Under the pieces are notes generated by a model, which saw only the letters and a list, made by a program, of their open reading frames with translations, did not search any database and was not told the origin of the DNA. 64,000 nucleotides of DNA from contig CALURK010000006.1 in assembly GCA_944323165.1 (NCBI GenBank), positions 1 through 64,000 on the forward strand, written 5' to 3'. Below, one piece after another: positions 1 to 64,000 of the stretch (position 1 is the first letter of the stretch; the number at the start of each line of letters is the position of its first letter). Source of the stretch: Candidatus Gastranaerophilales bacterium (GTDB lineage Bacteria > Cyanobacteriota > Vampirovibrionia > Gastranaerophilales > Gastranaerophilaceae). Made by a program: the position numbers and the translations under genes.

Positions 1-731
1 AAATTAAGCCCCTTGCAAAATTGAGCGTAATTGACAAGATAAGCGTCTGTATATGTATTGTCAATAATGGCGCTGCTGTGTGACATACACTGCAACAAAC
101 GCTCTAATAAGATATGCGTATTTATTGACAATACGACTTTTCCAAGTTTTGCGGATAATGCCAAAGGTATATTATAAAAGGGTTTTAGGTTGTTTATTAA
201 GAAGAAATTATTTTTATTTTCTATAACCTTTTTTGCCGTTTTTTCAATAATTTCAAGGGTTTGAGGCGTTAGTTGTGGCAAATTAGACAGTTTATAATCA
301 GCCCAGTTGGGGGAGAACTTAAGCATGTTATACTTATTAAATGCAATACTATAATAGTTGTAAACGCTTATTATACCTTTGTTTTCAAGACTTTTGAGCC
401 TGTTAAAATCCGATTCGCTAGTTGTTGCAAAATAATAGACAAACATGCCTGTAAACGGCTCATAAGCCCATATAGTCGGCAGGTTAAGCAATTTGAATAA
501 TAGAAGGTTACACGCAATACCTATGCATGGTTGAGAAGGATACACTAATCCTAAATATTGCTTTTGCTCAAGGTAATCTAAAACACACGCTGTGTTTGCA
601 TTTTTAACTACATCAGTTAAGAATTCGTCATCAAGGACAACATCGTAGATAAATCCGGGTTTCCTACCCTGATTTATTTTCTTTTCTTGCTTAAGCCGAA
701 AATCGGCTGGATTAAAAGTTTTTTTGACCAT
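1..731 (-). CDS. Unknown protein of the integrated element, cut by the left window edge
   Basis: An open minus-strand frame of 243 codons runs from the ATG to the window edge with no stop, so the C-terminus is missing. The start is chosen because GGAGATGAG lies about 10 nt upstream. The N-terminus is basic (MVKKTFNPADFRLKQEKK), and residues about 60-85 form a hydrophobic stretch that contains two cysteines (PSQPCIGIACN). I do not recognise a family. It is divergent from the candidate replication gene and shares the repeat-rich spacer with it, which suggests both belong to the same mobile element. Membrane association is possible but not shown. Confidence 0.6.
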   Translation of the reverse strand, partial: MVKKTFNPADFRLKQEKKINQGRKPGFIYDVVLDDEFLTDVVKNANTACVLDYLEQKQYLGLVYPSQPCIGIACNLLLFKLLNLPTIWAYEPFTGMFVYYFATTSESDFNRLKSLENKGIISVYNYYSIAFNKYNMLKFSPNWADYKLSNLPQLTPQTLEIIEKTAKKVIENKNNFFLINNLKPFYNIPLALSAKLGKVVLSINTHILLERLLQCMSHSSAIIDNTYTDAYLVNYAQFCKGLN

Positions 732-799
732 TTTTTCTCATCTCCATTAATGTATAGACATAATAAAATGTAATAATTTAATTTCGGAGAATAAAAATA

Positions 800-828
800 A
801 AAAGGTAATTACATTGTAACTACCTTTT
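800..828 (+). terminator. Hairpin with A/T flanks
   Basis: AAAAGGTA and TACCTTTT form an 8-bp stem, extended by TTAC/GTAA after one mismatch, followed by TGTTTTG. It could terminate transcription in either direction. Confidence 0.4.
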
Positions 829-875
829 GTTTTGTCTATTATTGAGATGACCAAACGGTCTTAACTTCTTTGGAA

Positions 876-897
876 GGTTGGGCTTCCCAACCTGTTT
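876..897 (+). terminator. GGTTGGG hairpin followed by T run
   Basis: GGTTGGG-CTT-CCCAACC followed by TGTTTTTC is a compact intrinsic-terminator shape. The second copy of module B keeps the T run but has a poorer stem. Confidence 0.45.
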
Positions 898-1121
898 TTC
901 ATTGCCATAATAAAATATAATAATTTAATTTCGGAGAAAAGAAAAAAAACAAAAAGGGGAGTTGCCCTACCTTTGGAAGGTGGGTTTGTTTCAACCTGTT
1001 TTTCATTGCCTAATGATAATTGAACATGAATAAACAATAACTAAACAATAAATAAACAATAGATAGGAGCTTTTACATTAGCCTTAAATGTAATAAATAT
1101 AAGACTTTTGAGCTTTTGAAA

Positions 1122-1263
1122 ATTGCACAATGGTAACAAGTAAATTGCACTATAGTAACAATTTGATTGCAACAAGGTAACAAATTTTTTGCACTATGGT
1201 AACGTTATAATTGCAGTATTGTTACTTGTTTTGAGGCGATTATTGCAGAATAGTTACAATTCC
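1122..1263. repeat. 22-bp iteron array (six copies)
   Basis: Copies begin at 1122, 1144, 1166, 1188, 1210 and 1242. The first five are spaced by exactly 22 bp, two helical turns, so a protein would bind one face. The consensus is close to ATTGCAnnATrGTAACAA; the last two copies have GTTAC instead of GTAAC. Such arrays bind Rep initiators in theta-replicating plasmids or repressors of mobile elements. The adjoining downstream gene is the natural candidate for the binding protein. Confidence 0.75.
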
Positions 1264-1319
1264 CTGATGTCTATGAGTTCAAATTATTAAAGTTAATTAG
1301 GTGTATTTGATATATAATT

Positions 1320-2342
1320 ATGTTTATGATATCAGAAATGGAATTTATGCAAGGTGAAATACAATCGCACAGTGTCGATGTTTTAGACAGTTCTTTAGCC
1401 TTGATTCGCTCGGCTATGTCTGTTAGAGATATTGATTTTATTACTAATAAAATTGAGTTTGTCGTAAATGACCAAGAACAATATGATAATCTTAACACTA
1501 TAATAGATTGTGCAATGACAACTTTCACTAATTATTATTATGTTGCAGGTGAAAATTATGTAGAACATCCATATTATGGTGTAACCCTTAGAGTGGGTGA
1601 ACCTTTAGCGGATTATCATAAAAATTATTATGATAATAATCCATTATTTAATTTAGAGTACAAAAAGCTTTCTGATACAAGCAAACAAATATCATTCTCC
1701 ATTAAAAATAAAGACAAATGTAGGCAAGCACTTGATGAATATTGCTTTAGTTACGGTTGTGATTGTGTTTTTAATGAAGAATGTAATACTCTCACATGTG
1801 AAGCACAAAATGAGGCTTTGTATAGTTTACTAACAGCCAATGCTTACAATCTAAGCAATTTTATTGTTAACGATATAAAATATATAAAAGCTATTTGTTA
1901 CAATGAATCCCTTAATAAACTTTCAGTCGTAAGTATAGATATTAATTTAAGCAAGGATAACAAACTTATTTTTAAGGGTGTGATATCTGCTAATGAGTTT
2001 GTAGAAGAATATAATGCAAATGACATAAAAGACAATACAAAAAAAGAACCTAAAACTCCTAAAAACAAGCCAAAGAAGGTAAGAAAACACTTCTCACCAA
2101 ACGTACAAGAATTGTACAATTTCATTAAGATGTACGCAAAGGCTCGAGATTATATGATATATCCTTCTGAATTAATTGGAGAGAAGCCAACAAAACTATA
2201 TGATAAAATGGGAACTCTTACTACTATGGTTAACCGATTAAATGAACAATACCGGGAAATGATACTTGATGAGTCTGTAACCCTTATGCGATATGATAAG
2301 ACCTTAGAATGTTACATGATAAAAGATATTTGGGATAACTAA
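1320..2342 (+). CDS. Candidate iteron-binding replication/regulatory protein (340 aa)
   Basis: I do not recognise the sequence with certainty. It is an acidic, tyrosine- and asparagine-rich protein with a lysine/proline-rich linker at about residues 245-260 (KKEPKTPKNKPKKVRKH). After that comes a C-terminal helical segment that could be a winged helix. It begins about 57 bp after the last iteron, the position usually held by a plasmid rep gene. No strong Shine-Dalgarno is visible before the first ATG; alternative ATGs lie at codons 3, 7 and 10. A replication-initiator role is inference from position only; an element regulator is equally possible. Confidence 0.5.
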   Translation: MFMISEMEFMQGEIQSHSVDVLDSSLALIRSAMSVRDIDFITNKIEFVVNDQEQYDNLNTIIDCAMTTFTNYYYVAGENYVEHPYYGVTLRVGEPLADYHKNYYDNNPLFNLEYKKLSDTSKQISFSIKNKDKCRQALDEYCFSYGCDCVFNEECNTLTCEAQNEALYSLLTANAYNLSNFIVNDIKYIKAICYNESLNKLSVVSIDINLSKDNKLIFKGVISANEFVEEYNANDIKDNTKKEPKTPKNKPKKVRKHFSPNVQELYNFIKMYAKARDYMIYPSELIGEKPTKLYDKMGTLTTMVNRLNEQYREMILDESVTLMRYDKTLECYMIKDIWDN

Positions 2343-2383
2343 ACTGTTATTTACAGAATAACAAGTTTCTAAATTACAATATG

Positions 2384-2412
2384 GCTACTATTCAATAATA
2401 GTAGCTGTTTTA
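2384..2412 (+). terminator. Intrinsic terminator of the 340-aa gene
   Basis: GCTACTATT-CAAT-AATAGTAGC is a perfect 9-bp stem, followed by TGTTTTAG. Confidence 0.6.
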
Positions 2413-2427
2413 GTATGCCTAAATTTT

Positions 2428-2452
2428 CAGAATAACAATAATAGTTATTCTG
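2428..2452. other. Perfect stem-loop upstream of the 52-aa gene
   Basis: CAGAATAAC-AATAATA-GTTATTCTG has a 9-bp perfect stem and no T tract. CAGAATAAC also occurs singly at about 2355, so it may be a protein-binding site rather than a terminator. Confidence 0.4.
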
Positions 2453-2504
2453 GTTATCGTGGTCGGTCAAACTCCTAGAGTACACAACGATAGGAGATAA
2501 CGCA

Positions 2505-2663
2505 ATGACAAACCTAATGAACAATTCCGATGTAACATTCATCGTAGGTAAAATTAAAGTAATAGTTCACACACCTTCTCTTGAAACTACTGATAAGGAA
2601 AACAAAAGACAGTTAGCACAATATCTTTATAAGCTTGTTGAAATGAATAACAAAGCTATGTAA
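2505..2663 (+). CDS. Small element protein (52 aa)
   Basis: The frame starts MTNLMNNSDVTFIVGKIKVI and ends NNKAM, with a good Shine-Dalgarno (TAGGAGATAAC) just upstream. It is predicted to have a beta-rich N-terminal half and a helical end (NKRQLAQYLYKLVEM). It is immediately upstream of the serine recombinase. Small proteins in this position are often excisionases or directionality factors, but nothing in the sequence identifies it as one. Confidence 0.55.
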   Translation: MTNLMNNSDVTFIVGKIKVIVHTPSLETTDKENKRQLAQYLYKLVEMNNKAM

Positions 2664-2682
2664 CACTACAATATTAATTACC

Positions 2683-2724
2683 TTAATACGCCCCTTATTT
2701 GTGATATAATACGCAGATAAGGGG
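2683..2724 (+). promoter_or_regulatory. Recombinase promoter inside an inverted repeat
   Basis: A TATAAT -10 box (2705-2710) with a weak TTAATA -35 (2683-2688, 16-bp spacing) is flanked by CCCCTTATTTG (2691-2701) and CAGATAAGGGG (2714-2724), an 11-bp inverted repeat with one mismatch. The right arm overlaps the Shine-Dalgarno of the recombinase. This suggests an operator for repression of the recombinase gene. Confidence 0.5.
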
Positions 2725-2732
2725 TGTTTATT

Positions 2733-4364
2733 ATGACAAAGAAAAAAGCTAGTATTATTGATACCAATAAGGCTGTAGCATATATTCGAGTATCATCAAG
2801 AGAACAAGAGAAGGGTTATTCTCTTTCTGCACAAGAAAAGCTGTTGCGTAAATATGCGGAAGATGAAGGATATGAAATTGTAGAATTTTTCAGAGAGGCA
2901 ATGAGTGCAAAAACTTCTGGCCGTAAACAATTTAACCTTATGCTTAAATACTTAAAATCCCATAACGATGTAAAGAAACTCCTTGTTGAAAAGACAGACC
3001 GCATAACCCGTAATTTTAAAGATGTTGTTACTTTGGATTCTATCGATGGATTAGAATTACACTTTGTTAAGGAAGGCTCTATCATTTCCGAAAAATCTAA
3101 AAGTCAAGATAAAATGATATATGGTCTAAGAGTGGTACTGTCTAAACAATACATTGATAACCTCAAAGAAGAAGCTGAAAAAGGAATTTTGGCGAAGATT
3201 GAAGACGGTGTTTATCCATCAATAGCTCCTGTCGGTTATTACAATACTATGGATAAGAGAGGTAGGCATATAATAGCTGTTGATGAAGATAAGCGAAGGG
3301 TCGTACAAAAAGCATTTTCACTGTATGCTTCTGGTGATTATTCAGCAAAAACCATCAATGACATGCTTTATCCAGAAGGGCTAACAAATAGAAATGGGAA
3401 TAAACTAGCAAAATCAACGGTAGAAAGAATGTTCAAGAATATTTTCTATATTGGGCAATTTGAATTTAAGGGTTTTGTCTGCACAAATGCTCAACATGAG
3501 GGTATTATTGATATAGATACATTTAATGCTATACAAGAACGATTAGGTGGTGTTGTAAGAGCAAGAACTCACGATGTTCAATTCCCATATCAAGGATTAT
3601 TTAGATGTGGTATGTGTGGGGGCTTGCTTACTCCAGAATTAAAGAAAAAGAAAAGTGGCAAAGAGTACATATATTATCATTGTAATGATACACACAAAAA
3701 GGGTTGTAAGAAATTATCTTATATATCCCAAACTTCTATAGATGAAATTATAATTAAGTTATTAAAAAGCTTTAGTATATCGAAAGAGTTATTTGATTCC
3801 ATAAAAAGCTTTATTAAAGAAATTCATGACGATAAGCACGATTATCAAGAAAAGACAGAGGCTAGTATTACTAGGAAAATAGAGCAAGTAAATAAACGTA
3901 TAAGACAAGCCTATGAAGATAAATGTGATGGCACTATAGATGAAGATTTCTGGAGAGAAATCAACAAGTCATATCATGCTGAAAAGACAGAGCTAATTGA
4001 AGCCCTACATAGAGTAAATGAGGCTGATATTAGATTCTACGAAACTTGCGAGAAGTTATTAAAGTTTGCAAGAAATGCTCATCAAATGTTCTTAAATGGT
4101 TCAGTTGAAGATAAGAGATTTATTACGCAAACAGTATTATCGAACGCCACATATTATGACGGAAACTTTGATGTAGAGCTACATCCAGCATTTGATACCT
4201 TATTTAGGTTAGCCAAAGAAAGTAATCATCAAAATTCAACTATCGAACCACCTGAAACCCAGTCAGAGAGCATAAAAAAAGCACCCGAAGGTGCTAATTT
4301 TAAAAATGGCGGGAACGACGAGGCTCGAACTCGCGACCTCATGCGTGACAGGCATGCGCTCTAA
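2733..4364 (+). CDS. Large serine recombinase (site-specific integrase)
   Basis: It catalyses integration and excision of the element through a 5'-phosphoserine intermediate. The N-terminal resolvase domain has the YIRVSS motif, with S21 the likely nucleophile, and conserved arginines in EKTDRITRN. A recombinase domain follows (about 160-280, GYYNTMDKRGRHI region), then a zinc ribbon (RCGMCGG at about 290, HCN and GCKK near 317-325) and a coiled-coil C-terminus. The ATG is chosen over an upstream GTG because AAGGGG sits at proper distance. The last ~28 residues (GNDEARTRDLMRDRHAL end) are encoded antisense to the tRNA-Asp terminator and tRNA. The natural stop codon was therefore probably replaced by host sequence when the element integrated. 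Confidence 0.92.
   Translation: MTKKKASIIDTNKAVAYIRVSSREQEKGYSLSAQEKLLRKYAEDEGYEIVEFFREAMSAKTSGRKQFNLMLKYLKSHNDVKKLLVEKTDRITRNFKDVVTLDSIDGLELHFVKEGSIISEKSKSQDKMIYGLRVVLSKQYIDNLKEEAEKGILAKIEDGVYPSIAPVGYYNTMDKRGRHIIAVDEDKRRVVQKAFSLYASGDYSAKTINDMLYPEGLTNRNGNKLAKSTVERMFKNIFYIGQFEFKGFVCTNAQHEGIIDIDTFNAIQERLGGVVRARTHDVQFPYQGLFRCGMCGGLLTPELKKKKSGKEYIYYHCNDTHKKGCKKLSYISQTSIDEIIIKLLKSFSISKELFDSIKSFIKEIHDDKHDYQEKTEASITRKIEQVNKRIRQAYEDKCDGTIDEDFWREINKSYHAEKTELIEALHRVNEADIRFYETCEKLLKFARNAHQMFLNGSVEDKRFITQTVLSNATYYDGNFDVELHPAFDTLFRLAKESNHQNSTIEPPETQSESIKKAPEGANFKNGGNDEARTRDLMRDRHAL
4273..4299 (-). terminator. Terminator of tRNA-Asp
   Basis: On the minus strand AGCACC-TTCG-GGTGCT is followed by TTTTTT. 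It lies just downstream of the tRNA and inside the recombinase reading frame. Confidence 0.75.
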
Positions 4365-4384
4365 CCAAACTGAGCTACGCTCCC
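4307..4384 (-). tRNA. tRNA-Asp (anticodon GTC)
   Basis: The acceptor GGGAGCG pairs with CGTTCCC (one G-U). The discriminator is G and CCA is encoded. The anticodon loop is CTGTCAC with GCATG/CATGC stems, and the T arm GAGTTCGAGCC is canonical. It is intact although the integrated element abuts its 3' end. Confidence 0.95.
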
Positions 4385-4469
4385 ATATTCTACTGTCATT
4401 TCCGTAACCTCGCGGCTACATTTAATAATATAGCTTGCTGAATTTTTTTTTGCAAGTACTTATTTTTTA

Positions 4470-4606
4470 TTACCCAATTATCCTACTATAAATTAATCAG
4501 GTCGGGAATTTATTTGTTGGGTAAATTTCTGTTTAATATAATCATTAAATCTTTTTCATACTTCCAGCTATTCTTAATTCCAAGAGCCGATTAGGCTCTT
4601 TTTTTT
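4470..4606 (+). ncRNA. Possible small RNA ending in an intrinsic terminator
   Basis: Between tRNA-Asp and the ZIP transporter there is an 8-bp inverted repeat, TTACCCAA / TTGGGTAA, with a loop of about 45 nt. It is followed by a strong plus-strand terminator (AAGAGCC-GATTA-GGCTCTT plus a T run, 4582-4606). No gene precedes the terminator on this strand except the recombinase. It may terminate a short transcript; no RNA family is recognised. Confidence 0.25.
4582..4606 (+). terminator. Intrinsic terminator before the ZIP transporter
   Basis: AAGAGCC and GGCTCTT form a 7-bp stem with a GATTA loop and six or more T residues. It insulates the transporter gene from the element. Confidence 0.7.
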
Positions 4607-4644
4607 GTGTTAAAATCTTTATATATAATTATGAGGTGCTTAAG

Positions 4645-5448
4645 ATGATTGAAAACTGGAAAATTCCTTTGTTAATGACTTTTCTTGCGGGGTTTGCAAC
4701 TCTTATTGGCGGATTTGTCACTTTTCTTGTTAATAAAAATAATATGAAAATACTCTCCTTAGGGTTGGGTTTCTCTGCTGGTGTCATGATTTTTGTGTCT
4801 TTTACAGATATTTTGTCTACTGCAGAAGGACTTTTAAAGGAATATTATCCGATTGATTACCACTGGATTATGTTTTGGGGTTTTATAGCCGGAGTAATTG
4901 TTTCTAAATTAATTGATACATTTATTCCTGATCACGTTGAAGAGGATTTAATTTCTGATAATAACGTTGATAAACAATCAAAACGGTCTCATAGAATTAA
5001 ACGGGCTGGATTGCTTACTGCTATTGCTATTGCTATACATAATTTCCCGGAAGGACTTGGAACCTTTTTAGTTTCATCTCAAGATATTACTATTGGAATC
5101 TCTGTTGCTTTCGCGATTGCTCTTCATAATATTCCAGAAGGTATTGCGGTGGCTCTTCCTATTTATAATGCTACGGGTAAAAAAAGAATGGCAATTTGGT
5201 ATTCTTTTTGGACCGGAATGACAGAGCCTATTGGAGCTCTTATTGGTTTAGCTTTATTACACTGGTTCTTGCCTCAGGTTTTTGTAGGTTTCTTTATGGC
5301 GGCGGTTGTTGGAATTATGATTTATATTTCGTTTGATACTTTGCTTCCGCTCTCTCACGAATATGGAGATTGGCATTACGCAATTACGGGAATTATGTCA
5401 GGTATAATTGTTATTTGGGCCAGCTTATTATTATTAAATGGTTATTAA
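4645..5448 (+). CDS. zupT: ZIP-family divalent metal transporter (ZupT/GufA-like)
   Basis: An inner-membrane importer of zinc and related divalent cations. About eight hydrophobic segments span 267 residues. Paired metal-site motifs HNFPEG (132-137) and HNIPEG (161-166) lie in the fourth and fifth helices, and a charged histidine-containing loop lies at about 95-120. The ATG at 4645 is preferred over an upstream in-frame GTG because GAGGTG lies at normal spacing. It is monocistronic as far as visible. Substrate range (Zn, Fe, Mn) cannot be told from sequence. Confidence 0.88.
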   Translation: MIENWKIPLLMTFLAGFATLIGGFVTFLVNKNNMKILSLGLGFSAGVMIFVSFTDILSTAEGLLKEYYPIDYHWIMFWGFIAGVIVSKLIDTFIPDHVEEDLISDNNVDKQSKRSHRIKRAGLLTAIAIAIHNFPEGLGTFLVSSQDITIGISVAFAIALHNIPEGIAVALPIYNATGKKRMAIWYSFWTGMTEPIGALIGLALLHWFLPQVFVGFFMAAVVGIMIYISFDTLLPLSHEYGDWHYAITGIMSGIIVIWASLLLLNGY

Positions 5449-5519
5449 TTCATAGATTTTTATAAGGTTTAAAATAAGTTTTTAATGTATAATTTAATCA
5501 AAAAGAAAGGGAACTTTTT

Positions 5520-7199
5520 ATGACAAATTTATCACCATTACAAATTGAAAGGTTAAAATACCAGCCAAAACTTCCTTCTTCTTTGGCTAATGGTATCAAT
5601 CATCTTATTTCACAAGAAGGGGCTGCAACTGAAGCTGTTGCAAATAAAGACGAAATAAAAGCTTTATTCAAAAATACTTATGGGAAACCAACCGTAACTT
5701 TCCAAACTTCAACTGAATCTGTTGCTAGCAAAGAAAGAAACGTTGGTGTTATATTATCAGGCGGACAAGCTCCTGGCGGACACAATGTTATAGCAGGGCT
5801 TTATGATGCTCTTAAACAAGCAAATCCTAAGAATAATTTATACGGTTTCTTAGGTGGTCCAAGCGGTATTATTGATGGAAAATATGTAGAATTCAATGAT
5901 GAATTTATTAATGATTACAGAAATACCGGTGGTTTTGATATTATCGGATCAGGCAGAACAAAGCTTGAAACTGAAGAACAGTTCCAAAAAGCTCTTGCTG
6001 TATGTAAGAAACTTAACATCTCAGCTGTTGTAATTATCGGCGGTGATGATTCAAACACCAATGCTGCACTATTAGCTGAATGGTTTGTAGCAAATAATGC
6101 AGATATCCAAGTTATCGGATGTCCTAAGACTATTGATGGTGACTTAAAGAACGAACAAATCGAAATTTCATTTGGGTTTGATACTGCTACTAAAACTTAT
6201 GGGGAATTGATTGGTAATATTGAAAGAGATGCTAATTCTGCTAAGAAATATTGGCACTTTGTAAAAATCATGGGTAGAAGTGCTTCTCACGTAGCCTTAG
6301 AAGCTGCTCTTCAAACTCAGCCAAATATTACTTTGATATCAGAAGAAGTTGAACAAAAGAAAATGTCACTGGCTTCAATTATTGATTATATGACTGATAT
6401 TATTGTAAGACGTTCAGAAAATGGCAAGAATTTCGGTATTGCTGTTATTCCTGAAGGCTTAATTGAATTCGTACCTGAGTTAAAGAGTATGATAGCAAAC
6501 TTAAATGATATTATGCCTACATTGGAAAAGGATTCTAAATACACTGATGGTAGTGATGCAGAAAAGATTGCTATTATAGAAAACACATTATCAAGTGAGA
6601 ATGCTTCTGTATTCAAATCTCTTCCAGCACTAATAAAATCTCAATTATTAATGGATAGAGATCCTCACGGCAATGTTCAAGTTTCTAAGATTGAAACTGA
6701 AAAGTTGTTGATTTCTATGATAGAAGAAAAATTAGCCAAATTGAAAAAAGAAGGAAAATATTCAGGTAAATTCTCAACTCAATCACACTTCTTCGGATAC
6801 GAAGGAAGATGTGCATTCCCTTCAAACTTTGATGCTGATTATTGCTACTCATTAGGTTTTAATGCATTTGCTTTAATTAACTTTGGTTTGACAGGTTATT
6901 TATCTTCTGTAAGAAATCTAACAGAACCTGCAAATGATTGGGTTGCAGGTGGTGTTCCTCTTACAATGATGATGAATATGGAAAGAAGACACGGTGAAAT
7001 GAAGCCTGTTATCAAGAAAGCTTTGGTTGAACTTGACGGACCTGTATTTAAGAAATTGGAAGAAAACAGAGAAGACTGGGCTATGAATGACAGATATTTA
7101 TTCCCGGGCGCTATTCAATACTTTGGACCATCATCGGTTTGTGATATCACAACTGTTACATTACAACTTGAAAGCAGTGCTAAGTTAGCTAAAGTGTAA
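5520..7199 (+). CDS. pfp: Pyrophosphate--fructose 6-phosphate 1-phosphotransferase
   Basis: A cytosolic enzyme that reversibly converts fructose 6-phosphate and PPi to fructose 1,6-bisphosphate and phosphate, replacing or supplementing [15 protein letters not shown] (81-89) is the phosphoryl-donor loop. GGDDS (174-178) has the Asp-Asp that marks PPi use rather than ATP (GGDGS). PKTIDGD (202-208) holds the catalytic aspartates. The length of 559 residues fits the long (plant-beta/Borrelia type) class. AAAGAAAGGGAA provides a strong ribosome-binding site. Confidence 0.93.
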
Positions 7200-7214
7200 T
7201 TTGTGTTTTTTATA

Positions 7215-7248
7215 TAAAAAAGGATGTGTTTTAAGCACATCCTTTTTT
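7215..7248. terminator. Bidirectional terminator
   Basis: AAAAAAGGATGTG and CACATCCTTTTTT form a 13-bp stem between the convergent pfp and 160-aa genes. Confidence 0.85.
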
Positions 7249-7249
7249 G

Positions 7250-7732
7250 TTATTTAATTATATTCATTGACTTAATAAGGTTTAGAAGAAGTTCTCTTGT
7301 CTTACCGTAAAGCTTGTATGAATTGATTAGTTCCAGTATAGGTTTCAAATCTTCTAAAGTTTTGGCTCTTAAGACTTTGGGTGCGTATCTGTTATATTCT
7401 TTTTTTACCCCAATATTTTGCTCTAATATTGCGCAAGTCGTGCCGGCATTTTTTGCTTCTCTTTTTAATTTTGCTGCCAGCTTCCGTCTTTCTTTTAAAA
7501 GTTCATTGTATTCAAATTTGTCTTGAGTTGAATAGTAATACCTAAGGTTTTGTTTTTGAGTTGCAATGTTGCTATCTAGTGTATATAAATCTTTTAGGCT
7601 TGCATAAAAATGTTCTTCAGTTTCTGTTAGCGGTATTTTTGTGACTTGATTAGCATTTTGAGATGGAGATTTTGTTTTTTCTCCAAAATTGACTGCTGTT
7701 TTTCTTAAAGTATTTGTTACCATAATATTCAT
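7250..7732 (-). CDS. Unknown tagged protein (160 aa)
   Basis: It is not a recognised family. Near the N-terminus is the short motif AVNFGEK (about residues 13-19), similar to motifs in other unknown proteins of this window. The rest is basic and strongly helical, with many Lys/Glu and a probable coiled coil (EYNELLKERRKLAAKLKREA). No signal peptide or membrane segment is visible. The start is uncertain: two ATGs lie within four codons and neither has a clear Shine-Dalgarno. Confidence 0.6.
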   Translation of the reverse strand: MNIMVTNTLRKTAVNFGEKTKSPSQNANQVTKIPLTETEEHFYASLKDLYTLDSNIATQKQNLRYYYSTQDKFEYNELLKERRKLAAKLKREAKNAGTTCAILEQNIGVKKEYNRYAPKVLRAKTLEDLKPILELINSYKLYGKTRELLLNLIKSMNIIK

Positions 7733-7814
7733 ATTCTAAGTAAAATCTGTAAATATTTTTTTTGCTATTCTATTTGTAATATAATAATTTATTATATAAA
7801 TAAAAGGAGTAGAA

Positions 7815-8657
7815 ATGTTAAGAGGACCGTTTTTAGACAGAAGTTGGATGGGACAAAATAGTGATTATAAAAGTTCTGATATAGTAATGCTCGGAATGCC
7901 TTTTGACGGAACGGTTTCATATCGCCCCGGCTCAAGATTTGCTCCTGAACAAATTCGCCTTGCAAGCTGGGGGCTGGAAGAGTATTCTCCTTATTTTGAT
8001 AAGCATTTAGAGGATTGTAATTTTCACGATGCCGGTGATTTAGAATTTCCGCTGGGAAATACTGTTAAATCTTTAGAAGTTATAAAAAACAATGTTGAAG
8101 ATATTTATTCGGACGGCAAAAAGGTTTTTGGAATTGGTGGTGAGCATTTGGTTACACTTCCAGAAATACAAGCTGTATCCAAATATGTGAAAAATCTTGC
8201 TATTGTTCACTTTGATGCTCACACTGATTTGAGGGAAGAATACTTGGGAGAGCCTTTATCACACTCGGCTGTTATAAGGCATTCTGCGGAAATTGTAGGT
8301 TTTGACAATCTTAAACAAATAGGTATCAGATCCGGCATGAAGGAAGAGTTTGAGTTGATGAAAAGGCATAATACGCTTATTCACAATTATGAAGAATTGG
8401 ATTGTCTAAAACATAAAAATATTTTTGTAACGGTTGATTTAGACGTGTTAGATACCTCAATTATGCCGGGAACAGGAACGCCTGAAGTCGGCGGATTAGA
8501 TTTTAATCAATTGATGGGTTGGTTTAAATATCTTTCTAAATTTAATATTGTTGGTGCTGATGTTGTAGAACTTGCTCCTGATTACGATTCAAGCGGGGCT
8601 TCTACTGCTGTAGCTACCAAGGTTATTAGAGAATTATTAATGGCAATGAGCAAATGA
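7815..8657 (+). CDS. speB: Agmatinase / arginase-family ureohydrolase
   Basis: Probable agmatinase, which hydrolyses agmatine to putrescine and urea with a binuclear Mn centre. Ligand motifs are GGEH (H111), DAHTD (D134, H136, D138) and DLDVLD (D208, D210); PGTGTPEVGG is typical of agmatinases. At 280 residues it has the family's usual length. AAAGGAG precedes the ATG. The stop overlaps the start of nth by 4 nt, so the two are co-translated. Guanidinobutyrase or formimidoglutamase activity cannot be excluded by motifs alone. Confidence 0.85.
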   Translation: MLRGPFLDRSWMGQNSDYKSSDIVMLGMPFDGTVSYRPGSRFAPEQIRLASWGLEEYSPYFDKHLEDCNFHDAGDLEFPLGNTVKSLEVIKNNVEDIYSDGKKVFGIGGEHLVTLPEIQAVSKYVKNLAIVHFDAHTDLREEYLGEPLSHSAVIRHSAEIVGFDNLKQIGIRSGMKEEFELMKRHNTLIHNYEELDCLKHKNIFVTVDLDVLDTSIMPGTGTPEVGGLDFNQLMGWFKYLSKFNIVGADVVELAPDYDSSGASTAVATKVIRELLMAMSK

Positions 8658-9286
8658 TTATTGATGAAATCGTTAGATTATTAAAGGAAGCTAATCAAAA
8701 AAAGAGTGATTTTGTTAATTTGATGGATACTTTTAATGATCCTTATTTAGTTTTGATATCTTGTATATTAAGTTTAAGGACTAATGATAGGACAACTTAC
8801 CCTGCTACTCTTAGAATGCTTGAGCTTGCCAAAACTCCAAAGGAAATGAAAAAGGTAAATGTAAATGATCTTGCAAAAGCGATTTATCCAGTCGGGTTTT
8901 ATGAGAATAAAGCAAAACAAATAATCGAGCTTTCTCGCCAAATTGATGAGGAGCTTGGGGGAAAAGTTCCGGATGAGATAGAGGATTTAATAAAGTTTAA
9001 CGGGGTTGGAAGAAAAACTGCAAATCTTGTTCTTGCAAGAGGTTTTAATAAGCCTGCAATTTGCGTGGATGTTCATGTTCATAGAATTTTTAACAGAATT
9101 GGCTATGTAAAAACTAAAAATCCTGAAGAAACAGAATTTGCGCTAAGAAAAAAATTACCGAAAAAATATTGGATTGATATAAATACTCTTATGGTAACAC
9201 ACGGACAGAATGTTTGTAAGCCACAAAAACCAAAATGTTCAGAGTGCCCAATATCAAACTATTGCCAAAAAGTCGGAGTTAAATGA
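8654..9286 (+). CDS. nth: Endonuclease III (DNA glycosylase/AP lyase)
   Basis: A base-excision repair enzyme for oxidised pyrimidines. The helix-hairpin-helix FNGVGRKTA contains catalytic Lys121. The catalytic Asp is D139 in CVDVHVHRI. The C-terminal iron-sulfur motif is C188-x6-C195-x2-C198-x5-C204. The usual LSxQ motif reads LSLRTND here, with Arg for Gln, a variation also found in other branches of the family. It begins in an ATGA overlap with speB. Confidence 0.92.
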   Translation: MIIDEIVRLLKEANQKKSDFVNLMDTFNDPYLVLISCILSLRTNDRTTYPATLRMLELAKTPKEMKKVNVNDLAKAIYPVGFYENKAKQIIELSRQIDEELGGKVPDEIEDLIKFNGVGRKTANLVLARGFNKPAICVDVHVHRIFNRIGYVKTKNPEETEFALRKKLPKKYWIDINTLMVTHGQNVCKPQKPKCSECPISNYCQKVGVK

Positions 9287-9326
9287 TTTTTGATATGAAA
9301 TTTTACCTATGTGGCTCTTTAACTTT

Positions 9327-9356
9327 TTGCTTTTTTTTGTAAATTTATGTTATAAT
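9327..9356 (+). promoter_or_regulatory. Sigma70-type promoter
   Basis: TTGCTT, 18 bp, TATAAT, ending 25 bp before the zinc-ribbon membrane protein gene. Confidence 0.5.
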
Positions 9357-9381
9357 CTCACAATAGAGAGCGAGAGTTGTA

Positions 9382-9996
9382 ATGAGTGAAAAAATTAATT
9401 GTCCATTTTGTGGAAATTTAATTGATGTAACTGCAATAAAGTGCAGTAGTTGTGATGCACTTTTTCAGGAGCCGGACTTGCCTGATATTAAGTTTAAAGA
9501 AATGGGACCTTTTATCGCAATTGATATTTTAACACTCGGATTCTTCTCTACAATATGGTTTTTTATTAACGGAAAAGCTATAAATAATATGGTAGAAGGG
9601 AAAAAAGATTGCCTGAAATTAAACTGGCTTTTCTTATTATTAGCGGTAAACGGTGGATTCTATCTGTTTATGTTTTACACCCATCCTCCGCTTTTAATTA
9701 TTTTTTCAGTTTTACAATGTTTAATATACATTGCCCTTACTTACAGGGTTCTTAGGATTATTCAAAAGTTTACTAAAAGAATATATAATTCTGAAATAGC
9801 CTTTAATCCATATTATATGGTGATTTTTAATGTATTTTATTTAATACATTTTATCGAAACATATCAAAAACGTGTTTCAAACACTCACGCTTATTTTGAT
9901 TGGAAATCTCCGCAAGCAATCTTCCTTATAATCTTGCTTGTAATCATCATCTGCGTATTACGTTTTTATAATGATGTTTTTTGGCTGTTTAATTAG
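9382..9996 (+). CDS. Zinc-ribbon membrane protein (DUF4234-like)
   Basis: The N-terminal zinc ribbon has CPFC at 8-11 and CSSC about 17 residues later, followed by an acidic linker. About five hydrophobic segments then fill residues 50-204, including two long ones around LNWLFLLLAVNGGFYLF and the C-terminal IFLIILLVIIICVL. The arrangement matches uncharacterised zinc-ribbon plus DUF4234-type proteins, likely inner membrane with the ribbon in the cytosol. The function is unknown. Its end overlaps the convergent 122-aa gene by 4 nt. Confidence 0.65.
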   Translation: MSEKINCPFCGNLIDVTAIKCSSCDALFQEPDLPDIKFKEMGPFIAIDILTLGFFSTIWFFINGKAINNMVEGKKDCLKLNWLFLLLAVNGGFYLFMFYTHPPLLIIFSVLQCLIYIALTYRVLRIIQKFTKRIYNSEIAFNPYYMVIFNVFYLIHFIETYQKRVSNTHAYFDWKSPQAIFLIILLVIIICVLRFYNDVFWLFN

Positions 9997-10361
9997 ACAG
10001 AAAGTTCAAAAGTTGACATTTCATTTACAGCATTAAAGACCGTACAGTTGGCTTGATAAGCAGCTTTAGCTAAATGAATATTTACGGCGTCTTCAACAGT
10101 ATATCCGTTTTGAATAGCAGATACCATCGCGTTATCCAAAGCTTCTGCCGATTGAGAAACGTTGTTACCTGCCATTGTAAGTAGATCTTCCGGTCTAATG
10201 TTTGAGTAATAATTACTCAAATCTACTTTTGAATTCTCGACATCAGAACTCGAAAGGGTCGGTACTTTAGCGACTTCTGGTGCATTTCTGCCACTTACAG
10301 CATCTCTGCTTTCTATTAATCCGGAGTAAATGGACGTATCTATAGATGATATAGAACTCAT
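9993..10361 (-). CDS. Small Ser-rich unknown protein (122 aa)
   Basis: No family is recognised. The N-terminus is serine/isoleucine rich (MSSISSIDTSIYSGLIESR). The C-terminus, AKAAYQANCTVFNAVNEMS, is an amphipathic helix that resembles the terminal helix of flagellar rod/hook-type axial proteins (AYxAN followed by VxNxxxxM). This resemblance is weak and could be coincidence. GAGGTATG lies before the start. It may be a secreted axial-like or adaptor protein. Confidence 0.55.
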   Translation of the reverse strand: MSSISSIDTSIYSGLIESRDAVSGRNAPEVAKVPTLSSSDVENSKVDLSNYYSNIRPEDLLTMAGNNVSQSAEALDNAMVSAIQNGYTVEDAVNIHLAKAAYQANCTVFNAVNEMSTFELSV

Positions 10362-10440
10362 AACATACCTCTACATTTATTATAACTCTATTTTTGACTC
10401 TTTCAAGTGATGTGTAAAAATATAATAAGTAAAATTTTAC

Positions 10441-10458
10441 ATAGACCATTTGGTCTAT
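10441..10458. promoter_or_regulatory. Palindromic operator-like site
   Basis: ATAGACCA-TT-TGGTCTAT, with 8-bp perfect arms, lies between the divergent 122-aa gene and the AMIN-domain gene. The regulator is unknown. Confidence 0.35.
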
Positions 10459-10547
10459 AGGATTACTCTTAAATTATAATCTCCAGATTGATGGCATGGG
10501 CATGACAATCAGGTACACTATTATCAAGGGAGAGAGAGTATATTAAT

Positions 10548-11603
10548 ATGAAGAAAGCGTTGTTATTTTTTGGAATGTTTATATCAATGTTGTCAGTAAA
10601 TGCAGCTGATAATGTTTTACAATCTATTGAGATCGTACCAGTAAAGGATACTTATAATATAGTTTTGGTAGCCGATAAGTCTGTGGATGTAAAGAAAACT
10701 GTTAAAGCTCCAAATCAGGTTGTTTTGGAAATGAAAGATATAAGAGCTTCTAAGACTTTGAATACGGTTTATAATAATGTTTCAAATGTTGATACAGTAA
10801 TGGTAGAACCTCAAGGAAACGGTATAAGCATATTTTTCCAAGCAGAAAACGCTGCTGCAACGAGTGTTTCTTTTGATTCTTTAGCACCTGTAATGCCTGC
10901 TGCAAATAAGACTCAAAAAATAAAACTTAATAATCCTGTAGAAAGCTATGCTCCTATTTATAAAGAGGACTATTCAAACGCAAAGACTTCAGCTTTATTT
11001 GATCGTTTAAAAAAATCTACTGCAGTTGAAGGTATAAGAGATTCTGTAGACGAAGATACAGTGCCAGATACGGCAAATAAAATATTTTCATTTGGATTAG
11101 TAGGAGTGTTGTTATTTTTCGTAGTACGTTTGTTCAAACGCAAAGAGCCTGATATGAAAATTGGTTTAAGCCAAAGCTTGAATGAACGTGAAATAGAGAT
11201 GTATCGTGGTCAAAACCCTATAGGTTCTGCTTATGTAAATGTTGAAAAACCTTTTACTACTGTAAATTACGGCTTGAATGCTTATCAGAGAGAAAACAGA
11301 AATCCTTATGAATCTGATGTAGCAATACATAATCCAAGATTAAGAAATTATGTAAATCCGTCAATGAATACAAATTCAACACAGACGCTTAGTCAGCCGC
11401 AACAACCGGCAACTCCTGTTGCAGTAAAGCCTGCTGTAAGAAAAAATACCACTCCTGTAAATACAGCTCCGGTAAATCAAGGAAATCCTAATATTGATAA
11501 TTTGAAATTCTTAGAATCAATGACTGCTATTTATGAAAAGAGCGGACGTCACGATTTAGCAAGAGGATTGAAAGCAAGCTTAAGTAAAAACAATATTCAA
11601 TAA
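10548..11603 (+). CDS. AMIN-domain membrane protein with signal peptide
   Basis: It has a Sec signal peptide (MKKALLFFGMFISMLSVNA). Residues about 20-120 look like an AMIN domain (repeated beta strands, LQSIEIVPVKDTYNIVL), the module that targets PilQ and amidases to the periplasm/peptidoglycan. A membrane helix (SFGLVGVLLFFVVRLF, about 184-199) is followed by a cytosolic Asn/Pro/Gln-rich tail with a final helix. AMIN proteins are typical of Cyanobacteria and relatives. It may support type IV pilus or secretin assembly, which is inference. Confidence 0.7.
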   Translation: MKKALLFFGMFISMLSVNAADNVLQSIEIVPVKDTYNIVLVADKSVDVKKTVKAPNQVVLEMKDIRASKTLNTVYNNVSNVDTVMVEPQGNGISIFFQAENAAATSVSFDSLAPVMPAANKTQKIKLNNPVESYAPIYKEDYSNAKTSALFDRLKKSTAVEGIRDSVDEDTVPDTANKIFSFGLVGVLLFFVVRLFKRKEPDMKIGLSQSLNEREIEMYRGQNPIGSAYVNVEKPFTTVNYGLNAYQRENRNPYESDVAIHNPRLRNYVNPSMNTNSTQTLSQPQQPATPVAVKPAVRKNTTPVNTAPVNQGNPNIDNLKFLESMTAIYEKSGRHDLARGLKASLSKNNIQ

Positions 11604-11615
11604 TAGATAAGAGAT

Positions 11616-12059
11616 TTAAAGGTTGGTCTTATGACCGGCCTTTTTATTTTTATTTATTTTTTTTGAAACTTTTTGGAATACTTCATCAAAGCTTTCGATA
11701 GGCTCAAGTCGGTAACCGCAATTTTCAGCAAGAGTTCCGCCCATCATAAAAAGTTCTTCTTGTGGATAACGCCTGCAAATTCCCGGTCTTTTTTTGTGTA
11801 TTTTACACTTATGAGTTTCTTTATCTAAATTCATACATTCAAAAACTAATCCTGTTTCATCTTTATCTATTATTTTTAGATACGTGTAGAAAGGATGTAA
11901 TTTCTGAAGTTTTTTAAATTCTTCTTCTGTTTGTATAACATTTTTATGTTTGACATAAATTTTTTGACAGCATCGACCGCAAGCTTTGCAGGAACCTACA
12001 CGGTAATATTTTTTTTTCAGTATGTATAGGTAAAAGAATTTTTTTAATTTTTTAAACAT
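11616..12059 (-). CDS. YkgJ-family cysteine cluster protein
   Basis: A cytosolic metal-binding protein of the YkgJ/UPF0153 type. The motif CKACGRCC (about 23-30) comes first. ECMNLDKETHKCKIHKKRP follows, then CRRYP and a last Cys in ENCGYR. The family is thought to coordinate Fe-S or zinc; the reaction is not established. The start overlaps the end of the upstream TPR gene by 8 nt, so they are probably co-expressed. Length 147 residues, normal for the family. Confidence 0.8.
   Translation of the reverse strand: MFKKLKKFFYLYILKKKYYRVGSCKACGRCCQKIYVKHKNVIQTEEEFKKLQKLHPFYTYLKIIDKDETGLVFECMNLDKETHKCKIHKKRPGICRRYPQEELFMMGGTLAENCGYRLEPIESFDEVFQKVSKKINKNKKAGHKTNL
11618..11650. terminator. Bidirectional terminator
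   Basis: AAAGGTTGGTC-TTAT-GACCGGCCTTT (with G-U pairs) plus T run. It also covers the last codons of the minus-strand YkgJ-family gene. Confidence 0.7.
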
Positions 12060-13236
12060 TTACAACTCTTGATTTTGCCAGTTTATATTCGATGGAATTT
12101 TTATTTGCCATAAGCATTGCCTTCGAAAAATATTTGTTAGATGTTTTAAAATCTCCATCGTTGTAGAATTGTCCACCTTTTTCAAGGCATATTCTAACAA
12201 TTCTTTCTTCAGGATTGATATATGATTTTAAACGCTCTATTCTGTCCTTTAGTTCATTATTCAAATTATCTTTTATGATAACACAATTTTCGTATTCAAT
12301 AAGTGCCATATGATAATTATTTTCGCTATCGTATTTTTCTGCCCAGTTTCTATGTCCGCTATAGCTGTATCCGTCAAAAGTTTCCTCTAAACTTTTGATA
12401 AGTTTAATGGTTTTTAAATATTCAGGTTGATTATTTAAAATTAATGGAAGAAGCCTTCTCATTGCACAGTATGCTGCGGTATAATCTCCAAGATTTATAT
12501 AGACGGTGGTTAATTTTTGCAGAACATCCAAAGAATTTCTGTCCAGCGCAAATGCTCGTTTAAGATAAATTAAAGAATGCATATAGTCATTTTCTTCCAA
12601 GTACATTTGTCCCAGAAGGTGGTTTGCATCAAAACTGATAGGGATGTTTTTTACTCCAAAAGTAAGAAATTCTATTGCTGACTTGTTGTTTTTGGAAGAG
12701 ATAGCTCTTCTTGCTTTTTGAATAAAATTATTTCCGATATCATTATATTTATCAAAACTGTCTTTTATTGATATATAAGCCTGATTATTTTTGTCTTTTG
12801 CGTACTTCAGGTATTTATCATAATAAAAAACTGACTGAAAATTCATACCTTTAGAAAAATAGGTAGTTGCAAGATTTAAACAAACAGCTTCGTCATCGGG
12901 TTTGTAAGCAAAAGCACAAGCCCAGTTTTCTATTGCGTTGCGTATATCATTTCTTTTGTAATATATGTTGCCTAAATATAAATAAGAAGGATTTTTAAAG
13001 TTTTCCAGTGCAACTGACTTTTTAAAATATTCTTCAGCCGGTAAGAAATCATTTAATTTATAATAACATCTTCCGATTTCATAGTACAATTTGTAGGAAA
13101 TGCTAGTATTAAGCAATCCCAAATAAAGCTTTAAAGCCTCTGCATATTTCCCGTTTAGGTACAATTTCTTTGCAGCTTCAAGCGTTTTTTCCTCCAAATC
13201 AGAGTTATCTTGTATATAGAAATCAGACGATACCAT
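12052..13236 (-). CDS. Tetratricopeptide-repeat protein
   Basis: Consecutive TPR units run through most of the 394 residues, for example YYEIGRCYYKLNDFLPAEEYF, SYLYLGNIYYKRNDIRNAIENW and NANHLLGQMYLEENDYMHSLIYLKRAF-type helices. There is no signal peptide, so it is probably a cytosolic scaffold. It is translationally coupled to the YkgJ-family gene. Partners are unknown. Confidence 0.8.
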   Translation of the reverse strand: MVSSDFYIQDNSDLEEKTLEAAKKLYLNGKYAEALKLYLGLLNTSISYKLYYEIGRCYYKLNDFLPAEEYFKKSVALENFKNPSYLYLGNIYYKRNDIRNAIENWACAFAYKPDDEAVCLNLATTYFSKGMNFQSVFYYDKYLKYAKDKNNQAYISIKDSFDKYNDIGNNFIQKARRAISSKNNKSAIEFLTFGVKNIPISFDANHLLGQMYLEENDYMHSLIYLKRAFALDRNSLDVLQKLTTVYINLGDYTAAYCAMRRLLPLILNNQPEYLKTIKLIKSLEETFDGYSYSGHRNWAEKYDSENNYHMALIEYENCVIIKDNLNNELKDRIERLKSYINPEERIVRICLEKGGQFYNDGDFKTSNKYFSKAMLMANKNSIEYKLAKSRVVNV

Positions 13237-13254
13237 AGAGGCATTTTACCATGT

Positions 13255-13608
13255 TTAAAGTTCTAAATCATCCCATAACTTTTGATTTGTTACAAGACTT
13301 GATATAACATCGTCTTCATAGACGTCAACAACCCCTTCATTAAAGAGTTTATTCATAATTTCAAGATGCGAATTATCATTTTTATCGCTGGTAGCAATCT
13401 TCGTAAACTTATTTATATCCAAGTCTTTTTGGAATAATTCCATTGCATTAGAGGAAATTTCAGTCCTGTCAACATAAGGATTTGCTGAATATCCAGTTTT
13501 TTGTAAGTTGGCTCTTACAGATGCAAGATTAATAATATTACTTGCATTACCAAGCTGTGAGTTATTATATAATAAACCGTTATTTTCGTTGTTGATATTG
13601 TTAAACAT
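13255..13608 (-). CDS. Unknown Asn-rich small protein (117 aa)
   Basis: The N-terminus is very asparagine rich (MFNNINNENNGLLYNNSQL). The middle reads YVDRTEISSNAMELFQKDL, a pattern (D-x-x-E-I-S-S-x-A) often seen in FlgM-like and flagellar-accessory proteins. The acidic C-terminus has no cysteine. The function is not recognised. It lies 18 nt upstream of the TPR gene on the same strand and may be the first gene of that unit. Confidence 0.5.
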   Translation of the reverse strand: MFNNINNENNGLLYNNSQLGNASNIINLASVRANLQKTGYSANPYVDRTEISSNAMELFQKDLDINKFTKIATSDKNDNSHLEIMNKLFNEGVVDVYEDDVISSLVTNQKLWDDLEL

Positions 13609-13692
13609 GAGACCCTAATCTCCCCTATTATTTTCCACTATTATCATATATTTTTTTAGTTTTGTAATCAACTTTTTGGAGTATTTTAATCA

Positions 13693-13730
13693 AAACAAAG
13701 AACTTATCATTTAAGAAAAGTTCTTTGTTT
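13693..13730 (-). terminator. Terminator
   Basis: AAACAAAGAACTT and AAGTTCTTTGTTT form a 13-bp stem. T-rich sequence follows on the minus strand, downstream of the 109-aa gene. Confidence 0.75.
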
Positions 13731-13757
13731 ATAAAAAAATAATGTTACATAGTGTTA

Positions 13758-14087
13758 TTATGCAAGAATATTTATATTTTGTTCAGGGGTGCCGTGGGAT
13801 AGTGCATAGCTTTTTCCTGCAAGTGATTCTTCCTTAGCATATTTAGCTTTTTCAGCTAATTTTGCAGCTTCTGCCTGAAAAGAATCTTGTTGTGCAATTT
13901 TTCCAGTTGGGTTAAAAGGACTTGTATAAGAGTCAGCAACTTTACTTATTTTTGAAGCTTGAGCATTTTCAAAAACTTTACCAGCACCAAGATATTCATA
14001 TGCAGCTTTAGTACCCTTTTCAGCATTATTTTCTAAGCCTTTAGTAAGCATTGTTTCTCTACCAGAAAATGTAATTTTGTTAATCAT
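13758..14087 (-). CDS. Tagged unknown protein (109 aa)
   Basis: It begins MINKITFSGRETMLTKGLEN, with the lineage motif ITFSG at residues 5-9. The body is alanine/lysine rich and helical (FQAEAAKLAEKAKYAKEE) without Cys or membrane segment. AAGGAGATTTAACT precedes the ATG, a strong start signal. It has its own terminator, so it is likely monocistronic. The function is unknown; the motif may act as a sorting signal (see findings). Confidence 0.7.
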   Translation of the reverse strand: MINKITFSGRETMLTKGLENNAEKGTKAAYEYLGAGKVFENAQASKISKVADSYTSPFNPTGKIAQQDSFQAEAAKLAEKAKYAKEESLAGKSYALSHGTPEQNINILA

Positions 14088-14211
14088 TAGTTAAATCTCC
14101 TTTGTTTTACTATTTGTTGATTGGTTCTTTCATAGTAAAACACATAAAAGAAAATATTGCTAGTTTGCTTAACAATTCTTAATAATATAATATATTTTCT
14201 TTTAAGAAGTT

Positions 14212-15453
14212 TTATAGCAAAATTTGTGTACCAAGCATAATCCTATGAGAATCTTTAGCATTATCGTTTTGGCAGAATACGTAGTTAAGAATAAGTCTTA
14301 AACCTTGTCCTTTAATGAAGTAGTTTAGACCTACCGAATATTCACGAGATTTGTTATTATCAACATTGTGATCCGGATCAAATTCATCATATCTTGCCAA
14401 AATTTGGAGCTTTTTAGTAATCATATACCCTAAAGTAGCATAAAAGCCGCTTGCGTGTTTATCAACTGAGTAACCGGCCGGACCATTGTATCCGTTTGCA
14501 TTAGCCCATTCGAAATTTGCCATAAATCTTTTGTAATCGTACTGAATATGTGCACCCATAACACAGAAATTATTATCTCTGTGTCCGGCGTCCATACTTG
14601 CACCAACAATTAATTTTCCGTACTTACCGTCTGTTTTGCCGAGAGGTTTCAAGTCTACTCTACCAATAAATTCAGCTCCAGGGAAGAATTCTTGGAAATA
14701 AGTATCAGAGCTGTAAACACCGAAATCGTAATCAATAAGACTATAATCTCCTCCGATTCTGGCACCGAGTTTACGAACAGTACCGAAGTTTCTGGAAATT
14801 TGTGAACGTGCAAGGAATGGTAATACAAACGGACCGTAAGCACCTTCCATACCGACCGGAGGTCTTGTATGACCTATCATAATTCTATGGTGTGGGATTT
14901 TATTTGTTGCAACGTACATATCTGCAAACAAGTTTTGGATAACATTTCTTGATGAGAATGGAGAAATGTTAATCATAACTCTAAAATCTGCATTATTATT
15001 TTTCAAAAATCCATCATAACCAACGTTAATTGTGTTAATGTCATAATGGTTTGTTGTGTGTTCAGCTCCAACGCTGCCTTGAGTAAAATTAAGTCCGATA
15101 TCACCGTTATAGCCAGCCCATAATTGTGTTCTATCCATAATGGAATCTTCATCAAACTTGTGTGTAAAAACATTTTCCAGTAAATAGGTTGGCTTATCAT
15201 ACTTTTCTACTTCAAGGTGATAAACATCTTGTAACTTTTCTTTTAAACTTTTTTCTGCAGTCGGCGCCTTTTGTTCGGAAATAGAAATTGCCTGCGGAAC
15301 TTCTATATTCTCTCCTTCTTCTACGTCTTCAGGCGCTTCCAGAACTACTTCTTCCAATTCACTAACCGGATCTGCTTGTTTTTTTGCTGCAAAAACCGGA
15401 GTGGCTGCTATAAATATTAAAGCTAGTATTACGAGTAAAAATCTATTTTTCAT
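14212..15453 (-). CDS. Outer-membrane porin (phosphate-porin O/P-like)
   Basis: A signal peptide (MKNRFLLVILALIFIAATPVFA) is followed by an acidic, possibly coiled linker (30-85). Alternating hydrophobic/aromatic strands of a beta barrel follow, with YNGDIGLNF, FRVMINISPF, KRFMANFEWANANGY, KLQILARYDEFDPD and RLILNYVF near the end. The layout matches the OprP/OprO-like porin superfamily. This shows that the organism has an outer membrane. The C-terminus ends in Leu rather than the usual Phe. The transported solute is unknown. Confidence 0.8.
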   Translation of the reverse strand: MKNRFLLVILALIFIAATPVFAAKKQADPVSELEEVVLEAPEDVEEGENIEVPQAISISEQKAPTAEKSLKEKLQDVYHLEVEKYDKPTYLLENVFTHKFDEDSIMDRTQLWAGYNGDIGLNFTQGSVGAEHTTNHYDINTINVGYDGFLKNNNADFRVMINISPFSSRNVIQNLFADMYVATNKIPHHRIMIGHTRPPVGMEGAYGPFVLPFLARSQISRNFGTVRKLGARIGGDYSLIDYDFGVYSSDTYFQEFFPGAEFIGRVDLKPLGKTDGKYGKLIVGASMDAGHRDNNFCVMGAHIQYDYKRFMANFEWANANGYNGPAGYSVDKHASGFYATLGYMITKKLQILARYDEFDPDHNVDNNKSREYSVGLNYFIKGQGLRLILNYVFCQNDNAKDSHRIMLGTQILL

Positions 15454-15480
15454 ACCTATATTCTATATTTTTTGTGTGAA

Positions 15481-15506
15481 AAAGACCAAACCGAAGTTTG
15501 GTCTTT
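15481..15506 (-). terminator. Terminator of the FNT channel gene
   Basis: AAAGACCAAAC-CGAA-GTTTGGTCTTT, an 11-bp stem. On the minus strand the T run continues into TTTCAC. Confidence 0.8.
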
Positions 15507-15519
15507 CAATAGTAAATAA

Positions 15520-16389
15520 TTAATTTTGATGTCTGTGTTCTTCTCTTAAATAAGCTGTCCAGAAAATAAGAACAACGAAAACAAATGCACCAACAATGTT
15601 TCCTAATGTAACAGGAAGCAAGTTATGTAGTAAGAAACCTTTCCAAGTCATAGTAGCCAATTGATCAGGAGTAAAACCTGAAGCAGCAACTATAGAAGGG
15701 AAATGTTTCATCAAAATTCCGTTTGGAATAAAGAACATATTGGCAACACTGTGTTCATACCCTGAAGCAACGAATGTCATTATAGGGAAGAATATTGCGA
15801 ATATTTTACCAATAACACGCTTAGAAGTAGAAGCCATAAATATAGCTAAACAAACTAACCAGTTACAAAGAATGCCTCTAAAGAAAGCTTCTGCAAATGA
15901 TAAATTAATTTTAGAAAAAGCAGTTTGCATAGCAGTAACACCAACACCATCACCGCCGTTGTGTCCCATTCCTGCTCCGTAAATCAAACCTGCAACAAGA
16001 ATAGAACCTAAGAAGTTAGCTATATAAACAACAGTCCAGCTTCTCAAAAGTTTTAGCAAGCTAATTTTCTTTTCTAAAACTGCGAAAGTCATCATAACGT
16101 TACCGGTGAATAGTTCAGCACCAGTTAAAGTAACAAGCATCAAGCCTGTAGCGAATGTCATAGCACCGATAAGTTTAGTAAATCCCCAACCCATGTTAGA
16201 GTCGCCTGTCATTACTGTTAATGAAACTTGAGCACCAAATGCGATAAAAGCACCGGCAGCAATAGCAAGTGTAAACATTTTTGTTTTACTGTAATCAGCC
16301 TTACCTGTCATAACCTTATCACTGATTTCGTGTACGGTATCACTAGGTGTTAGACTGTCTTGTGTGGAAATAACCTTTTCTGTTTCCAT
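15520..16389 (-). CDS. focA: Formate/nitrite transporter (FNT family)
   Basis: An inner-membrane pentameric channel for formate, nitrite or related small anions. Six hydrophobic segments lie in 289 residues. The FNT signatures are GAMTFATGLMLVTLTGAELFTGN (about 75-97) and, in the second half, FRGILCNWLVCLAIFMA. The cytosolic N-terminal extension is Ser/Thr rich. In a fermenter, formate export is the most likely job. No pyruvate formate-lyase gene is adjacent, so formate is preferred by family only. Confidence 0.85.
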   Translation of the reverse strand: METEKVISTQDSLTPSDTVHEISDKVMTGKADYSKTKMFTLAIAAGAFIAFGAQVSLTVMTGDSNMGWGFTKLIGAMTFATGLMLVTLTGAELFTGNVMMTFAVLEKKISLLKLLRSWTVVYIANFLGSILVAGLIYGAGMGHNGGDGVGVTAMQTAFSKINLSFAEAFFRGILCNWLVCLAIFMASTSKRVIGKIFAIFFPIMTFVASGYEHSVANMFFIPNGILMKHFPSIVAASGFTPDQLATMTWKGFLLHNLLPVTLGNIVGAFVFVVLIFWTAYLREEHRHQN

Positions 16390-16660
16390 TTTACCTTTCT
16401 CCTATGTACCTTACTTCTTTTTAAAAAGACAAAATATACCTTTACCCGATTATTTCACGGGAAACTCTATTCTCAATTCTTACTATTTATATATAAAAAA
16501 TGTTTAGTGTTCTGTAAATTTTCATCTTCCCAAAAGAAGTTAAATTTTTAAATCCTTAATGATAATATCACCTGAAATTTTAAATTCAAGTAAAAAATTT
16601 TTGATAAAAATATTTCAAAATAAATTATAAAACCTAATATCTTTCTGTTAAAATTAAAAT
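16390..16660. other. Intergenic region between divergent genes
   Basis: AT-rich. It should carry both promoters; TAAAAT about 12 bp before the radical SAM ATG could be a -10 box. Nothing else is seen. Confidence 0.3.
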
Positions 16661-19231
16661 ATGAATTGTTTTTTTAGAGATCAGCAGGAAGCTTTATTTA
16701 AGGCAACAAAACCTTACCAATATGTAGGAGGAGAGTTTCTTTCTTATAACAAAGATTGGGACTCGGCGAGTGTGCGTTTCGTATTTGTTTTTCCTGACAA
16801 ATACGAAATCGGAATAAGTAATTTGGGAGTCAGAATTATTTATGACAGAGTAAATTCCAACAAACGCAAAGTTTCTGAACAACAAGAACAATATATTTAT
16901 CCCATGCTTGCAGACAGAGCTTATGCGCCGGAACCTGATTTCAAGCCGGAGTTTTTATATGGAGTAGAATCAAAAAGAGCTCTAAAAGATTTTGACGGAG
17001 TCGGTTTTTCACTCCAATATGAGCTATCTTATCCGACAGTTTTAAAAATGCTTGAGATGGGCGGAATTACGGTAAGAAATGATGAAAGGCGAGATGATGA
17101 ACCAATAGTCTTAGCCGGTGGTCCTTGTGCATTTAACCCGCTTCCTTTATCAGAATTTATTGATGTATTCTGTATCGGTGATGGTGAAGAAATGATGGTA
17201 GAAGTATGCGAGTCTTTAGAAAAAACAAAGGGTTTACCTAGAAAAGAACGCATAGAAGATTTATGCAGAATAAAAGGCTGTTGGAGTGCGCAAGTGAATG
17301 ATTTTGTCGAAAAACGCATTTCCCCTCTAATATTGGAATATACTCCGACATCTTACCCAATACCTTTTTCAAGCTCAGTTCATGATAGAGCAATAGTAGA
17401 AATTAGGCGCGGATGCGGAAGAATGTGCCGTTTTTGTCAGCCGGGACACGTTACTTTGCCTGTTAGGGAGCGCTCAGCTGAGGATATTATAAAAATTACA
17501 AAAGAGCTTGTGAAAAATACAGGGTATGATGAATATTCACTTCTTTCGCTTTCTTCAAACGATTATTCAAATATAAAAGAAGTTATAAAAGAGCTTGCGG
17601 TTGATTTTAATAAGAAAAAAGTCTCAGTATCTCTTCCAAGCCAAAGAATTGACGGGTTTAACCTCGAACTTGCAAATTTAGTTCAATCTGTCAGAAAATC
17701 AGGAATGACCTTAGCTCCTGAAGCAGGAAGCCAAAGACTTAGAAATTTAATCAAGAAAAATATTTCAGAAGAACAAATTATAAATGCAGCACTTACTCTG
17801 TACGAAAATGGCTGGTCAAAGATTAAGTTCTATTTTATAGCAGGTCTTCCGACAGAAACTCTGGAAGATATGGATGAGATGGCAGAGCTTTTGAATAAAA
17901 TTAAATACCGCTCTAAACTTATAAAACGAGAAAAAGGACTAAACCACGGGTTTGAAATAACCTGTACTTTGTCTATTTTTGTTCCGAAACCTTTTACGCC
18001 ATTTCAGTGGTGCCCTCAAATGGATTTGGATGAAGTTAGCGAGCATATAAATTATTTAAAAGAAAAGACTAAACATATAAAAGGTTTGAAGATAAATTAT
18101 CATGAAAAGTTTGTATCCCAGATTGAAGCTGTTTTGACGAGAGGGGATGCAAACTTGTGTAAATATATTGAAGCATTGTACAAAAAGGGCTGCTATTTGG
18201 ATGCTTGGGGCGAACATTTTGATAAAAATGTATGGAAAGAAACTGCAGAAGAATGCGGATTTTCTCTTGAAGAGTTGGCAAAACGTGAATTTGACTTAAA
18301 CTCTCCACTTCCTTGGGATTTCATAAATGTAGGTTTAAGCAAAGAATGGCTGCAAAAAGAATACAAGGAAGCCTTTTTACAGGGTTGCGAATTTAATCTG
18401 CAGCCGACTTGCGAAAATAAATGCGTGAATTGCGGAGTTTGTCCGTCTTTAAAAACACATAAAGTAATGGCAAAACCTTATAAAGCATCAGAAGAAGCTC
18501 AAAAAATAGTAACTGTAGAACATCAGGATCCATCCAGAGCACAAAGAGATCCTAATATTCAGATTTACAGATACAGGCTAAAAGTAACGAAAAAAGGATT
18601 ATTAAGGTATTTTTCACATCTTGACTGGCAAAATACTTTCCATAAAGTTCTTGCACGGTGCGGTTTGAATATGGTTTATTCACTCGGATTTAATCCTACA
18701 ATGAAGGTTTCAATGGGAATAGCGTTACCTTTGTTTGCCGAAAGTGAAGGCGAATTGGTTGATATAGAGATTTATGATAATTTAAATGAAGAAGAAATAA
18801 AAAATATTATAAATCCAAATTTGCCTAAAGGTGCAGAAATTGTTGAAGTAAAGAGAATAGAACAGTTTGCAAAGGCTGTAGATATTGAGGCTCAGTGGGC
18901 GGAATATCGCATAACTCCGTATTTTAAATCAAATTCTAACTCTCTTTACAATTTTGAAAAATTCCGCTATGATGTAGATAAGGTTTTGTCTGGTGATGAA
19001 GTTTTAATCACCAAGAAAAACAAGAAAGGTTTTGAAAAAACAACAGATTTTAAGAAATCTATCGGGACACATAGATTTGAGAATGACAGTCTGTTTATAT
19101 GTCTAAAAACCGGTCAAGGGTCTGATATACCGGCTTTAAGAGCAGATGATTTGATGAAGTTAATAAATCCAAATCAGGTATTTGATATAACAAGAGTCAG
19201 ATTCTTGAATGAAAACCTCAACGAAATGTAG
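16661..19231 (+). CDS. Radical SAM protein with B12-binding-like and DUF2344 domains (TIGR03960/TIGR03936 fusion)
   Basis: Residues 1-230 form the cobalamin-binding-like domain typical of the family (KDWDSASVRFVFVFPDKYEIG). The radical SAM core has C252-x3-C256-x2-C259 (GCGRMCRFCQPGH). The C-terminal DUF2344 domain (from about 620) starts with RYRLKVTKKGLLRYFSHLDW. A further cysteine cluster, CENKCVNCGVC (about 583-593), may bind a second cluster. At 856 residues it is the usual fusion length. Gene order radical SAM then RNase E/G is conserved in many bacteria. The substrate is unknown, with an RNA-related role suspected from context. Confidence 0.85.
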   Translation: MNCFFRDQQEALFKATKPYQYVGGEFLSYNKDWDSASVRFVFVFPDKYEIGISNLGVRIIYDRVNSNKRKVSEQQEQYIYPMLADRAYAPEPDFKPEFLYGVESKRALKDFDGVGFSLQYELSYPTVLKMLEMGGITVRNDERRDDEPIVLAGGPCAFNPLPLSEFIDVFCIGDGEEMMVEVCESLEKTKGLPRKERIEDLCRIKGCWSAQVNDFVEKRISPLILEYTPTSYPIPFSSSVHDRAIVEIRRGCGRMCRFCQPGHVTLPVRERSAEDIIKITKELVKNTGYDEYSLLSLSSNDYSNIKEVIKELAVDFNKKKVSVSLPSQRIDGFNLELANLVQSVRKSGMTLAPEAGSQRLRNLIKKNISEEQIINAALTLYENGWSKIKFYFIAGLPTETLEDMDEMAELLNKIKYRSKLIKREKGLNHGFEITCTLSIFVPKPFTPFQWCPQMDLDEVSEHINYLKEKTKHIKGLKINYHEKFVSQIEAVLTRGDANLCKYIEALYKKGCYLDAWGEHFDKNVWKETAEECGFSLEELAKREFDLNSPLPWDFINVGLSKEWLQKEYKEAFLQGCEFNLQPTCENKCVNCGVCPSLKTHKVMAKPYKASEEAQKIVTVEHQDPSRAQRDPNIQIYRYRLKVTKKGLLRYFSHLDWQNTFHKVLARCGLNMVYSLGFNPTMKVSMGIALPLFAESEGELVDIEIYDNLNEEEIKNIINPNLPKGAEIVEVKRIEQFAKAVDIEAQWAEYRITPYFKSNSNSLYNFEKFRYDVDKVLSGDEVLITKKNKKGFEKTTDFKKSIGTHRFENDSLFICLKTGQGSDIPALRADDLMKLINPNQVFDITRVRFLNENLNEM

Positions 19232-19301
19232 AGGTGTTGATGTACAAGGGTAGATAGAGCAAATAGGCTTTTAACCCCAAAGTAGAAAAGGATTAGAAAA
19301 T

Positions 19302-21083
19302 ATGAAAGATGCCGTAGCTAACAAAATAGTCATAGCTGAGCGTGATAATATTGCTGCAGTTATGGAGAATGGTAAAGTTGCCGAATTTTATGTTCATAGA
19401 GGTGAAATTATTCTGGGAGATGTGTACTTAGCACAAGTAGAAAATATTTTACCTTCAATAGAAGCAGCATTCGTAAATGTTGGTTCTGATAAAATGGGAT
19501 TTTTGCACGCTCAGGATGTTATGGGTAAGGGAGCTTTGCAGGATAAATTAAAACCGAAACAAAAAATCGTAGTTCAGGTTGTAAAAGAGCCTGTAGGGCA
19601 TAAAGGCCCAAGAGTTACTACAGAAGTTTCTCTTCCTGGACGTTTTTTGGTGCTTATGCCAAATGAGCCGGGAATTAACGTAAGTAAGAAGATTACTTCT
19701 GCCAAAGAAAGAGCAAGATTAAAATCAATACTTAATTTGCTAAAACCTGTTGGAGTCGGAGTTATTGTAAGAACAGAGGCTGAGGGACAGAGTGAGTCTG
19801 ATATTCAAGAAGATTTGGAAATTTTGCTTGAAAAATGGAATAATATTATAACTTCTGCTGAAAGTTTGACTCCTCCAAGTCTTTTATACAGAGACCAAGA
19901 TTTGTTATATAGGGTTATAAGAGAAGCTTGTAATGAAGAAACTCAAGAAATTATTGTAGATACTGCTTTTGCACTAAACAGAGTTCAGAATATACTTCAG
20001 AACTGGCACATGAATAAGAATATTAATGTGACTTTATATAAAGGCTCGGAACCTCTATTAGTAGCAATGGATATTCACAAAGAAATCAAGGCTGCTCTTC
20101 AAATGAAGGTAAATTTACCTTCTGGCGGTTACTTGTTTATTCAAACAACAGAAGCTCTTACTGTAATTGATGTAAACAGCGGTAAATTCACTAATTCTGC
20201 AACGCAGGATGAAACTATATTAAAGACTAATATAGAAGCCGTTCACGAAATAGCTCGTCAATTAAGACTTAGAAACATTGGCGGAATGATAATTATAGAT
20301 TTTATTGATATGACTTCTCGTGTTGATAAGCTTGCGATGATGGAAGAGTTGGAGTTAGCGATAGAAGCGGATAAAGCTAAGCCGCAAGTAGGACAGCTAT
20401 CTGATTTAGGACTTGTTGAGATGACAAGACACCGTCAAGGTCAAGCATTGAGTGAAATTTTTGCAAAACGTTGTCCTCATTGCCAAGGTAACGGTTATAT
20501 TATGGAAGATCTTAAGTTTGCATCTCCTACAGCGGAAGGTGAATACAGAGCTAAGGCAGCAAAATTAAAACTTCCGATGAATAATAAAAAGAAATTTAAT
20601 AATAACAACAATAATAACAAATTCAATAATAACAAGCCGGAGCTTAAGCAGGAAGAAGTTGTAGAGGTGGTACAGGAAGAAAAACTGGAAGCTGTAACTG
20701 AAAATCCTTCTGTAGTAGCACAAGCTGAGGTTGTTGAAATCAAAGAAGAAAAAGAAACAAAGAAAACAAAAGGCAGAGCAAGAAATAGCAGAAAGAAAAT
20801 AAAAGAAGCTGATGTTTTGGCTGAAAATACAGCGCAAACTGTAATAAACGAAACTTCTGAAATTGTACCTGTAATACCTCCAGAGGCTGAAATTAAAGCT
20901 CCTGATGAAAAAGTAGAAGTAAAAGAAACAATAGAGCCTGCGGAAGAAGTTAAAGCTGAAGTTGCAGTTGAAGAAAACAAAGACGAAAGTTCTGAGAAGA
21001 AACCTGCAAGGCGCAGCAGAAGACCAAATAGAAATTCACAAAAAAGAACAAGAAAGACTACAAAGAAGAATGCTGAGGAATAA
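19302..21083 (+). CDS. rng: Ribonuclease E/G
   Basis: A single-strand endoribonuclease for mRNA decay and rRNA/tRNA maturation. An N-terminal S1-type domain (GDVYLAQVENILPSIEAAFV, about 38-57) is followed by the DNase I-like catalytic region with Mg-binding aspartates in VIDVNSG and IIIDFIDM. The zinc-link motif is CPHCQGNG (about 394-401). The C-terminal ~170 residues are low complexity: a poly-Asn/Lys stretch, then Glu/Val-rich, then Arg/Lys-rich, resembling the unstructured tails that recruit partners in RNase E. AAAGGA lies before the ATG. Confidence 0.9.
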   Translation: MKDAVANKIVIAERDNIAAVMENGKVAEFYVHRGEIILGDVYLAQVENILPSIEAAFVNVGSDKMGFLHAQDVMGKGALQDKLKPKQKIVVQVVKEPVGHKGPRVTTEVSLPGRFLVLMPNEPGINVSKKITSAKERARLKSILNLLKPVGVGVIVRTEAEGQSESDIQEDLEILLEKWNNIITSAESLTPPSLLYRDQDLLYRVIREACNEETQEIIVDTAFALNRVQNILQNWHMNKNINVTLYKGSEPLLVAMDIHKEIKAALQMKVNLPSGGYLFIQTTEALTVIDVNSGKFTNSATQDETILKTNIEAVHEIARQLRLRNIGGMIIIDFIDMTSRVDKLAMMEELELAIEADKAKPQVGQLSDLGLVEMTRHRQGQALSEIFAKRCPHCQGNGYIMEDLKFASPTAEGEYRAKAAKLKLPMNNKKKFNNNNNNNKFNNNKPELKQEEVVEVVQEEKLEAVTENPSVVAQAEVVEIKEEKETKKTKGRARNSRKKIKEADVLAENTAQTVINETSEIVPVIPPEAEIKAPDEKVEVKETIEPAEEVKAEVAVEENKDESSEKKPARRSRRPNRNSQKRTRKTTKKNAEE

Positions 21084-21489
21084 AATATTCACACTAATAA
21101 TAATGGTTTTGTTGGTATCTCCTGTAATTGCCGAGCCTGAAAATATTCAAAATACTGAGGGTTTAGCAAATATATCTCAGGAGATGCCGGTAGAACAATC
21201 GGAAAATGCGAAGGTTGAGGAGGCTTTGCCTCAGATGCCTGAAGGTATTACTTATAAACAACCTGTAAGCAGAAAGCAGATGGCTAAGAAGTTTTTGCTG
21301 GCTATGGCAGGTGTTGGAATCTCTTCAATTCTTTTATTTGTGATACTAACATTGTACAACAAAGTTAGGGAGATTATGGGGATTTCAGGTGGGGATATTC
21401 CTGCAGATGAGGACAATTCTCTTGCAACCCCTGATAATCTTGAAGATGCTGTAAAAACTTTCTTGGATAAAACAAAGTGGGATAATTAA
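21070..21489 (+). CDS. Secreted or membrane protein between rng and rsmI (139 aa)
   Basis: The ATG at 21070 gives a signal peptide (MLRNKIFTLIIMVLLVSPVIA), so it is preferred over a longer frame that would overlap rng by 120 nt. An acidic Glu/Pro segment follows, then a membrane helix (FLLAMAGVGISSILLFVILTLYN) and an acidic tail. It overlaps the end of rng by 14 nt and touches rsmI (TAATG), so the four genes from the radical SAM gene to rsmI form an operon. The family is not recognised. Confidence 0.7.
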   Translation: MLRNKIFTLIIMVLLVSPVIAEPENIQNTEGLANISQEMPVEQSENAKVEEALPQMPEGITYKQPVSRKQMAKKFLLAMAGVGISSILLFVILTLYNKVREIMGISGGDIPADEDNSLATPDNLEDAVKTFLDKTKWDN

Positions 21490-22301
21490 TGTCAGCACGC
21501 AAATTTCAGTTCTATATCGTTCCGACTCCTATAGGGAATATAAAAGACATAACGCTAAGAGCAATAGAGGTTTTGAAAGAAGTCGATTTTATTGCTTGTG
21601 AAGATACTCGAACGACGCAAAAGCTTCTTAATCATTATGATATAAGAACAAAATGCATTTCTTACCATAAGTATAATGAAAGAGAAAGAGTTTCATTTTT
21701 CTTAAATGAGTTAAGAGAGGGAAAAACTATCGCACTTGTGTCTGATGCAGGTACCCCAATGATTTGCGATCCCGGTGGAGTAATAATAGAAGAATTGTTA
21801 AAAAACGGTTTTAGCGTAACATCTCTTCCAGGAGCGTGTGCTGTAACAACTTTTTTATCAAGCATTCCAAGGCAAAGTGAAGAGTTCACTTTTATCGGAT
21901 TTATCCCAAGAAGTGAAAAACAAATAATAGACGTGGTGAAAAGACATGCTGACTTTAATATGGTGTTTTATGATTCTCCTGAGCGGATATTAAATACTCT
22001 TAATATTATAAAATCAGTAAGGTCAAATGCAAAAGTAGCATTGGCAAGGGAGCTTTCTAAACTTTTTGAAGAAGTGGTTTTTGACGATATATCAGAGGTC
22101 TTGAAACATTTTGGCGGTGAAATAAAGGGCGAAATTGTTTGTATGATTTATGCTGCTGAAAATTCAGAGGATATGGATTGGGAGTTTAAAATAAGTGCTC
22201 TAAAGTCAAAAGGTTTTAAGGACAAAGAAGTTGCAACAATTCTATCTACTTTATACAGTGTGAATAAGAATGAGATTTATAAAAAATCTATAGATATGTA
22301 A
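21489..22301 (+). CDS. rsmI: 16S rRNA (cytidine1402-2'-O)-methyltransferase
   Basis: It methylates the ribose of C1402 in the 30S decoding centre using SAM. Motifs are VPTPIGNIKDITLRA (11-25), CEDTRTT (38-44), VSDAGTPMICDPG (about 79-91) and LPGACA. It belongs to the tetrapyrrole-methylase fold. At 270 residues it has normal length. The start codon shares a base with the stop of the preceding gene. Confidence 0.93.
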   Translation: MSARKFQFYIVPTPIGNIKDITLRAIEVLKEVDFIACEDTRTTQKLLNHYDIRTKCISYHKYNERERVSFFLNELREGKTIALVSDAGTPMICDPGGVIIEELLKNGFSVTSLPGACAVTTFLSSIPRQSEEFTFIGFIPRSEKQIIDVVKRHADFNMVFYDSPERILNTLNIIKSVRSNAKVALARELSKLFEEVVFDDISEVLKHFGGEIKGEIVCMIYAAENSEDMDWEFKISALKSKGFKDKEVATILSTLYSVNKNEIYKKSIDM

Positions 22302-22400
22302 ATAATTGTAAAAAAATGAAATAAAATCCTAAAGTTTTCCTAAAAAATGCCGATAAGAATAATACAAGGCAAATACATTTATCGGAAAGGACAATAGGAT

Positions 22401-22556
22401 ATGTTAAAGAAGATTGCAACCCCTACAAATAATACTTTTAGCGGAGTTGAATTTATATTAAGAGGGGCAAAAAAACGCAGGGCAATGGCAGTTTCTAACG
22501 CAGTAACAATTAACTCAGAATCCGGCATTCAAGTTAAGCTGCGAGCTGTGAAGTAG
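22401..22556 (+). CDS. Tagged micro-protein (51 aa)
   Basis: It begins MLKKIATPTNNTFSGVEFIL, so the N-terminal lineage motif appears as NTFSG. The rest is basic (RGAKKRRAMAV) and ends KLRAVK. AAAGGACAATAGGAT gives a plausible ribosome-binding site, and a terminator follows about 90 nt downstream. It is too short to place in a family. Confidence 0.5.
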   Translation: MLKKIATPTNNTFSGVEFILRGAKKRRAMAVSNAVTINSESGIQVKLRAVK

Positions 22557-22644
22557 GGTTATATATTTGACTTGTGTATCTACAAAATGTCAAGTGTAAT
22601 ATTTACCCCCTGTCTGAAATTAAGATAGTTGAGAGTATAAATTT

Positions 22645-22672
22645 AATCCTGAAAAATTTTCAGGATTTTTAT
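22645..22672 (+). terminator. Terminator downstream of the 51-aa gene
   Basis: AATCCTGAAAA and TTTTCAGGATT form a perfect 11-bp stem, then TTTATTTT. Confidence 0.75.
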
Positions 22673-22715
22673 TTTGAAAAATAAAAAGTTTATGATATTA
22701 TATAGAGGTAGCCGT

Positions 22716-22805
22716 GGAGACGTGGCCGAGTCGGCTGAAGGCGGCACCCTGCTAAGGTGTTATATGGGGCAACCTGTATCGTGGGTTCGAATCCCACCGT
22801 CTCCG
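22716..22805 (+). tRNA. tRNA-Ser (anticodon GCT)
   Basis: GGAGACG/CGTCTCC acceptor, long variable arm, anticodon loop CTGCTAA, T arm GGGTTCGAATCCC. CCA is not encoded. A false antisense frame reading SETVGFEPTIQVAPY crosses it. Confidence 0.95.
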
Positions 22806-22810
22806 AATTT

Positions 22811-22836
22811 AAAGCCCTTTTAAGGGCTTTTTTTTT
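22811..22836 (+). terminator. Terminator of tRNA-Ser
   Basis: AAAGCCCTT/AAGGGCTTT stem followed by a long T run. Confidence 0.85.
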
Positions 22837-22894
22837 GTTAGAGGTTAATCCTCCATGTGAAGCTTCGTTTAACATAGAACAAGTAGTATGTAAT

Positions 22895-23160
22895 TTAACG
22901 ACCGGTTTGATTTGAACGGATAGATAGATTATTTTGGTAAAGTTGGCTTTGTGTGGGAGTTTCCGGGTCGGAAAAATTAAGTTTACCCAAAGAATCAAAC
23001 TGGAAAACGGGACTTTTTCTGGACTGTACGGATAGATTGAGATTTGCAAAACTTCAGTGAGATACGCACCGTTTTTGAGTTGTACGGATAATTTGATTAT
23101 TTCGGAAAAGTCCGGTTCCGCAAATTTCCAGAAAAATTTAAAACGAGGTCGGAACTTTAG
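22895..23160. repeat. Degenerate tandem repeat, period about 56 bp
   Basis: TGAACGGATAGAT, GGTCGGAAAAATT, TGTACGGATAGATT, TGTACGGATAATTT and GGTCGGAACTTT recur at about 22916, 22968, 23028, 23084 and 23149. Each is preceded by a T-rich GTTTTTGAG-like segment. No convincing frame covers the 450-bp stretch between tRNA-Ser and the 238-aa gene. It looks like an eroded non-coding repeat array. Confidence 0.45.
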
Positions 23161-23253
23161 GTAGGATAAGTCGGAAGCGAAAGTTATATATGTTTAATCT
23201 AGTCTTGGGCAAGTATGTCCAACTTACTTACCAATTATTCAAAAATTATTAAT

Positions 23254-23970
23254 TTATACAATAGAGTTGAATCTATGATAGTATGATACTTTTGCTATTG
23301 TAGAATTTACATCTGTCAAAAAATGACCAATGATTTCATTTTTGCCTGACTCAACAATTTTTCCGGGCATAGAAGGATCAATAAATGAATTAACAACATG
23401 TCGCCCTATTCCCGGTTTTCCTGCAACAGTAGCGCCTTCTTCGCAAACACCTAACAAAACTTTCTCCCCTTTGGGAATCGTTCTGTTAATAAAATCGAAA
23501 ACATTTTCACCGGTTTCACAAAAACGCCAAGTTCGATTAATTGATGAACCGGTTCCATGCCCTATAACTATATGTTTAATGTCTTGAGGGAAATTCCCTG
23601 TTGATTTTAAATTTACAACGGTCATTAATGCTTCATCCAATGGTGCTAAATTCCATGTAGTAGGGCAATGAAGCGTTATACCGGTCGCAGATTTAAAATC
23701 AGTGCAAACTTTTGCTATATTTAATTGGGATTCGTTAGGACTATTAAATCGGGATGTAGATTTAAAGCAACCGCGAAATTGCATTCCGTGTCTATCACCA
23801 GGTATTTTATTACCAAAATTGCATACATCTTTAACTTGAAGAGTAGTTTTTTGCCCGAAAGTGAATCTACAGTCATTTGTTGGTATTTTCTCCCCAAATT
23901 TTATGTGAGGTTTTGATTTTAATTTCCATCCAATAGAGCTTACAAATTTAAGAGTCTTAAAACTTACCAT
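23254..23970 (-). CDS. Unknown protein with caspase-like His/Cys signature (238 aa)
   Basis: No family is recognised with confidence. The N-terminus contains VSFKTLKF and HIKFGEK, reminiscent of the lineage motif. Residues about 135-142 (HIVIGHGTG) and, about 38 residues later, VLLGVCEEG resemble the His and Cys strands of caspase/CHAT clan CD peptidases, where H-G and a Cys preceded by a hydrophobic strand form the dyad. There are several other cysteines and no signal peptide. It sits alone in an accessory stretch. The peptidase reading is inference from two short motifs. Confidence 0.5.
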   Translation of the reverse strand: MVSFKTLKFVSSIGWKLKSKPHIKFGEKIPTNDCRFTFGQKTTLQVKDVCNFGNKIPGDRHGMQFRGCFKSTSRFNSPNESQLNIAKVCTDFKSATGITLHCPTTWNLAPLDEALMTVVNLKSTGNFPQDIKHIVIGHGTGSSINRTWRFCETGENVFDFINRTIPKGEKVLLGVCEEGATVAGKPGIGRHVVNSFIDPSMPGKIVESGKNEIIGHFLTDVNSTIAKVSYYHRFNSIV

Positions 23971-24112
23971 TTTATTTTCCCATACCTATATTATATTAAA
24001 GTATTTTTCTTCTCAAAATTTGCCTATTTGTTACAAAATTTATTTATACAATTGAAATTTATAACAATCTTTGTTATTATGTAGACATATATTATCATAA
24101 TTGAGGTATTTT

Positions 24113-24349
24113 ATGAATATATCTTTAACACCAACATTAGAAAAATTTGTACAGGATAAAGTTGCATCCGGACTTTATAATTCCGTCAGCGAAGTTATCA
24201 GAGAGGCTTTAAGAATGATGGCTTCCAAGGATAAAATATCTCAAGACAGAATTGAGCAGTTAAACAAAGAGATTGAAGAAGGCTGGAATGATACTGTAAT
24301 TTTGGATGGACATTCTGCTATGGAAAAATTAATAAAAAAATATGAATGA
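24113..24349 (+). CDS. parD: ParD-type ribbon-helix-helix antitoxin
   Basis: The antitoxin and autorepressor of a type II toxin-antitoxin pair. The N-terminal ribbon (MNISLTPTLEKFVQDKV) and SVSEVIREALRMM helices match the ParD/CC2985 family. The C-terminal acidic tail (about 50-78) would wrap the toxin. The ATG is chosen because TGAGGT precedes it. It overlaps the toxin gene by 8 nt, the usual coupling. Confidence 0.88.
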   Translation: MNISLTPTLEKFVQDKVASGLYNSVSEVIREALRMMASKDKISQDRIEQLNKEIEEGWNDTVILDGHSAMEKLIKKYE

Positions 24350-24644
24350 TTTAGAACTTGAAATTACAAGTAAAGCATATAATGACATTGAAATAATTGC
24401 AGATTATATTGCCAAAGACAATAAAACTGCTGCAACAAAATTGATAAGATTATTTTACAAAACATTTAAAACTTTGTGCATGCATCCTTATCTTGGTAAA
24501 TCAAGAGAAGATTTTACATATTTGGATGTAAAATTTTATATTGTTAAAAAGAATTATTTGATTATTTATAGAATCATTGATAACAAAATATTGAGAATAC
24601 TGAGAATTTTAACAACTTATCAAGATATTTGTTCAATATTTTAA
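24342..24644 (+). CDS. parE: ParE/RelE-type toxin
   Basis: A RelE-superfamily fold of 100 residues with the ParE-like segments LEITSKAYNDIEIIADYIA, HPYLGKSRED, VKKNYLIIYRI and ILRILRILTTYQD. ParE members poison DNA gyrase, while RelE members cut mRNA; the YDIYRI-like strand and final R..Q.D fit ParE better. It is translationally coupled to the antitoxin. Confidence 0.87.
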   Translation: MNDLELEITSKAYNDIEIIADYIAKDNKTAATKLIRLFYKTFKTLCMHPYLGKSREDFTYLDVKFYIVKKNYLIIYRIIDNKILRILRILTTYQDICSIF

Positions 24645-24705
24645 TAGTCAAATTGATTGTTAAAAATAGTCATATAAACTGTTATTTCATACAAAACTCA
24701 TCGAA

Positions 24706-24975
24706 TTATTCATAATCTAAATCTGCGACTTTATGTTTATCGTCATAATTACAACGATCTGTTTCGTAATATCCATTTTTAACAAAATTGTTAAATGTTG
24801 AATATCTCCAATTCCTTGGGGTAATTTGATAATGTTTCATCTGATTATAATGTATGTAATCCATGTGACGGTATAAATCTTTTTCGTTTCTAATTCTATG
24901 TTCTCAAAAACATCTTTGCCAGATATTACTTCCTTTGCTTATATTACCAAGTCCTACGGGTTCATGGGCATTAAA
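24706..24975 (-). pseudogene. Remnant of a REP-associated tyrosine transposase (IS200-like, Y1 family)
   Basis: The minus-strand frame reads GSNIWQRCF, stop, EHRIRNEKDLYRHMDYIHYN, then NWRYSTFNNFVKNGYY and ends DLDYE. This matches the C-terminal half of RAYT transposases, where the segment is normally IWQRRFWEHRIR. Here the Trp codon is TGA and an Arg has become Cys. The N-terminal catalytic part with the HUH motif is gone. It is therefore inactive. It shows past activity of REP-type elements in this genome. Confidence 0.75.
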
Positions 24976-25066
24976 CTATATTATTTTTACGCCGTTTATG
25001 AATTTTTTTTTATCTGATAGCAAAAAAAAATTTTTGGAGTTTTATTCTTGTATGAAAGGTCTTTTT

Positions 25067-25453
25067 ATGAATATACAAAATAATCCTAATGTAAATTTTA
25101 AAGCAAATATTTCGGACACTGTATTATGTCAATTAAAGCAACAAGCCGAAACGAGTAGATCTAGAAAATTCCAAAAATTAGCTCTCCAGAGTAAGCTAAA
25201 AGAAGTTGATAAGTGGGGAGATTCTAATCTGACTATTGTTAGAACGAAGGATATTTACGGGTTTTATCGTTTAGGTATAGAATATTTTGTCACCCCTCTT
25301 TTAAAATATTCTTGGGCTATAAAAGGGTTAAAGGGAAAAACTGAATTATCACAATTTTTAGCATTAAAAGAAGCTCACATCATTAATACTGTTGAGTCAA
25401 TAAAATATTTATATTCAAAATACGGACCTAGTTTTTTTAATAGATATAAATAA
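25067..25453 (+). CDS. Tagged unknown protein (128 aa)
   Basis: The start is chosen at the ATG after GAAAGGTC, giving MNIQNNPNVNFKANISDTVL. The lineage motif VNFKA is at residues 9-13. The longer upstream frame overlaps the transposase remnant and has no start signal. The body has helices (CQLKQQAETSRSRKFQKLAL) and aromatic strands (DIYGFYRLGIEYFVTPLL). It has one cysteine and no membrane segment. It does not match a family I know. Confidence 0.65.
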   Translation: MNIQNNPNVNFKANISDTVLCQLKQQAETSRSRKFQKLALQSKLKEVDKWGDSNLTIVRTKDIYGFYRLGIEYFVTPLLKYSWAIKGLKGKTELSQFLALKEAHIINTVESIKYLYSKYGPSFFNRYK

Positions 25454-25478
25454 AAAGGAGATGTCAATCTCCTTTTTA
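25452..25478. terminator. Bidirectional terminator
   Basis: AAAAAGGAGAT-GTCA-ATCTCCTTTTT between convergent genes. Confidence 0.85.
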
Positions 25479-25486
25479 TTTCTTGA

Positions 25487-27250
25487 TTATAAAGACTTGG
25501 TAATGTCCTCTATGATTAATTCCGGAGTAAGGTGATATCTTTTATATAGCTCTTCAAGAGAGGTTCTGTCCGTAAATTCTTTTTTTGCACCGAAGTTTAG
25601 AACTTTCATTTCTGAGGCACCGAAGAAAGAAGCTATTTTTTCTCCGAAGCCGCCATCTAAAGCTCCATCCTCAAGTGTAATAACCAACTTATGATTATTC
25701 TTTAAAGAATTCAGAAGTTCCTCATCTAATCCTGTTATGAATTTAGGATTAATAAGTGTTGGGTTAATGTCCAATTTTTCTTGAATAAGCTTTTTAACAT
25801 CTTTTCCAAGCTGATAGAAATTACCCAATCCTAATATTGCAATTTCTGAGCCTTGTTCTGTGATTTCATACTTATTCAATATAGAGTAATCTGTCTTATC
25901 ATCTATTCCTGTGCTGATTACTTGAGTTGCAGGAACTCTTATTATTACAGAATGTTCTCTTTGACTTGTTGACCAATCGAGCATTTTTATATACTCTTCC
26001 TTGTTGGTAGGAGCAAGATACACAAGATTTGGAATGTTTGAAATAAGCGGAATATCGTATTTTGTAAGATGAGTTGCATCAGCTCCGGTTATTCCGCCCC
26101 AGAAAACCAATATTGTTGCAGGGGTATTATTTAGAGCTAAATCTTGTGATAATTGATCATAAGCTCTTTGTATAAAAGAACTCATTACTGCAAGAATAGG
26201 TTTAGCACCATTTTTAGCCAATCCGGAAGCGTAAGCAACAGCGTGTTGTTCGGCAATTCCTACATCAGTGAAGTTTTTTCCAAGCTTACTTCTGAATTCT
26301 TTTGTAAACCCGCTTACACCTGGAGTTGCAGGAGTAATTGCTATGATTGTTGAATCTTCATCACGTTTTTTCAAAATATAATCAGCTGTTATACTTTCAT
26401 AACTTTCGATATTTGAAGTTTCTTGGTTATTGTTGCTCAAAGTCCCCGGTAAAATCCAATGGTAGCTCTCTTTGTCTATTTCAGCATTGTGACATCCTTT
26501 ACCCTTTTGTGTGTGAATATGAACAACTGTAGGACGAGTTGTGTCTTTTACTTCTTTAAATACATTTATGAGGCTCTCAACATTATTTCCGTTGTCTACA
26601 TAATAGTAATCGAAACCTAATGTTTTAAAGAAATTATTTTCAGCTTTACCGTTAGTTTCTCTAAGTTCTCTTAAATTTGAGTATAGTCCGCCTTGGTTTT
26701 CTGCAATAGACATATCATTGTCATTAACAATAATAATTATATTGCTGTTAAGTGTTGCAGCATTGTCCAAACCTTCAAAAGCTTCGCCGCCGCTTAACGA
26801 ACCATCGCCAATAAGCGCAATCACGTTTTCTTTTGCGCCTCTCAAATCCCTTGCTTTAGCCAAACCTACCGCTAGGCTGACTGAAGTCGAGGTGTGACCG
26901 ACTTTGAATAAATCATATTCGCTTTCTTCAGGAGCTGTATAACCTGAATATTTTAGGTACTTATCAGGATCTGTAAAGCCTTCTTTTCTGCCTGTAAGAA
27001 TTTTGTGCGGATAACACTGATGCGAAACGTCAAAAACTAATTTATCTTGCGGGGTATTAAATACGTAGTGAAGCGCAATAGTTGCTTCTACTATACCCAA
27101 ATTAGGGCCCAAATGCCCGCCTGTAGTGTTAACTTTTTTCATTATAAGTTCTCGAATTTCTTCGGATAAAATGTTCATTTCTTCAATACTGAGTTTTTTT
27201 AAATCTTCTGTATTATTCACTTTGTCTAAAACCATTGTTGTAGTATTCAT
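25487..27250 (-). CDS. DXS-like thiamine-diphosphate enzyme
   Basis: It is homologous to 1-deoxy-D-xylulose-5-phosphate synthase (pyruvate + glyceraldehyde 3-phosphate to DXP). VFDVSHQCYPHKILTGR (about 73-89), GHTSTSVSLAVGLAKARD and the ThDP motif GDGSLSGGEAFEGLDN are visible. A pyrimidine-binding domain (VGIAEQHAVAYASGLA) and a transketolase C-domain follow. The usual GLxGFxxRxESxYD loop reads SGYTAPEESEYD, and the length of 587 is shorter than the usual 620-640. From memory this resembles a paralogue group in gut Firmicutes, so the reaction may differ. AAAGGAGAG precedes the ATG. Confidence 0.75.
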   Translation of the reverse strand: MNTTTMVLDKVNNTEDLKKLSIEEMNILSEEIRELIMKKVNTTGGHLGPNLGIVEATIALHYVFNTPQDKLVFDVSHQCYPHKILTGRKEGFTDPDKYLKYSGYTAPEESEYDLFKVGHTSTSVSLAVGLAKARDLRGAKENVIALIGDGSLSGGEAFEGLDNAATLNSNIIIIVNDNDMSIAENQGGLYSNLRELRETNGKAENNFFKTLGFDYYYVDNGNNVESLINVFKEVKDTTRPTVVHIHTQKGKGCHNAEIDKESYHWILPGTLSNNNQETSNIESYESITADYILKKRDEDSTIIAITPATPGVSGFTKEFRSKLGKNFTDVGIAEQHAVAYASGLAKNGAKPILAVMSSFIQRAYDQLSQDLALNNTPATILVFWGGITGADATHLTKYDIPLISNIPNLVYLAPTNKEEYIKMLDWSTSQREHSVIIRVPATQVISTGIDDKTDYSILNKYEITEQGSEIAILGLGNFYQLGKDVKKLIQEKLDINPTLINPKFITGLDEELLNSLKNNHKLVITLEDGALDGGFGEKIASFFGASEMKVLNFGAKKEFTDRTSLEELYKRYHLTPELIIEDITKSL

Positions 27251-27478
27251 AATCTCTCCTTTCTATTTATATAGTAAACCTTGATACCTGCTCTCAGTCA
27301 AGAGGGAGGAGGGGGGGGTAAATATAAGAGGTAAATATAACGGGAATAATATATAAAATTAAGAAATATGAAGACTCAAGGTTTATTATTTTAAAGACTT
27401 AAACGACAAGGGATAAATGCCAGGGGAATGTAATTTATTTTTTATCGGAAACTAATGTAGTAAAGAAAGGAGTTTTGT

Positions 27479-27784
27479 ATGTTTTACAATGTATTGAAGG
27501 CGAAAGACTTAGTAAATCTTGATGATAAGAAATTTGACAGGCAGTTACTTATGGAGAATGGCAATAGTAGTTTGACTGCAATTGCAATAGAAAAGAATGA
27601 AATTATAGATACGCATACGTCTTTAGAAGATGCAGCTGTTTATGTTTTAGATGGAGAAATTGAATTACATTTCGATGCCGAGAAATTCAGGGTTGATAAA
27701 GGCGAAATTCTTATGTTCAAGAAGGATAAAGAGCATAAAGTTTTGGCACTTAAAGATAGTAAATTCTTACTCATAAAGATATAA
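27479..27784 (+). CDS. Small cupin-domain protein
   Basis: A single cupin beta barrel of 101 residues. Motif 1 is approximated by DTHTSLEDAAVYVLDGEIEL (about 42-61), with metal ligands probably His and Glu. Motif 2 is VDKGEILMFKKDKEHKVLAL. The function could be sensing or small-molecule binding; it is not defined. GAAAGGAG is a strong ribosome-binding site and a terminator follows directly, so it is monocistronic. Confidence 0.8.
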   Translation: MFYNVLKAKDLVNLDDKKFDRQLLMENGNSSLTAIAIEKNEIIDTHTSLEDAAVYVLDGEIELHFDAEKFRVDKGEILMFKKDKEHKVLALKDSKFLLIKI

Positions 27785-27788
27785 AAAT

Positions 27789-27816
27789 AAGCGCAGAAAT
27801 TTTCTGCGCTTTAATT
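27789..27816 (+). terminator. Terminator of the cupin gene
   Basis: AAGCGCAGAA/TTCTGCGCTT stem followed by TTAATT. Confidence 0.65.
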
Positions 27817-28017
27817 ATATAGAACTAATCCTAAAGTATTATTTTGTTACATTTCTTAACAATTTTAAAATTCAGTATTGTCGGCTATTTCAGGAACAAT
27901 ATGTGTGTTTGTTGGATATAATTTTTATAAAAATATTGATTATGTGTTATGTTATTGGTATAAATTTCTTGGACGTCTAGTCCTTTAGTAGTACACAGAA
28001 AGAAAAGGTTAAAAATT

Positions 28018-29709
28018 ATGACATTACCAAACGTAGCCTATTTCTCAATGGAAATAGCAATGGATCAATCACTTAGTACATATTCAGGTGGTTTAGGATT
28101 TTTGGCAGGTTCTCATATGCTTTCTGCCGGTTATTTACAAATGCCTATGGTAGGTGTAACTATGTTGTGGTCATACGGCTATTATGATCAAAGAATCGAC
28201 CATGCCGGCAACGTTGAAGTAGCATATATCAGAAAGTATTATGATTATTTGGTAGATACAGGAATAACTGTAGAAGTAGATACTTTCGGAGAAAAAGTAA
28301 AAGTAAAGGCATTCAGAGTAGATCCTGAATTATTCGGAACTTGTCCTGTATATTTGTTAACAACAGATATCGATGGAAACAGTGATTGGGCAAAGAGCAT
28401 TTCTCATAAGCTTTATGATGGAAATGAAAAGATTAGAATTGCTCAAGAAACAATTTTAGGTATTGCAGGTGTAAGAGTACTTCAAGCAGCTGGTTACAAC
28501 TTTGATGTAATCCACATGAACGAAGGTCACGCACTTCCTGCAGCATTTGAACTTTTAAGACAATACAACGGAAATCTTGATGAAGTTAAGAGAAGAACAG
28601 TGTTTACAACACACACTCCTGTTGCTGCAGGTAACGAAGTTCACTGGGTTGATACATTATTAGAAGGTGGTTTCTTCGCCGGTGCTTCAAGAGAAAGAGC
28701 TATTCAATTAGGTGGCGAAAACTTCTCTTTAACAGTAGCTGCTTTGAGAATGTCAAGAATTGCAAACGCTGTATCCCAACTTCACGGTTTAGTTGCAAAC
28801 AAAATGTGGGAATGGGTTGACGGAAGATGCCCTATAAGAGCTATTACTAACGCTGTTAACCTTCATTATTGGCAAGATAAGAGAATGAATGGCGATAAGA
28901 CATTTGATGAATTACTTGCTGCAAAACGTGAAATGAAAGAAGAATTATTCAAGTATGTTGCAAACGTTGCAGGTAAGAGATTTGATCCTGATGTATTAAC
29001 TATTACTTGGGCAAGAAGATTTGCAGATTACAAACGTGCTTGGTTAATCTTGATGGATAAGGACAGAATTGAAAAACTGTTAAATGAAAACAAAGTACAA
29101 ATCATATTTGCCGGTAAATTCCACCCGGATGATGTTATGGGTAAGGAAATGTTTAACAAACTTCTTAACCGTTCACACACACTTAAGAATGTTGTTGTAT
29201 TACCTGGTTATGAACTTCAACTTTCAGGCTTGTTGAAACGTGGTACTGATGTTTGGTTAAATACTCCGTTAAGACCATTCGAAGCTTCTGGTACTTCCGG
29301 CATGTCAGCTAACGCAAACGGTGCTATCCACTTGTCAACTTATGACGGATGGACTGTTGAAGGTACTTTCCCTGGTATTAACGGTTATACTGTTGAGTAT
29401 CCTGAACTTGATGATGATATGCCTTGGGAAGAAAGACATTGGAAAGATCATGAATGCATGATGAATATTATCGAAAATCAAATTATTCCTACTTACTACA
29501 ACAATAAGCAGGAATGGGCAAGAATGATGAGACAAGCTATTAGAACTGCTGAAGCTTACTTCAATTCTGATAGAATGGTTATCGAATACTACAACAGATT
29601 GTATAAACCAATAGCTCATGATGATTGCTCTGCAGGAGAAAAGAAGAAAGAATTAAATATTTCTGAAACTCCTACATTCGATGCTTGGACTTATTCAAAC
29701 ATTAAGTAG
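28018..29709 (+). CDS. Alpha-glucan phosphorylase-family protein (GT35, short type), PLP lysine position is Ser
   Basis: It matches the short alpha-glucan phosphorylase family (TIGR02094-like) over 563 residues. Segments include YFSMEIAMDQSLSTYSGGLG (8-27), HMNEGHALPAAFELL (167-181), TTHTPVAAGNEVHW and WARRFADYKRA (331-341). AGKFHPDD follows, then LRPFEASGTSG (418-428). The family normally continues M-K-A-A-x-N-G, where Lys forms the Schiff base with pyridoxal phosphate. Here the sequence is MSANANGAIHLS, with Ser430 at that position. Glycogen/maltodextrin phosphorolysis would be the family function, but PLP attachment is doubtful here. Confidence 0.82.
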   Translation: MTLPNVAYFSMEIAMDQSLSTYSGGLGFLAGSHMLSAGYLQMPMVGVTMLWSYGYYDQRIDHAGNVEVAYIRKYYDYLVDTGITVEVDTFGEKVKVKAFRVDPELFGTCPVYLLTTDIDGNSDWAKSISHKLYDGNEKIRIAQETILGIAGVRVLQAAGYNFDVIHMNEGHALPAAFELLRQYNGNLDEVKRRTVFTTHTPVAAGNEVHWVDTLLEGGFFAGASRERAIQLGGENFSLTVAALRMSRIANAVSQLHGLVANKMWEWVDGRCPIRAITNAVNLHYWQDKRMNGDKTFDELLAAKREMKEELFKYVANVAGKRFDPDVLTITWARRFADYKRAWLILMDKDRIEKLLNENKVQIIFAGKFHPDDVMGKEMFNKLLNRSHTLKNVVVLPGYELQLSGLLKRGTDVWLNTPLRPFEASGTSGMSANANGAIHLSTYDGWTVEGTFPGINGYTVEYPELDDDMPWEERHWKDHECMMNIIENQIIPTYYNNKQEWARMMRQAIRTAEAYFNSDRMVIEYYNRLYKPIAHDDCSAGEKKKELNISETPTFDAWTYSNIK

Positions 29710-29729
29710 TAATTAAAATAGTATATAAG

Positions 29730-29762
29730 AGGAGTCGGATAAAATTTCCGGCTCCTTTTTTA
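29730..29762 (+). terminator. Terminator of the phosphorylase-family gene
   Basis: AGGAGTCGGA-TAAAATT-TCCGGCTCCT followed by a T run. Confidence 0.8.
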
Positions 29763-29788
29763 TTATTAAAACTATTTAAAAAAGATTA

Positions 29789-30292
29789 TTAATCCTCTTC
29801 GTAAGGTATAGTGATAATGTATTTATCACCTTTTCTTTCTTTGGTCATTTTATCAGCTTGAATATTGTCATCAAGATAGTAAGATTGTGAGAAACTCATT
29901 ATATCTTCTCTATGGTGTTCTTTTTTCTCTACGTTACCGGAAACTGTTGCAACATTGTCAGTTACAGTTACGTTTACATTTTTTTCGTTGTTATCAAGAG
30001 GTTTAAGATTTACCATAATTTTGTATGCATTAGGCTCTTTGACAAGCTCTACAAGTGTAGGCCCCATTTTAGGTTCAACAAATGGATTCTCACCCATATT
30101 TTTTTCTAGATGTTGTATTCTCTTTTCTTCTTTTTGCATCAATTTTTCCATCTTTTTCATTTGATAAGTGGGACTCATCATTCTGTTAAAAGAGATGTCT
30201 ACTGCTAAATAAAAAGCTAAAAATGCTCCGATAAAAGTAGCAATTATAATAGCTACAATTTTTAGCCAATGTTCTTTGTGTTCTTCACTCAT
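29789..30292 (-). CDS. Membrane-anchored Hsp20/alpha-crystallin-like protein
   Basis: An N-terminal membrane helix (IVAIIIATFIGAFLAFYLAV, about 11-30) is followed by a charged coiled segment (KMEKLMQKEEKRIQHLEKN). A C-terminal alpha-crystallin-like beta domain comes last (NAYKIMVNLKPL, NVNVTVTDNVATVSGNVEK, DKYIITIPYEED). Small heat-shock proteins hold unfolding clients; an inner-membrane anchor would place this one at the membrane, facing cytosol or periplasm. The ATG after AAGGAGCTTAATT is preferred to an upstream in-frame start. Confidence 0.75.
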   Translation of the reverse strand: MSEEHKEHWLKIVAIIIATFIGAFLAFYLAVDISFNRMMSPTYQMKKMEKLMQKEEKRIQHLEKNMGENPFVEPKMGPTLVELVKEPNAYKIMVNLKPLDNNEKNVNVTVTDNVATVSGNVEKKEHHREDIMSFSQSYYLDDNIQADKMTKERKGDKYIITIPYEED

Positions 30293-30432
30293 AATTAAGC
30301 TCCTTTCTTCATCTTTCTTCAATTTATTTACAATATATAAATGTACAAATCAATAACCCAATTGGATATTAGCTCAAAACTAACTATACTACAATATAAT
30401 TTTTGAGTATAATAAACTTAAGAGAGGTGTTT

Positions 30433-31761
30433 ATGAAGAAAACTTTAGTAAAATATCCGTTTTTAACACGAGATATAGAAATATATGAAAGAGAAAACGG
30501 GCATAAAATTGTTTTAGCTCACAAAGAAGGTGGAATGGTTAATATATCATCTTGGGTTAAAACCGGTTCTATCAATGAGAATGATAAAAATAACGGAATT
30601 TCTCATTTCTTAGAGCATTTAATGTTTAAAGGTACTCATAAACATAAGGCCGGAGAATTCGATAGAATTTTGGAAGCTCGTGGTGCAATAGTTAATGCAG
30701 CTACTTGGAAGGATTATACATTCTATTACGTAACACTTCCGAAGGGCGAAAATAATGAAAATCTTTATAAAGCAATAGAACTTCATTCGGATATGATGAT
30801 AGATCCTGTTATTCCTGATTATGAAATGGGTGCTCCATTTGATGTTAACGATAATACCGTAACAGATAAAAGAGAAAGACACGTTGTTATAGAAGAAATT
30901 AGAATGCGCAAGGATCAGCCTTGGACAAAGGTTTATAATGCAACGAATAATGCAATGTATACTTCTCACCCATATAAAAGGGATGTTATTGGGACTCCTG
31001 AAATTATTTCTCAAGTTTCTCAAGAAGAAGTTATGAATTATTACAGGACATTTTATTCTCCTAAGAACGTAACAACAATAGTTGTAGGAGATTTTGACTC
31101 AGAAGATGTTCTAAACCGTATTGTCGAAGGTTTCAATTGGGGAGAAAGACCACAGCCGCCTGAGAGAAATATTAAACCGGATGAGCCTGTACAAGAAACA
31201 GTATATGTAGAAAATGAAGCTAATATAAATTCGTCATTTATGATGTTTGGATTTTTAGGAGCTCCTGCGAAAGATTTAAAAAATCTAATCGCTTTGGAAA
31301 TGCTTGCTGTTATTTTAGGTGAAGGTGCAAGCTCAAGACTATACAATAATTTGATAGAAAACCAAGAAGAACATATCTTTAATGTTATTGATGCTGAAAA
31401 CTATTCATTCCGTGATGGTTGCAATTTCTTTGTACAGGCTAATTTTAACCCTGAATACAAAGAAAAAGCCATTGAACTTGTAAAAGATGAAATTACAAAA
31501 CTTAGTGAAAATATTACGGACAGAGAAATCAATAAGGCTAAGAAAAAATTAAAATCACGTTTTGCCTGCGAAGCCGAAACGGTTTCTGACATTGGAGAAG
31601 CAATCGGGTATTATATGACAGTGTGCGACGATTTAGCTTTGGCAGAGGATTATATGCCAATATGTGATAATATGACAAAAGAAGATTTACAAAATGCTGC
31701 GAAAAAATATCTTAACTTAAATCATGCTGTAATTTCTGTATTAAGTCCACAAAATAATTAA
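30433..31761 (+). CDS. M16 (insulinase-family) zinc metallopeptidase
   Basis: A processing or oligopeptide-degrading peptidase. The inverted zinc motif HFLEH (H58, E61, H62) is followed by EEIRM, which supplies the third ligand about 75 residues on. There are N- and C-terminal M16 domains in 442 residues, close to the single-chain bacterial 420-440-residue type (YmxG/PqqL-like core). It has no signal peptide and is probably cytosolic. GAGAGGTG precedes the ATG. Its end overlaps the convergent EF-hand gene by 4 nt. Confidence 0.88.
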   Translation: MKKTLVKYPFLTRDIEIYERENGHKIVLAHKEGGMVNISSWVKTGSINENDKNNGISHFLEHLMFKGTHKHKAGEFDRILEARGAIVNAATWKDYTFYYVTLPKGENNENLYKAIELHSDMMIDPVIPDYEMGAPFDVNDNTVTDKRERHVVIEEIRMRKDQPWTKVYNATNNAMYTSHPYKRDVIGTPEIISQVSQEEVMNYYRTFYSPKNVTTIVVGDFDSEDVLNRIVEGFNWGERPQPPERNIKPDEPVQETVYVENEANINSSFMMFGFLGAPAKDLKNLIALEMLAVILGEGASSRLYNNLIENQEEHIFNVIDAENYSFRDGCNFFVQANFNPEYKEKAIELVKDEITKLSENITDREINKAKKKLKSRFACEAETVSDIGEAIGYYMTVCDDLALAEDYMPICDNMTKEDLQNAAKKYLNLNHAVISVLSPQNN

Positions 31762-32159
31762 GCGTAACGGTTAATCTGTTTTTCCTTTATTATATTTTCA
31801 TATTCTTTTGTTTGCTTATCGTTTTTTATAGCTCTGGAAAGACAGTTATAAATAAGGTAGGTGTCAATTGCTAAACCTATAATTAACCAACCCTTAGATT
31901 TATTTTTAATGGAGTCGATAACGTCATAAATTCCCCATCCTGCAAAAATTCCTGACATGATTTTATCTTGTTTAGAGGAACGTTTTCTTTCTTTTATGAT
32001 TTCGTCAGCAGAAAGAATATTATCGCCATTTTTGTCTATATTATGGAAATCTCTACGCCAAAAACTTTTATCAATGCCGAGTTTTTTTGCTTCAGAAAGC
32101 GTCATTCCGGCATAATATCTATTTGTAGCATCAAATATGATAGGAGAATTATTCATCAC
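31758..32159 (-). CDS. EF-hand protein with C-terminal membrane helix (133 aa)
   Basis: A canonical calcium loop, DKNGDNILSADE (about 43-54), preceded by a helix (FWRRDFHNI) makes a single EF-hand. Two hydrophobic stretches follow (KIMSGIFAGWGIYDVI and GWLIIGLAIDTYLIYNCL), suggesting membrane attachment. The N-terminus, SPIIFDATNRYYAG, has a weak form of the lineage motif. The function is unknown; calcium sensing at the membrane is inference. Confidence 0.7.
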   Translation of the reverse strand: MMNNSPIIFDATNRYYAGMTLSEAKKLGIDKSFWRRDFHNIDKNGDNILSADEIIKERKRSSKQDKIMSGIFAGWGIYDVIDSIKNKSKGWLIIGLAIDTYLIYNCLSRAIKNDKQTKEYENIIKEKQINRYA

Positions 32160-32295
32160 AACACACCTTCTATTTTTTTAAGTCTGAAAAGTGAAAGTTA
32201 TTGCTATTATGTAACAAAAAATTTACATAAATAATCTAAATGGCAATTTTATTAAAAAGAGTGACTTTATAAATATAAAGAAAGGATGTGTGTGT

Positions 32296-32715
32296 ATGTC
32301 GATGATAAGTTCTGTATCTTCATTTAATGGCCTAAGTAAAATACCGTTTAGGTCCGCTCCCCAACAACCCCAAGTGCAACCAAAGGCTCCTGAAATTGCT
32401 TTTAGACAAGCTTTAAACGAGGATGTTGTAGAAATTGATAAACCCGAAGATTTAACCCCGCCAGAAATTGGTATGTTAAGAATAGGTACTGGCTTTTTAA
32501 CAGATGAGCAAATCGCTCAAATTAATAAAACTAGAAAGTTACCTCCAAATGCAAAATTTGTACCAAATGCGGTAGGTCAATACAAAATTGTGAATAATTT
32601 TATAAATTTGACTACAGGAACTAGAACGCTGCCGGAAGGCTACGAAGTAAGGAAAAATTTGTTAGGACAAGCTGTTGTTCTGCCAAAAGATTCTGCAGGA
32701 TTCTTTGTAAGATAA
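32296..32715 (+). CDS. Tagged Pro-rich unknown protein (139 aa)
   Basis: The N-terminus, MSMISSVSSFNGLSKIPFRS, has the motif IPFRS, and EIAFRQAL comes later. In between is a Pro/Gln-rich linker (APQQPQVQPKAPE). The C-terminal ~80 residues are globular-looking (LRIGTGFLTDEQIAQINKTR, PNAVGQYKIVNN). AAAGGATG lies upstream; an in-frame GTG two codons earlier is an alternative start. No family is recognised. A strong terminator follows. Confidence 0.65.
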   Translation: MSMISSVSSFNGLSKIPFRSAPQQPQVQPKAPEIAFRQALNEDVVEIDKPEDLTPPEIGMLRIGTGFLTDEQIAQINKTRKLPPNAKFVPNAVGQYKIVNNFINLTTGTRTLPEGYEVRKNLLGQAVVLPKDSAGFFVR

Positions 32716-32751
32716 AAAAAACGCCTTTGCAAATAGCAAAGGCGTTTTTTT
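32715..32751. terminator. Bidirectional terminator ending the ribosomal operon
   Basis: AAAAACGCCTTTGC-AAATA-GCAAAGGCGTTTTT, a 14-bp stem. It serves both the plus-strand gene and rpsI. Confidence 0.9.
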
Positions 32752-32769
32752 TGTAAAAATTTGTAAAAA

Positions 32770-33168
32770 TTATCTCTTAGAGAATTGGAATCTCTTACGA
32801 GCTCTTTTTCTACCGTATTTTTTACGTTCTTTAACTCTAGCATCACGAGTTAACAAACCTTCTGAACGTAAAACATTTTTATATTCTTCATTAACTTTTA
32901 ACAAAGCTCTTGAAATACCGTGTCTGATAGCAGCAGATTGAGCAACAATACCACCACCAACAGCTTTAACTCTAACATCATATTTATCCTGATTTTCAGT
33001 TAAAACTAATGGTCTATAGATCATCATTTCAACAGCTGGCATATTTCCGATATAATTAGCCAAAGTTTTGCCGTTAACGAAGATTCTACCTTTACCTTTT
33101 ACTAATTTAACAACTGCAACAGCACATTTTCTGCGTCCTGTAGCCATAATTTCTTTAGATTCAGCCAT
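32770..33168 (-). CDS. rpsI: 30S ribosomal protein S9
   Basis: 132 residues. It begins near ATGRRKCAVAVVKL and ends with the conserved KKYGRKRARKRFQFSKR tail, which reaches the P-site tRNA. It is the last gene of the operon, overlapping rplM by one base. Confidence 0.97.
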   Translation of the reverse strand: MAESKEIMATGRRKCAVAVVKLVKGKGRIFVNGKTLANYIGNMPAVEMMIYRPLVLTENQDKYDVRVKAVGGGIVAQSAAIRHGISRALLKVNEEYKNVLRSEGLLTRDARVKERKKYGRKRARKRFQFSKR

Positions 33169-33659
33169 TAGTTACCCCCTTTCGCAGAGCTAGTAGTATC
33201 AACTGCTTTGGAGGAGATATGTTTACCCCCCTCTTTTTCTAAAACAATTGGTTTTTGTGCTGCATGTGGGTGTTCAGGACCACAATATACTTTTAATTTA
33301 GTAAATTGTTGATCACCCAAAGTGTTGTGTTGCAACATTCCCTTAACAGCTTTTTCAATTAACTTAGTTGCATCTTTTTCGCGAACTTCTTTAACAGAAG
33401 CAGCCTTTAAACCTCCCGGATAACCGGTATGGTGATAATATATCTTATCAGTTTCTTTATTTCCTGAAACTACAACCTTTTCAGCGTTGATAACGATAAC
33501 AAAATCTCCTGTATCAACATTTGGTGTATATTCAGGTTTATTTTTACCTCTTAAAATGTTTGCAACTCTAACAGCTAAACGACCAAGAATTTCGCCTTCT
33601 GCATCGATTACATACCATTTTCTTTCAACTTCAAGAGGTTTTGCTGAATATGTTTTCAT
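33168..33659 (-). CDS. rplM: 50S ribosomal protein L13
   Basis: 163 residues with [19 protein letters not shown] and [18 protein letters not shown]. It carries a C-terminal extension ([20 protein letters not shown]) of about 20 residues beyond the E. coli form. It is coupled to rpsI, the conserved L13-S9 pair. Confidence 0.96.
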
Positions 33660-33685
33660 ATTATAATTCCTTCTTTTAGCTTTTA

Positions 33686-34453
33686 CTAATAACTTACTTT
33701 CATAAGTGTAAGCCCGTTTGGACTTACTGTTTGTCCTGCCTTGCGGCGGTCCTTTGCCTCCAAAACTTCTTTCATGTGTTCCACAGGCAAATGATGTCCT
33801 TCTATTTCTAAAAGGGTACCGACTATTGTTCTTACCATATTATAAAGAAATCTATTTCCTTCTAAATGTATAAAAACTCTATCACCTAGTTTTTCAACTT
33901 CAGCTCTAGTTATAAAACAAACTTTGCTTGGGTTTAGCGTTCCGGAACTTTTAAAACTTGAAAAATCGTGTTCTCCCAATAGAAAATTCAAAGCAGATTG
34001 CATCCGCTCAATATTCAATTCGTATTTAACTCTTAAGATATCACCATCAAAAGCTTGTTTAAAACGCCTGTTGATTAATTCATATCTGTAATATCTTGTC
34101 TTTGCAGACTTTTGAGCGTGAAACGAACTTGGGACAACCCTCAAATTATTAACTGATATATCATCAGAAAGGATTTCGTTCATTTGATAGATAAATTTTG
34201 AAGCAACAATTTCTTTATCATAATCAAAGTGAACGACCTGTCCTAATGAATTTACGCCTTTATCAGTTCTTCCGGAGAAGATTGTTTTAATCGGTCTATT
34301 ATTTATTTGAGTCTTAGACTCTAACAATGTACAAAGTACTTTCTCCAATTCGCCCTGTATAGTCGGTTTGTCTATTTCTTTGCCATCCTCAAATTGAATT
34401 TGGCTGCCGTAATAATTCTTACCTATATACTGAACGTCAAGAGCATAGCGCAT
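33686..34453 (-). CDS. truA: tRNA pseudouridine(38-40) synthase
   Basis: It isomerises U38-U40 in the anticodon stem. The catalytic Asp lies in [17 protein letters not shown] (about 61-77). 255 residues, usual length. It sits between rplQ and rplM, the order seen in Firmicutes and Cyanobacteria. Confidence 0.95.
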
Positions 34454-34456
34454 TAA

Positions 34457-34885
34457 TTATACCAATTGGATTAATGCCATTTCAGAAGCATCTCCTCTGC
34501 GTGGAGGTAATCTGAAAATTCTTGTATATCCGCCCTGTCTTGAAGAATATTTAACACCGATGATGCTAAATAATTTCCTTAAAACAGTTTGTTTTGCTAA
34601 TTTTTTGCCTTCTTGCGGAGCATCAAATACTTCTCCGGTGGTTGTATCAATTAACTGACCGATTTCTTTGTCATAAATATACTTTCCGGCTAGTCTTCTT
34701 GAATTCAAATCACCTTTTTTTGCCATAGTGATAACGTTTTCAGCGTATGGTTGAAGAGCTTTTGCTCTTGCCATAGTTGTTTTAATTTCACCGTGAACAA
34801 AAAGTTCAGTAGCTAATGAACGCAACAAAGCCTTTCTTTGGTCTTGTGCTTTACCAAGCGTATTCTTTTTTGTTTGGTGTCTCAT
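34457..34885 (-). CDS. rplQ: 50S ribosomal protein L17
   Basis: 142 residues with QRKALLRSLATELFVHGEI and the basic N-terminus MRHQTKKNTLGK. Compared with the ~120-residue standard it has an insert (about 70-95, DKEIGQLIDTTTGEVFDAPQ). It ends with RRGDASEMALIQLV. Confidence 0.96.
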   Translation of the reverse strand: MRHQTKKNTLGKAQDQRKALLRSLATELFVHGEIKTTMARAKALQPYAENVITMAKKGDLNSRRLAGKYIYDKEIGQLIDTTTGEVFDAPQEGKKLAKQTVLRKLFSIIGVKYSSRQGGYTRIFRLPPRRGDASEMALIQLV

Positions 34886-34920
34886 TTTTGTTTTTCCTTA
34901 TATATAATTTACTATTTTTC

Positions 34921-35925
34921 TTATTCTTCTGTACTTTGTACTGCAAAACCTTCTTCATCTACTTCAGGATTTGGAGCTAAGTCTAATCCAAAGTGATGTA
35001 ATCTTTCGATTACTTCATCTGAAGATTTTTTACCAAAGTTTTTGATGTTTAACAAATCATGTTCTGATTTCTTTAACAATTCTGCCATAGAGTTAATGCT
35101 TGCTCTTTTTAAGCAATTGTAAGCTCTAACTGATAATTCCAATTCATCAATTGTAATTGAAGGTTCTTGTTCAGTTTCAGCTTTTGTTTCTTCAGGAGCA
35201 ATTGTTTTTTCTTCAAGTTCTTTGTGAGTTGTCTTACCTGTAATTGAAGCAATTTGAACGAAATGATCAATTAGTAAGTCTGCTGCCTGAGTAAGAGCTG
35301 TTGTTACATCAACCGTACCATTTGACCAGATTTCAAGAGTTAATTTATCGAAATCGATGTTATCCCCTACACGAGTATTTTCAACTTCGTAACGAACTCT
35401 TTTTACCGGCATAAATGTTGCATCGATTGGCAACATATCAATAGGAGCTCCTGCTTTGGAATTTCTAGGAACATCATTTGCTACATAACCTTTACCTGTT
35501 TCTACAACGATGTCTGCGTGGAATGAACCACCATCTGCGATTGTACAAATAAGCCAATCAGGGTTTACAACCTTAACACCTGCAGGTAATTGGATATCGC
35601 TTGCTAATACAGGACCTGGTTTGTCAACATCTATTCTTAAATTTTGAGGTTCTTTTGAATCAGTCTTGATTGCTAAACCTTTTAAATTTAACATTACATC
35701 AATAACATCTTCCAATACACCAGGAATTGCAGTGTATTCGTGTGTGATACCTTCGATTCTGCAAGAAGTTACAGCAGTACCTTCTAAGCTTGAAAGTAAT
35801 ACACGTCTTAATGCGTTACCGATAGTTGTTCCAAAGCCTCTTTCTAATGGTTCTATAGTAAATTTACCATATTGTGAACCGTCAGAACTGGTCATTGTAT
35901 TAACAGTTTTAATTTTTAATTCCAT
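34921..35925 (-). CDS. rpoA: DNA-directed RNA polymerase subunit alpha
   Basis: The N-terminal dimerisation domain has PLERGFGTTIGNALRRVLL (28-46). An acidic Glu-rich linker (about 236-256) follows. The C-terminal helix-hairpin-helix domain (LKRASINSMAELL, IKNFGKKSSDEVIERL) contacts UP elements and activators. 334 residues. Confidence 0.97.
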   Translation of the reverse strand: MELKIKTVNTMTSSDGSQYGKFTIEPLERGFGTTIGNALRRVLLSSLEGTAVTSCRIEGITHEYTAIPGVLEDVIDVMLNLKGLAIKTDSKEPQNLRIDVDKPGPVLASDIQLPAGVKVVNPDWLICTIADGGSFHADIVVETGKGYVANDVPRNSKAGAPIDMLPIDATFMPVKRVRYEVENTRVGDNIDFDKLTLEIWSNGTVDVTTALTQAADLLIDHFVQIASITGKTTHKELEEKTIAPEETKAETEQEPSITIDELELSVRAYNCLKRASINSMAELLKKSEHDLLNIKNFGKKSSDEVIERLHHFGLDLAPNPEVDEEGFAVQSTEE

Positions 35926-35944
35926 ATTTTTCTCTCCTATCAGC

Positions 35945-36547
35945 CTATTTTGAATAGTACTCTATAACAAGTTGTTCTTTGAAATCAGGATCCATTTCTT
36001 CTCTTTGAGGTACTCTTTCGAAAGTAATCTTCAAATTGTCTTTGTCTACTGTAATCCAAGATGGAGCTAATGATAAATCGATAGCACTCATAACTGTCTT
36101 TAAGTATTCATTGCTTCTTGATTTTACAGTGATAACATCACCTGGTTTTACAATATATGATGGAATATCTACTTTCTTATCGTTTACCAGTACGTGACCG
36201 TGGTTAACGATTTGTCTTGTTTGCTTACGTGTTACACCAAAGCCTGCTCTGAATAGAATGTTATCTAATCTTGATTCAAGAATTTGTAACAAAATTGTAC
36301 CTGTTACACCTTTCTTTCTTGCAGCTTCGTTGTAATATTTTGCAAATTGTTTTTCACTAACCAAATATGTTAATCTGATTTTTTGCTTTTCATTTAAGTG
36401 GATTGCATATTCAGAAAGTTTTTTTCTAACAGCACCGTGTTGACCTGAAGCTGTTTGTCTCATTGATGAAGTTAACTTTCTGTTTGATAAATCCTTTACA
36501 CCGTAGTTACGAAATAACTTATTCGTCGGTCCTGAATATCTTGCCAT
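35945..36547 (-). CDS. rpsD: 30S ribosomal protein S4
   Basis: 200 residues of the zinc-free form, with an S4 RNA-binding domain around RQIVNHGHVLVNDKKVDIPS. It nucleates 16S folding and often represses its own operon. GQHGAVRKKLSEYAIHL is the conserved early block. Confidence 0.96.
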   Translation of the reverse strand: MARYSGPTNKLFRNYGVKDLSNRKLTSSMRQTASGQHGAVRKKLSEYAIHLNEKQKIRLTYLVSEKQFAKYYNEAARKKGVTGTILLQILESRLDNILFRAGFGVTRKQTRQIVNHGHVLVNDKKVDIPSYIVKPGDVITVKSRSNEYLKTVMSAIDLSLAPSWITVDKDNLKITFERVPQREEMDPDFKEQLVIEYYSK

Positions 36548-36628
36548 TATTTTCTCCTTTTCTTCTGCAGGGCATCTATGGTTTACTTTTTGGCATAAAG
36601 CAAGCCCCTGCTGTTATCTGTTTTACTA

Positions 36629-37015
36629 TTATACACGTCTCTTTTTAGGTGGACGGCATCCGTTGTGAGGAATTGGAGTTACATCTTTGATTAATGTGAT
36701 TTCCAACCCTGCTGCTTGTATAGCTCTGATTGCTGTTTCACGACCAGAACCAGGTCCTTTGATATGTACTTCTACTTTCTTCATACCTTGGTCGATTGAT
36801 TTCTTAGCAACTAATTCTGCTGCTGATTGTGCTGCAAATGGAGTTCCTTTTCTTGCTCCCTTGAATCCGGTTGCACCGGCTGTAGCCCAAGCAATAGCAT
36901 TACCTTGTGTATCTGTAGAAGTTACTATTGTATTGTTGAAGGTTGATTGTATGTGTACAACACCTTGCAATACATTTTTCTTTTCTTTTTTCTTTGTAGT
37001 TTTTGGTCTTGCCAT
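36629..37015 (-). CDS. rpsK: 30S ribosomal protein S11
   Basis: 128 residues with [19 protein letters not shown] and [12 protein letters not shown]. It ends [13 protein letters not shown]. Confidence 0.97.
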
Positions 37016-37078
37016 TTTCTTATTCCTTTATATTTTTATTATTTATATTTCAATCTCTTGTGCTATTTAGCTTATTTA

Positions 37079-37450
37079 CTAAGCTTTTTTCTTTCCTGCA
37101 ATAGGTCCTGTTTTCTTACCGCGTCTTGTTCTTGCGTTAGTTTTTGTTCTCTGACCTCTGCAAGGTAAACCTCTTTTGTGTCTCATTCCTCTGTAAGAGT
37201 TGATTTCTTGAAGACGCTTGATGTTCATTGTTACTTCACGTCTTAAGTCACCTTCAATATTGTATTCAGACAAAGCATTACGTAATTGCTTAATGTCATC
37301 ATCTGTTAAATCGTCTGTTCTTAAATCCGGAGAAATACCGGTTACTTCAAGAATTTTCTTTGCTCTTGCTGGTCCTATTCCGTAAATGTAGGTAAGAGCA
37401 ACTTCTAATCTTTTGTTACGAGGTAAGTCTACCCCAACTAATCTTGCCAT
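37079..37450 (-). CDS. rpsM: 30S ribosomal protein S13
   Basis: 123 residues with [21 protein letters not shown] and the basic tail [19 protein letters not shown]. It forms the head bridge to L5. Confidence 0.97.
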
Positions 37451-37515
37451 GTTTTTCTTTCCTTTATAACTTTATTTCTACTAATTCTTTTTACTTTTGT
37501 GAAATCTGATACAAA

Positions 37516-37629
37516 TTAACCTTGTCTTTGTTTGTGCTTAGGATTTTCACATATTACGGCTACTCTGCCTTTTCTTCTGATAACCTTGCATTTGTCACAC
37601 ATAGGTTTTACTGATGATCTTGTTTTCAT
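37516..37629 (-). CDS. rpmJ: 50S ribosomal protein L36
   Basis: 37 residues, [20 protein letters not shown] followed by [17 protein letters not shown]. The zinc-binding Cys/His set (C11, C14, C27, H32) is complete. Confidence 0.97.
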
Positions 37630-37669
37630 TTTTCTTTCCTTTATATTTTCTACTTATCTCTTTTTTTTT

Positions 37670-37885
37670 CTATTTGAGTCTGAAGGTTATTCTTCCCTTT
37701 GTTAAATCGTAAGGCGTCATTTCTACCTTTACTCGGTCACCAGGTAATATTCTGATAAAGTTTTTTCTAATCTTACCTGATATGTGAGCCAAAATCTCAT
37801 GCCCGTTCTCAAGTTTTACCCTGAACATTGCATTTGGCATGGATTCAAGAATCGTACCTTCTATTTCTATTACGTCTTTTGCCAT
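37670..37885 (-). CDS. infA: Translation initiation factor IF-1
   Basis: 71 residues, S1/OB fold: [20 protein letters not shown], and the tail [13 protein letters not shown]. It is the first gene of the visible operon; secY, adk and map, which usually precede it, are not here. Confidence 0.97.
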
Positions 37886-37941
37886 TATTTTCCTCTATTT
37901 TTCGGCTGTCAATCGATGACACTATGTGCCATCTTATTTCT

Positions 37942-37969
37942 ATAATATTTGCTAAAAATCTCAATGCAA
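37942..37969 (-). promoter_or_regulatory. Promoter of the infA-rpsI operon
   Basis: On the minus strand TTGCAT, 16 bp, TATTAT, about 56 bp upstream of infA. It lies in the 340-bp spacer to the divergent ychF. Confidence 0.5.
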
Positions 37970-38180
37970 GCAGTTTTATTATATTTTAACCTGATTTGTA
38001 AAGATTTATTACTGTTTGTTTTATTATTATACGGTTATATAGCCTGAAATCCGATATTACTTTTTTACCATTATTTCTCGTAATTCTCTTGAAAAATTTA
38101 TTTCTAAAATGTTAAATATATAAAAAAACAATCAAATAAAACTTTCTGTATGTTTTGTTTGCGCATATTTCTTTCTTTCG

Positions 38181-38189
38181 TGGTACAAT
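38181..38189 (+). promoter_or_regulatory. Extended -10 promoter of ychF
   Basis: TGGTACAAT is an extended -10 (TGn plus TACAAT) 37 bp before the ychF start. No good -35 is seen at standard spacing. Confidence 0.4.
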
Positions 38190-38226
38190 TGTCAAAGAAT
38201 TTAACATATTGAAAGGGATTTTATTT

Positions 38227-39324
38227 ATGCTAAGAGCCGGAATTGTAGGACTTCCAAATGTCGGAAAATCAACTTTATTTAATGCTTTGACTGCAACTAA
38301 AAATGCACAAAGTGCTAATTATCCGTTTTGTACGATTGAACCAAACGTGGGTGTGGTAGTCGTACCTGACGAAAGGTTACAGGTTTTATCTGATTTATGT
38401 AAATCAAAGGAAATAATCCCTACTGTGATTGAATTTGTTGATATTGCAGGTTTAGTTAAAGGTGCAAGTCAGGGTGAGGGGTTAGGAAACCAATTCTTGC
38501 ATAACATTAGGGAAGTTGATGCTATAATTCAGGTGGTTAGATGCTTTGATGACGAAAACACTATTCATGTTGCTGGTAAAGTTGATCCTATCGCTGATAT
38601 TGAGATTATTAATGCAGAGCTTGCACTTGCAGATTTGGCTTCTGTTGAAAGAAGAATGCAAAGAATTTCTAAACAAGCTAAGGGCGGTGATAAGGAAGCT
38701 GTTTTGGAAGAAGGTGCTTTAAAGAAACTTAATGAGCTTCTTCAAGCGGGTACGTTTATTAACTTGAAGGATCATTTTACTGAGGATGAAATTAATGTAA
38801 TTAAGCCTTTAAATTTAATGTCTGTTAAGCCTGTGATTTATTGTGCTAATGTTTCAGAATTTGATTTAAAAGACGGAAATAATTATACAAAATTGGTTGA
38901 AGAATATGCTTCAAAACACGGAGCTCAGACTGTAATTATTTGTGCAAGAATTGAGGAGGAGTTGGTTGAACTCGGAGAAGAAGGCGCAAAAGAATACTTA
39001 GAAGAGCTTGGCGTTAAGGATAGCGGTATAAACAAGATGATTAAATCAGTTTATGAATTATTAAACCTCATAACATTCATTACGGCAGGAGAAAAAGAAG
39101 TTCACGCTTGGACTATTACAAGGGGAACTAAAGCACCTCAGGCTGCGGGGGTAATTCATACAGACTTCGAAAAAGGGTTTATAAGAGCAGAAGTTACAGG
39201 TTACGAAGACTTTGTATCTAACGGCTCCTATGCCGCTTGCAAAGATAAAGGGGTTACAAGATTAGAAGGAAAGGATTATGTTATGCAGGATGGGGATATT
39301 GTTCATTTCCGTTTTGCTGTATAG
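38227..39324 (+). CDS. ychF: Redox-regulated ATPase/GTPase YchF (OLA1 family)
   Basis: A ribosome- and stress-associated P-loop ATPase of the Obg superfamily. The P-loop is GLPNVGKS (8-15), switch II lies in DIAGLVKGASQGEGLGNQFL, and the specificity motif and C-terminal TGS domain are present (TRGTKAPQAAGVIHTDFEKG, FRFAV end). 365 residues from the ATG after AAAGGGA. An upstream in-frame start lacks any such signal. Confidence 0.95.
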   Translation: MLRAGIVGLPNVGKSTLFNALTATKNAQSANYPFCTIEPNVGVVVVPDERLQVLSDLCKSKEIIPTVIEFVDIAGLVKGASQGEGLGNQFLHNIREVDAIIQVVRCFDDENTIHVAGKVDPIADIEIINAELALADLASVERRMQRISKQAKGGDKEAVLEEGALKKLNELLQAGTFINLKDHFTEDEINVIKPLNLMSVKPVIYCANVSEFDLKDGNNYTKLVEEYASKHGAQTVIICARIEEELVELGEEGAKEYLEELGVKDSGINKMIKSVYELLNLITFITAGEKEVHAWTITRGTKAPQAAGVIHTDFEKGFIRAEVTGYEDFVSNGSYAACKDKGVTRLEGKDYVMQDGDIVHFRFAV

Positions 39325-39328
39325 TTGA

Positions 39329-40009
39329 ATGATGCACGTTTCTAAATCTGATAACAAGTCAATAAATTTTGGATGGAATAAAAAAACTCACTTGGAGATG
39401 ACAAAGTTTGCTCTGAAAGATTCCAAGTTAGATGAGGTAACCAAAAATCAGTTAGCAAGATATTCTCAAATGCCTGATTTTGATCGCTTGGAGCTGGGGG
39501 AACATTGCAATACGCATTTTTATTTTCCTAATTCTAAGAAGAAAAGTTTTGGCAAAAATAGTGAAAAATTCAATGCTTTTAATCAGTTTAAAGAGCACGT
39601 TACTACGGCATTATTGAGCCGCGATAGCGATAATTTTATAAAACATGCCGGATATGCACTTCATTATCTTCAAGACATGTCTGTACCTTTTCATACTGAA
39701 AAAGGAGGGCTGGTTGGTAAGGTTTTAAAATATAGGCTGCATTCTGATTTTGAAAAAGACACGAAATATGGAGCGCAATCAAATATTAAAAAGTTAATGG
39801 AGAACTATAATTCAAAAACAATAAATTTTACGACTTTTCTTGATTTGTTTAAAAATACCGCAGAATTTTCTCAAAAACCGCATTTAAGAATATCAAGATA
39901 TAATAAAGAAAAGTGGTATTCAATTCAGCAAGAATGCTTTGATATGGGGGTGAATACCACGAGGGAGTTTTTTGAGAAATTATTATCATTAAAAAATAAC
40001 CGTCTTTAA
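39329..40009 (+). CDS. Zinc-dependent phospholipase C/S1-P1-like protein with N-terminal motif
   Basis: Residues match the ligand pattern of zinc phospholipase C (B. cereus PLC, C. perfringens alpha-toxin N-domain). W16 and H21 are in GWNKKTH, D52 in PDFD, and H63 in NTHFYF. H112, D116 and H122 are in LHYLQDMSVPFH, and H138 and E142 in HSDFE. HxxxD-x5-H and HxxxE spacings are kept. In known enzymes the Trp is the mature N-terminal residue. Here it is preceded by MMHVSKSDNKSINFG, which contains the lineage motif INFG and is not a Sec signal. Phospholipase activity is inference. It starts 5 nt after ychF with no clear Shine-Dalgarno. Confidence 0.72.
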   Translation: MMHVSKSDNKSINFGWNKKTHLEMTKFALKDSKLDEVTKNQLARYSQMPDFDRLELGEHCNTHFYFPNSKKKSFGKNSEKFNAFNQFKEHVTTALLSRDSDNFIKHAGYALHYLQDMSVPFHTEKGGLVGKVLKYRLHSDFEKDTKYGAQSNIKKLMENYNSKTINFTTFLDLFKNTAEFSQKPHLRISRYNKEKWYSIQQECFDMGVNTTREFFEKLLSLKNNRL

Positions 40010-40287
40010 CCGATTTTTGCGGTGTTAATTACCCAACCGTCCGAGCGGAAATGTGCATAATTGTTTTTGCCGCGGTATTTTTCGCTTTTGGGACTTGTTT
40101 TTAGCCAATTTTCCAAAATTTTTACGGCTTTATCCATCAATTCATATCCATATTTTTCCAAAAGTGAATCATATTGTTTTGGTGTAAGAATTACCAACTC
40201 TGTTTCAGGCAAAGAAATTTTTATTTGTGCGTTATAAATAGGTCTTCCGCCCTTTTTCCCGTTTTCTATACTAGAACTTCCACTCAT
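40006..40287 (-). CDS. Small unknown protein (93 aa)
   Basis: The ATG after AAAGGATTTATT gives MSGSSSIENGKKGGRPIYNA. The KKGGRP patch is basic and AT-hook-like. It is followed by a strand (QIKISLPETELVIL) and a helix (YGYELMDKAVKILENWLKT). It may bind nucleic acid. It follows the 66-aa Cys-rich gene on the same strand and is probably co-transcribed with it. Family not recognised. Confidence 0.55.
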   Translation of the reverse strand: MSGSSSIENGKKGGRPIYNAQIKISLPETELVILTPKQYDSLLEKYGYELMDKAVKILENWLKTSPKSEKYRGKNNYAHFRSDGWVINTAKIG

Positions 40288-40316
40288 AATAAATCCTTTC
40301 TTCTTCTTCTTATCAA

Positions 40317-40517
40317 TTAACACTCAGGAGCACCTAATTTTCTTACAAGTTCGATTACGGTTTCTTTCATTTTGCATTTGTATGGTGCGCTTGCAAAGTA
40401 GATTTTGTAAATATTACATTTTGAGCACCTGCAACCGAGTTTGTAACAATCTATTGCCGTAGGAGTCCATATTTTTGACATTGTTTCACTGCATGATACA
40501 TTGTATCTGTATTTCAT
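40317..40517 (-). CDS. Small Cys-rich unknown protein (66 aa)
   Basis: The ATG after GAGGTTTATAAA gives MKYRYNVSCSETMSKIWTPT. Cysteines lie in KLGCRCSKCN (C-x-C-x2-C) and YKCKMK, with a final Cys, suggesting a small metal site. A C-terminal helix, ETVIELVRKLGAPE, follows. It is divergent from the S24 repressor, which probably controls it. Function unknown. Confidence 0.6.
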   Translation of the reverse strand: MKYRYNVSCSETMSKIWTPTAIDCYKLGCRCSKCNIYKIYFASAPYKCKMKETVIELVRKLGAPEC

Positions 40518-40570
40518 TTTATAAACCTCTTCACACCAAATTAACATAACTTTAGCTTCTTATTAAAACG

Positions 40571-40610
40571 TTGACAGATATAAAAATATATGATTAAATA
40601 TCAATTGATA
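40571..40610 (+). promoter_or_regulatory. Promoter and palindromic operator of the S24 repressor
   Basis: TTGACA, 17 bp, TTAAAT (40571-40599). Overlapping the expected start of transcription is the perfect palindrome TATCAATTGATA (40599-40610), suggesting autoregulation. Confidence 0.5.
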
Positions 40611-40611
40611 G

Positions 40612-40656
40612 TTTACATTTTGTATTTATTGTAAGATGATATGATACAAATGTCAA
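40612..40656. promoter_or_regulatory. Inverted repeat between the divergent genes
   Basis: TTTACATTTTGTA (40612-40624) and TACAAATGTCAA (40645-40656) are near-perfect inverted arms 20 bp apart. They are candidate operators for the S24 repressor. Confidence 0.35.
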
Positions 40657-40683
40657 GTATTATTTTAATTTTTTGGTGGAACG

Positions 40684-41292
40684 ATGAAGTTAGATGAATT
40701 AATTTCGATAATATCGAGTCAAACAGGGGAAGTTATTAATCAATCATTATTGGCTGAGAGTTTAGGTATTACAAGGCAGACGATCAGCAATAGGATTAAA
40801 AATGAAAGTGAAGTAACTGTTAGCGAGTTAAAAAGAGTTGAAGATTTTTTTAAGATAAATATATTCAATTCATTGCCGGATATAGCTTATATTGATTATT
40901 ATACAGATGTGTTTGCGAGCTGCGGGGCAGGTAGTATAGTTTTTTCAAGCGAAAAGACAAAGTTACCTATACCTGTGTCAATGATTAGCGGTTATTCTAA
41001 AAGTAAATTGTATTCTATGATAAATGCTTCAGGTAATAGTATGGCTCCTACCATAGACAGCGGAGATAAACTTATAGTTGAACATTGGAATGGAAATCAG
41101 ATTCAGGATAATAAAATTTACGTTTTTTGTTATAACAGTGAATTTTTTGTAAAACGGTTATGTAAGAATTTGGATGAGATAATTATAAAGTCTGATAATC
41201 CTGAGTACAGAGTAAGAACCATTAGCGGGAAGGCTATTTCTGATTTGATTTTGATAGGGAAAATTGTAGCTACAGTTAAGCAATTGGATTGA
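40684..41292 (+). CDS. S24 (LexA/CI-type) self-cleaving repressor
   Basis: An N-terminal helix-turn-helix (SLLAESLGITRQTISNRIKN, about 21-40) is joined to a C-terminal peptidase S24 domain. The nucleophile is Ser119 in GNSMAPTIDSGD and the general base is Lys157 in EFFVKRLC. A possible cleavage site is the Ala-Gly of CGAGS (82-83). Such proteins repress target genes until RecA-ssDNA stimulates self-cleavage. No phage genes are adjacent, so it probably controls the two small divergent genes and itself. Confidence 0.85.
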   Translation: MKLDELISIISSQTGEVINQSLLAESLGITRQTISNRIKNESEVTVSELKRVEDFFKINIFNSLPDIAYIDYYTDVFASCGAGSIVFSSEKTKLPIPVSMISGYSKSKLYSMINASGNSMAPTIDSGDKLIVEHWNGNQIQDNKIYVFCYNSEFFVKRLCKNLDEIIIKSDNPEYRVRTISGKAISDLILIGKIVATVKQLD

Positions 41293-41328
41293 ATTGACTT
41301 TATGTAGATTTTGAAGTTAAATACAGCT

Positions 41329-42672
41329 ATGAAGATAATTATTTTTGGTGCAAATGAATTAAGCTCGATGATTGCTACTGAGCTTTACACATCAAATGAT
41401 ATTACCGTAATTGATGATGAGCATAATAAGGGTGATGTTTTTAATAAACTTGATGTGGGTTTTATTGCCGGAAATGCTTCAAATATAGAGATATTAAAAC
41501 AGGCTTCAATAAAGAATGCAGATGTTTTTATTGCTTGCACTTCTTCTGATGAATTGAACATAGTAGCTTGTCTTACTGCAAAGAGGATAAGTACGGTTAA
41601 AACAATATGTTTTGTAAGAAAAGAGGAGTATAAGTATTCTTTGGGTTTGGCGAAAGATGCTGAATATAATTGCGATTTTTATATAGATAACGTAATTTGG
41701 CCGGAAGAGCTTTTGACTCAGGAAATTTTTAGGATTATAACAGTCGCTAAAGCCCTTGATGTAGAGCATTTTGCTGATGGCAGAGCAAGGCTTCTTGAGT
41801 ACAAAATTGCTGATAAATCAATTTTGGTTAATCAGATGGTAAAAAATTGCAGTTTCCCAAAAGATACTTTGATTGTCGGAATTACTCGTGATGGAGAATT
41901 GTTTATCCCAAGCGGTGAAACAGTTTTCCATAAGGATGATAAAGTTATATTTATGGGGTTATCAAACTCTTTGGATATTTTGGCGGGAAAATTTTTCCAC
42001 GAGAAGGAGTTTGTCAAAAAAGTCGCTATTATTGGCGGTGGAAGTGTCGGCTTAAAGCTTGCAAAAAGTTTAGAGGATTTGAAATTAAATCTTAAAATAA
42101 TTGAAAAAGATCCTGAAAGATGTGAGTATTTATCTCAGGTTTTGAATAATACTTTAATAATTAACGGTGATGGAACAGATTTAGAGCTTTTAAATGAGGA
42201 AGATGTGGCTCAGTCTGATGTTGTTGTAAGTGTTACAAATAACGATGAAAAGAATCTTTTGTGTTCTCTTTTAGTCAAACACATGGGGGCAGGAAGAGTA
42301 ATTTCTCGAGTTTCAAAGGGGACGAATGTAGAGTTGTTTGAACGCGTTGGTATTGATATTGCAATATCTTCGAGAACGGCTGCTCTTAATGAAATTAAAA
42401 ACAGCATAAAAGAAACTAATATCGGAATATTGGCGACCGTTGAGCAGGGTAAGGGCGAAGTTTTGGTTATTGAAATCCCTGAAAATTACCCGACGAAGAA
42501 AATTATGGAAATGAAACTGCCAGCAAAGGCTATTGTGGGAATTATTCAGAGAAGAAAAAGAATTATTATTCCAAACGGTGCGACTCAAGTTATGAGTGGT
42601 GATAACTTGATAATCTTTACGACAAGTGAAAATGCAAAAGTTATAAGAGAATTTTTTGAGGAAATCGAATGA
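41329..42672 (+). CDS. trkA: Trk potassium uptake regulatory subunit TrkA
   Basis: A cytosolic NAD(H)-binding gating subunit of the Trk K+ system. Two Rossmann RCK-N domains are seen (MKIIIFGANELSSMIATEL at the start, VAIIGGGSVGLKLAKSL in the second half). Each is followed by an RCK-C domain, giving 447 residues as in E. coli TrkA. The upstream TTG start lacks a better signal than the ATG used here. It overlaps trkH by 4 nt. Confidence 0.92.
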   Translation: MKIIIFGANELSSMIATELYTSNDITVIDDEHNKGDVFNKLDVGFIAGNASNIEILKQASIKNADVFIACTSSDELNIVACLTAKRISTVKTICFVRKEEYKYSLGLAKDAEYNCDFYIDNVIWPEELLTQEIFRIITVAKALDVEHFADGRARLLEYKIADKSILVNQMVKNCSFPKDTLIVGITRDGELFIPSGETVFHKDDKVIFMGLSNSLDILAGKFFHEKEFVKKVAIIGGGSVGLKLAKSLEDLKLNLKIIEKDPERCEYLSQVLNNTLIINGDGTDLELLNEEDVAQSDVVVSVTNNDEKNLLCSLLVKHMGAGRVISRVSKGTNVELFERVGIDIAISSRTAALNEIKNSIKETNIGILATVEQGKGEVLVIEIPENYPTKKIMEMKLPAKAIVGIIQRRKRIIIPNGATQVMSGDNLIIFTTSENAKVIREFFEEIE

Positions 42673-44129
42673 GATTAACTTATCTGGCATATTCATTTAG
42701 TCTTACAATTATGTATTTTAGTTTTGTCTTGCTTCTGCCGATTTTGGTTGCAATATATTATCACGAAACAGCTGCAATATTTCCGTTTCTTCTTACCGGC
42801 GCATTTGCCTTAATGATTGCAGTTACAATAAGAAAATTAGTAAAGGGAATTGCAAAAATTAAATCTATAAATGATATAAAAAAATCAGAAGGGTTATGTG
42901 TTGTAACTTTTTCTTGGATTTTTGCAATAATTTTGGCATCAATTCCCTATATCTTTTTCGGGATAAAACCAATAGATGCAATATTTGAAGCAACATCAGG
43001 AATTACGGCAACAGGATCTACTGTGTTTACTCATTTTAATTACCCAAATACGCTGTTTTTCTGGCGCTCCTTCACACAATGGCTTGGTGGTATGGGAATT
43101 ATCGTGTTATTTATAGCGATTTTACCTCAGTTTGCAATCGCAGGGCGCCAAATGTTTTTTGCAGAGGCTCCAGGACCTACAGAAGATAAATTTACTCCGA
43201 GAATAAAGAGTACCGCGGCTGCTTTATGGAAGGTTTATGCTGGGCTAACGCTTTTGGATATTGTACTATTAAAATTTAACGGAATGGGTTTGTTTTATTC
43301 AGTATGTTATGCCTTTTCATCTGTTTCTGGTGGCGGATTATCTCCTTCAAGCGATAGTATGATCGGTTATTCTTTTCCGCTATTATGGATTACAACGTTT
43401 TTTATGTTTTTTGCAGGTACCAGCTTTAATTTACAATACAAAGCTTGGATAAGATTAAATCCTTTGGTCTTATTCAGAAATGAAGAATTTCGAGCTTATT
43501 TTAATGTGATTCTCTTTATAGGTATACTTTTAAGTATTTCTCTGTTTGTTAATATGAATTATGATATTCCAAATAGCATAACTCACGCATTTTTTAATAT
43601 ATCAGCTTTGGTTTCCTCTACAGGATATTGCAGTGTTGATTACGTAAAATGGGATTATACAAGCAAATTGCTTCTCTTTGCCGTAATGCTTTTCGGAAGT
43701 TGCGCAAGTTCAGCCGGCGGTGGTTTGAAAGTCATCAGATGGTTGTTAATTTTTAAAATTATGAAAACAGAAATGATAAAAATATTACATCCAAAAGCAG
43801 TTTGCAATATTAAAATCGGAAGTTATTCTGTTTCAAAAGAGATTTTGGATCAAATATTGATGTTTGTGGCGTTTTATTTTGCAATATTAGTTCTGTCAGC
43901 CTTTGCGATAGCTATTATTGAGCAAAGTACAACTATAGGTTTAACAGGAGCTGTAAGTGCAATCGGAAATATTGGTCCGGGTTTTGGTAAAATAGGTCCT
44001 TTAGGAACTTTTGAGCCGCTTCATTGGTTTACAAAATTAATTTTGATTTTTGATATGCTAATCGGCAGGCTTGAGTTAATCCCGGTACTGGTTTTATTCC
44101 AAAAAGATTTTTGGGTATTGAAAAAGTAA
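42669..44129 (+). CDS. trkH: Trk potassium uptake membrane subunit TrkH
   Basis: An inner-membrane K+ channel-like transporter with four M1-P-M2 repeats in 486 residues. Selectivity-filter regions include ATSGITATGSTVF (about 109-121), SVSGGGLSPSS, SSTGYCSVD and IGNIGPGFG. It is coupled by ATGA to trkA, its gating partner. Confidence 0.93.
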   Translation: MRLTYLAYSFSLTIMYFSFVLLLPILVAIYYHETAAIFPFLLTGAFALMIAVTIRKLVKGIAKIKSINDIKKSEGLCVVTFSWIFAIILASIPYIFFGIKPIDAIFEATSGITATGSTVFTHFNYPNTLFFWRSFTQWLGGMGIIVLFIAILPQFAIAGRQMFFAEAPGPTEDKFTPRIKSTAAALWKVYAGLTLLDIVLLKFNGMGLFYSVCYAFSSVSGGGLSPSSDSMIGYSFPLLWITTFFMFFAGTSFNLQYKAWIRLNPLVLFRNEEFRAYFNVILFIGILLSISLFVNMNYDIPNSITHAFFNISALVSSTGYCSVDYVKWDYTSKLLLFAVMLFGSCASSAGGGLKVIRWLLIFKIMKTEMIKILHPKAVCNIKIGSYSVSKEILDQILMFVAFYFAILVLSAFAIAIIEQSTTIGLTGAVSAIGNIGPGFGKIGPLGTFEPLHWFTKLILIFDMLIGRLELIPVLVLFQKDFWVLKK

Positions 44130-44453
44130 TTACCACGGACGTCGGTATAAAGGACCTTTATAAATTTTGCCGTCTATTTCAAAGTTAACGGGTGCAATTG
44201 TTCGTTTTTCGTTGGTAAATTTTCTGAGATTTCCTGAAATATCATAAAAATACAACTCTTTTCCTGGAACTTTATTTCCTAAAGCATCTTTTTCTATAGG
44301 GTCATCATTTAAGTCATAGGCTTCAAAAATATCTCCGTTTTTTTTGCAAGTTCCAAGCCGAAAGCCGTCTTTACTGTATATTTTTGCCGCTGCTGCAAAG
44401 GCTTCGGAACTTAGGAAAATAAGTAAAAATATTACTGCACAAATTTTTTTCAT
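44130..44453 (-). CDS. Small secreted protein (107 aa)
   Basis: Signal peptide MKKICAVIFLLIFLSSEAFA, then about 85 residues of repeated short strands (YSKDGFRLGTCKKNGDIFEA, YFYDISGNLRKF), possibly a small beta domain of periplasmic type. Family not recognised. It is convergent with trkH, with adjacent stops. Confidence 0.65.
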   Translation of the reverse strand: MKKICAVIFLLIFLSSEAFAAAAKIYSKDGFRLGTCKKNGDIFEAYDLNDDPIEKDALGNKVPGKELYFYDISGNLRKFTNEKRTIAPVNFEIDGKIYKGPLYRRPW

Positions 44454-44525
44454 AATACTATTATAACGTTTTTGCTCGAAAAATGTTCGTTTTTGTGTTA
44501 AACTTAAGTATACGAGGTATAAGAT

Positions 44526-45149
44526 ATGTCAATAAGAAAAGTTGTAAGATATGGTGAAGAAAGTTTAAGACAGCCGTCAAAGGAAGTACATAAAGTTTCT
44601 CAAAAAATAAAGAATTTGGTGGCTGATTTATTAGATACAATGTATGCACAAAATGGAGTAGGGCTTGCAGCTCCTCAGATTGGCGAACATTATAGAGTTT
44701 TTGTAATTGATACTTCTACAGGTAATGAACCTTTAAACCCGCTTGTGTTTATTAATCCAAAATTTATTAAAAAATCAGGCGCTGTAATTAGTCACGAAGG
44801 TTGTTTGAGTTTTCCGGAAGCATTTACTGATGTAAGGCGATATTCTGATGTAATGATTAAGGCAATGGATCGAAACGGCCGTTCATTTGTTTTGGAGGCA
44901 AAAGACGGAAGTCTTCTTGCAAGAGCTATTCAGCATGAATTTGATCATTTGGACGGAGTTTTATTTATAGATCATGTAATAAACCGATTTGAAGCAGAAG
45001 AAGTTTTGAAGAAGTGTAATCTTCCAGATATACAGCTTGATAGAATTTTGGATGAGCCTGAACTTCAGGAAAAAATTGAAGTTTTGATGAAAGAAAAATT
45101 GGAAAAAGAAAAAAAAGAACAAGAAGAAAAAAAAGGAAAATTAGGTTGA
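44526..45149 (+). CDS. def: Peptide deformylase
   Basis: It removes the formyl group from nascent N-terminal Met. Motifs are GVGLAAPQ (44-51), EGCLSFP with Cys93, and QHEFDH with H137, E138 and H141, the Fe/Zn ligands and catalytic Glu. A Lys/Glu-rich C-terminal tail (about 185-207) extends beyond the core. GAGGTATAAGAT precedes the ATG. Operon with fmt. Confidence 0.95.
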   Translation: MSIRKVVRYGEESLRQPSKEVHKVSQKIKNLVADLLDTMYAQNGVGLAAPQIGEHYRVFVIDTSTGNEPLNPLVFINPKFIKKSGAVISHEGCLSFPEAFTDVRRYSDVMIKAMDRNGRSFVLEAKDGSLLARAIQHEFDHLDGVLFIDHVINRFEAEEVLKKCNLPDIQLDRILDEPELQEKIEVLMKEKLEKEKKEQEEKKGKLG

Positions 45150-46066
45150 TAAGTTTAGTATTTTTCGGTACTCCAGATATTGGTTTAAAGTCTTTAGAAC
45201 ATTTTTACAATTCAAAAGATTTTGATGTCTTGGCAGTTGTAACTCAGCCGGATAAACCTTCCGGAAGAGGACAGAAACTTACGCCGAGTCCTATAAAACA
45301 ATTTGCTCTGGAACATAATATCAAAATTTTTCAGCCAAAATCTATAAGAAAGGAACCGGAAGTTATTGAAGCGTTGAAAGAATTAAAGCCTGACTTTTTC
45401 GTAACTTTTGCTTTCGGTCAGATTCTTTCTCAAGAAGTTCTTGATATTCCTAAGTATGAAACCATCAATTTGCACGTATCTTTGCTTCCGAAATACAGGG
45501 GAGCAAATCCTATACAGCGCGCGATAATTAATGGAGATAAAGAAACAGGGATTTGTACAATGATAACTGAGCTTGGTCTTGATTGCGGTGATATTTGTAT
45601 GAAATTACCTATTGAAATAACCAAGGATATGAATTGTGTTGAATTGTTTGAAATCTGCGCTTCTTGTTCTCCTGAATTATTGGATAAGACGTTAAAAGGT
45701 ATAAAAGACGGAAGCATAACTCCTACTCCGCAGTGTGAAGATGGCGTTTGCTTTGCTGATAAGTTGAAAAAAGAAGAGTGTAAAATTGATTGGACAAAAT
45801 CAGCGGAAGAAATTCATAACTTGGTAAGGGGTGTTTATAAGTGTCCTGGAGCTTTTTTTGAATATAAGGGTAAAATTATAAAAGTTTTGGAAACGGAAGT
45901 TGTAAACGCTTGTGCTGACGGAAATTTTGGAGATTTTGTCAATATTTCAAAATCAGGAATTGATGTTAAAACTGGTGATGGCCTTTTACGCTTGATTAAA
46001 GTAAAGCCTGAAGGCAAAGGTGAAATGTTGGCAAGAGATTGGGCTAACGGGATAAAAAATAACTAG
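45146..46066 (+). CDS. fmt: Methionyl-tRNA formyltransferase
   Basis: It transfers the formyl group from 10-formyl-THF to Met-tRNAi. VFFGTPDIGLKSL at the start and HVSLLPKYRGANPIQRAIINGD (about 110-131) with the catalytic Asn/His region are typical. 306 residues. The start codon is TTG, overlapping the def stop (TTGA), a translational coupling that sets its level relative to def. Confidence 0.94.
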   Translation: MISLVFFGTPDIGLKSLEHFYNSKDFDVLAVVTQPDKPSGRGQKLTPSPIKQFALEHNIKIFQPKSIRKEPEVIEALKELKPDFFVTFAFGQILSQEVLDIPKYETINLHVSLLPKYRGANPIQRAIINGDKETGICTMITELGLDCGDICMKLPIEITKDMNCVELFEICASCSPELLDKTLKGIKDGSITPTPQCEDGVCFADKLKKEECKIDWTKSAEEIHNLVRGVYKCPGAFFEYKGKIIKVLETEVVNACADGNFGDFVNISKSGIDVKTGDGLLRLIKVKPEGKGEMLARDWANGIKNN

Positions 46067-47046
46067 GATTTTACCAGGATATTATCTAAAATTTTGAAAA
46101 CATCTTTTAATTTATCAATCAGAACCAATTCACCTCTGAGTTTTGAAGCTCCGGTAAAGTTATTTACGTAATAAGGGTAAAATTTTCTACAGAATTTTAC
46201 ACCCACATCTTCTCCACGAAGTTCTACTTCTTTTAGAAGATGTTTTTTCAGAATTTCAATTTTTTCTTCTAAAGTTGGTGGTGGTATGTATTCACCCTTG
46301 TTGATGTATCTTTCAACTCTATAAAGTAAAGAAGGGTCTCCCAAAGCACCTCTCCCTATTGCAACACCGTCCGCTTGAGATTTTTCAAGGCATTCTGCGG
46401 CTGTTTCAGGAGAAACAATGTCACCGTTTGCAAAGACTGGAATATCAACATTTCGTTTTAACTCTGCAATTCTTTCCCAATCAGCTTTTCCGCCATACAT
46501 TTGGGAGCGGGTTCTGCCGTGTATAGTAATAAAATTTGCGCCAGCTTCTTGCATTCTTTGCCCGTATTCAACAAAATTTAATTCATCAAATGTATAACCA
46601 AGTCTGAATTTGACGCTCAGTGGAATTGAAATTTGAGAAGATACTGTTTTAACAATTTCTTCTGCTAAATCAGGATGTCGCATAAGAGCGCACCCGTCAG
46701 TACCTTTTACGACTTTATTTACAGGGCATCCCATGTTAATATCAATCATATCGGCGTATTTTTCTAAGTATTTAGCGCAATCTGCAATCATTTGTGGTTT
46801 ATGCCCGCTGAGTTGATATGAAATCGGTGAATGATCTTCGCCTCTTGCGGTAATATTATTGTCCTTAACTTGCGTTAAAGCTTCTGAGCTTATCATCTCC
46901 GTCGTTAAAAGGCAAGTCTTGGAATATTCTCTAACAAGGCTTCTTAGTACATAGTCAGTAATTCCTGCCATAGGAGCAAGTGAAACTCTGCTTGATATAA
47001 GAGATTTAACTGTTTTTTGTTTGTTTGGCATTACCCTACGTTCCAA
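46063..47046 (-). CDS. dus: tRNA-dihydrouridine synthase
   Basis: A flavoenzyme reducing uridine in the tRNA D-loop. A TIM barrel with SLAPMAGITDYVLR, catalytic Cys in NMGCPVNKVVKG, KFRLGY, TIHGRTRSQMYGGKADW and FANGDI is present. The start is either the TTG at 47046, with GGGAGAGGG upstream, or an ATG 15 nt inside; the former has the better spacing. Convergent with fmt, 4-nt overlap. Confidence 0.92.
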   Translation of the reverse strand: MERRVMPNKQKTVKSLISSRVSLAPMAGITDYVLRSLVREYSKTCLLTTEMISSEALTQVKDNNITARGEDHSPISYQLSGHKPQMIADCAKYLEKYADMIDINMGCPVNKVVKGTDGCALMRHPDLAEEIVKTVSSQISIPLSVKFRLGYTFDELNFVEYGQRMQEAGANFITIHGRTRSQMYGGKADWERIAELKRNVDIPVFANGDIVSPETAAECLEKSQADGVAIGRGALGDPSLLYRVERYINKGEYIPPPTLEEKIEILKKHLLKEVELRGEDVGVKFCRKFYPYYVNNFTGASKLRGELVLIDKLKDVFKILDNILVKS

Positions 47047-47080
47047 CCCTCTCCCTCAAGGGGCGAAGGAGTTTTTTACC
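47040..47080. repeat. Imperfect palindrome, candidate REP-like element
   Basis: AACCCTCTCCCTCAAGGGGC followed by GAAGGAGTT forms an imperfect GC-rich hairpin in otherwise AT-rich DNA, between two minus-strand genes. It could be a substrate for the RAYT-type transposase whose remnant is in this window, or simply the dus leader. Confidence 0.3.
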
Positions 47081-49205
47081 CCCCTGCATAAGGTCTTAAT
47101 TCCTCTAATCTGCTTTTTGCATATTTTAAATATTCATCATCCGTTGTATAGGATGAAATAAATTTTTGATAATATTTAAAAGCTTCTTTGTAATTACTTA
47201 AAGTATCATAATCTACTGCAACCATGTAATTTGCGATAGGAAATTCGTTTGAATATTTTAATACATTCAAGTAATCGTTAATTGCAAGTTTCGGCTGCTT
47301 TTGCTCATCATAAATAAGTCCTCTGTAGTAATAAGCATAAGCATTATTAGCTTCTTTTTTCAAAACCTCATTGAATTTTAAAAGCGCATTTTGATAATTA
47401 TTTTGCTCATACAGTTCAATACCCTCATTCAAAACAGATACAGAGCCGTTTTGGGTTACGTAAGCAAGAAGTTCTTTCGCTTCAGATTGAGGATTTTTAG
47501 AAATTGCTTTTTTTAAGTAATTTTCCGCAAGAGCCCAATTTTGTTGTTCTGAGTATAAGTACCCGATATAATACGGAATTTCTGCATTATTAGGGTTAAT
47601 TTGTTCCGCCTTTTTATAATACTCAATTGCGCTGTTATAATCTTCCAAAGCCTGATATGATGCTGCAACTCCAAGCATAGAATCTTCTGTTGCAGGATTT
47701 ATTGCCAAATATTGCTGAATGGCTTTTTTGTAGTCTTTGTTTTCATAACTCTGTGATGCTTCGGCAAGTTTAGAGTTAGAAGAATCACTTTGTACGTTCT
47801 GTAAAGTCTTTAATACAAGATTATTTGCCGGAAATTTAGATTTTGCAGTGTTTAAAGTGTTGATTGCGTTATTATAATCATTTTTAGCAGCGTAACATAT
47901 TGCCAAATTAACGTAAGCATCAACTTTTGTTGAATCTTTTTCTATAACAGCTTTGTATCCCTCTATTGCATCATCCAATTTATTCTCTTGGTGAAGCTTG
48001 TATACATAGTTGTATAAATCATTTACGTTGCCGCTTTTTTGCATAAAGGCGATGTATTCAGCCGGTGTCAATGTATCTTTCATAACGTCGCCGATTTCAG
48101 CCTTTGCTCCGGCATTATTAGGATCTATTGATAAAATTTTCTTGTACAAATCAAGCGCAGTTTTGTTATCGCCCATTTCCTTATATACTTGAGCTTTGTA
48201 TAGCAAAGCCTGAGTGTTATTAGGATACAAAGTTAAAACAGAGTCATAAGATTGTATTGCTTTTTGATACTCTTTTCTTTGTTGGAATAATGTTCCCACA
48301 TTCAATCTTGTTGTTACATTGGATGGGTTAATTTTTTCAGCTTTGCCATAATAACTCAATGCGGTTTCAAAATCTCCCTGAGCTTGCTTAATAGCTCCGA
48401 GATTTGCATTTAATTCAGCGTCTGATGGTGTAACTGCAAGTTTTTTTAGATAAATTCTTTCAAGAGCGTACAAAATTTCCATATCACCCTTAGAATTTGC
48501 TAAAGCTTCATTATATTGAACAACAGCTTCATCATATCGTCCAAGTTTATCAAGAGTTCTGGCATATTTCATCCTGAGAAGTCCGTCAGTTGGCTTTAAA
48601 TCCAATGCAGTTTTGTAGTAATCCGCAGATCTGGGCTCATTTCCCAATAATTTTAACAAATCTGCAACTTGTTCGTTAGCACTGCCTGCAAGCTTCTCAT
48701 TCTCAGTAGCTTTAAAAAATTCATAAGCAGCAGCCGATAAATTACCGACAGCTCTCAATTCTTCCGCTTTTTTATAACGTGAACCGGAGGTCGTATCATA
48801 ACTAATTACTTTTAAACATTGATTTAAGTTTTCGTTAGCTGAAGTTATCATAGCTGCAGAATTCTGAACCATTTGATCTTTGTTCGGATAAATTCTTAAG
48901 TAGAATAAAGCACTTCTAAAGTCATTTGCGGCTTTTTCATAATTCTTTTCTTGATTAGCGTAGTATGTGGCTCGTGCAAGATAAGAATTTATAAGTCCGA
49001 TTCTTGCCGAATTGTCAAGATAATTTATCCTCAAAGCTTTTCTAAATTCAACAATCGCTGATGAATATTGGTTTTGCATTAAGTAATTCTGAGCTGCATC
49101 ATAATGCTGAGCAAATGCTCCCGGATTTGCCCCAATAACTTGAGGTGTACATAAAACTGTACAAATAGCTAAACAACAAACTGTCCCTAATAATTTTCTC
49201 TTCAT
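47076..49205 (-). CDS. Secreted/periplasmic TPR protein (709 aa)
   Basis: A signal peptide (MKRKLLGTVCCLAICTVLCTPQVIG) is followed by at least a dozen TPR units through the whole chain. Examples are SAIVEFRKALRINY, DFETALSYYGKAEKINPSN, YQKAIQSYDSVLTLYPNN, YNSAIEYYKKAEQINPNN and WALAENYLKKAISKNP. It is probably a periplasmic or outer-membrane-associated scaffold for envelope assembly. No catalytic domain is seen. Partners are unknown. Confidence 0.85.
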   Translation of the reverse strand: MKRKLLGTVCCLAICTVLCTPQVIGANPGAFAQHYDAAQNYLMQNQYSSAIVEFRKALRINYLDNSARIGLINSYLARATYYANQEKNYEKAANDFRSALFYLRIYPNKDQMVQNSAAMITSANENLNQCLKVISYDTTSGSRYKKAEELRAVGNLSAAAYEFFKATENEKLAGSANEQVADLLKLLGNEPRSADYYKTALDLKPTDGLLRMKYARTLDKLGRYDEAVVQYNEALANSKGDMEILYALERIYLKKLAVTPSDAELNANLGAIKQAQGDFETALSYYGKAEKINPSNVTTRLNVGTLFQQRKEYQKAIQSYDSVLTLYPNNTQALLYKAQVYKEMGDNKTALDLYKKILSIDPNNAGAKAEIGDVMKDTLTPAEYIAFMQKSGNVNDLYNYVYKLHQENKLDDAIEGYKAVIEKDSTKVDAYVNLAICYAAKNDYNNAINTLNTAKSKFPANNLVLKTLQNVQSDSSNSKLAEASQSYENKDYKKAIQQYLAINPATEDSMLGVAASYQALEDYNSAIEYYKKAEQINPNNAEIPYYIGYLYSEQQNWALAENYLKKAISKNPQSEAKELLAYVTQNGSVSVLNEGIELYEQNNYQNALLKFNEVLKKEANNAYAYYYRGLIYDEQKQPKLAINDYLNVLKYSNEFPIANYMVAVDYDTLSNYKEAFKYYQKFISSYTTDDEYLKYAKSRLEELRPYAGG

Positions 49206-49390
49206 AATAACATATTACTATAATAAATTTTTAATGTGAATAAGCGAACACGGTAATGATACATTTTGTCAAATTGTAAATTTTTGTAAAAATTTTTGTC
49301 CATGAGATATCATGAATTTGAAATTTATAGTAGCATGCCATGTATCAACTATCCCCAAATCTCCTCCCAAAATTATTAGAGAAAACTTAC

Positions 49391-49425
49391 ACTGACTCAG
49401 AATATTTATGAGTCAGTTTTTATTA
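49391..49425. terminator. Hairpin terminator
   Basis: ACTGACTCA and TGAGTCAGT form a 9-bp stem, followed on the plus strand by TTTTTATT. It also lies downstream of the minus-strand CopG gene. The 245 bp between the TPR and CopG genes hold nothing else obvious. Confidence 0.5.
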
Positions 49426-49450
49426 TGCATGCAACTATAAATAAATTACA

Positions 49451-49639
49451 TTATCCTAGAAGCTCTGTTAGGATAGTTGCGTTTTCTTCAGCTTTTAGAT
49501 TATTAGAAATTTTATTACGTTTAATATAAACTCTTAAAGCTTCTCTTATAAGCTCGCTTCTTGTTCTTTGTTCGGATGTGGCAACACTGTCTACCTTGTT
49601 TAAAAAATCGTTAGACATTGATATAAGTACTCTTGCCAT
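49451..49639 (-). CDS. CopG-family ribbon-helix-helix protein
   Basis: 62 residues: MARVLISMSNDFLNKVDSVA is the DNA-binding ribbon and TRSELIREALRVYIKRNK the two helices. It is a transcription factor or orphan antitoxin; no toxin gene adjoins it downstream, and the C-terminal tail (LKAEENATILTELLG) is short. AAAGGAGG before the ATG is a strong signal. Confidence 0.85.
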   Translation of the reverse strand: MARVLISMSNDFLNKVDSVATSEQRTRSELIREALRVYIKRNKISNNLKAEENATILTELLG

Positions 49640-49837
49640 ATTGCCTCCTTTTTAGTTGCGCGGGTTGATTTTGCGATTAAACCACTTTCCCTAACGTTGA
49701 TACTTAATTATATCATACAAATAATTTATTACAAGAGTATATCAGTTTTATATTTATAAAACTTTAGAACTTTTAACAAAACTTTACAAAAAGGCAATTA
49801 TTTGAAACTGATTGACTTTATATATGTAAGAGTAAAA

Positions 49838-52300
49838 ATGACGAGGATAAATCAAATGTTTCCATTTCATTATTCATCATTAAATTATGATTTAGCAACG
49901 AGTGATCAGTTTGCTTCTCATAGAATTTTTTTGAATCAATTGAATCAAAAATCTATTGCTAATTCAATGATGTATATGACACCAACTTTTGATTTTTCAA
50001 TAGGTTATGAATATCCTGCATTTACTACATTTGGTAATAACTTGTTAAATCCAGAGTTAGCAATACAGCAGGCAATGCAATCCTTCCAGAATGGAAATTG
50101 GATGAACGGTATGGGTGGAATGACCGGAGGAATGGGTTTTCCATCTTTCAACGGTTTTGGAAATAATTGGCCGAACAACTGGACTTTCCCTTGGTCAGGA
50201 AATAATACTGGTTCAGCTTCCGGTGGTAATAGTGAATATAATGCTTTAAGGGCATTGATTCAGAAGTATAAAGATATTGGTACAAAAAATAATTCTATAA
50301 GTCCAACATTATTGGATAAAATTAATAATGCATTGAATAAATCTGGAAAACAGGAAGAAAAATTACAAGCATTAAAAGATTTGTATAATGATCTTAATAA
50401 AGACAAATTAGAAAAAGCTTTATTAGAATTGCCTGAGTATAAAAATGTCTTGAAAACAGCCGGATATAAATTTAACGGAACAAACAAGGATGAAGATACA
50501 GCACTTAAAAAAGATATTAATACTTTAGAACAAGATCTAAAAAATAAAAAAGGAGATCAATTAAAGAATTTCACAGTAAGTGATGATAATCCTGATATTT
50601 TAAGACAAATTAGTTATTGGAACGATACTCATAAGACAGATGCAGATAGAGGAATTATCCGTATGGTAGCTAATCACTTGCCAAGCGAAGAAAGTGAATT
50701 AACACTTCTGAAAGATGGTGTTAACAACATTGCAATGTCTTTGATAAATAAAGTTGAAGATTTCAAGGCTGAAATGAGCGGTGATTTCTCAAAACTTGAT
50801 GCTGCAAAAGAGAATGTATCAAAAGCTTTAACAACAGCAAGTAAGAAATTTAATAAAGAGAATTTATTAAAACTTGCAAAAGAAACAGATACATTGTATG
50901 CAATGTTGAGAATTATGGAAGCTGAAAAGATTAAAAATACAATAAAGACAAAATACAGCTTCTTGAATAACATTTCATCAACAGATAAAGATATTGCAGA
51001 TGATAAAGTAGTAGTTGAAGATACAAAAGCTGATTTGAGAGCAGAAGGAATTAAGACAATACCTTCAACAGATGTTATTCCTGAAGAAAAGGTCGAAGAA
51101 TATACAGATATCGATGAAAGATGTGAAACAGCAGAAGAAAAAGTTGAAGAATTGGTAAAAGAAGAAAAACTCAAAGCTACAGAAAAAGAAGGTGTTTACA
51201 AATCAGCCTCTAGTTCTTCAGCAGAACCTGCAAAGTTTTATAGAGTAAAAGATGATCAGTTGGTAGAATTGAAGAATGTAAAAGCTATTGATAAGTCAGG
51301 CAATTGTACAATGAAAGACGGTAGCAAAAAAGCTCTTAAAGATGTTCAAACAGTAGAAACAACAGCGCAAGATGTTGTAGATTATAATAATACGCTTAAT
51401 CAGATTGAAACCCTGAAAAAAGATGGTGAAATTAATGTTGCAAATACTTCTAAAATGCAATTACCAGCAGGTGAAAAATTGTACTATTCAAAGGGATTGA
51501 AGGCAAATGGTAAACATCAATACTTTATGATTCGTGGAAATAAACTAATGGAAATTGATTGTGAGTCTGTTTCAAAGAATGGCTGGATTGATTTTGCAGA
51601 TGGTACAAAGAAACATATAAAAGATGTTACAGATAGTGATTTCGTTGAAGTTACTTATGTAAAAACAACTGATGAATCAAAAAATACTAGTGATACAACA
51701 ACCTCTGTAACAACCAAAGGTGATCCGGCTGATATAGTAGTAGAAGATGAAATATTTGACAAGGAATACGAACCATTAGGAATGTCTCAAAATGATGTGG
51801 ATAATGCAGATAAGATTGCTGATAATTTAATGGGTAATACAACTGATGAGGAATGGTATGAAGCTAAAACATTAATATTAAGAGAAGTAAACGCTGATAA
51901 TGTTCATACAATAATAAGTAGGTATGCTTCACATGAAGGTGCTGGAACTGATAATATTCTTGAACAAATTGCTACAGAACAACAATGCCCAGATGATAGA
52001 TGGGGTTGGTGGAAAGACTTCTGTGGTGAATGGGGAGAAGATAGACGTAGCTCTAAAGAAAGAAAAGACTTAATCAATCATATTATAAAAGCTGTACTTG
52101 ATCACTGTAAAAAGTATGGTGTTAAAAATGAATATGCATACAAACAATTAGAAGAAAAATATAATAATGGTACAGGAATAACGGAAGATGATATTGACAA
52201 CAAAGCAGAAACTACGATTAGAAAGTTAGATCAATATATTTTGTCACTGGTAAAGAGGACTGTAAATGTAGACGAAACATCCAGTGAAGAAGATGAATAA
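49838..52300 (+). CDS. Large lineage-specific protein (820 aa) with duplicated module
   Basis: It belongs to no recognised family. The N-terminus, MTRINQMFPFHYSSLNYDLA, is not a Sec signal. A Gly/Asn/Trp/Phe-rich low-complexity region (about 85-135) follows, then helical, Lys/Glu-rich segments to about 450. A module occurs twice: KFYRVKDDQLVELKNVK...DGSKKALKDV (about 464-506) and YFMIRGNKLMEIDCES...DGTKKHIKDV (about 559-601). The C-terminus has WGWWKDFCGEWG and acidic ends. A second possible start lies six codons in. It may be a surface or structural protein; this is not shown. Confidence 0.65.
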   Translation: MTRINQMFPFHYSSLNYDLATSDQFASHRIFLNQLNQKSIANSMMYMTPTFDFSIGYEYPAFTTFGNNLLNPELAIQQAMQSFQNGNWMNGMGGMTGGMGFPSFNGFGNNWPNNWTFPWSGNNTGSASGGNSEYNALRALIQKYKDIGTKNNSISPTLLDKINNALNKSGKQEEKLQALKDLYNDLNKDKLEKALLELPEYKNVLKTAGYKFNGTNKDEDTALKKDINTLEQDLKNKKGDQLKNFTVSDDNPDILRQISYWNDTHKTDADRGIIRMVANHLPSEESELTLLKDGVNNIAMSLINKVEDFKAEMSGDFSKLDAAKENVSKALTTASKKFNKENLLKLAKETDTLYAMLRIMEAEKIKNTIKTKYSFLNNISSTDKDIADDKVVVEDTKADLRAEGIKTIPSTDVIPEEKVEEYTDIDERCETAEEKVEELVKEEKLKATEKEGVYKSASSSSAEPAKFYRVKDDQLVELKNVKAIDKSGNCTMKDGSKKALKDVQTVETTAQDVVDYNNTLNQIETLKKDGEINVANTSKMQLPAGEKLYYSKGLKANGKHQYFMIRGNKLMEIDCESVSKNGWIDFADGTKKHIKDVTDSDFVEVTYVKTTDESKNTSDTTTSVTTKGDPADIVVEDEIFDKEYEPLGMSQNDVDNADKIADNLMGNTTDEEWYEAKTLILREVNADNVHTIISRYASHEGAGTDNILEQIATEQQCPDDRWGWWKDFCGEWGEDRRSSKERKDLINHIIKAVLDHCKKYGVKNEYAYKQLEEKYNNGTGITEDDIDNKAETTIRKLDQYILSLVKRTVNVDETSSEEDE

Positions 52301-52321
52301 TTAGATGTAAGTATGGAAAAA

Positions 52322-52357
52322 ATAAAAGCGGAATATATTTATATTCCGCTTTTATTT
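52322..52357. terminator. Bidirectional terminator
   Basis: AAAAGCGGAATAT-ATTT-ATATTCCGCTTTT between convergent genes. Confidence 0.85.
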
Positions 52358-52906
52358 TTAGTTTTGACACATAATTTTTTCTAAATCATCAACTGCTTTT
52401 TCAACTTTATCGTTAACAACCGTATAATCAAATTTTTTAGAATTTTCGATTTCGAGTTTTATAGAAGCAAGTCTTTTTTGAATAGCTTCTTCTGTTTCTG
52501 TATGTCTGCCCCTCAAGCGTGCTTCCAATTCCTCAACAGAAGGCGGTGCTATAAAAATTAATACAGCATCCGGCATGAGCCTTTTTACGTTTAAAGCTCC
52601 TTTTGTATCAATTTCCAGAATTAAATTATCTCCGTTTTTAAGACATTCCTCTACAAAACTTTTCTTCGTTCCATAGTGATTTCCTGAAAACTCAGCCCAT
52701 TCTAAAAATTCTTCATCATCAATAAATTGTTTAAATTCTTCTTTTGATAAGAAAAAGTAATTAACCCCATGGACTTCTCCCTCTCTCATGCCTCTTGTTG
52801 TACAAGAAATAGAAAGTTTAAAATCGGGATGTTTTTTTAAAAATTCTTTAATAACAGTGCCTTTGCCGACCCCGGAGGAACCTGATATTACAAATAATTT
52901 GCTCAT
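52358..52906 (-). CDS. gmk: Guanylate kinase
   Basis: GMP + ATP to GDP + ADP. P-loop GSSGVGKGT (8-16), SCTTRGMREGEVHGVNYFFL, and ILEIDTKGALNVKR are present. 182 residues, slightly short. The start overlaps the upstream decarboxylase gene by 4 nt. Confidence 0.94.
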   Translation of the reverse strand: MSKLFVISGSSGVGKGTVIKEFLKKHPDFKLSISCTTRGMREGEVHGVNYFFLSKEEFKQFIDDEEFLEWAEFSGNHYGTKKSFVEECLKNGDNLILEIDTKGALNVKRLMPDAVLIFIAPPSVEELEARLRGRHTETEEAIQKRLASIKLEIENSKKFDYTVVNDKVEKAVDDLEKIMCQN

Positions 52907-54645
52907 TCTACCTCCTGCAAACCCTTATGAACAACTGTTTCAAAAGTGTTTGTAAGTTTTGGTTGGTTATTGTAATTATTTTTACTATTTTCTTCTATAT
53001 CGTTTTGGATTTCAGCAGTTTTGTTTTTTCTAAGGCTTGTAATTAAGCTTTCAGTAAGCTTAGGCATATCCATAGCTTCTGTACAAACCTCTATGTAGCA
53101 CATTTTGTTCATAATTTGTGTAACTTTAAGTGCTTTGTCGAAATCATCTGCTGTAGTAACCTTTGTAGACCAAACATCCCCCTCGAAAACCCTTGCAAAT
53201 TTTGAATAATTCATTTGCATAATATCGTTGAAGCAATCATCTGGTGAATTGGAAAGTACTCTTTCAACAGTGTATCCTTTGTTGTTAAGAACAATAATAA
53301 CAGGTTTAACACCTCGTCTTAGCATATTTCCTATTTCCATTGCAGTAAGTTGATGAGAGCCTTCTCCTGTGACAAGAATAACTCTTGAATTAGGCTTTGC
53401 CATACAAACCCCAAGTGTAGCTGGTGTTGCCCAGCCGATAGAACCCCAAAGTGTTTGGGTTTGTAACTCTACATTGCTAGGTAATTTCATCGGAGCAATT
53501 CCTTGAGGTACAATACCTGTTTCAGCAAGAACTATATCATTTTCTTTTATGAACTCTTGCAATCTCGGATAAATATATTCAGATGTTAAAGCTTTTGGAG
53601 AAGCTTCTTTGTGTTCATAGCCTATTTGAGGCTTATCAGAAATTGTCATGTTTTTAGAATCTACAAGTTTGGTAACGGAGTCCAAAACGTCGCTCATCTT
53701 AACATTATTGAACCTTTGACCATCAACATAAGTATAAGTGCCGTAAATGGCTATGTGGTTATTAATTTTGTAAGGCAGGTGAAAACCAAAAGCATTTAAA
53801 TCCGTGTAAACAGGGCCAACCGCTATAAGACAGTCAGTTTCTTGTACATATTTTCCAGCGATAGGGTTTGCGAAATTTGCATAATACCCGCCCAAATATA
53901 AATCATAATCCATGTCTATTAGATTTGTTCCCATAAGGAAATTTGTTACAGGAATTCTTGTTTTTTCTACAAACTCTTTGTATTCGATTCTGGCATCAAA
54001 TCTTTTTACGAGTAAATCTCCTAAAATAACAGGATTTTTTGAGTTGTTAATTTTAGCAACAATTTTGTTGGTTACCAGTTTTAGAACTTCTTCATCACTA
54101 GACCAATCATAAGAAACTTCTTTGTCAGAAATTTCCATAAGCGCAATATCCAAAGGAATTGCAATATATACAGGTTTCTTTTCTTTAACAAAAGTTTTTA
54201 AAACCCTGTCAATTTCGATTTTGGCATTATCTCTGGTTAAGTAAGCACAAGCAGCTGTAAGAGGTTTATGTGCCTCATAGCAGGCATAATAGTTAACGTC
54301 TTGAAAATTGTGATGAACCATTGTTTTGTTTTCAATAGTTTTTGTAGCCGGAACTCCTACGATGCTAATTACCGGAACGTTTTCAGCATTGCTTCCTGCA
54401 ATAGCATTTATAGCACTAAGTTCTCCAACACCGTAAGTTGTAATAACTGCGCCGTATCCTCTCATTCTTGCGTAACCGTCCGCAGCGTATCCTGCATTAA
54501 GTTCATTTGTGCAGCCTATCCAATGAGTATTGGGATTTTTTTCTACTGCGTATAAAATGTTAAAATTATAATCTCCCGGCAGTCCAAAGAAATCATTGAT
54601 ACCGAGTTCTTCAAGCTTTTTGACTAAATATTCGGCTGTGTTCAT
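52903..54645 (-). CDS. Thiamine-diphosphate 2-oxoacid decarboxylase (pyruvate/indolepyruvate decarboxylase family)
   Basis: Non-oxidative decarboxylation of a 2-oxoacid to an aldehyde is the family reaction. It has NELNAGYAADGYAR with the cofactor-activating Glu48, the paired His HH (111-112), and VTGEGSHQLTAMEIGN then NNKGYTVE (454-461). The ThDP-Mg motif is GEGS, with Glu428 where Asp is usual. 580 residues from the ATG after GAGGGAAGAG. If pyruvate is the substrate, the cell could make acetaldehyde/ethanol. It is translationally coupled to gmk, an unusual pairing. Confidence 0.85.
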   Translation of the reverse strand: MNTAEYLVKKLEELGINDFFGLPGDYNFNILYAVEKNPNTHWIGCTNELNAGYAADGYARMRGYGAVITTYGVGELSAINAIAGSNAENVPVISIVGVPATKTIENKTMVHHNFQDVNYYACYEAHKPLTAACAYLTRDNAKIEIDRVLKTFVKEKKPVYIAIPLDIALMEISDKEVSYDWSSDEEVLKLVTNKIVAKINNSKNPVILGDLLVKRFDARIEYKEFVEKTRIPVTNFLMGTNLIDMDYDLYLGGYYANFANPIAGKYVQETDCLIAVGPVYTDLNAFGFHLPYKINNHIAIYGTYTYVDGQRFNNVKMSDVLDSVTKLVDSKNMTISDKPQIGYEHKEASPKALTSEYIYPRLQEFIKENDIVLAETGIVPQGIAPMKLPSNVELQTQTLWGSIGWATPATLGVCMAKPNSRVILVTGEGSHQLTAMEIGNMLRRGVKPVIIVLNNKGYTVERVLSNSPDDCFNDIMQMNYSKFARVFEGDVWSTKVTTADDFDKALKVTQIMNKMCYIEVCTEAMDMPKLTESLITSLRKNKTAEIQNDIEENSKNNYNNQPKLTNTFETVVHKGLQEVE

Positions 54646-54760
54646 TCTCTTCCCTCTCAATAATTGTGTTTATAATATCACAGTAAAATTTGCATTTCCA
54701 GTAAAATTTTTGTTAAGATTATGTTTGAATTATAATCGTGAATTATAGCGGGTGGAGATT

Positions 54761-55843
54761 ATGGATAAAGTATTATCAGATAAAATAAATATATTAAAGG
54801 CATTAGCAATAATTCTTGTGGTTTCTGGACATTTGGAATTTAGACTATTTAATATGTTCCCTCCATATTCGTTTCAGTTATCATTGTTCTTTTTTATATC
54901 AGGAATGCTTTTTAAAGATAAGTATTTAGATAATGTTGTAGAATTTATCAAGAGAAGAGTCAAGAGTTTATTAGTTTTGTATTTCATATATTCAGCTTTT
55001 TATTGCGTTGTTACAATTATTATAGCCAAGTTAACCGGCAAATTCTGGGGAATGGAATTAAGCTGGAAAAACTTTTTTATAACTCCGTTTCTTAACGGAC
55101 ATCAATTTGACTTGTCTTGTCCGATGTGGTTTGTGACACAGTTATTTATGACAATGATTACCTTCTTGTTTTTAGAAAGACAATTTCGGAATTTGAATAT
55201 CTGGGTAAAAACTGCAATATATACATTAATGGGTTTTGCAGCTATTCCTTTGTCAAAACTATTTCCGCTAACACCTGTATTTTTAGTGATAATAAGAACA
55301 ATGTTTTCTCTATTTTTTGTATATTTAGGACATCTGTATATAAGAAAAATTCACGGAAATTATAATATTTTTACCCCGAAAATTGCCGGAATAATATTTT
55401 GTATTCAAGCGATATTGTGGCATTTTAACAGAGATTTCGATCCTGAGCACGGAATAGGACTTAGTTATGTTCTTGTGTGGGCTCGTTTTGACAGTCAAAT
55501 AATTGTCCCAGTGTTAACAAGTATTACGGGAATCTGGTTTTCCCTACTGTTTATAAATGTTACTTATAATTACTTGAAGGATATTAAATTTCTTAAGCTT
55601 GTGGGTGAAAATACTTATCACATAATGGCAAACCACCTTTTCGTAATGTATTTAATAACAGCTGTGATATTTAAAATCAATGGTATACCGATAAGTGAAA
55701 GAAATTCGCACGATATATATTGGATTTTTAACCCTGTTCAGAATACATATTTGTATTTCGTGCTAACAATGCTGATAACGACATACAGTGGGGAACTTCT
55801 CAAATTGATTAAAAAACGTATTCTGATAGTTAAGGATTTTTAA
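54761..55843 (+). CDS. Acyltransferase family 3 membrane protein
   Basis: A multi-pass inner-membrane O-acyltransferase (about ten helices, 360 residues). The family signature ALAIILVVSGHLEF holds the conserved His (about 28). LFFFISGMLFKDKY and the later MWFVTQLFM segments fit the family (OafA/NodX/WecH type). It modifies a surface glycan or lipid; the acceptor is unknown. GGTGGAGATT precedes the ATG. Confidence 0.82.
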   Translation: MDKVLSDKINILKALAIILVVSGHLEFRLFNMFPPYSFQLSLFFFISGMLFKDKYLDNVVEFIKRRVKSLLVLYFIYSAFYCVVTIIIAKLTGKFWGMELSWKNFFITPFLNGHQFDLSCPMWFVTQLFMTMITFLFLERQFRNLNIWVKTAIYTLMGFAAIPLSKLFPLTPVFLVIIRTMFSLFFVYLGHLYIRKIHGNYNIFTPKIAGIIFCIQAILWHFNRDFDPEHGIGLSYVLVWARFDSQIIVPVLTSITGIWFSLLFINVTYNYLKDIKFLKLVGENTYHIMANHLFVMYLITAVIFKINGIPISERNSHDIYWIFNPVQNTYLYFVLTMLITTYSGELLKLIKKRILIVKDF

Positions 55844-55866
55844 GTGCAAAACTAAAACTTAACGGG

Positions 55867-55895
55867 TTTACACGGGACAGTATATATGTTATTAT
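55867..55895 (+). promoter_or_regulatory. Promoter of the prepilin pair
   Basis: TTTACA, 17 bp, TATTAT, leaving an untranslated leader of about 80 nt before the first prepilin gene. Confidence 0.55.
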
Positions 55896-55982
55896 ATAAT
55901 AGGGCTTGGTTTTGCTCCGCTGGAGTCATGTTTGTAAATAAGCAAGAGAATAAGTTACTAAAAACGAAAGGCAGATATCAAG

Positions 55983-56771
55983 ATGAAGAATAATAACAAG
56001 CGTGCTTTTACCTTAGCAGAAATGCTCATAACTATGTGTATTGTGGGTGTTTTAGCGGTTATAGTGTTGCCGGTATTGAACAATGTTTTCCCTAATCAAG
56101 AAAAAATGATGTTTAAAAAAGCATACTATCTTACAGAAAAGGTGGTTTCAGAGTTAGTAAATGATGAAGATTTATATCCTGAAATAGAAAATGATCAGCA
56201 AAAACCTTATTTGGGCAATACTGTAGAAGTTACATACAAGGGTAATAAGTACTCCGGGGATACAAAATTCTGTGAATTGTTTGCTGCAAGAGTTAATACC
56301 GCATCTGACATAGATTGTAGCTCTCATTCTTTTTCAAATAATAGTGTAGCCTCAAGCTATACATTTAAAACATCAGACGGTATTGTTTGGGATTTGCCAA
56401 TAAGTTCGTTTTCAAGTGAGACATCTCCTGCTGTTATTCAGATTGACGTAAATGGTGATAAGTTGCCAAATTGTACCAGCACGACTTTATCTGTTAAACC
56501 TGGTGGTACATTATCTGCACAACCGAGTGTTGGTGTTGGTGCTGGTGCTTATACGGGCTCTCAACAATACCAACAAGGCTATCAAACTCAATCTACCTCG
56601 ACAAGATATAACGTCCAAGGTACAACTTCTACGACAGGAAGTTCAAGTTCTTCTACAAGCTCTTGTAGCGAGCCGGATAGATTTTATATAAGTGTTTATC
56701 AAGATGGTCGAATATTAGTAGAGGGTGCAAAGGAACAAGAATATTTATATGACACAAAAGTTTCAGATTAA
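55983..56771 (+). CDS. Type IV prepilin-like protein
   Basis: A class III prepilin leader MKNNNKRA is followed by FTLAEMLITMCIVGVLAVIV, the hydrophobic N-terminal helix. The residue before the cleavage site is Ala rather than the usual Gly; Glu at mature position 5 is kept. The mature domain (about 240 residues) is Ser/Thr/Gly rich near its end (TSTTGSSSSSTSSCSEP), with several cysteines. It is a pilus or type II-like pseudopilus subunit. It overlaps the next prepilin gene by 23 nt. Confidence 0.85.
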   Translation: MKNNNKRAFTLAEMLITMCIVGVLAVIVLPVLNNVFPNQEKMMFKKAYYLTEKVVSELVNDEDLYPEIENDQQKPYLGNTVEVTYKGNKYSGDTKFCELFAARVNTASDIDCSSHSFSNNSVASSYTFKTSDGIVWDLPISSFSSETSPAVIQIDVNGDKLPNCTSTTLSVKPGGTLSAQPSVGVGAGAYTGSQQYQQGYQTQSTSTRYNVQGTTSTTGSSSSSTSSCSEPDRFYISVYQDGRILVEGAKEQEYLYDTKVSD

Positions 56772-57726
56772 TACAAAAAAACAAGGATTTACATTAATAG
56801 AGCTGCTTTGTGCTCTCGCTATAATTGGAATTTGTACAGCATTATCAATAGCGATACTGAAGCCTGCTCAAAAATCTACACTTAAGTACTTGTATATAAG
56901 CGCTTACCAAGCTCTGGACAGAGCGTATTACAATTCTTATGTAAAGGGCTTTGACCCGTTTTCGACCTTGCCGGATGAGAATGGAAGAACCCCTGTTTTT
57001 ACTGATACTCAAGATACAGGTGCGAAAACATTGTGTCAGGGGCTAACTTCTTTTATCAATACAACTACAAATGTGAAAACTAAAGATCAAGATTATAGCA
57101 GTACTTGTTCTGATACAAAGTTAACAAGTGAAATGGCTGATAACTTTGATAGTAGTAAAATTCAATTCACTGCAAATAACGGTATGAATTTTTATATAAG
57201 TAAAAAACTTTCGGTAGAAGATGAGTTAGAGTTTTATTTGGTATTTGTAGACGTGAATGGAGCACAACAACCAAACTCTATTGAATATACATATAATGAT
57301 GAAGAAAAGACAGAAGATGCAAAAATAGAGCCTGATATCTTTGCGTTTGCAATTCTTGACACTGGAAGAATTTGTCCAATAGGAATTCCTGAATATGATT
57401 CAAATATATTAACTGCTCGTATGGCTTATTTTGATAGTGCAGGAGATGTTGCATATACAAAAAAATCAATGCCTTACTACCAAGCAAAGGGAGCTGCTTG
57501 GGGGTATTATAATGAAGGAACAGATGATTATATTTATAATTTAGATGAGCCATATAGTGTGAATGATATAATAAGACGTGCAATAAATCCAAATAGTAAA
57601 ATTGTCAAAGACTTTCCTGTTTTAAGAGAAAAATCTCCTGTTGTTCTCTCAGCAGAAGCACCTTATAACTGTGCGGTACAGGATTTTGAATCTTGTTATA
57701 TTTTCTTGGATACTTATATTCCGTAG
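56749..57726 (+). CDS. Type IV prepilin-like protein
   Basis: Leader MTQKFQINTKKQG, then FTLIELLCALAIIGICTALS with the standard Gly/Phe cleavage site and Glu5. The mature part is about 310 residues, acidic, with cysteines (LCQGL, STCSD, NCAV..CYIF) that may pair. Its start lies inside the first prepilin gene. It is likely a minor pilin of the same fibre. Confidence 0.85.
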   Translation: MTQKFQINTKKQGFTLIELLCALAIIGICTALSIAILKPAQKSTLKYLYISAYQALDRAYYNSYVKGFDPFSTLPDENGRTPVFTDTQDTGAKTLCQGLTSFINTTTNVKTKDQDYSSTCSDTKLTSEMADNFDSSKIQFTANNGMNFYISKKLSVEDELEFYLVFVDVNGAQQPNSIEYTYNDEEKTEDAKIEPDIFAFAILDTGRICPIGIPEYDSNILTARMAYFDSAGDVAYTKKSMPYYQAKGAAWGYYNEGTDDYIYNLDEPYSVNDIIRRAINPNSKIVKDFPVLREKSPVVLSAEAPYNCAVQDFESCYIFLDTYIP

Positions 57727-57890
57727 TAATTTAAGTATTTCTAAAAAACTTTGTGTGGTGGAACTCCTCTTGGTTTTATTCAGTGCTCGGGAAATTAAGC
57801 TATCCGAACTAATTCCATTCCGTTGTGCCATTCGTCCGCAAATCCGCAGAACCAAATAAACTTTGCTTTGTTGGGGTTCTCTTCCTCTTA

Positions 57891-57926
57891 CAAAAAAATA
57901 CAGGAGCAAATCCTTATTTGCTCCTG
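57891..57926 (-). terminator. Terminator of the former tRNA-Lys
   Basis: CAGGAGCAAAT/ATTTGCTCCTG, an 11-bp perfect stem. On the minus strand TATTTTTTTG follows. Confidence 0.85.
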
Positions 57927-57931
57927 TATTT

Positions 57932-57973
57932 TGGGTGTGGTGGGACTCGAACCCACGACCAATTGATTAAGAG
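57932..57973 (-). pseudogene. 3' fragment of tRNA-Lys (CTT), probable attachment site
   Basis: The minus strand reads CTCTTAATCAATTGGTCGTG then GGTTCGAGTCCCACCACACC and CA. This is the anticodon loop (CTT), the 3' anticodon stem, variable loop, T arm and acceptor 3' strand. The 5' half is absent: upstream of the loop the sequence (CATTT) cannot pair. This is what remains when an element recombines in the anticodon loop of a tRNA gene and displaces the original 3' half. Confidence 0.75.
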
Positions 57974-58093
57974 AAATGTAAACCAAGGGGTAAAAGACTT
58001 ATCAATATTGCAATACAGCGATTGATATTTTTCACCGTGTGTCATTTGTGTGCAAGTAAATTTAATAACAATATGAATAAAAAACTATAATAA

Positions 58094-58381
58094 TTAATTA
58101 TTTTCTAATTCTGTTAATGTAAAATCTGAACCTAAATTATCAGCCAGTTCACTTAATAATTGAACTGGAGATATTCCCAATCCTTCAGCAATTTTCCAAA
58201 ATGTTGAGAGGTTTATATCCTTACAAACTCCATGCTCTGCTTCTCTCCATGTTGATTTAGACATAGAAGCTTCTGCTGAAATTGAGTAAATAGTTTTATT
58301 CTGATTTTGTCTATGCTTTTTAATAACCTCACCAAGAGTTTTTATTAGCTTTTCTCTATTATTTTCAACAAAATCTTGCAT
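58094..58381 (-). CDS. XRE-family helix-turn-helix regulator
   Basis: 95 residues. The HTH is TIYSISAEASMSKSTWREAE (about 30-49), followed by STFWKIAEGLGISPVQLL. It is the first gene after the tRNA-Lys fragment and is probably a regulator of the inserted element. It is divergent from the secreted nuclease-like gene. Confidence 0.85.
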   Translation of the reverse strand: MQDFVENNREKLIKTLGEVIKKHRQNQNKTIYSISAEASMSKSTWREAEHGVCKDINLSTFWKIAEGLGISPVQLLSELADNLGSDFTLTELENN

Positions 58382-58457
58382 AATTTAATTTTAGTGTTAA
58401 ATTGAGATTGCTAGATTGCTGTGGCAACCTAATAACGTAAGACTATTTTTTTTGATT

Positions 58458-58871
58458 ATGAGAAAATACTTTAAATACTATTATATAATTTTACTATTCA
58501 GCTATTTAGGGGTAAATATTGTTCTTGCTTCAGAAAACAAATATCCTGCTCATCTATATAAAGAAGCCGTTTATCAACATAGTTGGTGCCGTGCAAGGAA
58601 TGGTATTGAAGAGTATGAAAATAGTGACTTTACGAGAGTAGATTGCTTAACCTCTACACATGCCGTGGAATTTGACTTTGCTAAAAAATGGGCTGAAAGT
58701 ATAGGACAAGCTTTGCATTACCAGTTAATGACAGGAAAAAGGGCTAAGGTAGTATTAATATTAGAGAATCCGGCTAGAGAAATGGTTTATTACTATCGTG
58801 TAAAACGGTTAGCGGAAATTTATAATTTTGACATTGAATACATGACCCCTTGTGACTTAACTTTTAAGTAA
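58458..58871 (+). CDS. Secreted protein with nuclease-like motif (137 aa)
   Basis: The signal peptide/anchor is MRKYFKYYYIILLFSYLGVN, up to about residue 25. The core, FTRVDCLTSTHAVEFDFAKK (58-77) followed by WAESIGQALHY, carries D62, E71, D73, K76 and Q84-x3-Y88. These resemble the PD-(D/E)xK superfamily with a RecB-like QxxxY motif. The start at the second possible ATG removes a 14-residue extension without a ribosome site. An exported nuclease or effector is inference; a degraded non-catalytic domain is possible. Confidence 0.6.
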   Translation: MRKYFKYYYIILLFSYLGVNIVLASENKYPAHLYKEAVYQHSWCRARNGIEEYENSDFTRVDCLTSTHAVEFDFAKKWAESIGQALHYQLMTGKRAKVVLILENPAREMVYYYRVKRLAEIYNFDIEYMTPCDLTFK

Positions 58872-58930
58872 TTATGGTTGTAATTTTTAAAACTTCTATG
58901 TTATTATAAAACCTGTAAGGAGTGTGTATT

Positions 58931-59203
58931 ATGAAAATAGCAGGAGTTAATTATAGTACAAGTTTCAGACAGCCATCTTTTCAGGCTGTCAACCAGAAAT
59001 ATTTGAAATGGGCGGAAAAAGATTATAAAATAGTCAAAAATGTAAGCGGACATTTATTAGAATCTTTAACAGATGATGTAATATTATTTGGTGATATTTC
59101 TAAGCGTGATGCAATTGACACAATGAATGCCATTAGAAAGTTTGTTGATCAAGACAGTATGAAGGCATTTGAAAATAGATTAAAGGCTATAAAAAACTCT
59201 TAA
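58931..59203 (+). CDS. Tagged unknown protein (90 aa)
   Basis: It begins MKIAGVNYSTSFRQPSFQAV, with the lineage motif as PSFQA (15-19). The rest is helical (YLKWAEKDYKIVKNVSGHLL, DAIDTMNAIRKFV). AAGGAG at 8-nt spacing supports the start. Its end overlaps the convergent glycine-zipper gene by 4 nt. Function unknown. Confidence 0.65.
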   Translation: MKIAGVNYSTSFRQPSFQAVNQKYLKWAEKDYKIVKNVSGHLLESLTDDVILFGDISKRDAIDTMNAIRKFVDQDSMKAFENRLKAIKNS

Positions 59204-60048
59204 TCTATTAATTTAGATATATTATTTCCTGCGATAGCACCAAGTCCCATACCGACAAGTGAGCCAACTGGACCAAAGTATTTGGCACCAATTGCACCGC
59301 CATAACCTATACCAGCAATTGAGCTGGTTAAATTTATTGCAGATTTTGCTATAGCTTTTATTGCATTTTCGCCATCTGATATTTGTTTTATTAGATGTGC
59401 AGCTTCTAATCCTCCAAGGACAGCTGTGCCAATTTTTGTTGTTCTTGTCATTGCTCGGGCTGTTAATTCACCAAAAGAAGATTTTGATGTAAATTTATTT
59501 GCGTTTACATAAATGGGGTTTTGTTCTGTAGATGTAATATTTTTAATTGTTGTATCTAATAATTTTTCTTTAATATTAAATTTTTTTACAACAAAATCCT
59601 TCAATTTTGTATTCCATAATGTTGTATCATTTTTAAAAAGCCATTTTGCAAGTTTGGGGCAGGGGCTTGTCTTAGGGTTTACAAATTTATGTAAAAGTGT
59701 TCCTCTAAAAAATGAGAATGGGTGTTGTGCCACTTTATAATCATAAGATGGAGTAAATTTTTCACCGAGTGCAGAAGCTTTTATCTGTGCATAAGCTGAT
59801 TTCATATCTCTCCAATCCTCCGGTGCGTTAAGGACTGCTAGTGCAACAAGCCCCGTCGCTGGAACAAAATCGGAGTGTTCAACTTTATCCGGCACTCTCT
59901 CTATACGCCTAAAAGTTGGTATTATATCAAAGATTGAAGGCAGTTTATTTTCTTTATCGACAGCATCTTTTACTACCTCATAATCCTGTCGGATTTGAGG
60001 TAGTTTATCTATTTGGTTTTGATACATGATTGGATTAACTGTGCACAT
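59200..60048 (-). CDS. Unknown protein with C-terminal glycine-zipper segments (282 aa)
   Basis: The first 130 residues are soluble looking (DYEVVKDAVDKENKLPSIFD, VALAVLNAPEDWRDMKSAYA). The C-terminal 75 residues are hydrophobic and glycine rich: GTAVLGGLEAAHLI, then SSIAGIGYGGAIGAKYFGPV and GSLVGMGLGAIAGN, a glycine-zipper pattern as in pore-forming or membrane-inserting proteins. No signal peptide. A membrane-active or toxin-like role is speculation from the zipper only. Confidence 0.55.
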   Translation of the reverse strand: MCTVNPIMYQNQIDKLPQIRQDYEVVKDAVDKENKLPSIFDIIPTFRRIERVPDKVEHSDFVPATGLVALAVLNAPEDWRDMKSAYAQIKASALGEKFTPSYDYKVAQHPFSFFRGTLLHKFVNPKTSPCPKLAKWLFKNDTTLWNTKLKDFVVKKFNIKEKLLDTTIKNITSTEQNPIYVNANKFTSKSSFGELTARAMTRTTKIGTAVLGGLEAAHLIKQISDGENAIKAIAKSAINLTSSIAGIGYGGAIGAKYFGPVGSLVGMGLGAIAGNNISKLID

Positions 60049-60256
60049 TAAAATATAACCTTCAACACCTATATATATAAAGTTCTTATTTGTATAAAAA
60101 TTGCTCTATTTTATTAAAGTGTAATATTTCTTAACAAATCTAACATTTTAAGTAACAAAATATTATAATCAATATAAAGCTAGTAGCAAAAAATATTTTG
60201 ACGTACCTTAGTATAAATGTATCGAGAAAATCCTGTATCGTAATGGAAAGATTAAT

Positions 60257-60697
60257 ATGAATGTTATAAATTCTAATATTGCACATCAAAATTTAAAATT
60301 TAAAAAATTTCCTTATTATTCTAATTGTAATTTTAAGAAGCAGAATACACCGCAAGCAAAAGATGAATATACTACAGATAAAAACAAAAAAACAAACACA
60401 AAAACAAAAAATTTATGGAAATATATTGCGATAGGTTCTTTTATTTTAGCTCTTATAACTGATATAATTGTAGAGCGTAAAATTAGAATAGACGATAAAG
60501 CGAAAATCGAGACTTTAAAAAAAGAAAAGGAACTTGCAGATAAATTAATTAAAGATTTAGAAGAACAGTCAAAAAAGCTCGAAGAAGAAATAAAAAAGCA
60601 GAAAGAAGCAATTAAAAATATAAAAAAAGAAGGACAAGGAAATAACAACTCCAAACCACCTGGGATTGATGTTGAATCTACAAAAAATAGTAAATAA
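60257..60697 (+). CDS. Membrane-anchored coiled-coil protein (146 aa)
   Basis: A Lys/Asn-rich N-terminus (MNVINSNIAHQNLKFKKFPY, weak motif NLKFKK), one membrane helix (YIAIGSFILALITDIIV, about 55-71), then a Lys/Glu coiled coil (DDKAKIETLKKEKELADKLI onward) and a disordered tail. GGAAAGATTAAT before the ATG. It is convergent with the AAA+ operon across a shared terminator. Function unknown. Confidence 0.6.
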   Translation: MNVINSNIAHQNLKFKKFPYYSNCNFKKQNTPQAKDEYTTDKNKKTNTKTKNLWKYIAIGSFILALITDIIVERKIRIDDKAKIETLKKEKELADKLIKDLEEQSKKLEEEIKKQKEAIKNIKKEGQGNNNSKPPGIDVESTKNSK

Positions 60698-60720
60698 AAA
60701 GAGGTTTAAACCTCTTTTTA
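60696..60720. terminator. Bidirectional terminator
   Basis: AAAAAGAGGT-TTAA-ACCTCTTTTT. It ends both the coiled-coil gene and the AAA+ operon. Confidence 0.85.
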
Positions 60721-62091
60721 TTATATGTGTTTTACGTATTCCATCTGCTGCTTGAATACCTTAATAGCATCAGACTTTATATCTGGCACTAAGGTTGCTA
60801 AAGTATCAGTACTTGTTAAAGATTTAATAAAATTTTTCAACTGTTTAACGCTGTATGCACCATTATTTCTATCGCTATCTAATTTTTGAATAAGTTTATT
60901 TATATCTATACTATCAATAAAATCTAAATTTATATATTTATGTATACAGCTAAGCATATCAGTGTTATCCATAGCTGGAATAGCAAATTTTACTCCAAAT
61001 CGTCCGCTTCTTAGTAATATATCATCTAGCATTTCTGGAATAGCCGTTGTTGCAATGATGGTTGCATGAAAATCCTCTGATGCTGTATCAAGATAACTCT
61101 TTAAGGGCCCAAGTATACGAGAATCCTTAGGTGCAAATTTCTCAAAATCATTTATAACAATTAAAGTTCTACTCTGTCCATTTTCAAAACCTGCCTTTGC
61201 TTTAGTACTTGCCTCTTTTAATCTATTAAACCGTTCTATTTCACTCCCCTCTGTACTTATTTGAATAGAACGTACACCAAATTGACTTGCTAAAATATTA
61301 GCAAATTCTTTGTTGTTATCAATATCAGGTCCATATAATAGAATAGCATTTGGAATATTTATCGTTTTATTATTTTTCTCTAAAACTATCAAACGTCCAA
61401 ATTTATTAATTAAATCTGCTTTGACTCCTGCGAATCCAGCTATTCTAGCAAAGCCATTAGATTTTGGAGTATTTATTTCTTTGTTGATAGAATCCGGTTT
61501 AATAATAGAACTATTTATATTATTTTTTACAGTCTCTTCTTTTGCTTGGTATTCTGATTCTATTACTTTTATTTTTTCTGAAAAATCTTTCTTCAATTGC
61601 TTTTGATATTCTTCATTTTGTAATAATAAATTCTCAGTTTCTGTTTTAAGGTTTTCAATAGTTTTCTTCTGTTCATCAATAGCAGTTTGTGCAGAATAAT
61701 TTGCACTCTGGAGACTACTTTTTTGCGAACCAAGTTGGCTTAATGTTCGATGATAGTCTGATATGATTGATTTGTTATAACTTATCTGGCTTTTTATGTT
61801 AGACAGCTGTGAGCGTTTGGAAGATAAACTACTTGAATGATAATTATTTGCACTTCTTTCTGCTTGTTCTCGACTTTCCAACTCCGCTTCTTTGCGTGCA
61901 ATTTGTCTTTCCAAATCTCTAATTTCACTACGCATTTGGTTTTCTACTATTTGTTCTGCTTTCCAGTAAGCTGAACTAAAAATGCTATTTCTATCTTCCA
62001 TTCTGCGAACCCTATCATCATATTCACCTTTAAAAGATATTTGTTTTTTATTGTATATAGTATTTTGAAAATTTATTTTATTTATTAACAT
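60721..62091 (-). CDS. AAA+-like protein with defective ATP site and N-terminal coiled coil (456 aa)
   Basis: N-terminal motif QISFKGEY (17-24), coiled coil about 50-190, then an AAA domain from SNGFARIAGFAGVKADL (211 on). Where Walker A should be the sequence is GPDIDNNKE (254-262), lacking the GK-S/T. Walker B is LIVINDFE (310-317), and sensor-1 is ATTA (347-350) instead of ATTN. The arginine-finger block DDILLRSGRF (356-365) is intact. It looks like a pseudo-ATPase able to donate the Arg finger to a neighbour. Third gene of the operon; AAAGGA seven nt before the ATG. Confidence 0.8.
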   Translation of the reverse strand: MLINKINFQNTIYNKKQISFKGEYDDRVRRMEDRNSIFSSAYWKAEQIVENQMRSEIRDLERQIARKEAELESREQAERSANNYHSSSLSSKRSQLSNIKSQISYNKSIISDYHRTLSQLGSQKSSLQSANYSAQTAIDEQKKTIENLKTETENLLLQNEEYQKQLKKDFSEKIKVIESEYQAKEETVKNNINSSIIKPDSINKEINTPKSNGFARIAGFAGVKADLINKFGRLIVLEKNNKTINIPNAILLYGPDIDNNKEFANILASQFGVRSIQISTEGSEIERFNRLKEASTKAKAGFENGQSRTLIVINDFEKFAPKDSRILGPLKSYLDTASEDFHATIIATTAIPEMLDDILLRSGRFGVKFAIPAMDNTDMLSCIHKYINLDFIDSIDINKLIQKLDSDRNNGAYSVKQLKNFIKSLTSTDTLATLVPDIKSDAIKVFKQQMEYVKHI

Positions 62092-62102
62092 ATCTTATTC
62101 CT

Positions 62103-63164
62103 TTATCTTTTTAGTATTTTTGCTAGTAAATCTTCTCCAAGATACTGATGTTTTGAAACAAATTCAACCAGGCTATCTCGCCCAAGTTTTTGATCCGTAT
62201 AAAAAGTCTTTTCAGCTTTTACATTTGTAGCAAAATTACTAGTATTCATTATTTCTGAATATGGAACTTTTGATACTAATACCAATATATTATGGTACAG
62301 TTTTTCCGAATTTATAAGTAAATCTTTAAAGAATTTGCTATTTATTATTGAAGAAATAGACTGTTCTACATCACCTAATAAAGTAAAAGTTCGAGTTCCC
62401 GTTTCCTCATATTTTCTTGCTGCTAAAATAGATATTTTCTTTATTAGAGAAATCAATTGTTTTTCATCTTTTAAATTTACTGTATGAAGTTTTGCATAAT
62501 TAGAATCGGTCTGTTTTACTAACCAAGAGAAGATTGGTTCTGGAATGTTCGTTTCATCTTCAATATAGATACTAGATGGAATCTCTGATGTATTGCCTTC
62601 CATTGACTGTATGATGGGATTTATCACCTTTTGAATTAATGAATTTTTTAAACCACCAATTGCACTTTTTACAGAATTTTCATGGCTATATTTTAATTTT
62701 TCAGATGTTGTTTGAAAATCAGCAGTCAATTTTTGCTGTAATTCATTATTAGATTGTCTTATTTTTTCTATTTCGTTTTTTTTATTGATTCCTAATTGTT
62801 TTATAGTTTTATTATTTTCTTCCGCTTTGTTTTGCAAACGATACCCTTCGGATTCTAAATCATAAATATCGTCCTCTTTGTTATCTACTTTGCGTTTTAA
62901 TTTAGCAACTTTATTTTCACTTGCATCTAACTCATTTTCTGCACTTTCTATTTCATCATCTAATGACGAGGACATCCTATTAAAATCGTATTCATCTGAC
63001 CATATACGTGAATTAACATTCGAAATTTGAGAATCAAGGCTTGAGAGTCGTTGCTCTTTACTATATTTTTCACTATCAAGATAGTGACCAAAAGTAATTT
63101 GTTTTGCTTTTATATTTCTATTATAAGAAATGCTATTTAGCTTATTTATTGCATTGATCTTCAT
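62103..63164 (-). CDS. Degenerate AAA+-related coiled-coil protein (353 aa)
   Basis: N-terminal motif QITFGHY (22-28), then a long coiled coil (about 45-165: DDEIESAENELDASENKVAK onward). The C-terminal half follows the AAA layout of its neighbours but without any catalytic motif. IYIEDETNIPEPIFSWL stands at the Walker A strand, TFTLLGDVEQ at Walker B, and NILVLVSKVPYSEIM at sensor 1. GGTAGG precedes the ATG, 12 nt after the stop of the upstream ATPase gene. Homology is inferred from pattern and gene order. Confidence 0.65.
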   Translation of the reverse strand: MKINAINKLNSISYNRNIKAKQITFGHYLDSEKYSKEQRLSSLDSQISNVNSRIWSDEYDFNRMSSSLDDEIESAENELDASENKVAKLKRKVDNKEDDIYDLESEGYRLQNKAEENNKTIKQLGINKKNEIEKIRQSNNELQQKLTADFQTTSEKLKYSHENSVKSAIGGLKNSLIQKVINPIIQSMEGNTSEIPSSIYIEDETNIPEPIFSWLVKQTDSNYAKLHTVNLKDEKQLISLIKKISILAARKYEETGTRTFTLLGDVEQSISSIINSKFFKDLLINSEKLYHNILVLVSKVPYSEIMNTSNFATNVKAEKTFYTDQKLGRDSLVEFVSKHQYLGEDLLAKILKR

Positions 63165-63176
63165 TTTTTACCTACC

Positions 63177-64000
63177 TTACAACATTTTCACATATTTAAT
63201 TTGTTCTAAAAATTTATCTAATGCTACTTTAGAAATATCAGCTCCCATTTTTTTTATATTTTCCATTATTTCTCTTTGGCTAATCTTACAACCTTTTTTT
63301 ACAAAATCCTCAAATACAAAACTATTATTTGTATTTTCAGGTCCTACCTGACCTTCTACTAAACCTCGAATAATAGCTTTTATTTTTGCATTACTAAAAG
63401 CTGCTTCTGGTTGAACTTTAACAATTTCTTCTGCTAATTCTTCAAAATTAACACTTTCATCTGCAAAGTCCTTACCATAATATTTAAGAATTTCAATAAC
63501 ATTTTTTTTATCAGCAGGAGCTAAAGCTACTTTTACATTGAAACGCCCTGATCTTAGTAAAATATCATCAATTTTTTCCGGGAAATTAGTTGTAGCAAAA
63601 ATTGTTGCATGATATTTCTGAGAAACATCGTCCATAAAAGACTTTAATACTGAAACAATTTTAGAATCTTTTGGAGCAAAATCATTAAATTCTTCTATTC
63701 TTATGATTGTTCTTTTACCATCTTTTTCAAAATTCTCTTGTGCTTTTTGAGCTGCAGCTTTTAAGTTTTTCCAATTTGTTGCTTCATCAATATCAAGTTC
63801 GATTTTTGTGTGATGACAATCTAACTGTTCCGCAAATGCTTTTGCAAATAAAGACTTACCATTACCTTTGGGGCCATAAAATAAAATGCCATTAGGGACA
63901 TCAGCAGGTTGTCCACTTCTTTCGGCTATAATAGAGTTACCTATATGAGTTAATAACACATCTTTTTCTTTTTGATAGCCTGCAACACTGCCAAAACCTT
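63177..64000 (-). CDS. AAA+ ATPase, intact motifs; 5' end beyond the window
   Basis: The frame is open to the window edge, so the N-terminus (probably a coiled coil) is missing. Visible are GFGSVAGYQKEKDVLL, Walker A GPKGNGKS, Walker B TIIRIEEF, sensor-1 ATTN and the second region of homology DDILLRSGRF. It is closest to classic-clade AAA ATPases of the FtsH/proteasomal type. The C-terminal end EQIKYVKML matches QQMEYVKHI of the 456-aa neighbour. A GTG near 63959 is an internal codon, not the start. First visible gene of a three-gene operon. Confidence 0.88.
   Translation of the reverse strand, partial: GFGSVAGYQKEKDVLLTHIGNSIIAERSGQPADVPNGILFYGPKGNGKSLFAKAFAEQLDCHHTKIELDIDEATNWKNLKAAAQKAQENFEKDGKRTIIRIEEFNDFAPKDSKIVSVLKSFMDDVSQKYHATIFATTNFPEKIDDILLRSGRFNVKVALAPADKKNVIEILKYYGKDFADESVNFEELAEEIVKVQPEAAFSNAKIKAIIRGLVEGQVGPENTNNSFVFEDFVKKGCKISQREIMENIKKMGADISKVALDKFLEQIKYVKML

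Follow-up and report, generated by a model that had tools for sequence, protein, structure and literature searches.

A likely iteron origin, with a divergently encoded putative initiator, in tRNA-integrating elements of Gastranaerophilales

Introduction

Six short direct repeats lie near the end of a Gastranaerophilales contig, between two divergently oriented genes and close to a tRNA gene, and they raise the question of what the array does and which protein acts on it. The whole stretch of 64,000 nucleotides that was analysed is called the window here; its base 1 coincides with one end of contig C6, in a genome of 1.93 Mb and 33 contigs. A sequence-only reading of the window had proposed a plasmid-type origin kept in an integrative element, with the 340-residue protein encoded beside the repeats as a possibly new replication initiator. 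Comparison with related loci supported the origin as the best reading of the array and moved the initiator to the other side: an initiator does appear to be involved, and it is the 418-residue protein gene, not the 340-residue one, that accompanies the array. We consider it probable that the array forms the part of an iteron-controlled origin to which Rep binds, and that the initiator of this origin is the divergent protein of about 418 residues (gene start 731). The layout is as follows.

3-731, minus strand: Rep gene (putative initiator), 5' 243 codons of a protein of about 418 residues; runs off the contig end
1122-1137, plus strand: iteron 1
1144-1159, plus strand: iteron 2
1166-1181, plus strand: iteron 3
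1188-1203, plus strand: iteron 4
1210-1225, plus strand: iteron 5, GTTAC form
1242-1257, plus strand: iteron 6; 32 bp after iteron 5, with the GTTAC form, in all ten close elements
1320-2342, plus strand: 340-residue protein of no recognised family; probably an integrase-linked accessory protein, not the initiator
2724-4364, plus strand: large serine recombinase (integrase); 3' end encoded within the tRNA gene
4307-4384, minus strand: tRNA-Asp(gtc), integration target; element on its 3' side

Results

The product of 3-731 was 83% identical to a complete homologue in another genome (G053), and a search of the assembly did not turn up the remainder of the gene or of the element. The contig breaks off within the Rep gene, and a genome that is 99.8% complete lacks the remaining part of the element; copies differing in coverage from the chromosome, or strain variation, might account for the missing part. 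Resolvase, Recombinase and zinc-ribbon domains were found in the window recombinase. In an Rfam scan of positions 1-4500 the tRNA alone scored above the gathering score, and one match to the patAB leader lay far below it. Named relatives were mostly metagenome-assembled genomes of Candidatus Gastranaerophilales; others were labelled uncultured bacterium and one uncultured Acinetobacter.

The repeat ATTGCAnnATnGTnAC is present in six 16-bp copies starting at 1122, 1144, 1166, 1188, 1210 and 1242, with start-to-start gaps of 22, 22, 22, 22 and 32 bp, and each copy keeps 11 or all 12 of the 12 fixed positions. At the observed offsets the six 16-mers scored 83 out of 96; 300 dinucleotide-preserving shuffles gave a mean of 57.9 (sd 1.9) and a maximum of 66, which confirms the 22-bp phasing and the longer last step as first described. 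A geometry scan covered four equal gaps of 15-40 bp followed by one gap of 15-60 bp, and 22/32 was the top-scoring geometry in the window among all those scanned. One other match at 11/12 or better was found in the whole 64 kb, a single stray at 26478, and just two further 11/12 matches were found across nine loci of 14-21 kb. The repeats are A+T-rich and direct with a 22-bp period, about whole helical turns apart, and are conserved among related replicons.

1029-1065, plus strand: A+T-rich 11-mers AATAAACAATA, 3.4 copies; beside the iterons, conserved in ten close elements

This stretch, a candidate unwinding element, is only one of several weakly stable stretches; others in the region are equally unstable. 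A search allowing up to one mismatch found no DnaA box in the window region. Single one-mismatch sites were found in five other loci, besides an exact DnaA-box-like TTATGCACA in L058 that adjoins the array, 507 bp from the 418-residue homologue; this exact box is absent from the near relatives L057 and L059.

Homologues of the 418-residue protein were found at 21 places in 19 of the 383 genomes of the family, its own included. In the window and in nine elements in which this protein is at least 75% identical, six repeats were found at 22, 22, 22, 22 and 32 bp, the first of them 362-503 bp from the listed start of the 418-residue gene. What lies beyond the array differed: in the window and in two close elements it is the 340-residue gene, in five of the nine there is a small gene and then another serine recombinase, and in the last two several small genes precede a tyrosine integrase. 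Iterons standing apart from the 340-residue gene, which the sequence-only reading had named as evidence against its own proposal, were thus found in seven of the nine, where an identical array is present and the 340-residue gene is not. Because the array is constant in nine relatives while the gene beyond it varies, it was assigned to the 418-residue gene.

The association extends to more distant relatives. Two loci with a 45% identical protein carry repeats ending in GTwAC with gaps of 21, 21, 24, 20, 21 and 32 bp (hand count). Three loci with a protein about 30% identical carry repeats with the core TATAGCAA; in L057 and L059 these start at 521, 542, 563, 585, 607 and 639, giving gaps of 21, 21, 22, 22 and 32 bp. 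The 32-bp last step is common to 15 loci with the array, including L058, in which three of the six TATAGCAA units lie within one mismatch. The repeat sequence changed at protein identities of about 30-45%, and the spacing of 20-24 bp followed by 32 bp was kept; the generic geometry scan missed 22/32 in L055-L058, where the claim rests on the short core motif. The other six of the 21 places lend the linkage no support: no such array was found in the 225-800 bp read upstream of the gene in G358, G366:C6, G372, G201 and G206 (29-31% identity; 225 bp in L060 and 800 bp in L061-L064, with G006, the sixth and also at 29-31%, left out). Repeats of other sorts exist upstream of these distant relatives (L060-L064). 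Where the usual array is missing in L063 and L064, repeats of the TTCTATTTATT kind were seen, with a best spacing of 26 in L063, and these are possibly another class of iteron.

No convincing match to the 418-residue family was found in Pfam, PHROG, NCBIfam or PDB sequences. Seven members scanned at E values up to 10 gave no match to the Rep3 models, and comparison of the family profile with ten Rep_3 proteins gave probabilities of 0.4-0.9%; a true Rep_3 protein of the same bacterial family (L097) did match the Rep_3 models. An alignment of the core with Rep_3 made by eye was tempting and was unsupported by the profile comparison. This true Rep_3 initiator (G139:C81, L097 550-1317) lies on a 10.9-kb contig and shares 71% identity with an initiator of a small plasmid from an uncultured bacterium; the contig is probably a conventional plasmid of this bacterial group. 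No relatives of the 418-residue protein were found among plasmids, phages and viral contigs, and all 13 matches in a phylum-wide sample of 386 genomes fell in the window's own family.

The AlphaFold2 model of the full protein was of middling quality (pLDDT 72.7, pTM 0.54). A second model, of residues 150-414 (pLDDT 67.7), has a predicted core that contains a winged helix, the one such domain predicted with fair confidence, and this core is preceded by an N-terminal region of about 150-190 residues of unknown fold, for which no usable structural match was obtained. Foldseek returned nothing at E 0.001 or better for either model. In a second look the top match of the core was 4pt7, 'Structure of initiator' (Z 7.4, 88 aligned, rmsd 3.2), followed by the WH1 domain of pPS10 RepA (1hkq; Z 7.3, 95 aligned, rmsd 3.5); a chain of a Rep-DUE complex, 8ac8, aligned over most of its length with a poor rmsd (166 aligned, 14.4). 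Matches to 4pt7, 1hkq, 6h24 and 8ac8 lay at Z 6.1-7.4, tied with CodY, CRP-type regulators, ORC and others. These predicted folds are a lead to a diverged Rep-like core, short of proof.

The leader between the Rep gene and the array is a tandem pair of units, both of which have a hairpin and a conserved TAAAATrTAATAAT box.

764-778, no strand assigned: box TAAAATGTAATAATT, invariant in ten close elements
800-828, minus strand: terminator-like hairpin in the Rep leader, 13 pairs followed by a T-rich tail; candidate attenuator
875-893, plus strand: terminator-like hairpin, 8 pairs followed by GTTTTT; candidate end of a counter-transcript
911-925, no strand assigned: second box copy TAAAATATAATAATT (repeat family D2), in the tandem duplicate of the first leader unit
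966-984, plus strand: terminator-like site in the second leader unit, weak folding

Three terminator-like sites were observed in the leader and 0.3 were expected from shuffles; the Rep strand carries one (828 to 800) and the other strand carries two. The first unit (131 nt) folded better than 200 of 200 shuffles on either strand (z -4.4 on plus, -3.9 on minus), and the second unit alone did not fold better than all shuffles. Among ten sequences, G-U changes that keep pairs were counted in seven cells on the Rep strand and in none on the other, and two pairs of the 875-893 hairpin showed changes on both sides. A promoter scan of the leader gave five hits with 4.4 expected, which is not significant; TAAAATGTAATAATT reads as a -10-like box on the plus strand and may mark the start of a counter-transcript. 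Because the terminator-like hairpin of the Rep leader faces oppositely oriented ones, the sequence suggests a Rep-leader attenuator with counter-transcripts, that is, RNA control of copy number.

Integration at a tRNA gene, as the sequence-only reading had it, was borne out: the recombinase frame of the window element ends inside tRNA-Asp (4307-4384), and the far end of the element is absent from the assembly. Exact direct repeats mostly failed to reveal att sites, and allowing mismatches improved the search. In five of ten related elements examined, near-repeats were found flanking the element, at its tRNA end and its far end, suggesting sizes of about 10.8 kb (L073), 11.3 kb (L074), 12.4 kb (L076), 10.2 kb (L077) and 9.6 kb (L078). 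Neighbouring tRNA genes include tRNA-Asp, -Met, -Glu and -Leu. In L066, L071 and L076, near the tRNA-Met end, the repeat TGGACACAATATGGACAT was seen at both element ends, and these copies are perhaps integrase arm sites. Three types of integrase were found with the array (serine F12, serine F11 and tyrosine F5). Across 14 named loci and G006, a small serine resolvase family was present in all 15 and a partner family of about 91 residues in 14. Ten cargo proteins were scanned and included type III and type IIG restriction-modification, a cytosine methylase, and LmuB-like and PifA/KAP-type proteins; L067, L069, L070, L073, L074 and L076 combine variable defence cargo with one shared replicon. 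No relaxase, secretion or capsid family was recognised among the scanned ORFs of L073 and L076.

The 340-residue gene does begin directly downstream of the array, with a listed ATG at 1320. TATAAT lies at 1313-1318, 1 bp before this ATG. Translation may in fact begin at the in-frame ATG at 1326, which would make the message leaderless, or further downstream. The description of its product as belonging to no clear family held, as no Pfam family and no convincing PHROG match were found, and it has no relatives in viral contigs. Homologues occur in 13 of the 383 genomes of the family, its own included. The two closest (95% and 87%) have the same array upstream, and those at about 60% (G006, G366, G086) have non-iteron sequence there; in G006 and G366 this is a type III restriction gene. 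Nine of 12 other loci (L014-L018, L020, L021, L023, L024) have a large serine recombinase downstream, so the protein tracks the integrase; in L025 the contig ends. L019 and L022 keep the N-terminal part but have a different C-terminal third, and they lack a downstream large serine recombinase; this domain swap uncouples the 340-residue protein from the integrase. By eye, a 330-residue gene beside the integrase in L075 is similar to the end of the 340-residue protein, but it was missed by the 340-residue profile at E≤1. We infer that the 340-residue protein is a DNA-binding accessory protein linked to the integrase, perhaps a directionality factor.

That the 340-residue protein is itself the initiator, with the iterons as its origin, draws on its position next to the array in the window and two close elements. 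This is very unlikely: seven of nine related elements keep the same array in its absence, its homologues at about 60% stand without iterons, and its distribution follows the integrase. The window protein has no Pfam family, and the remote homology to Rep_3 that had been suggested as a check gave 0.4% in a profile comparison. A reading that keeps the array with the 418-residue protein and makes it an operator, through which a winged-helix regulator would control divergent genes without any part in replication, accords with the tie between its fold matches and the CodY and CRP regulators, and with the divergent genes that flank the array in many loci. It is nonetheless unlikely, since the geometry of the array is kept although the genes beyond it change completely, the array stands 362-503 bp from the 418-residue start, and in-phase direct repeats, A+T-rich repeats and a resolvase together form a plasmid pattern.

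Direct repeats can also make up centromeres, and TubR structures were among the weak Foldseek matches (3m8e, E 0.29), so that a parC- or tubC-like site bound by a TubR/ParR-like protein for partition was considered. Of the element ORFs scanned, however, none was recognised as a partition NTPase, and the 418-residue protein is about four times as large as TubR; little probability is given to a centromere. Less still is given to a res or att site of the element recombinase. The repeats are individually weak palindromes (ATTG...CAAT), and the elements encode recombinases, but the form of the array is kept across all three integrase types, the resolvase gene is over a kilobase away and the candidate att sites are located at tRNA genes.

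Discussion

The iteron origin in an integrative element, with the 418-residue protein as initiator, builds on the observed array, its fixed geometry, its linkage to the 418-residue gene, the leader hairpins and the anatomy of the elements. The working of such an origin can be outlined as follows. The integrase would excise the element from the tRNA gene. Rep would bind the six in-phase iterons, five at 22-bp steps and the sixth one further helical turn away, upon which the A+T-rich 11-mers next to them may melt, followed by loading of host replication proteins. Multimers would be resolved by the small serine resolvase. The supply of Rep would be limited by the terminator-like hairpin of its leader, with one or two opposite-strand counter-transcripts as the probable regulators.

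A broader proposal, to which we give about even weight for and against, is that the 418-residue proteins form a new family of iteron-binding initiators, confined to Gastranaerophilales as far as seen, with an N-terminal domain of unknown fold and a diverged winged-helix core. The family would serve a 5 + 1 iteron replicon (22-bp steps, then 32 bp) with counter-transcript attenuation, carried by small tRNA-integrating, defence-carrying elements that swap integrases. If true, this names a replication initiator missed by current family libraries, in a gut lineage for which no plasmid-initiator work was found, and provides a ready replicon for vector building in Gastranaerophilales. It would also mean that a replication module is retained while integrases and cargo are exchanged, and would supply a series of natural origins in which the repeats and the initiator diverged in step while the geometry stayed nearly constant, so that the spacing rule becomes directly testable. 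Among the matches listed in the open-licence PMC literature, none described a Gastranaerophilales initiator or integrative plasmid.

Several known systems resemble parts of this arrangement. In the Rep_3 iteron plasmids (F RepE, R6K pi, pPS10 RepA), as here, in-phase direct repeats lie beside the initiator gene with A+T-rich repeats alongside, and the predicted winged-helix core of the 418-residue protein is a further likeness. Unlike those initiators, this protein shows no sequence match to Rep3_N or Rep3_C (PF01051 / PF21205) and no profile match, and it carries an N-terminal region of about 150-190 residues of unknown fold; the iterons, moreover, are separated from the gene by 362-503 bp, across a hairpin-rich leader. 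Attenuation of rep by counter-transcripts is known from pT181 and pIP501. The terminator-like hairpin of the rep leader facing an oppositely oriented, terminated unit is similar, but here it is combined with an iteron array, and the transcripts are predicted ones.

Small integrative elements and phage-inducible islands target tRNA genes, measure about 10-12 kb and carry their own replication module and defence cargo. The present elements share the tRNA target, the size of about 10-12 kb, a putative replication module and the defence cargo, and differ in their Gastranaerophilales host and in their putative initiator; the element ORFs scanned yielded no recognisable gene for conjugation, capsid or packaging. 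The closest parallel in kind is Salmonella genomic island 1 (SGI1), which is described as a chromosomally integrating element with its own rep and an iteron oriV that replicates after excision (PMC7433901). Its rep encodes a RepA_C domain; the iterons, four in number, are 17 bp long, GC-rich and located downstream of rep, with a DnaA box (PMC7433901). The two have in common an integrating element with its own rep gene, an iteron oriV and A+T-rich regions (PMC7433901), the rep gene and oriV being putative in the present elements. The 418-residue protein, in contrast to the SGI1 initiator, has no Pfam match, RepA_C included, and its six repeats are A+T-rich and lie upstream of a divergent gene, with no DnaA box found. 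The system is known in kind through SGI1, and is new in its putative initiator, its host group and its fixed 5 + 1 spacing.
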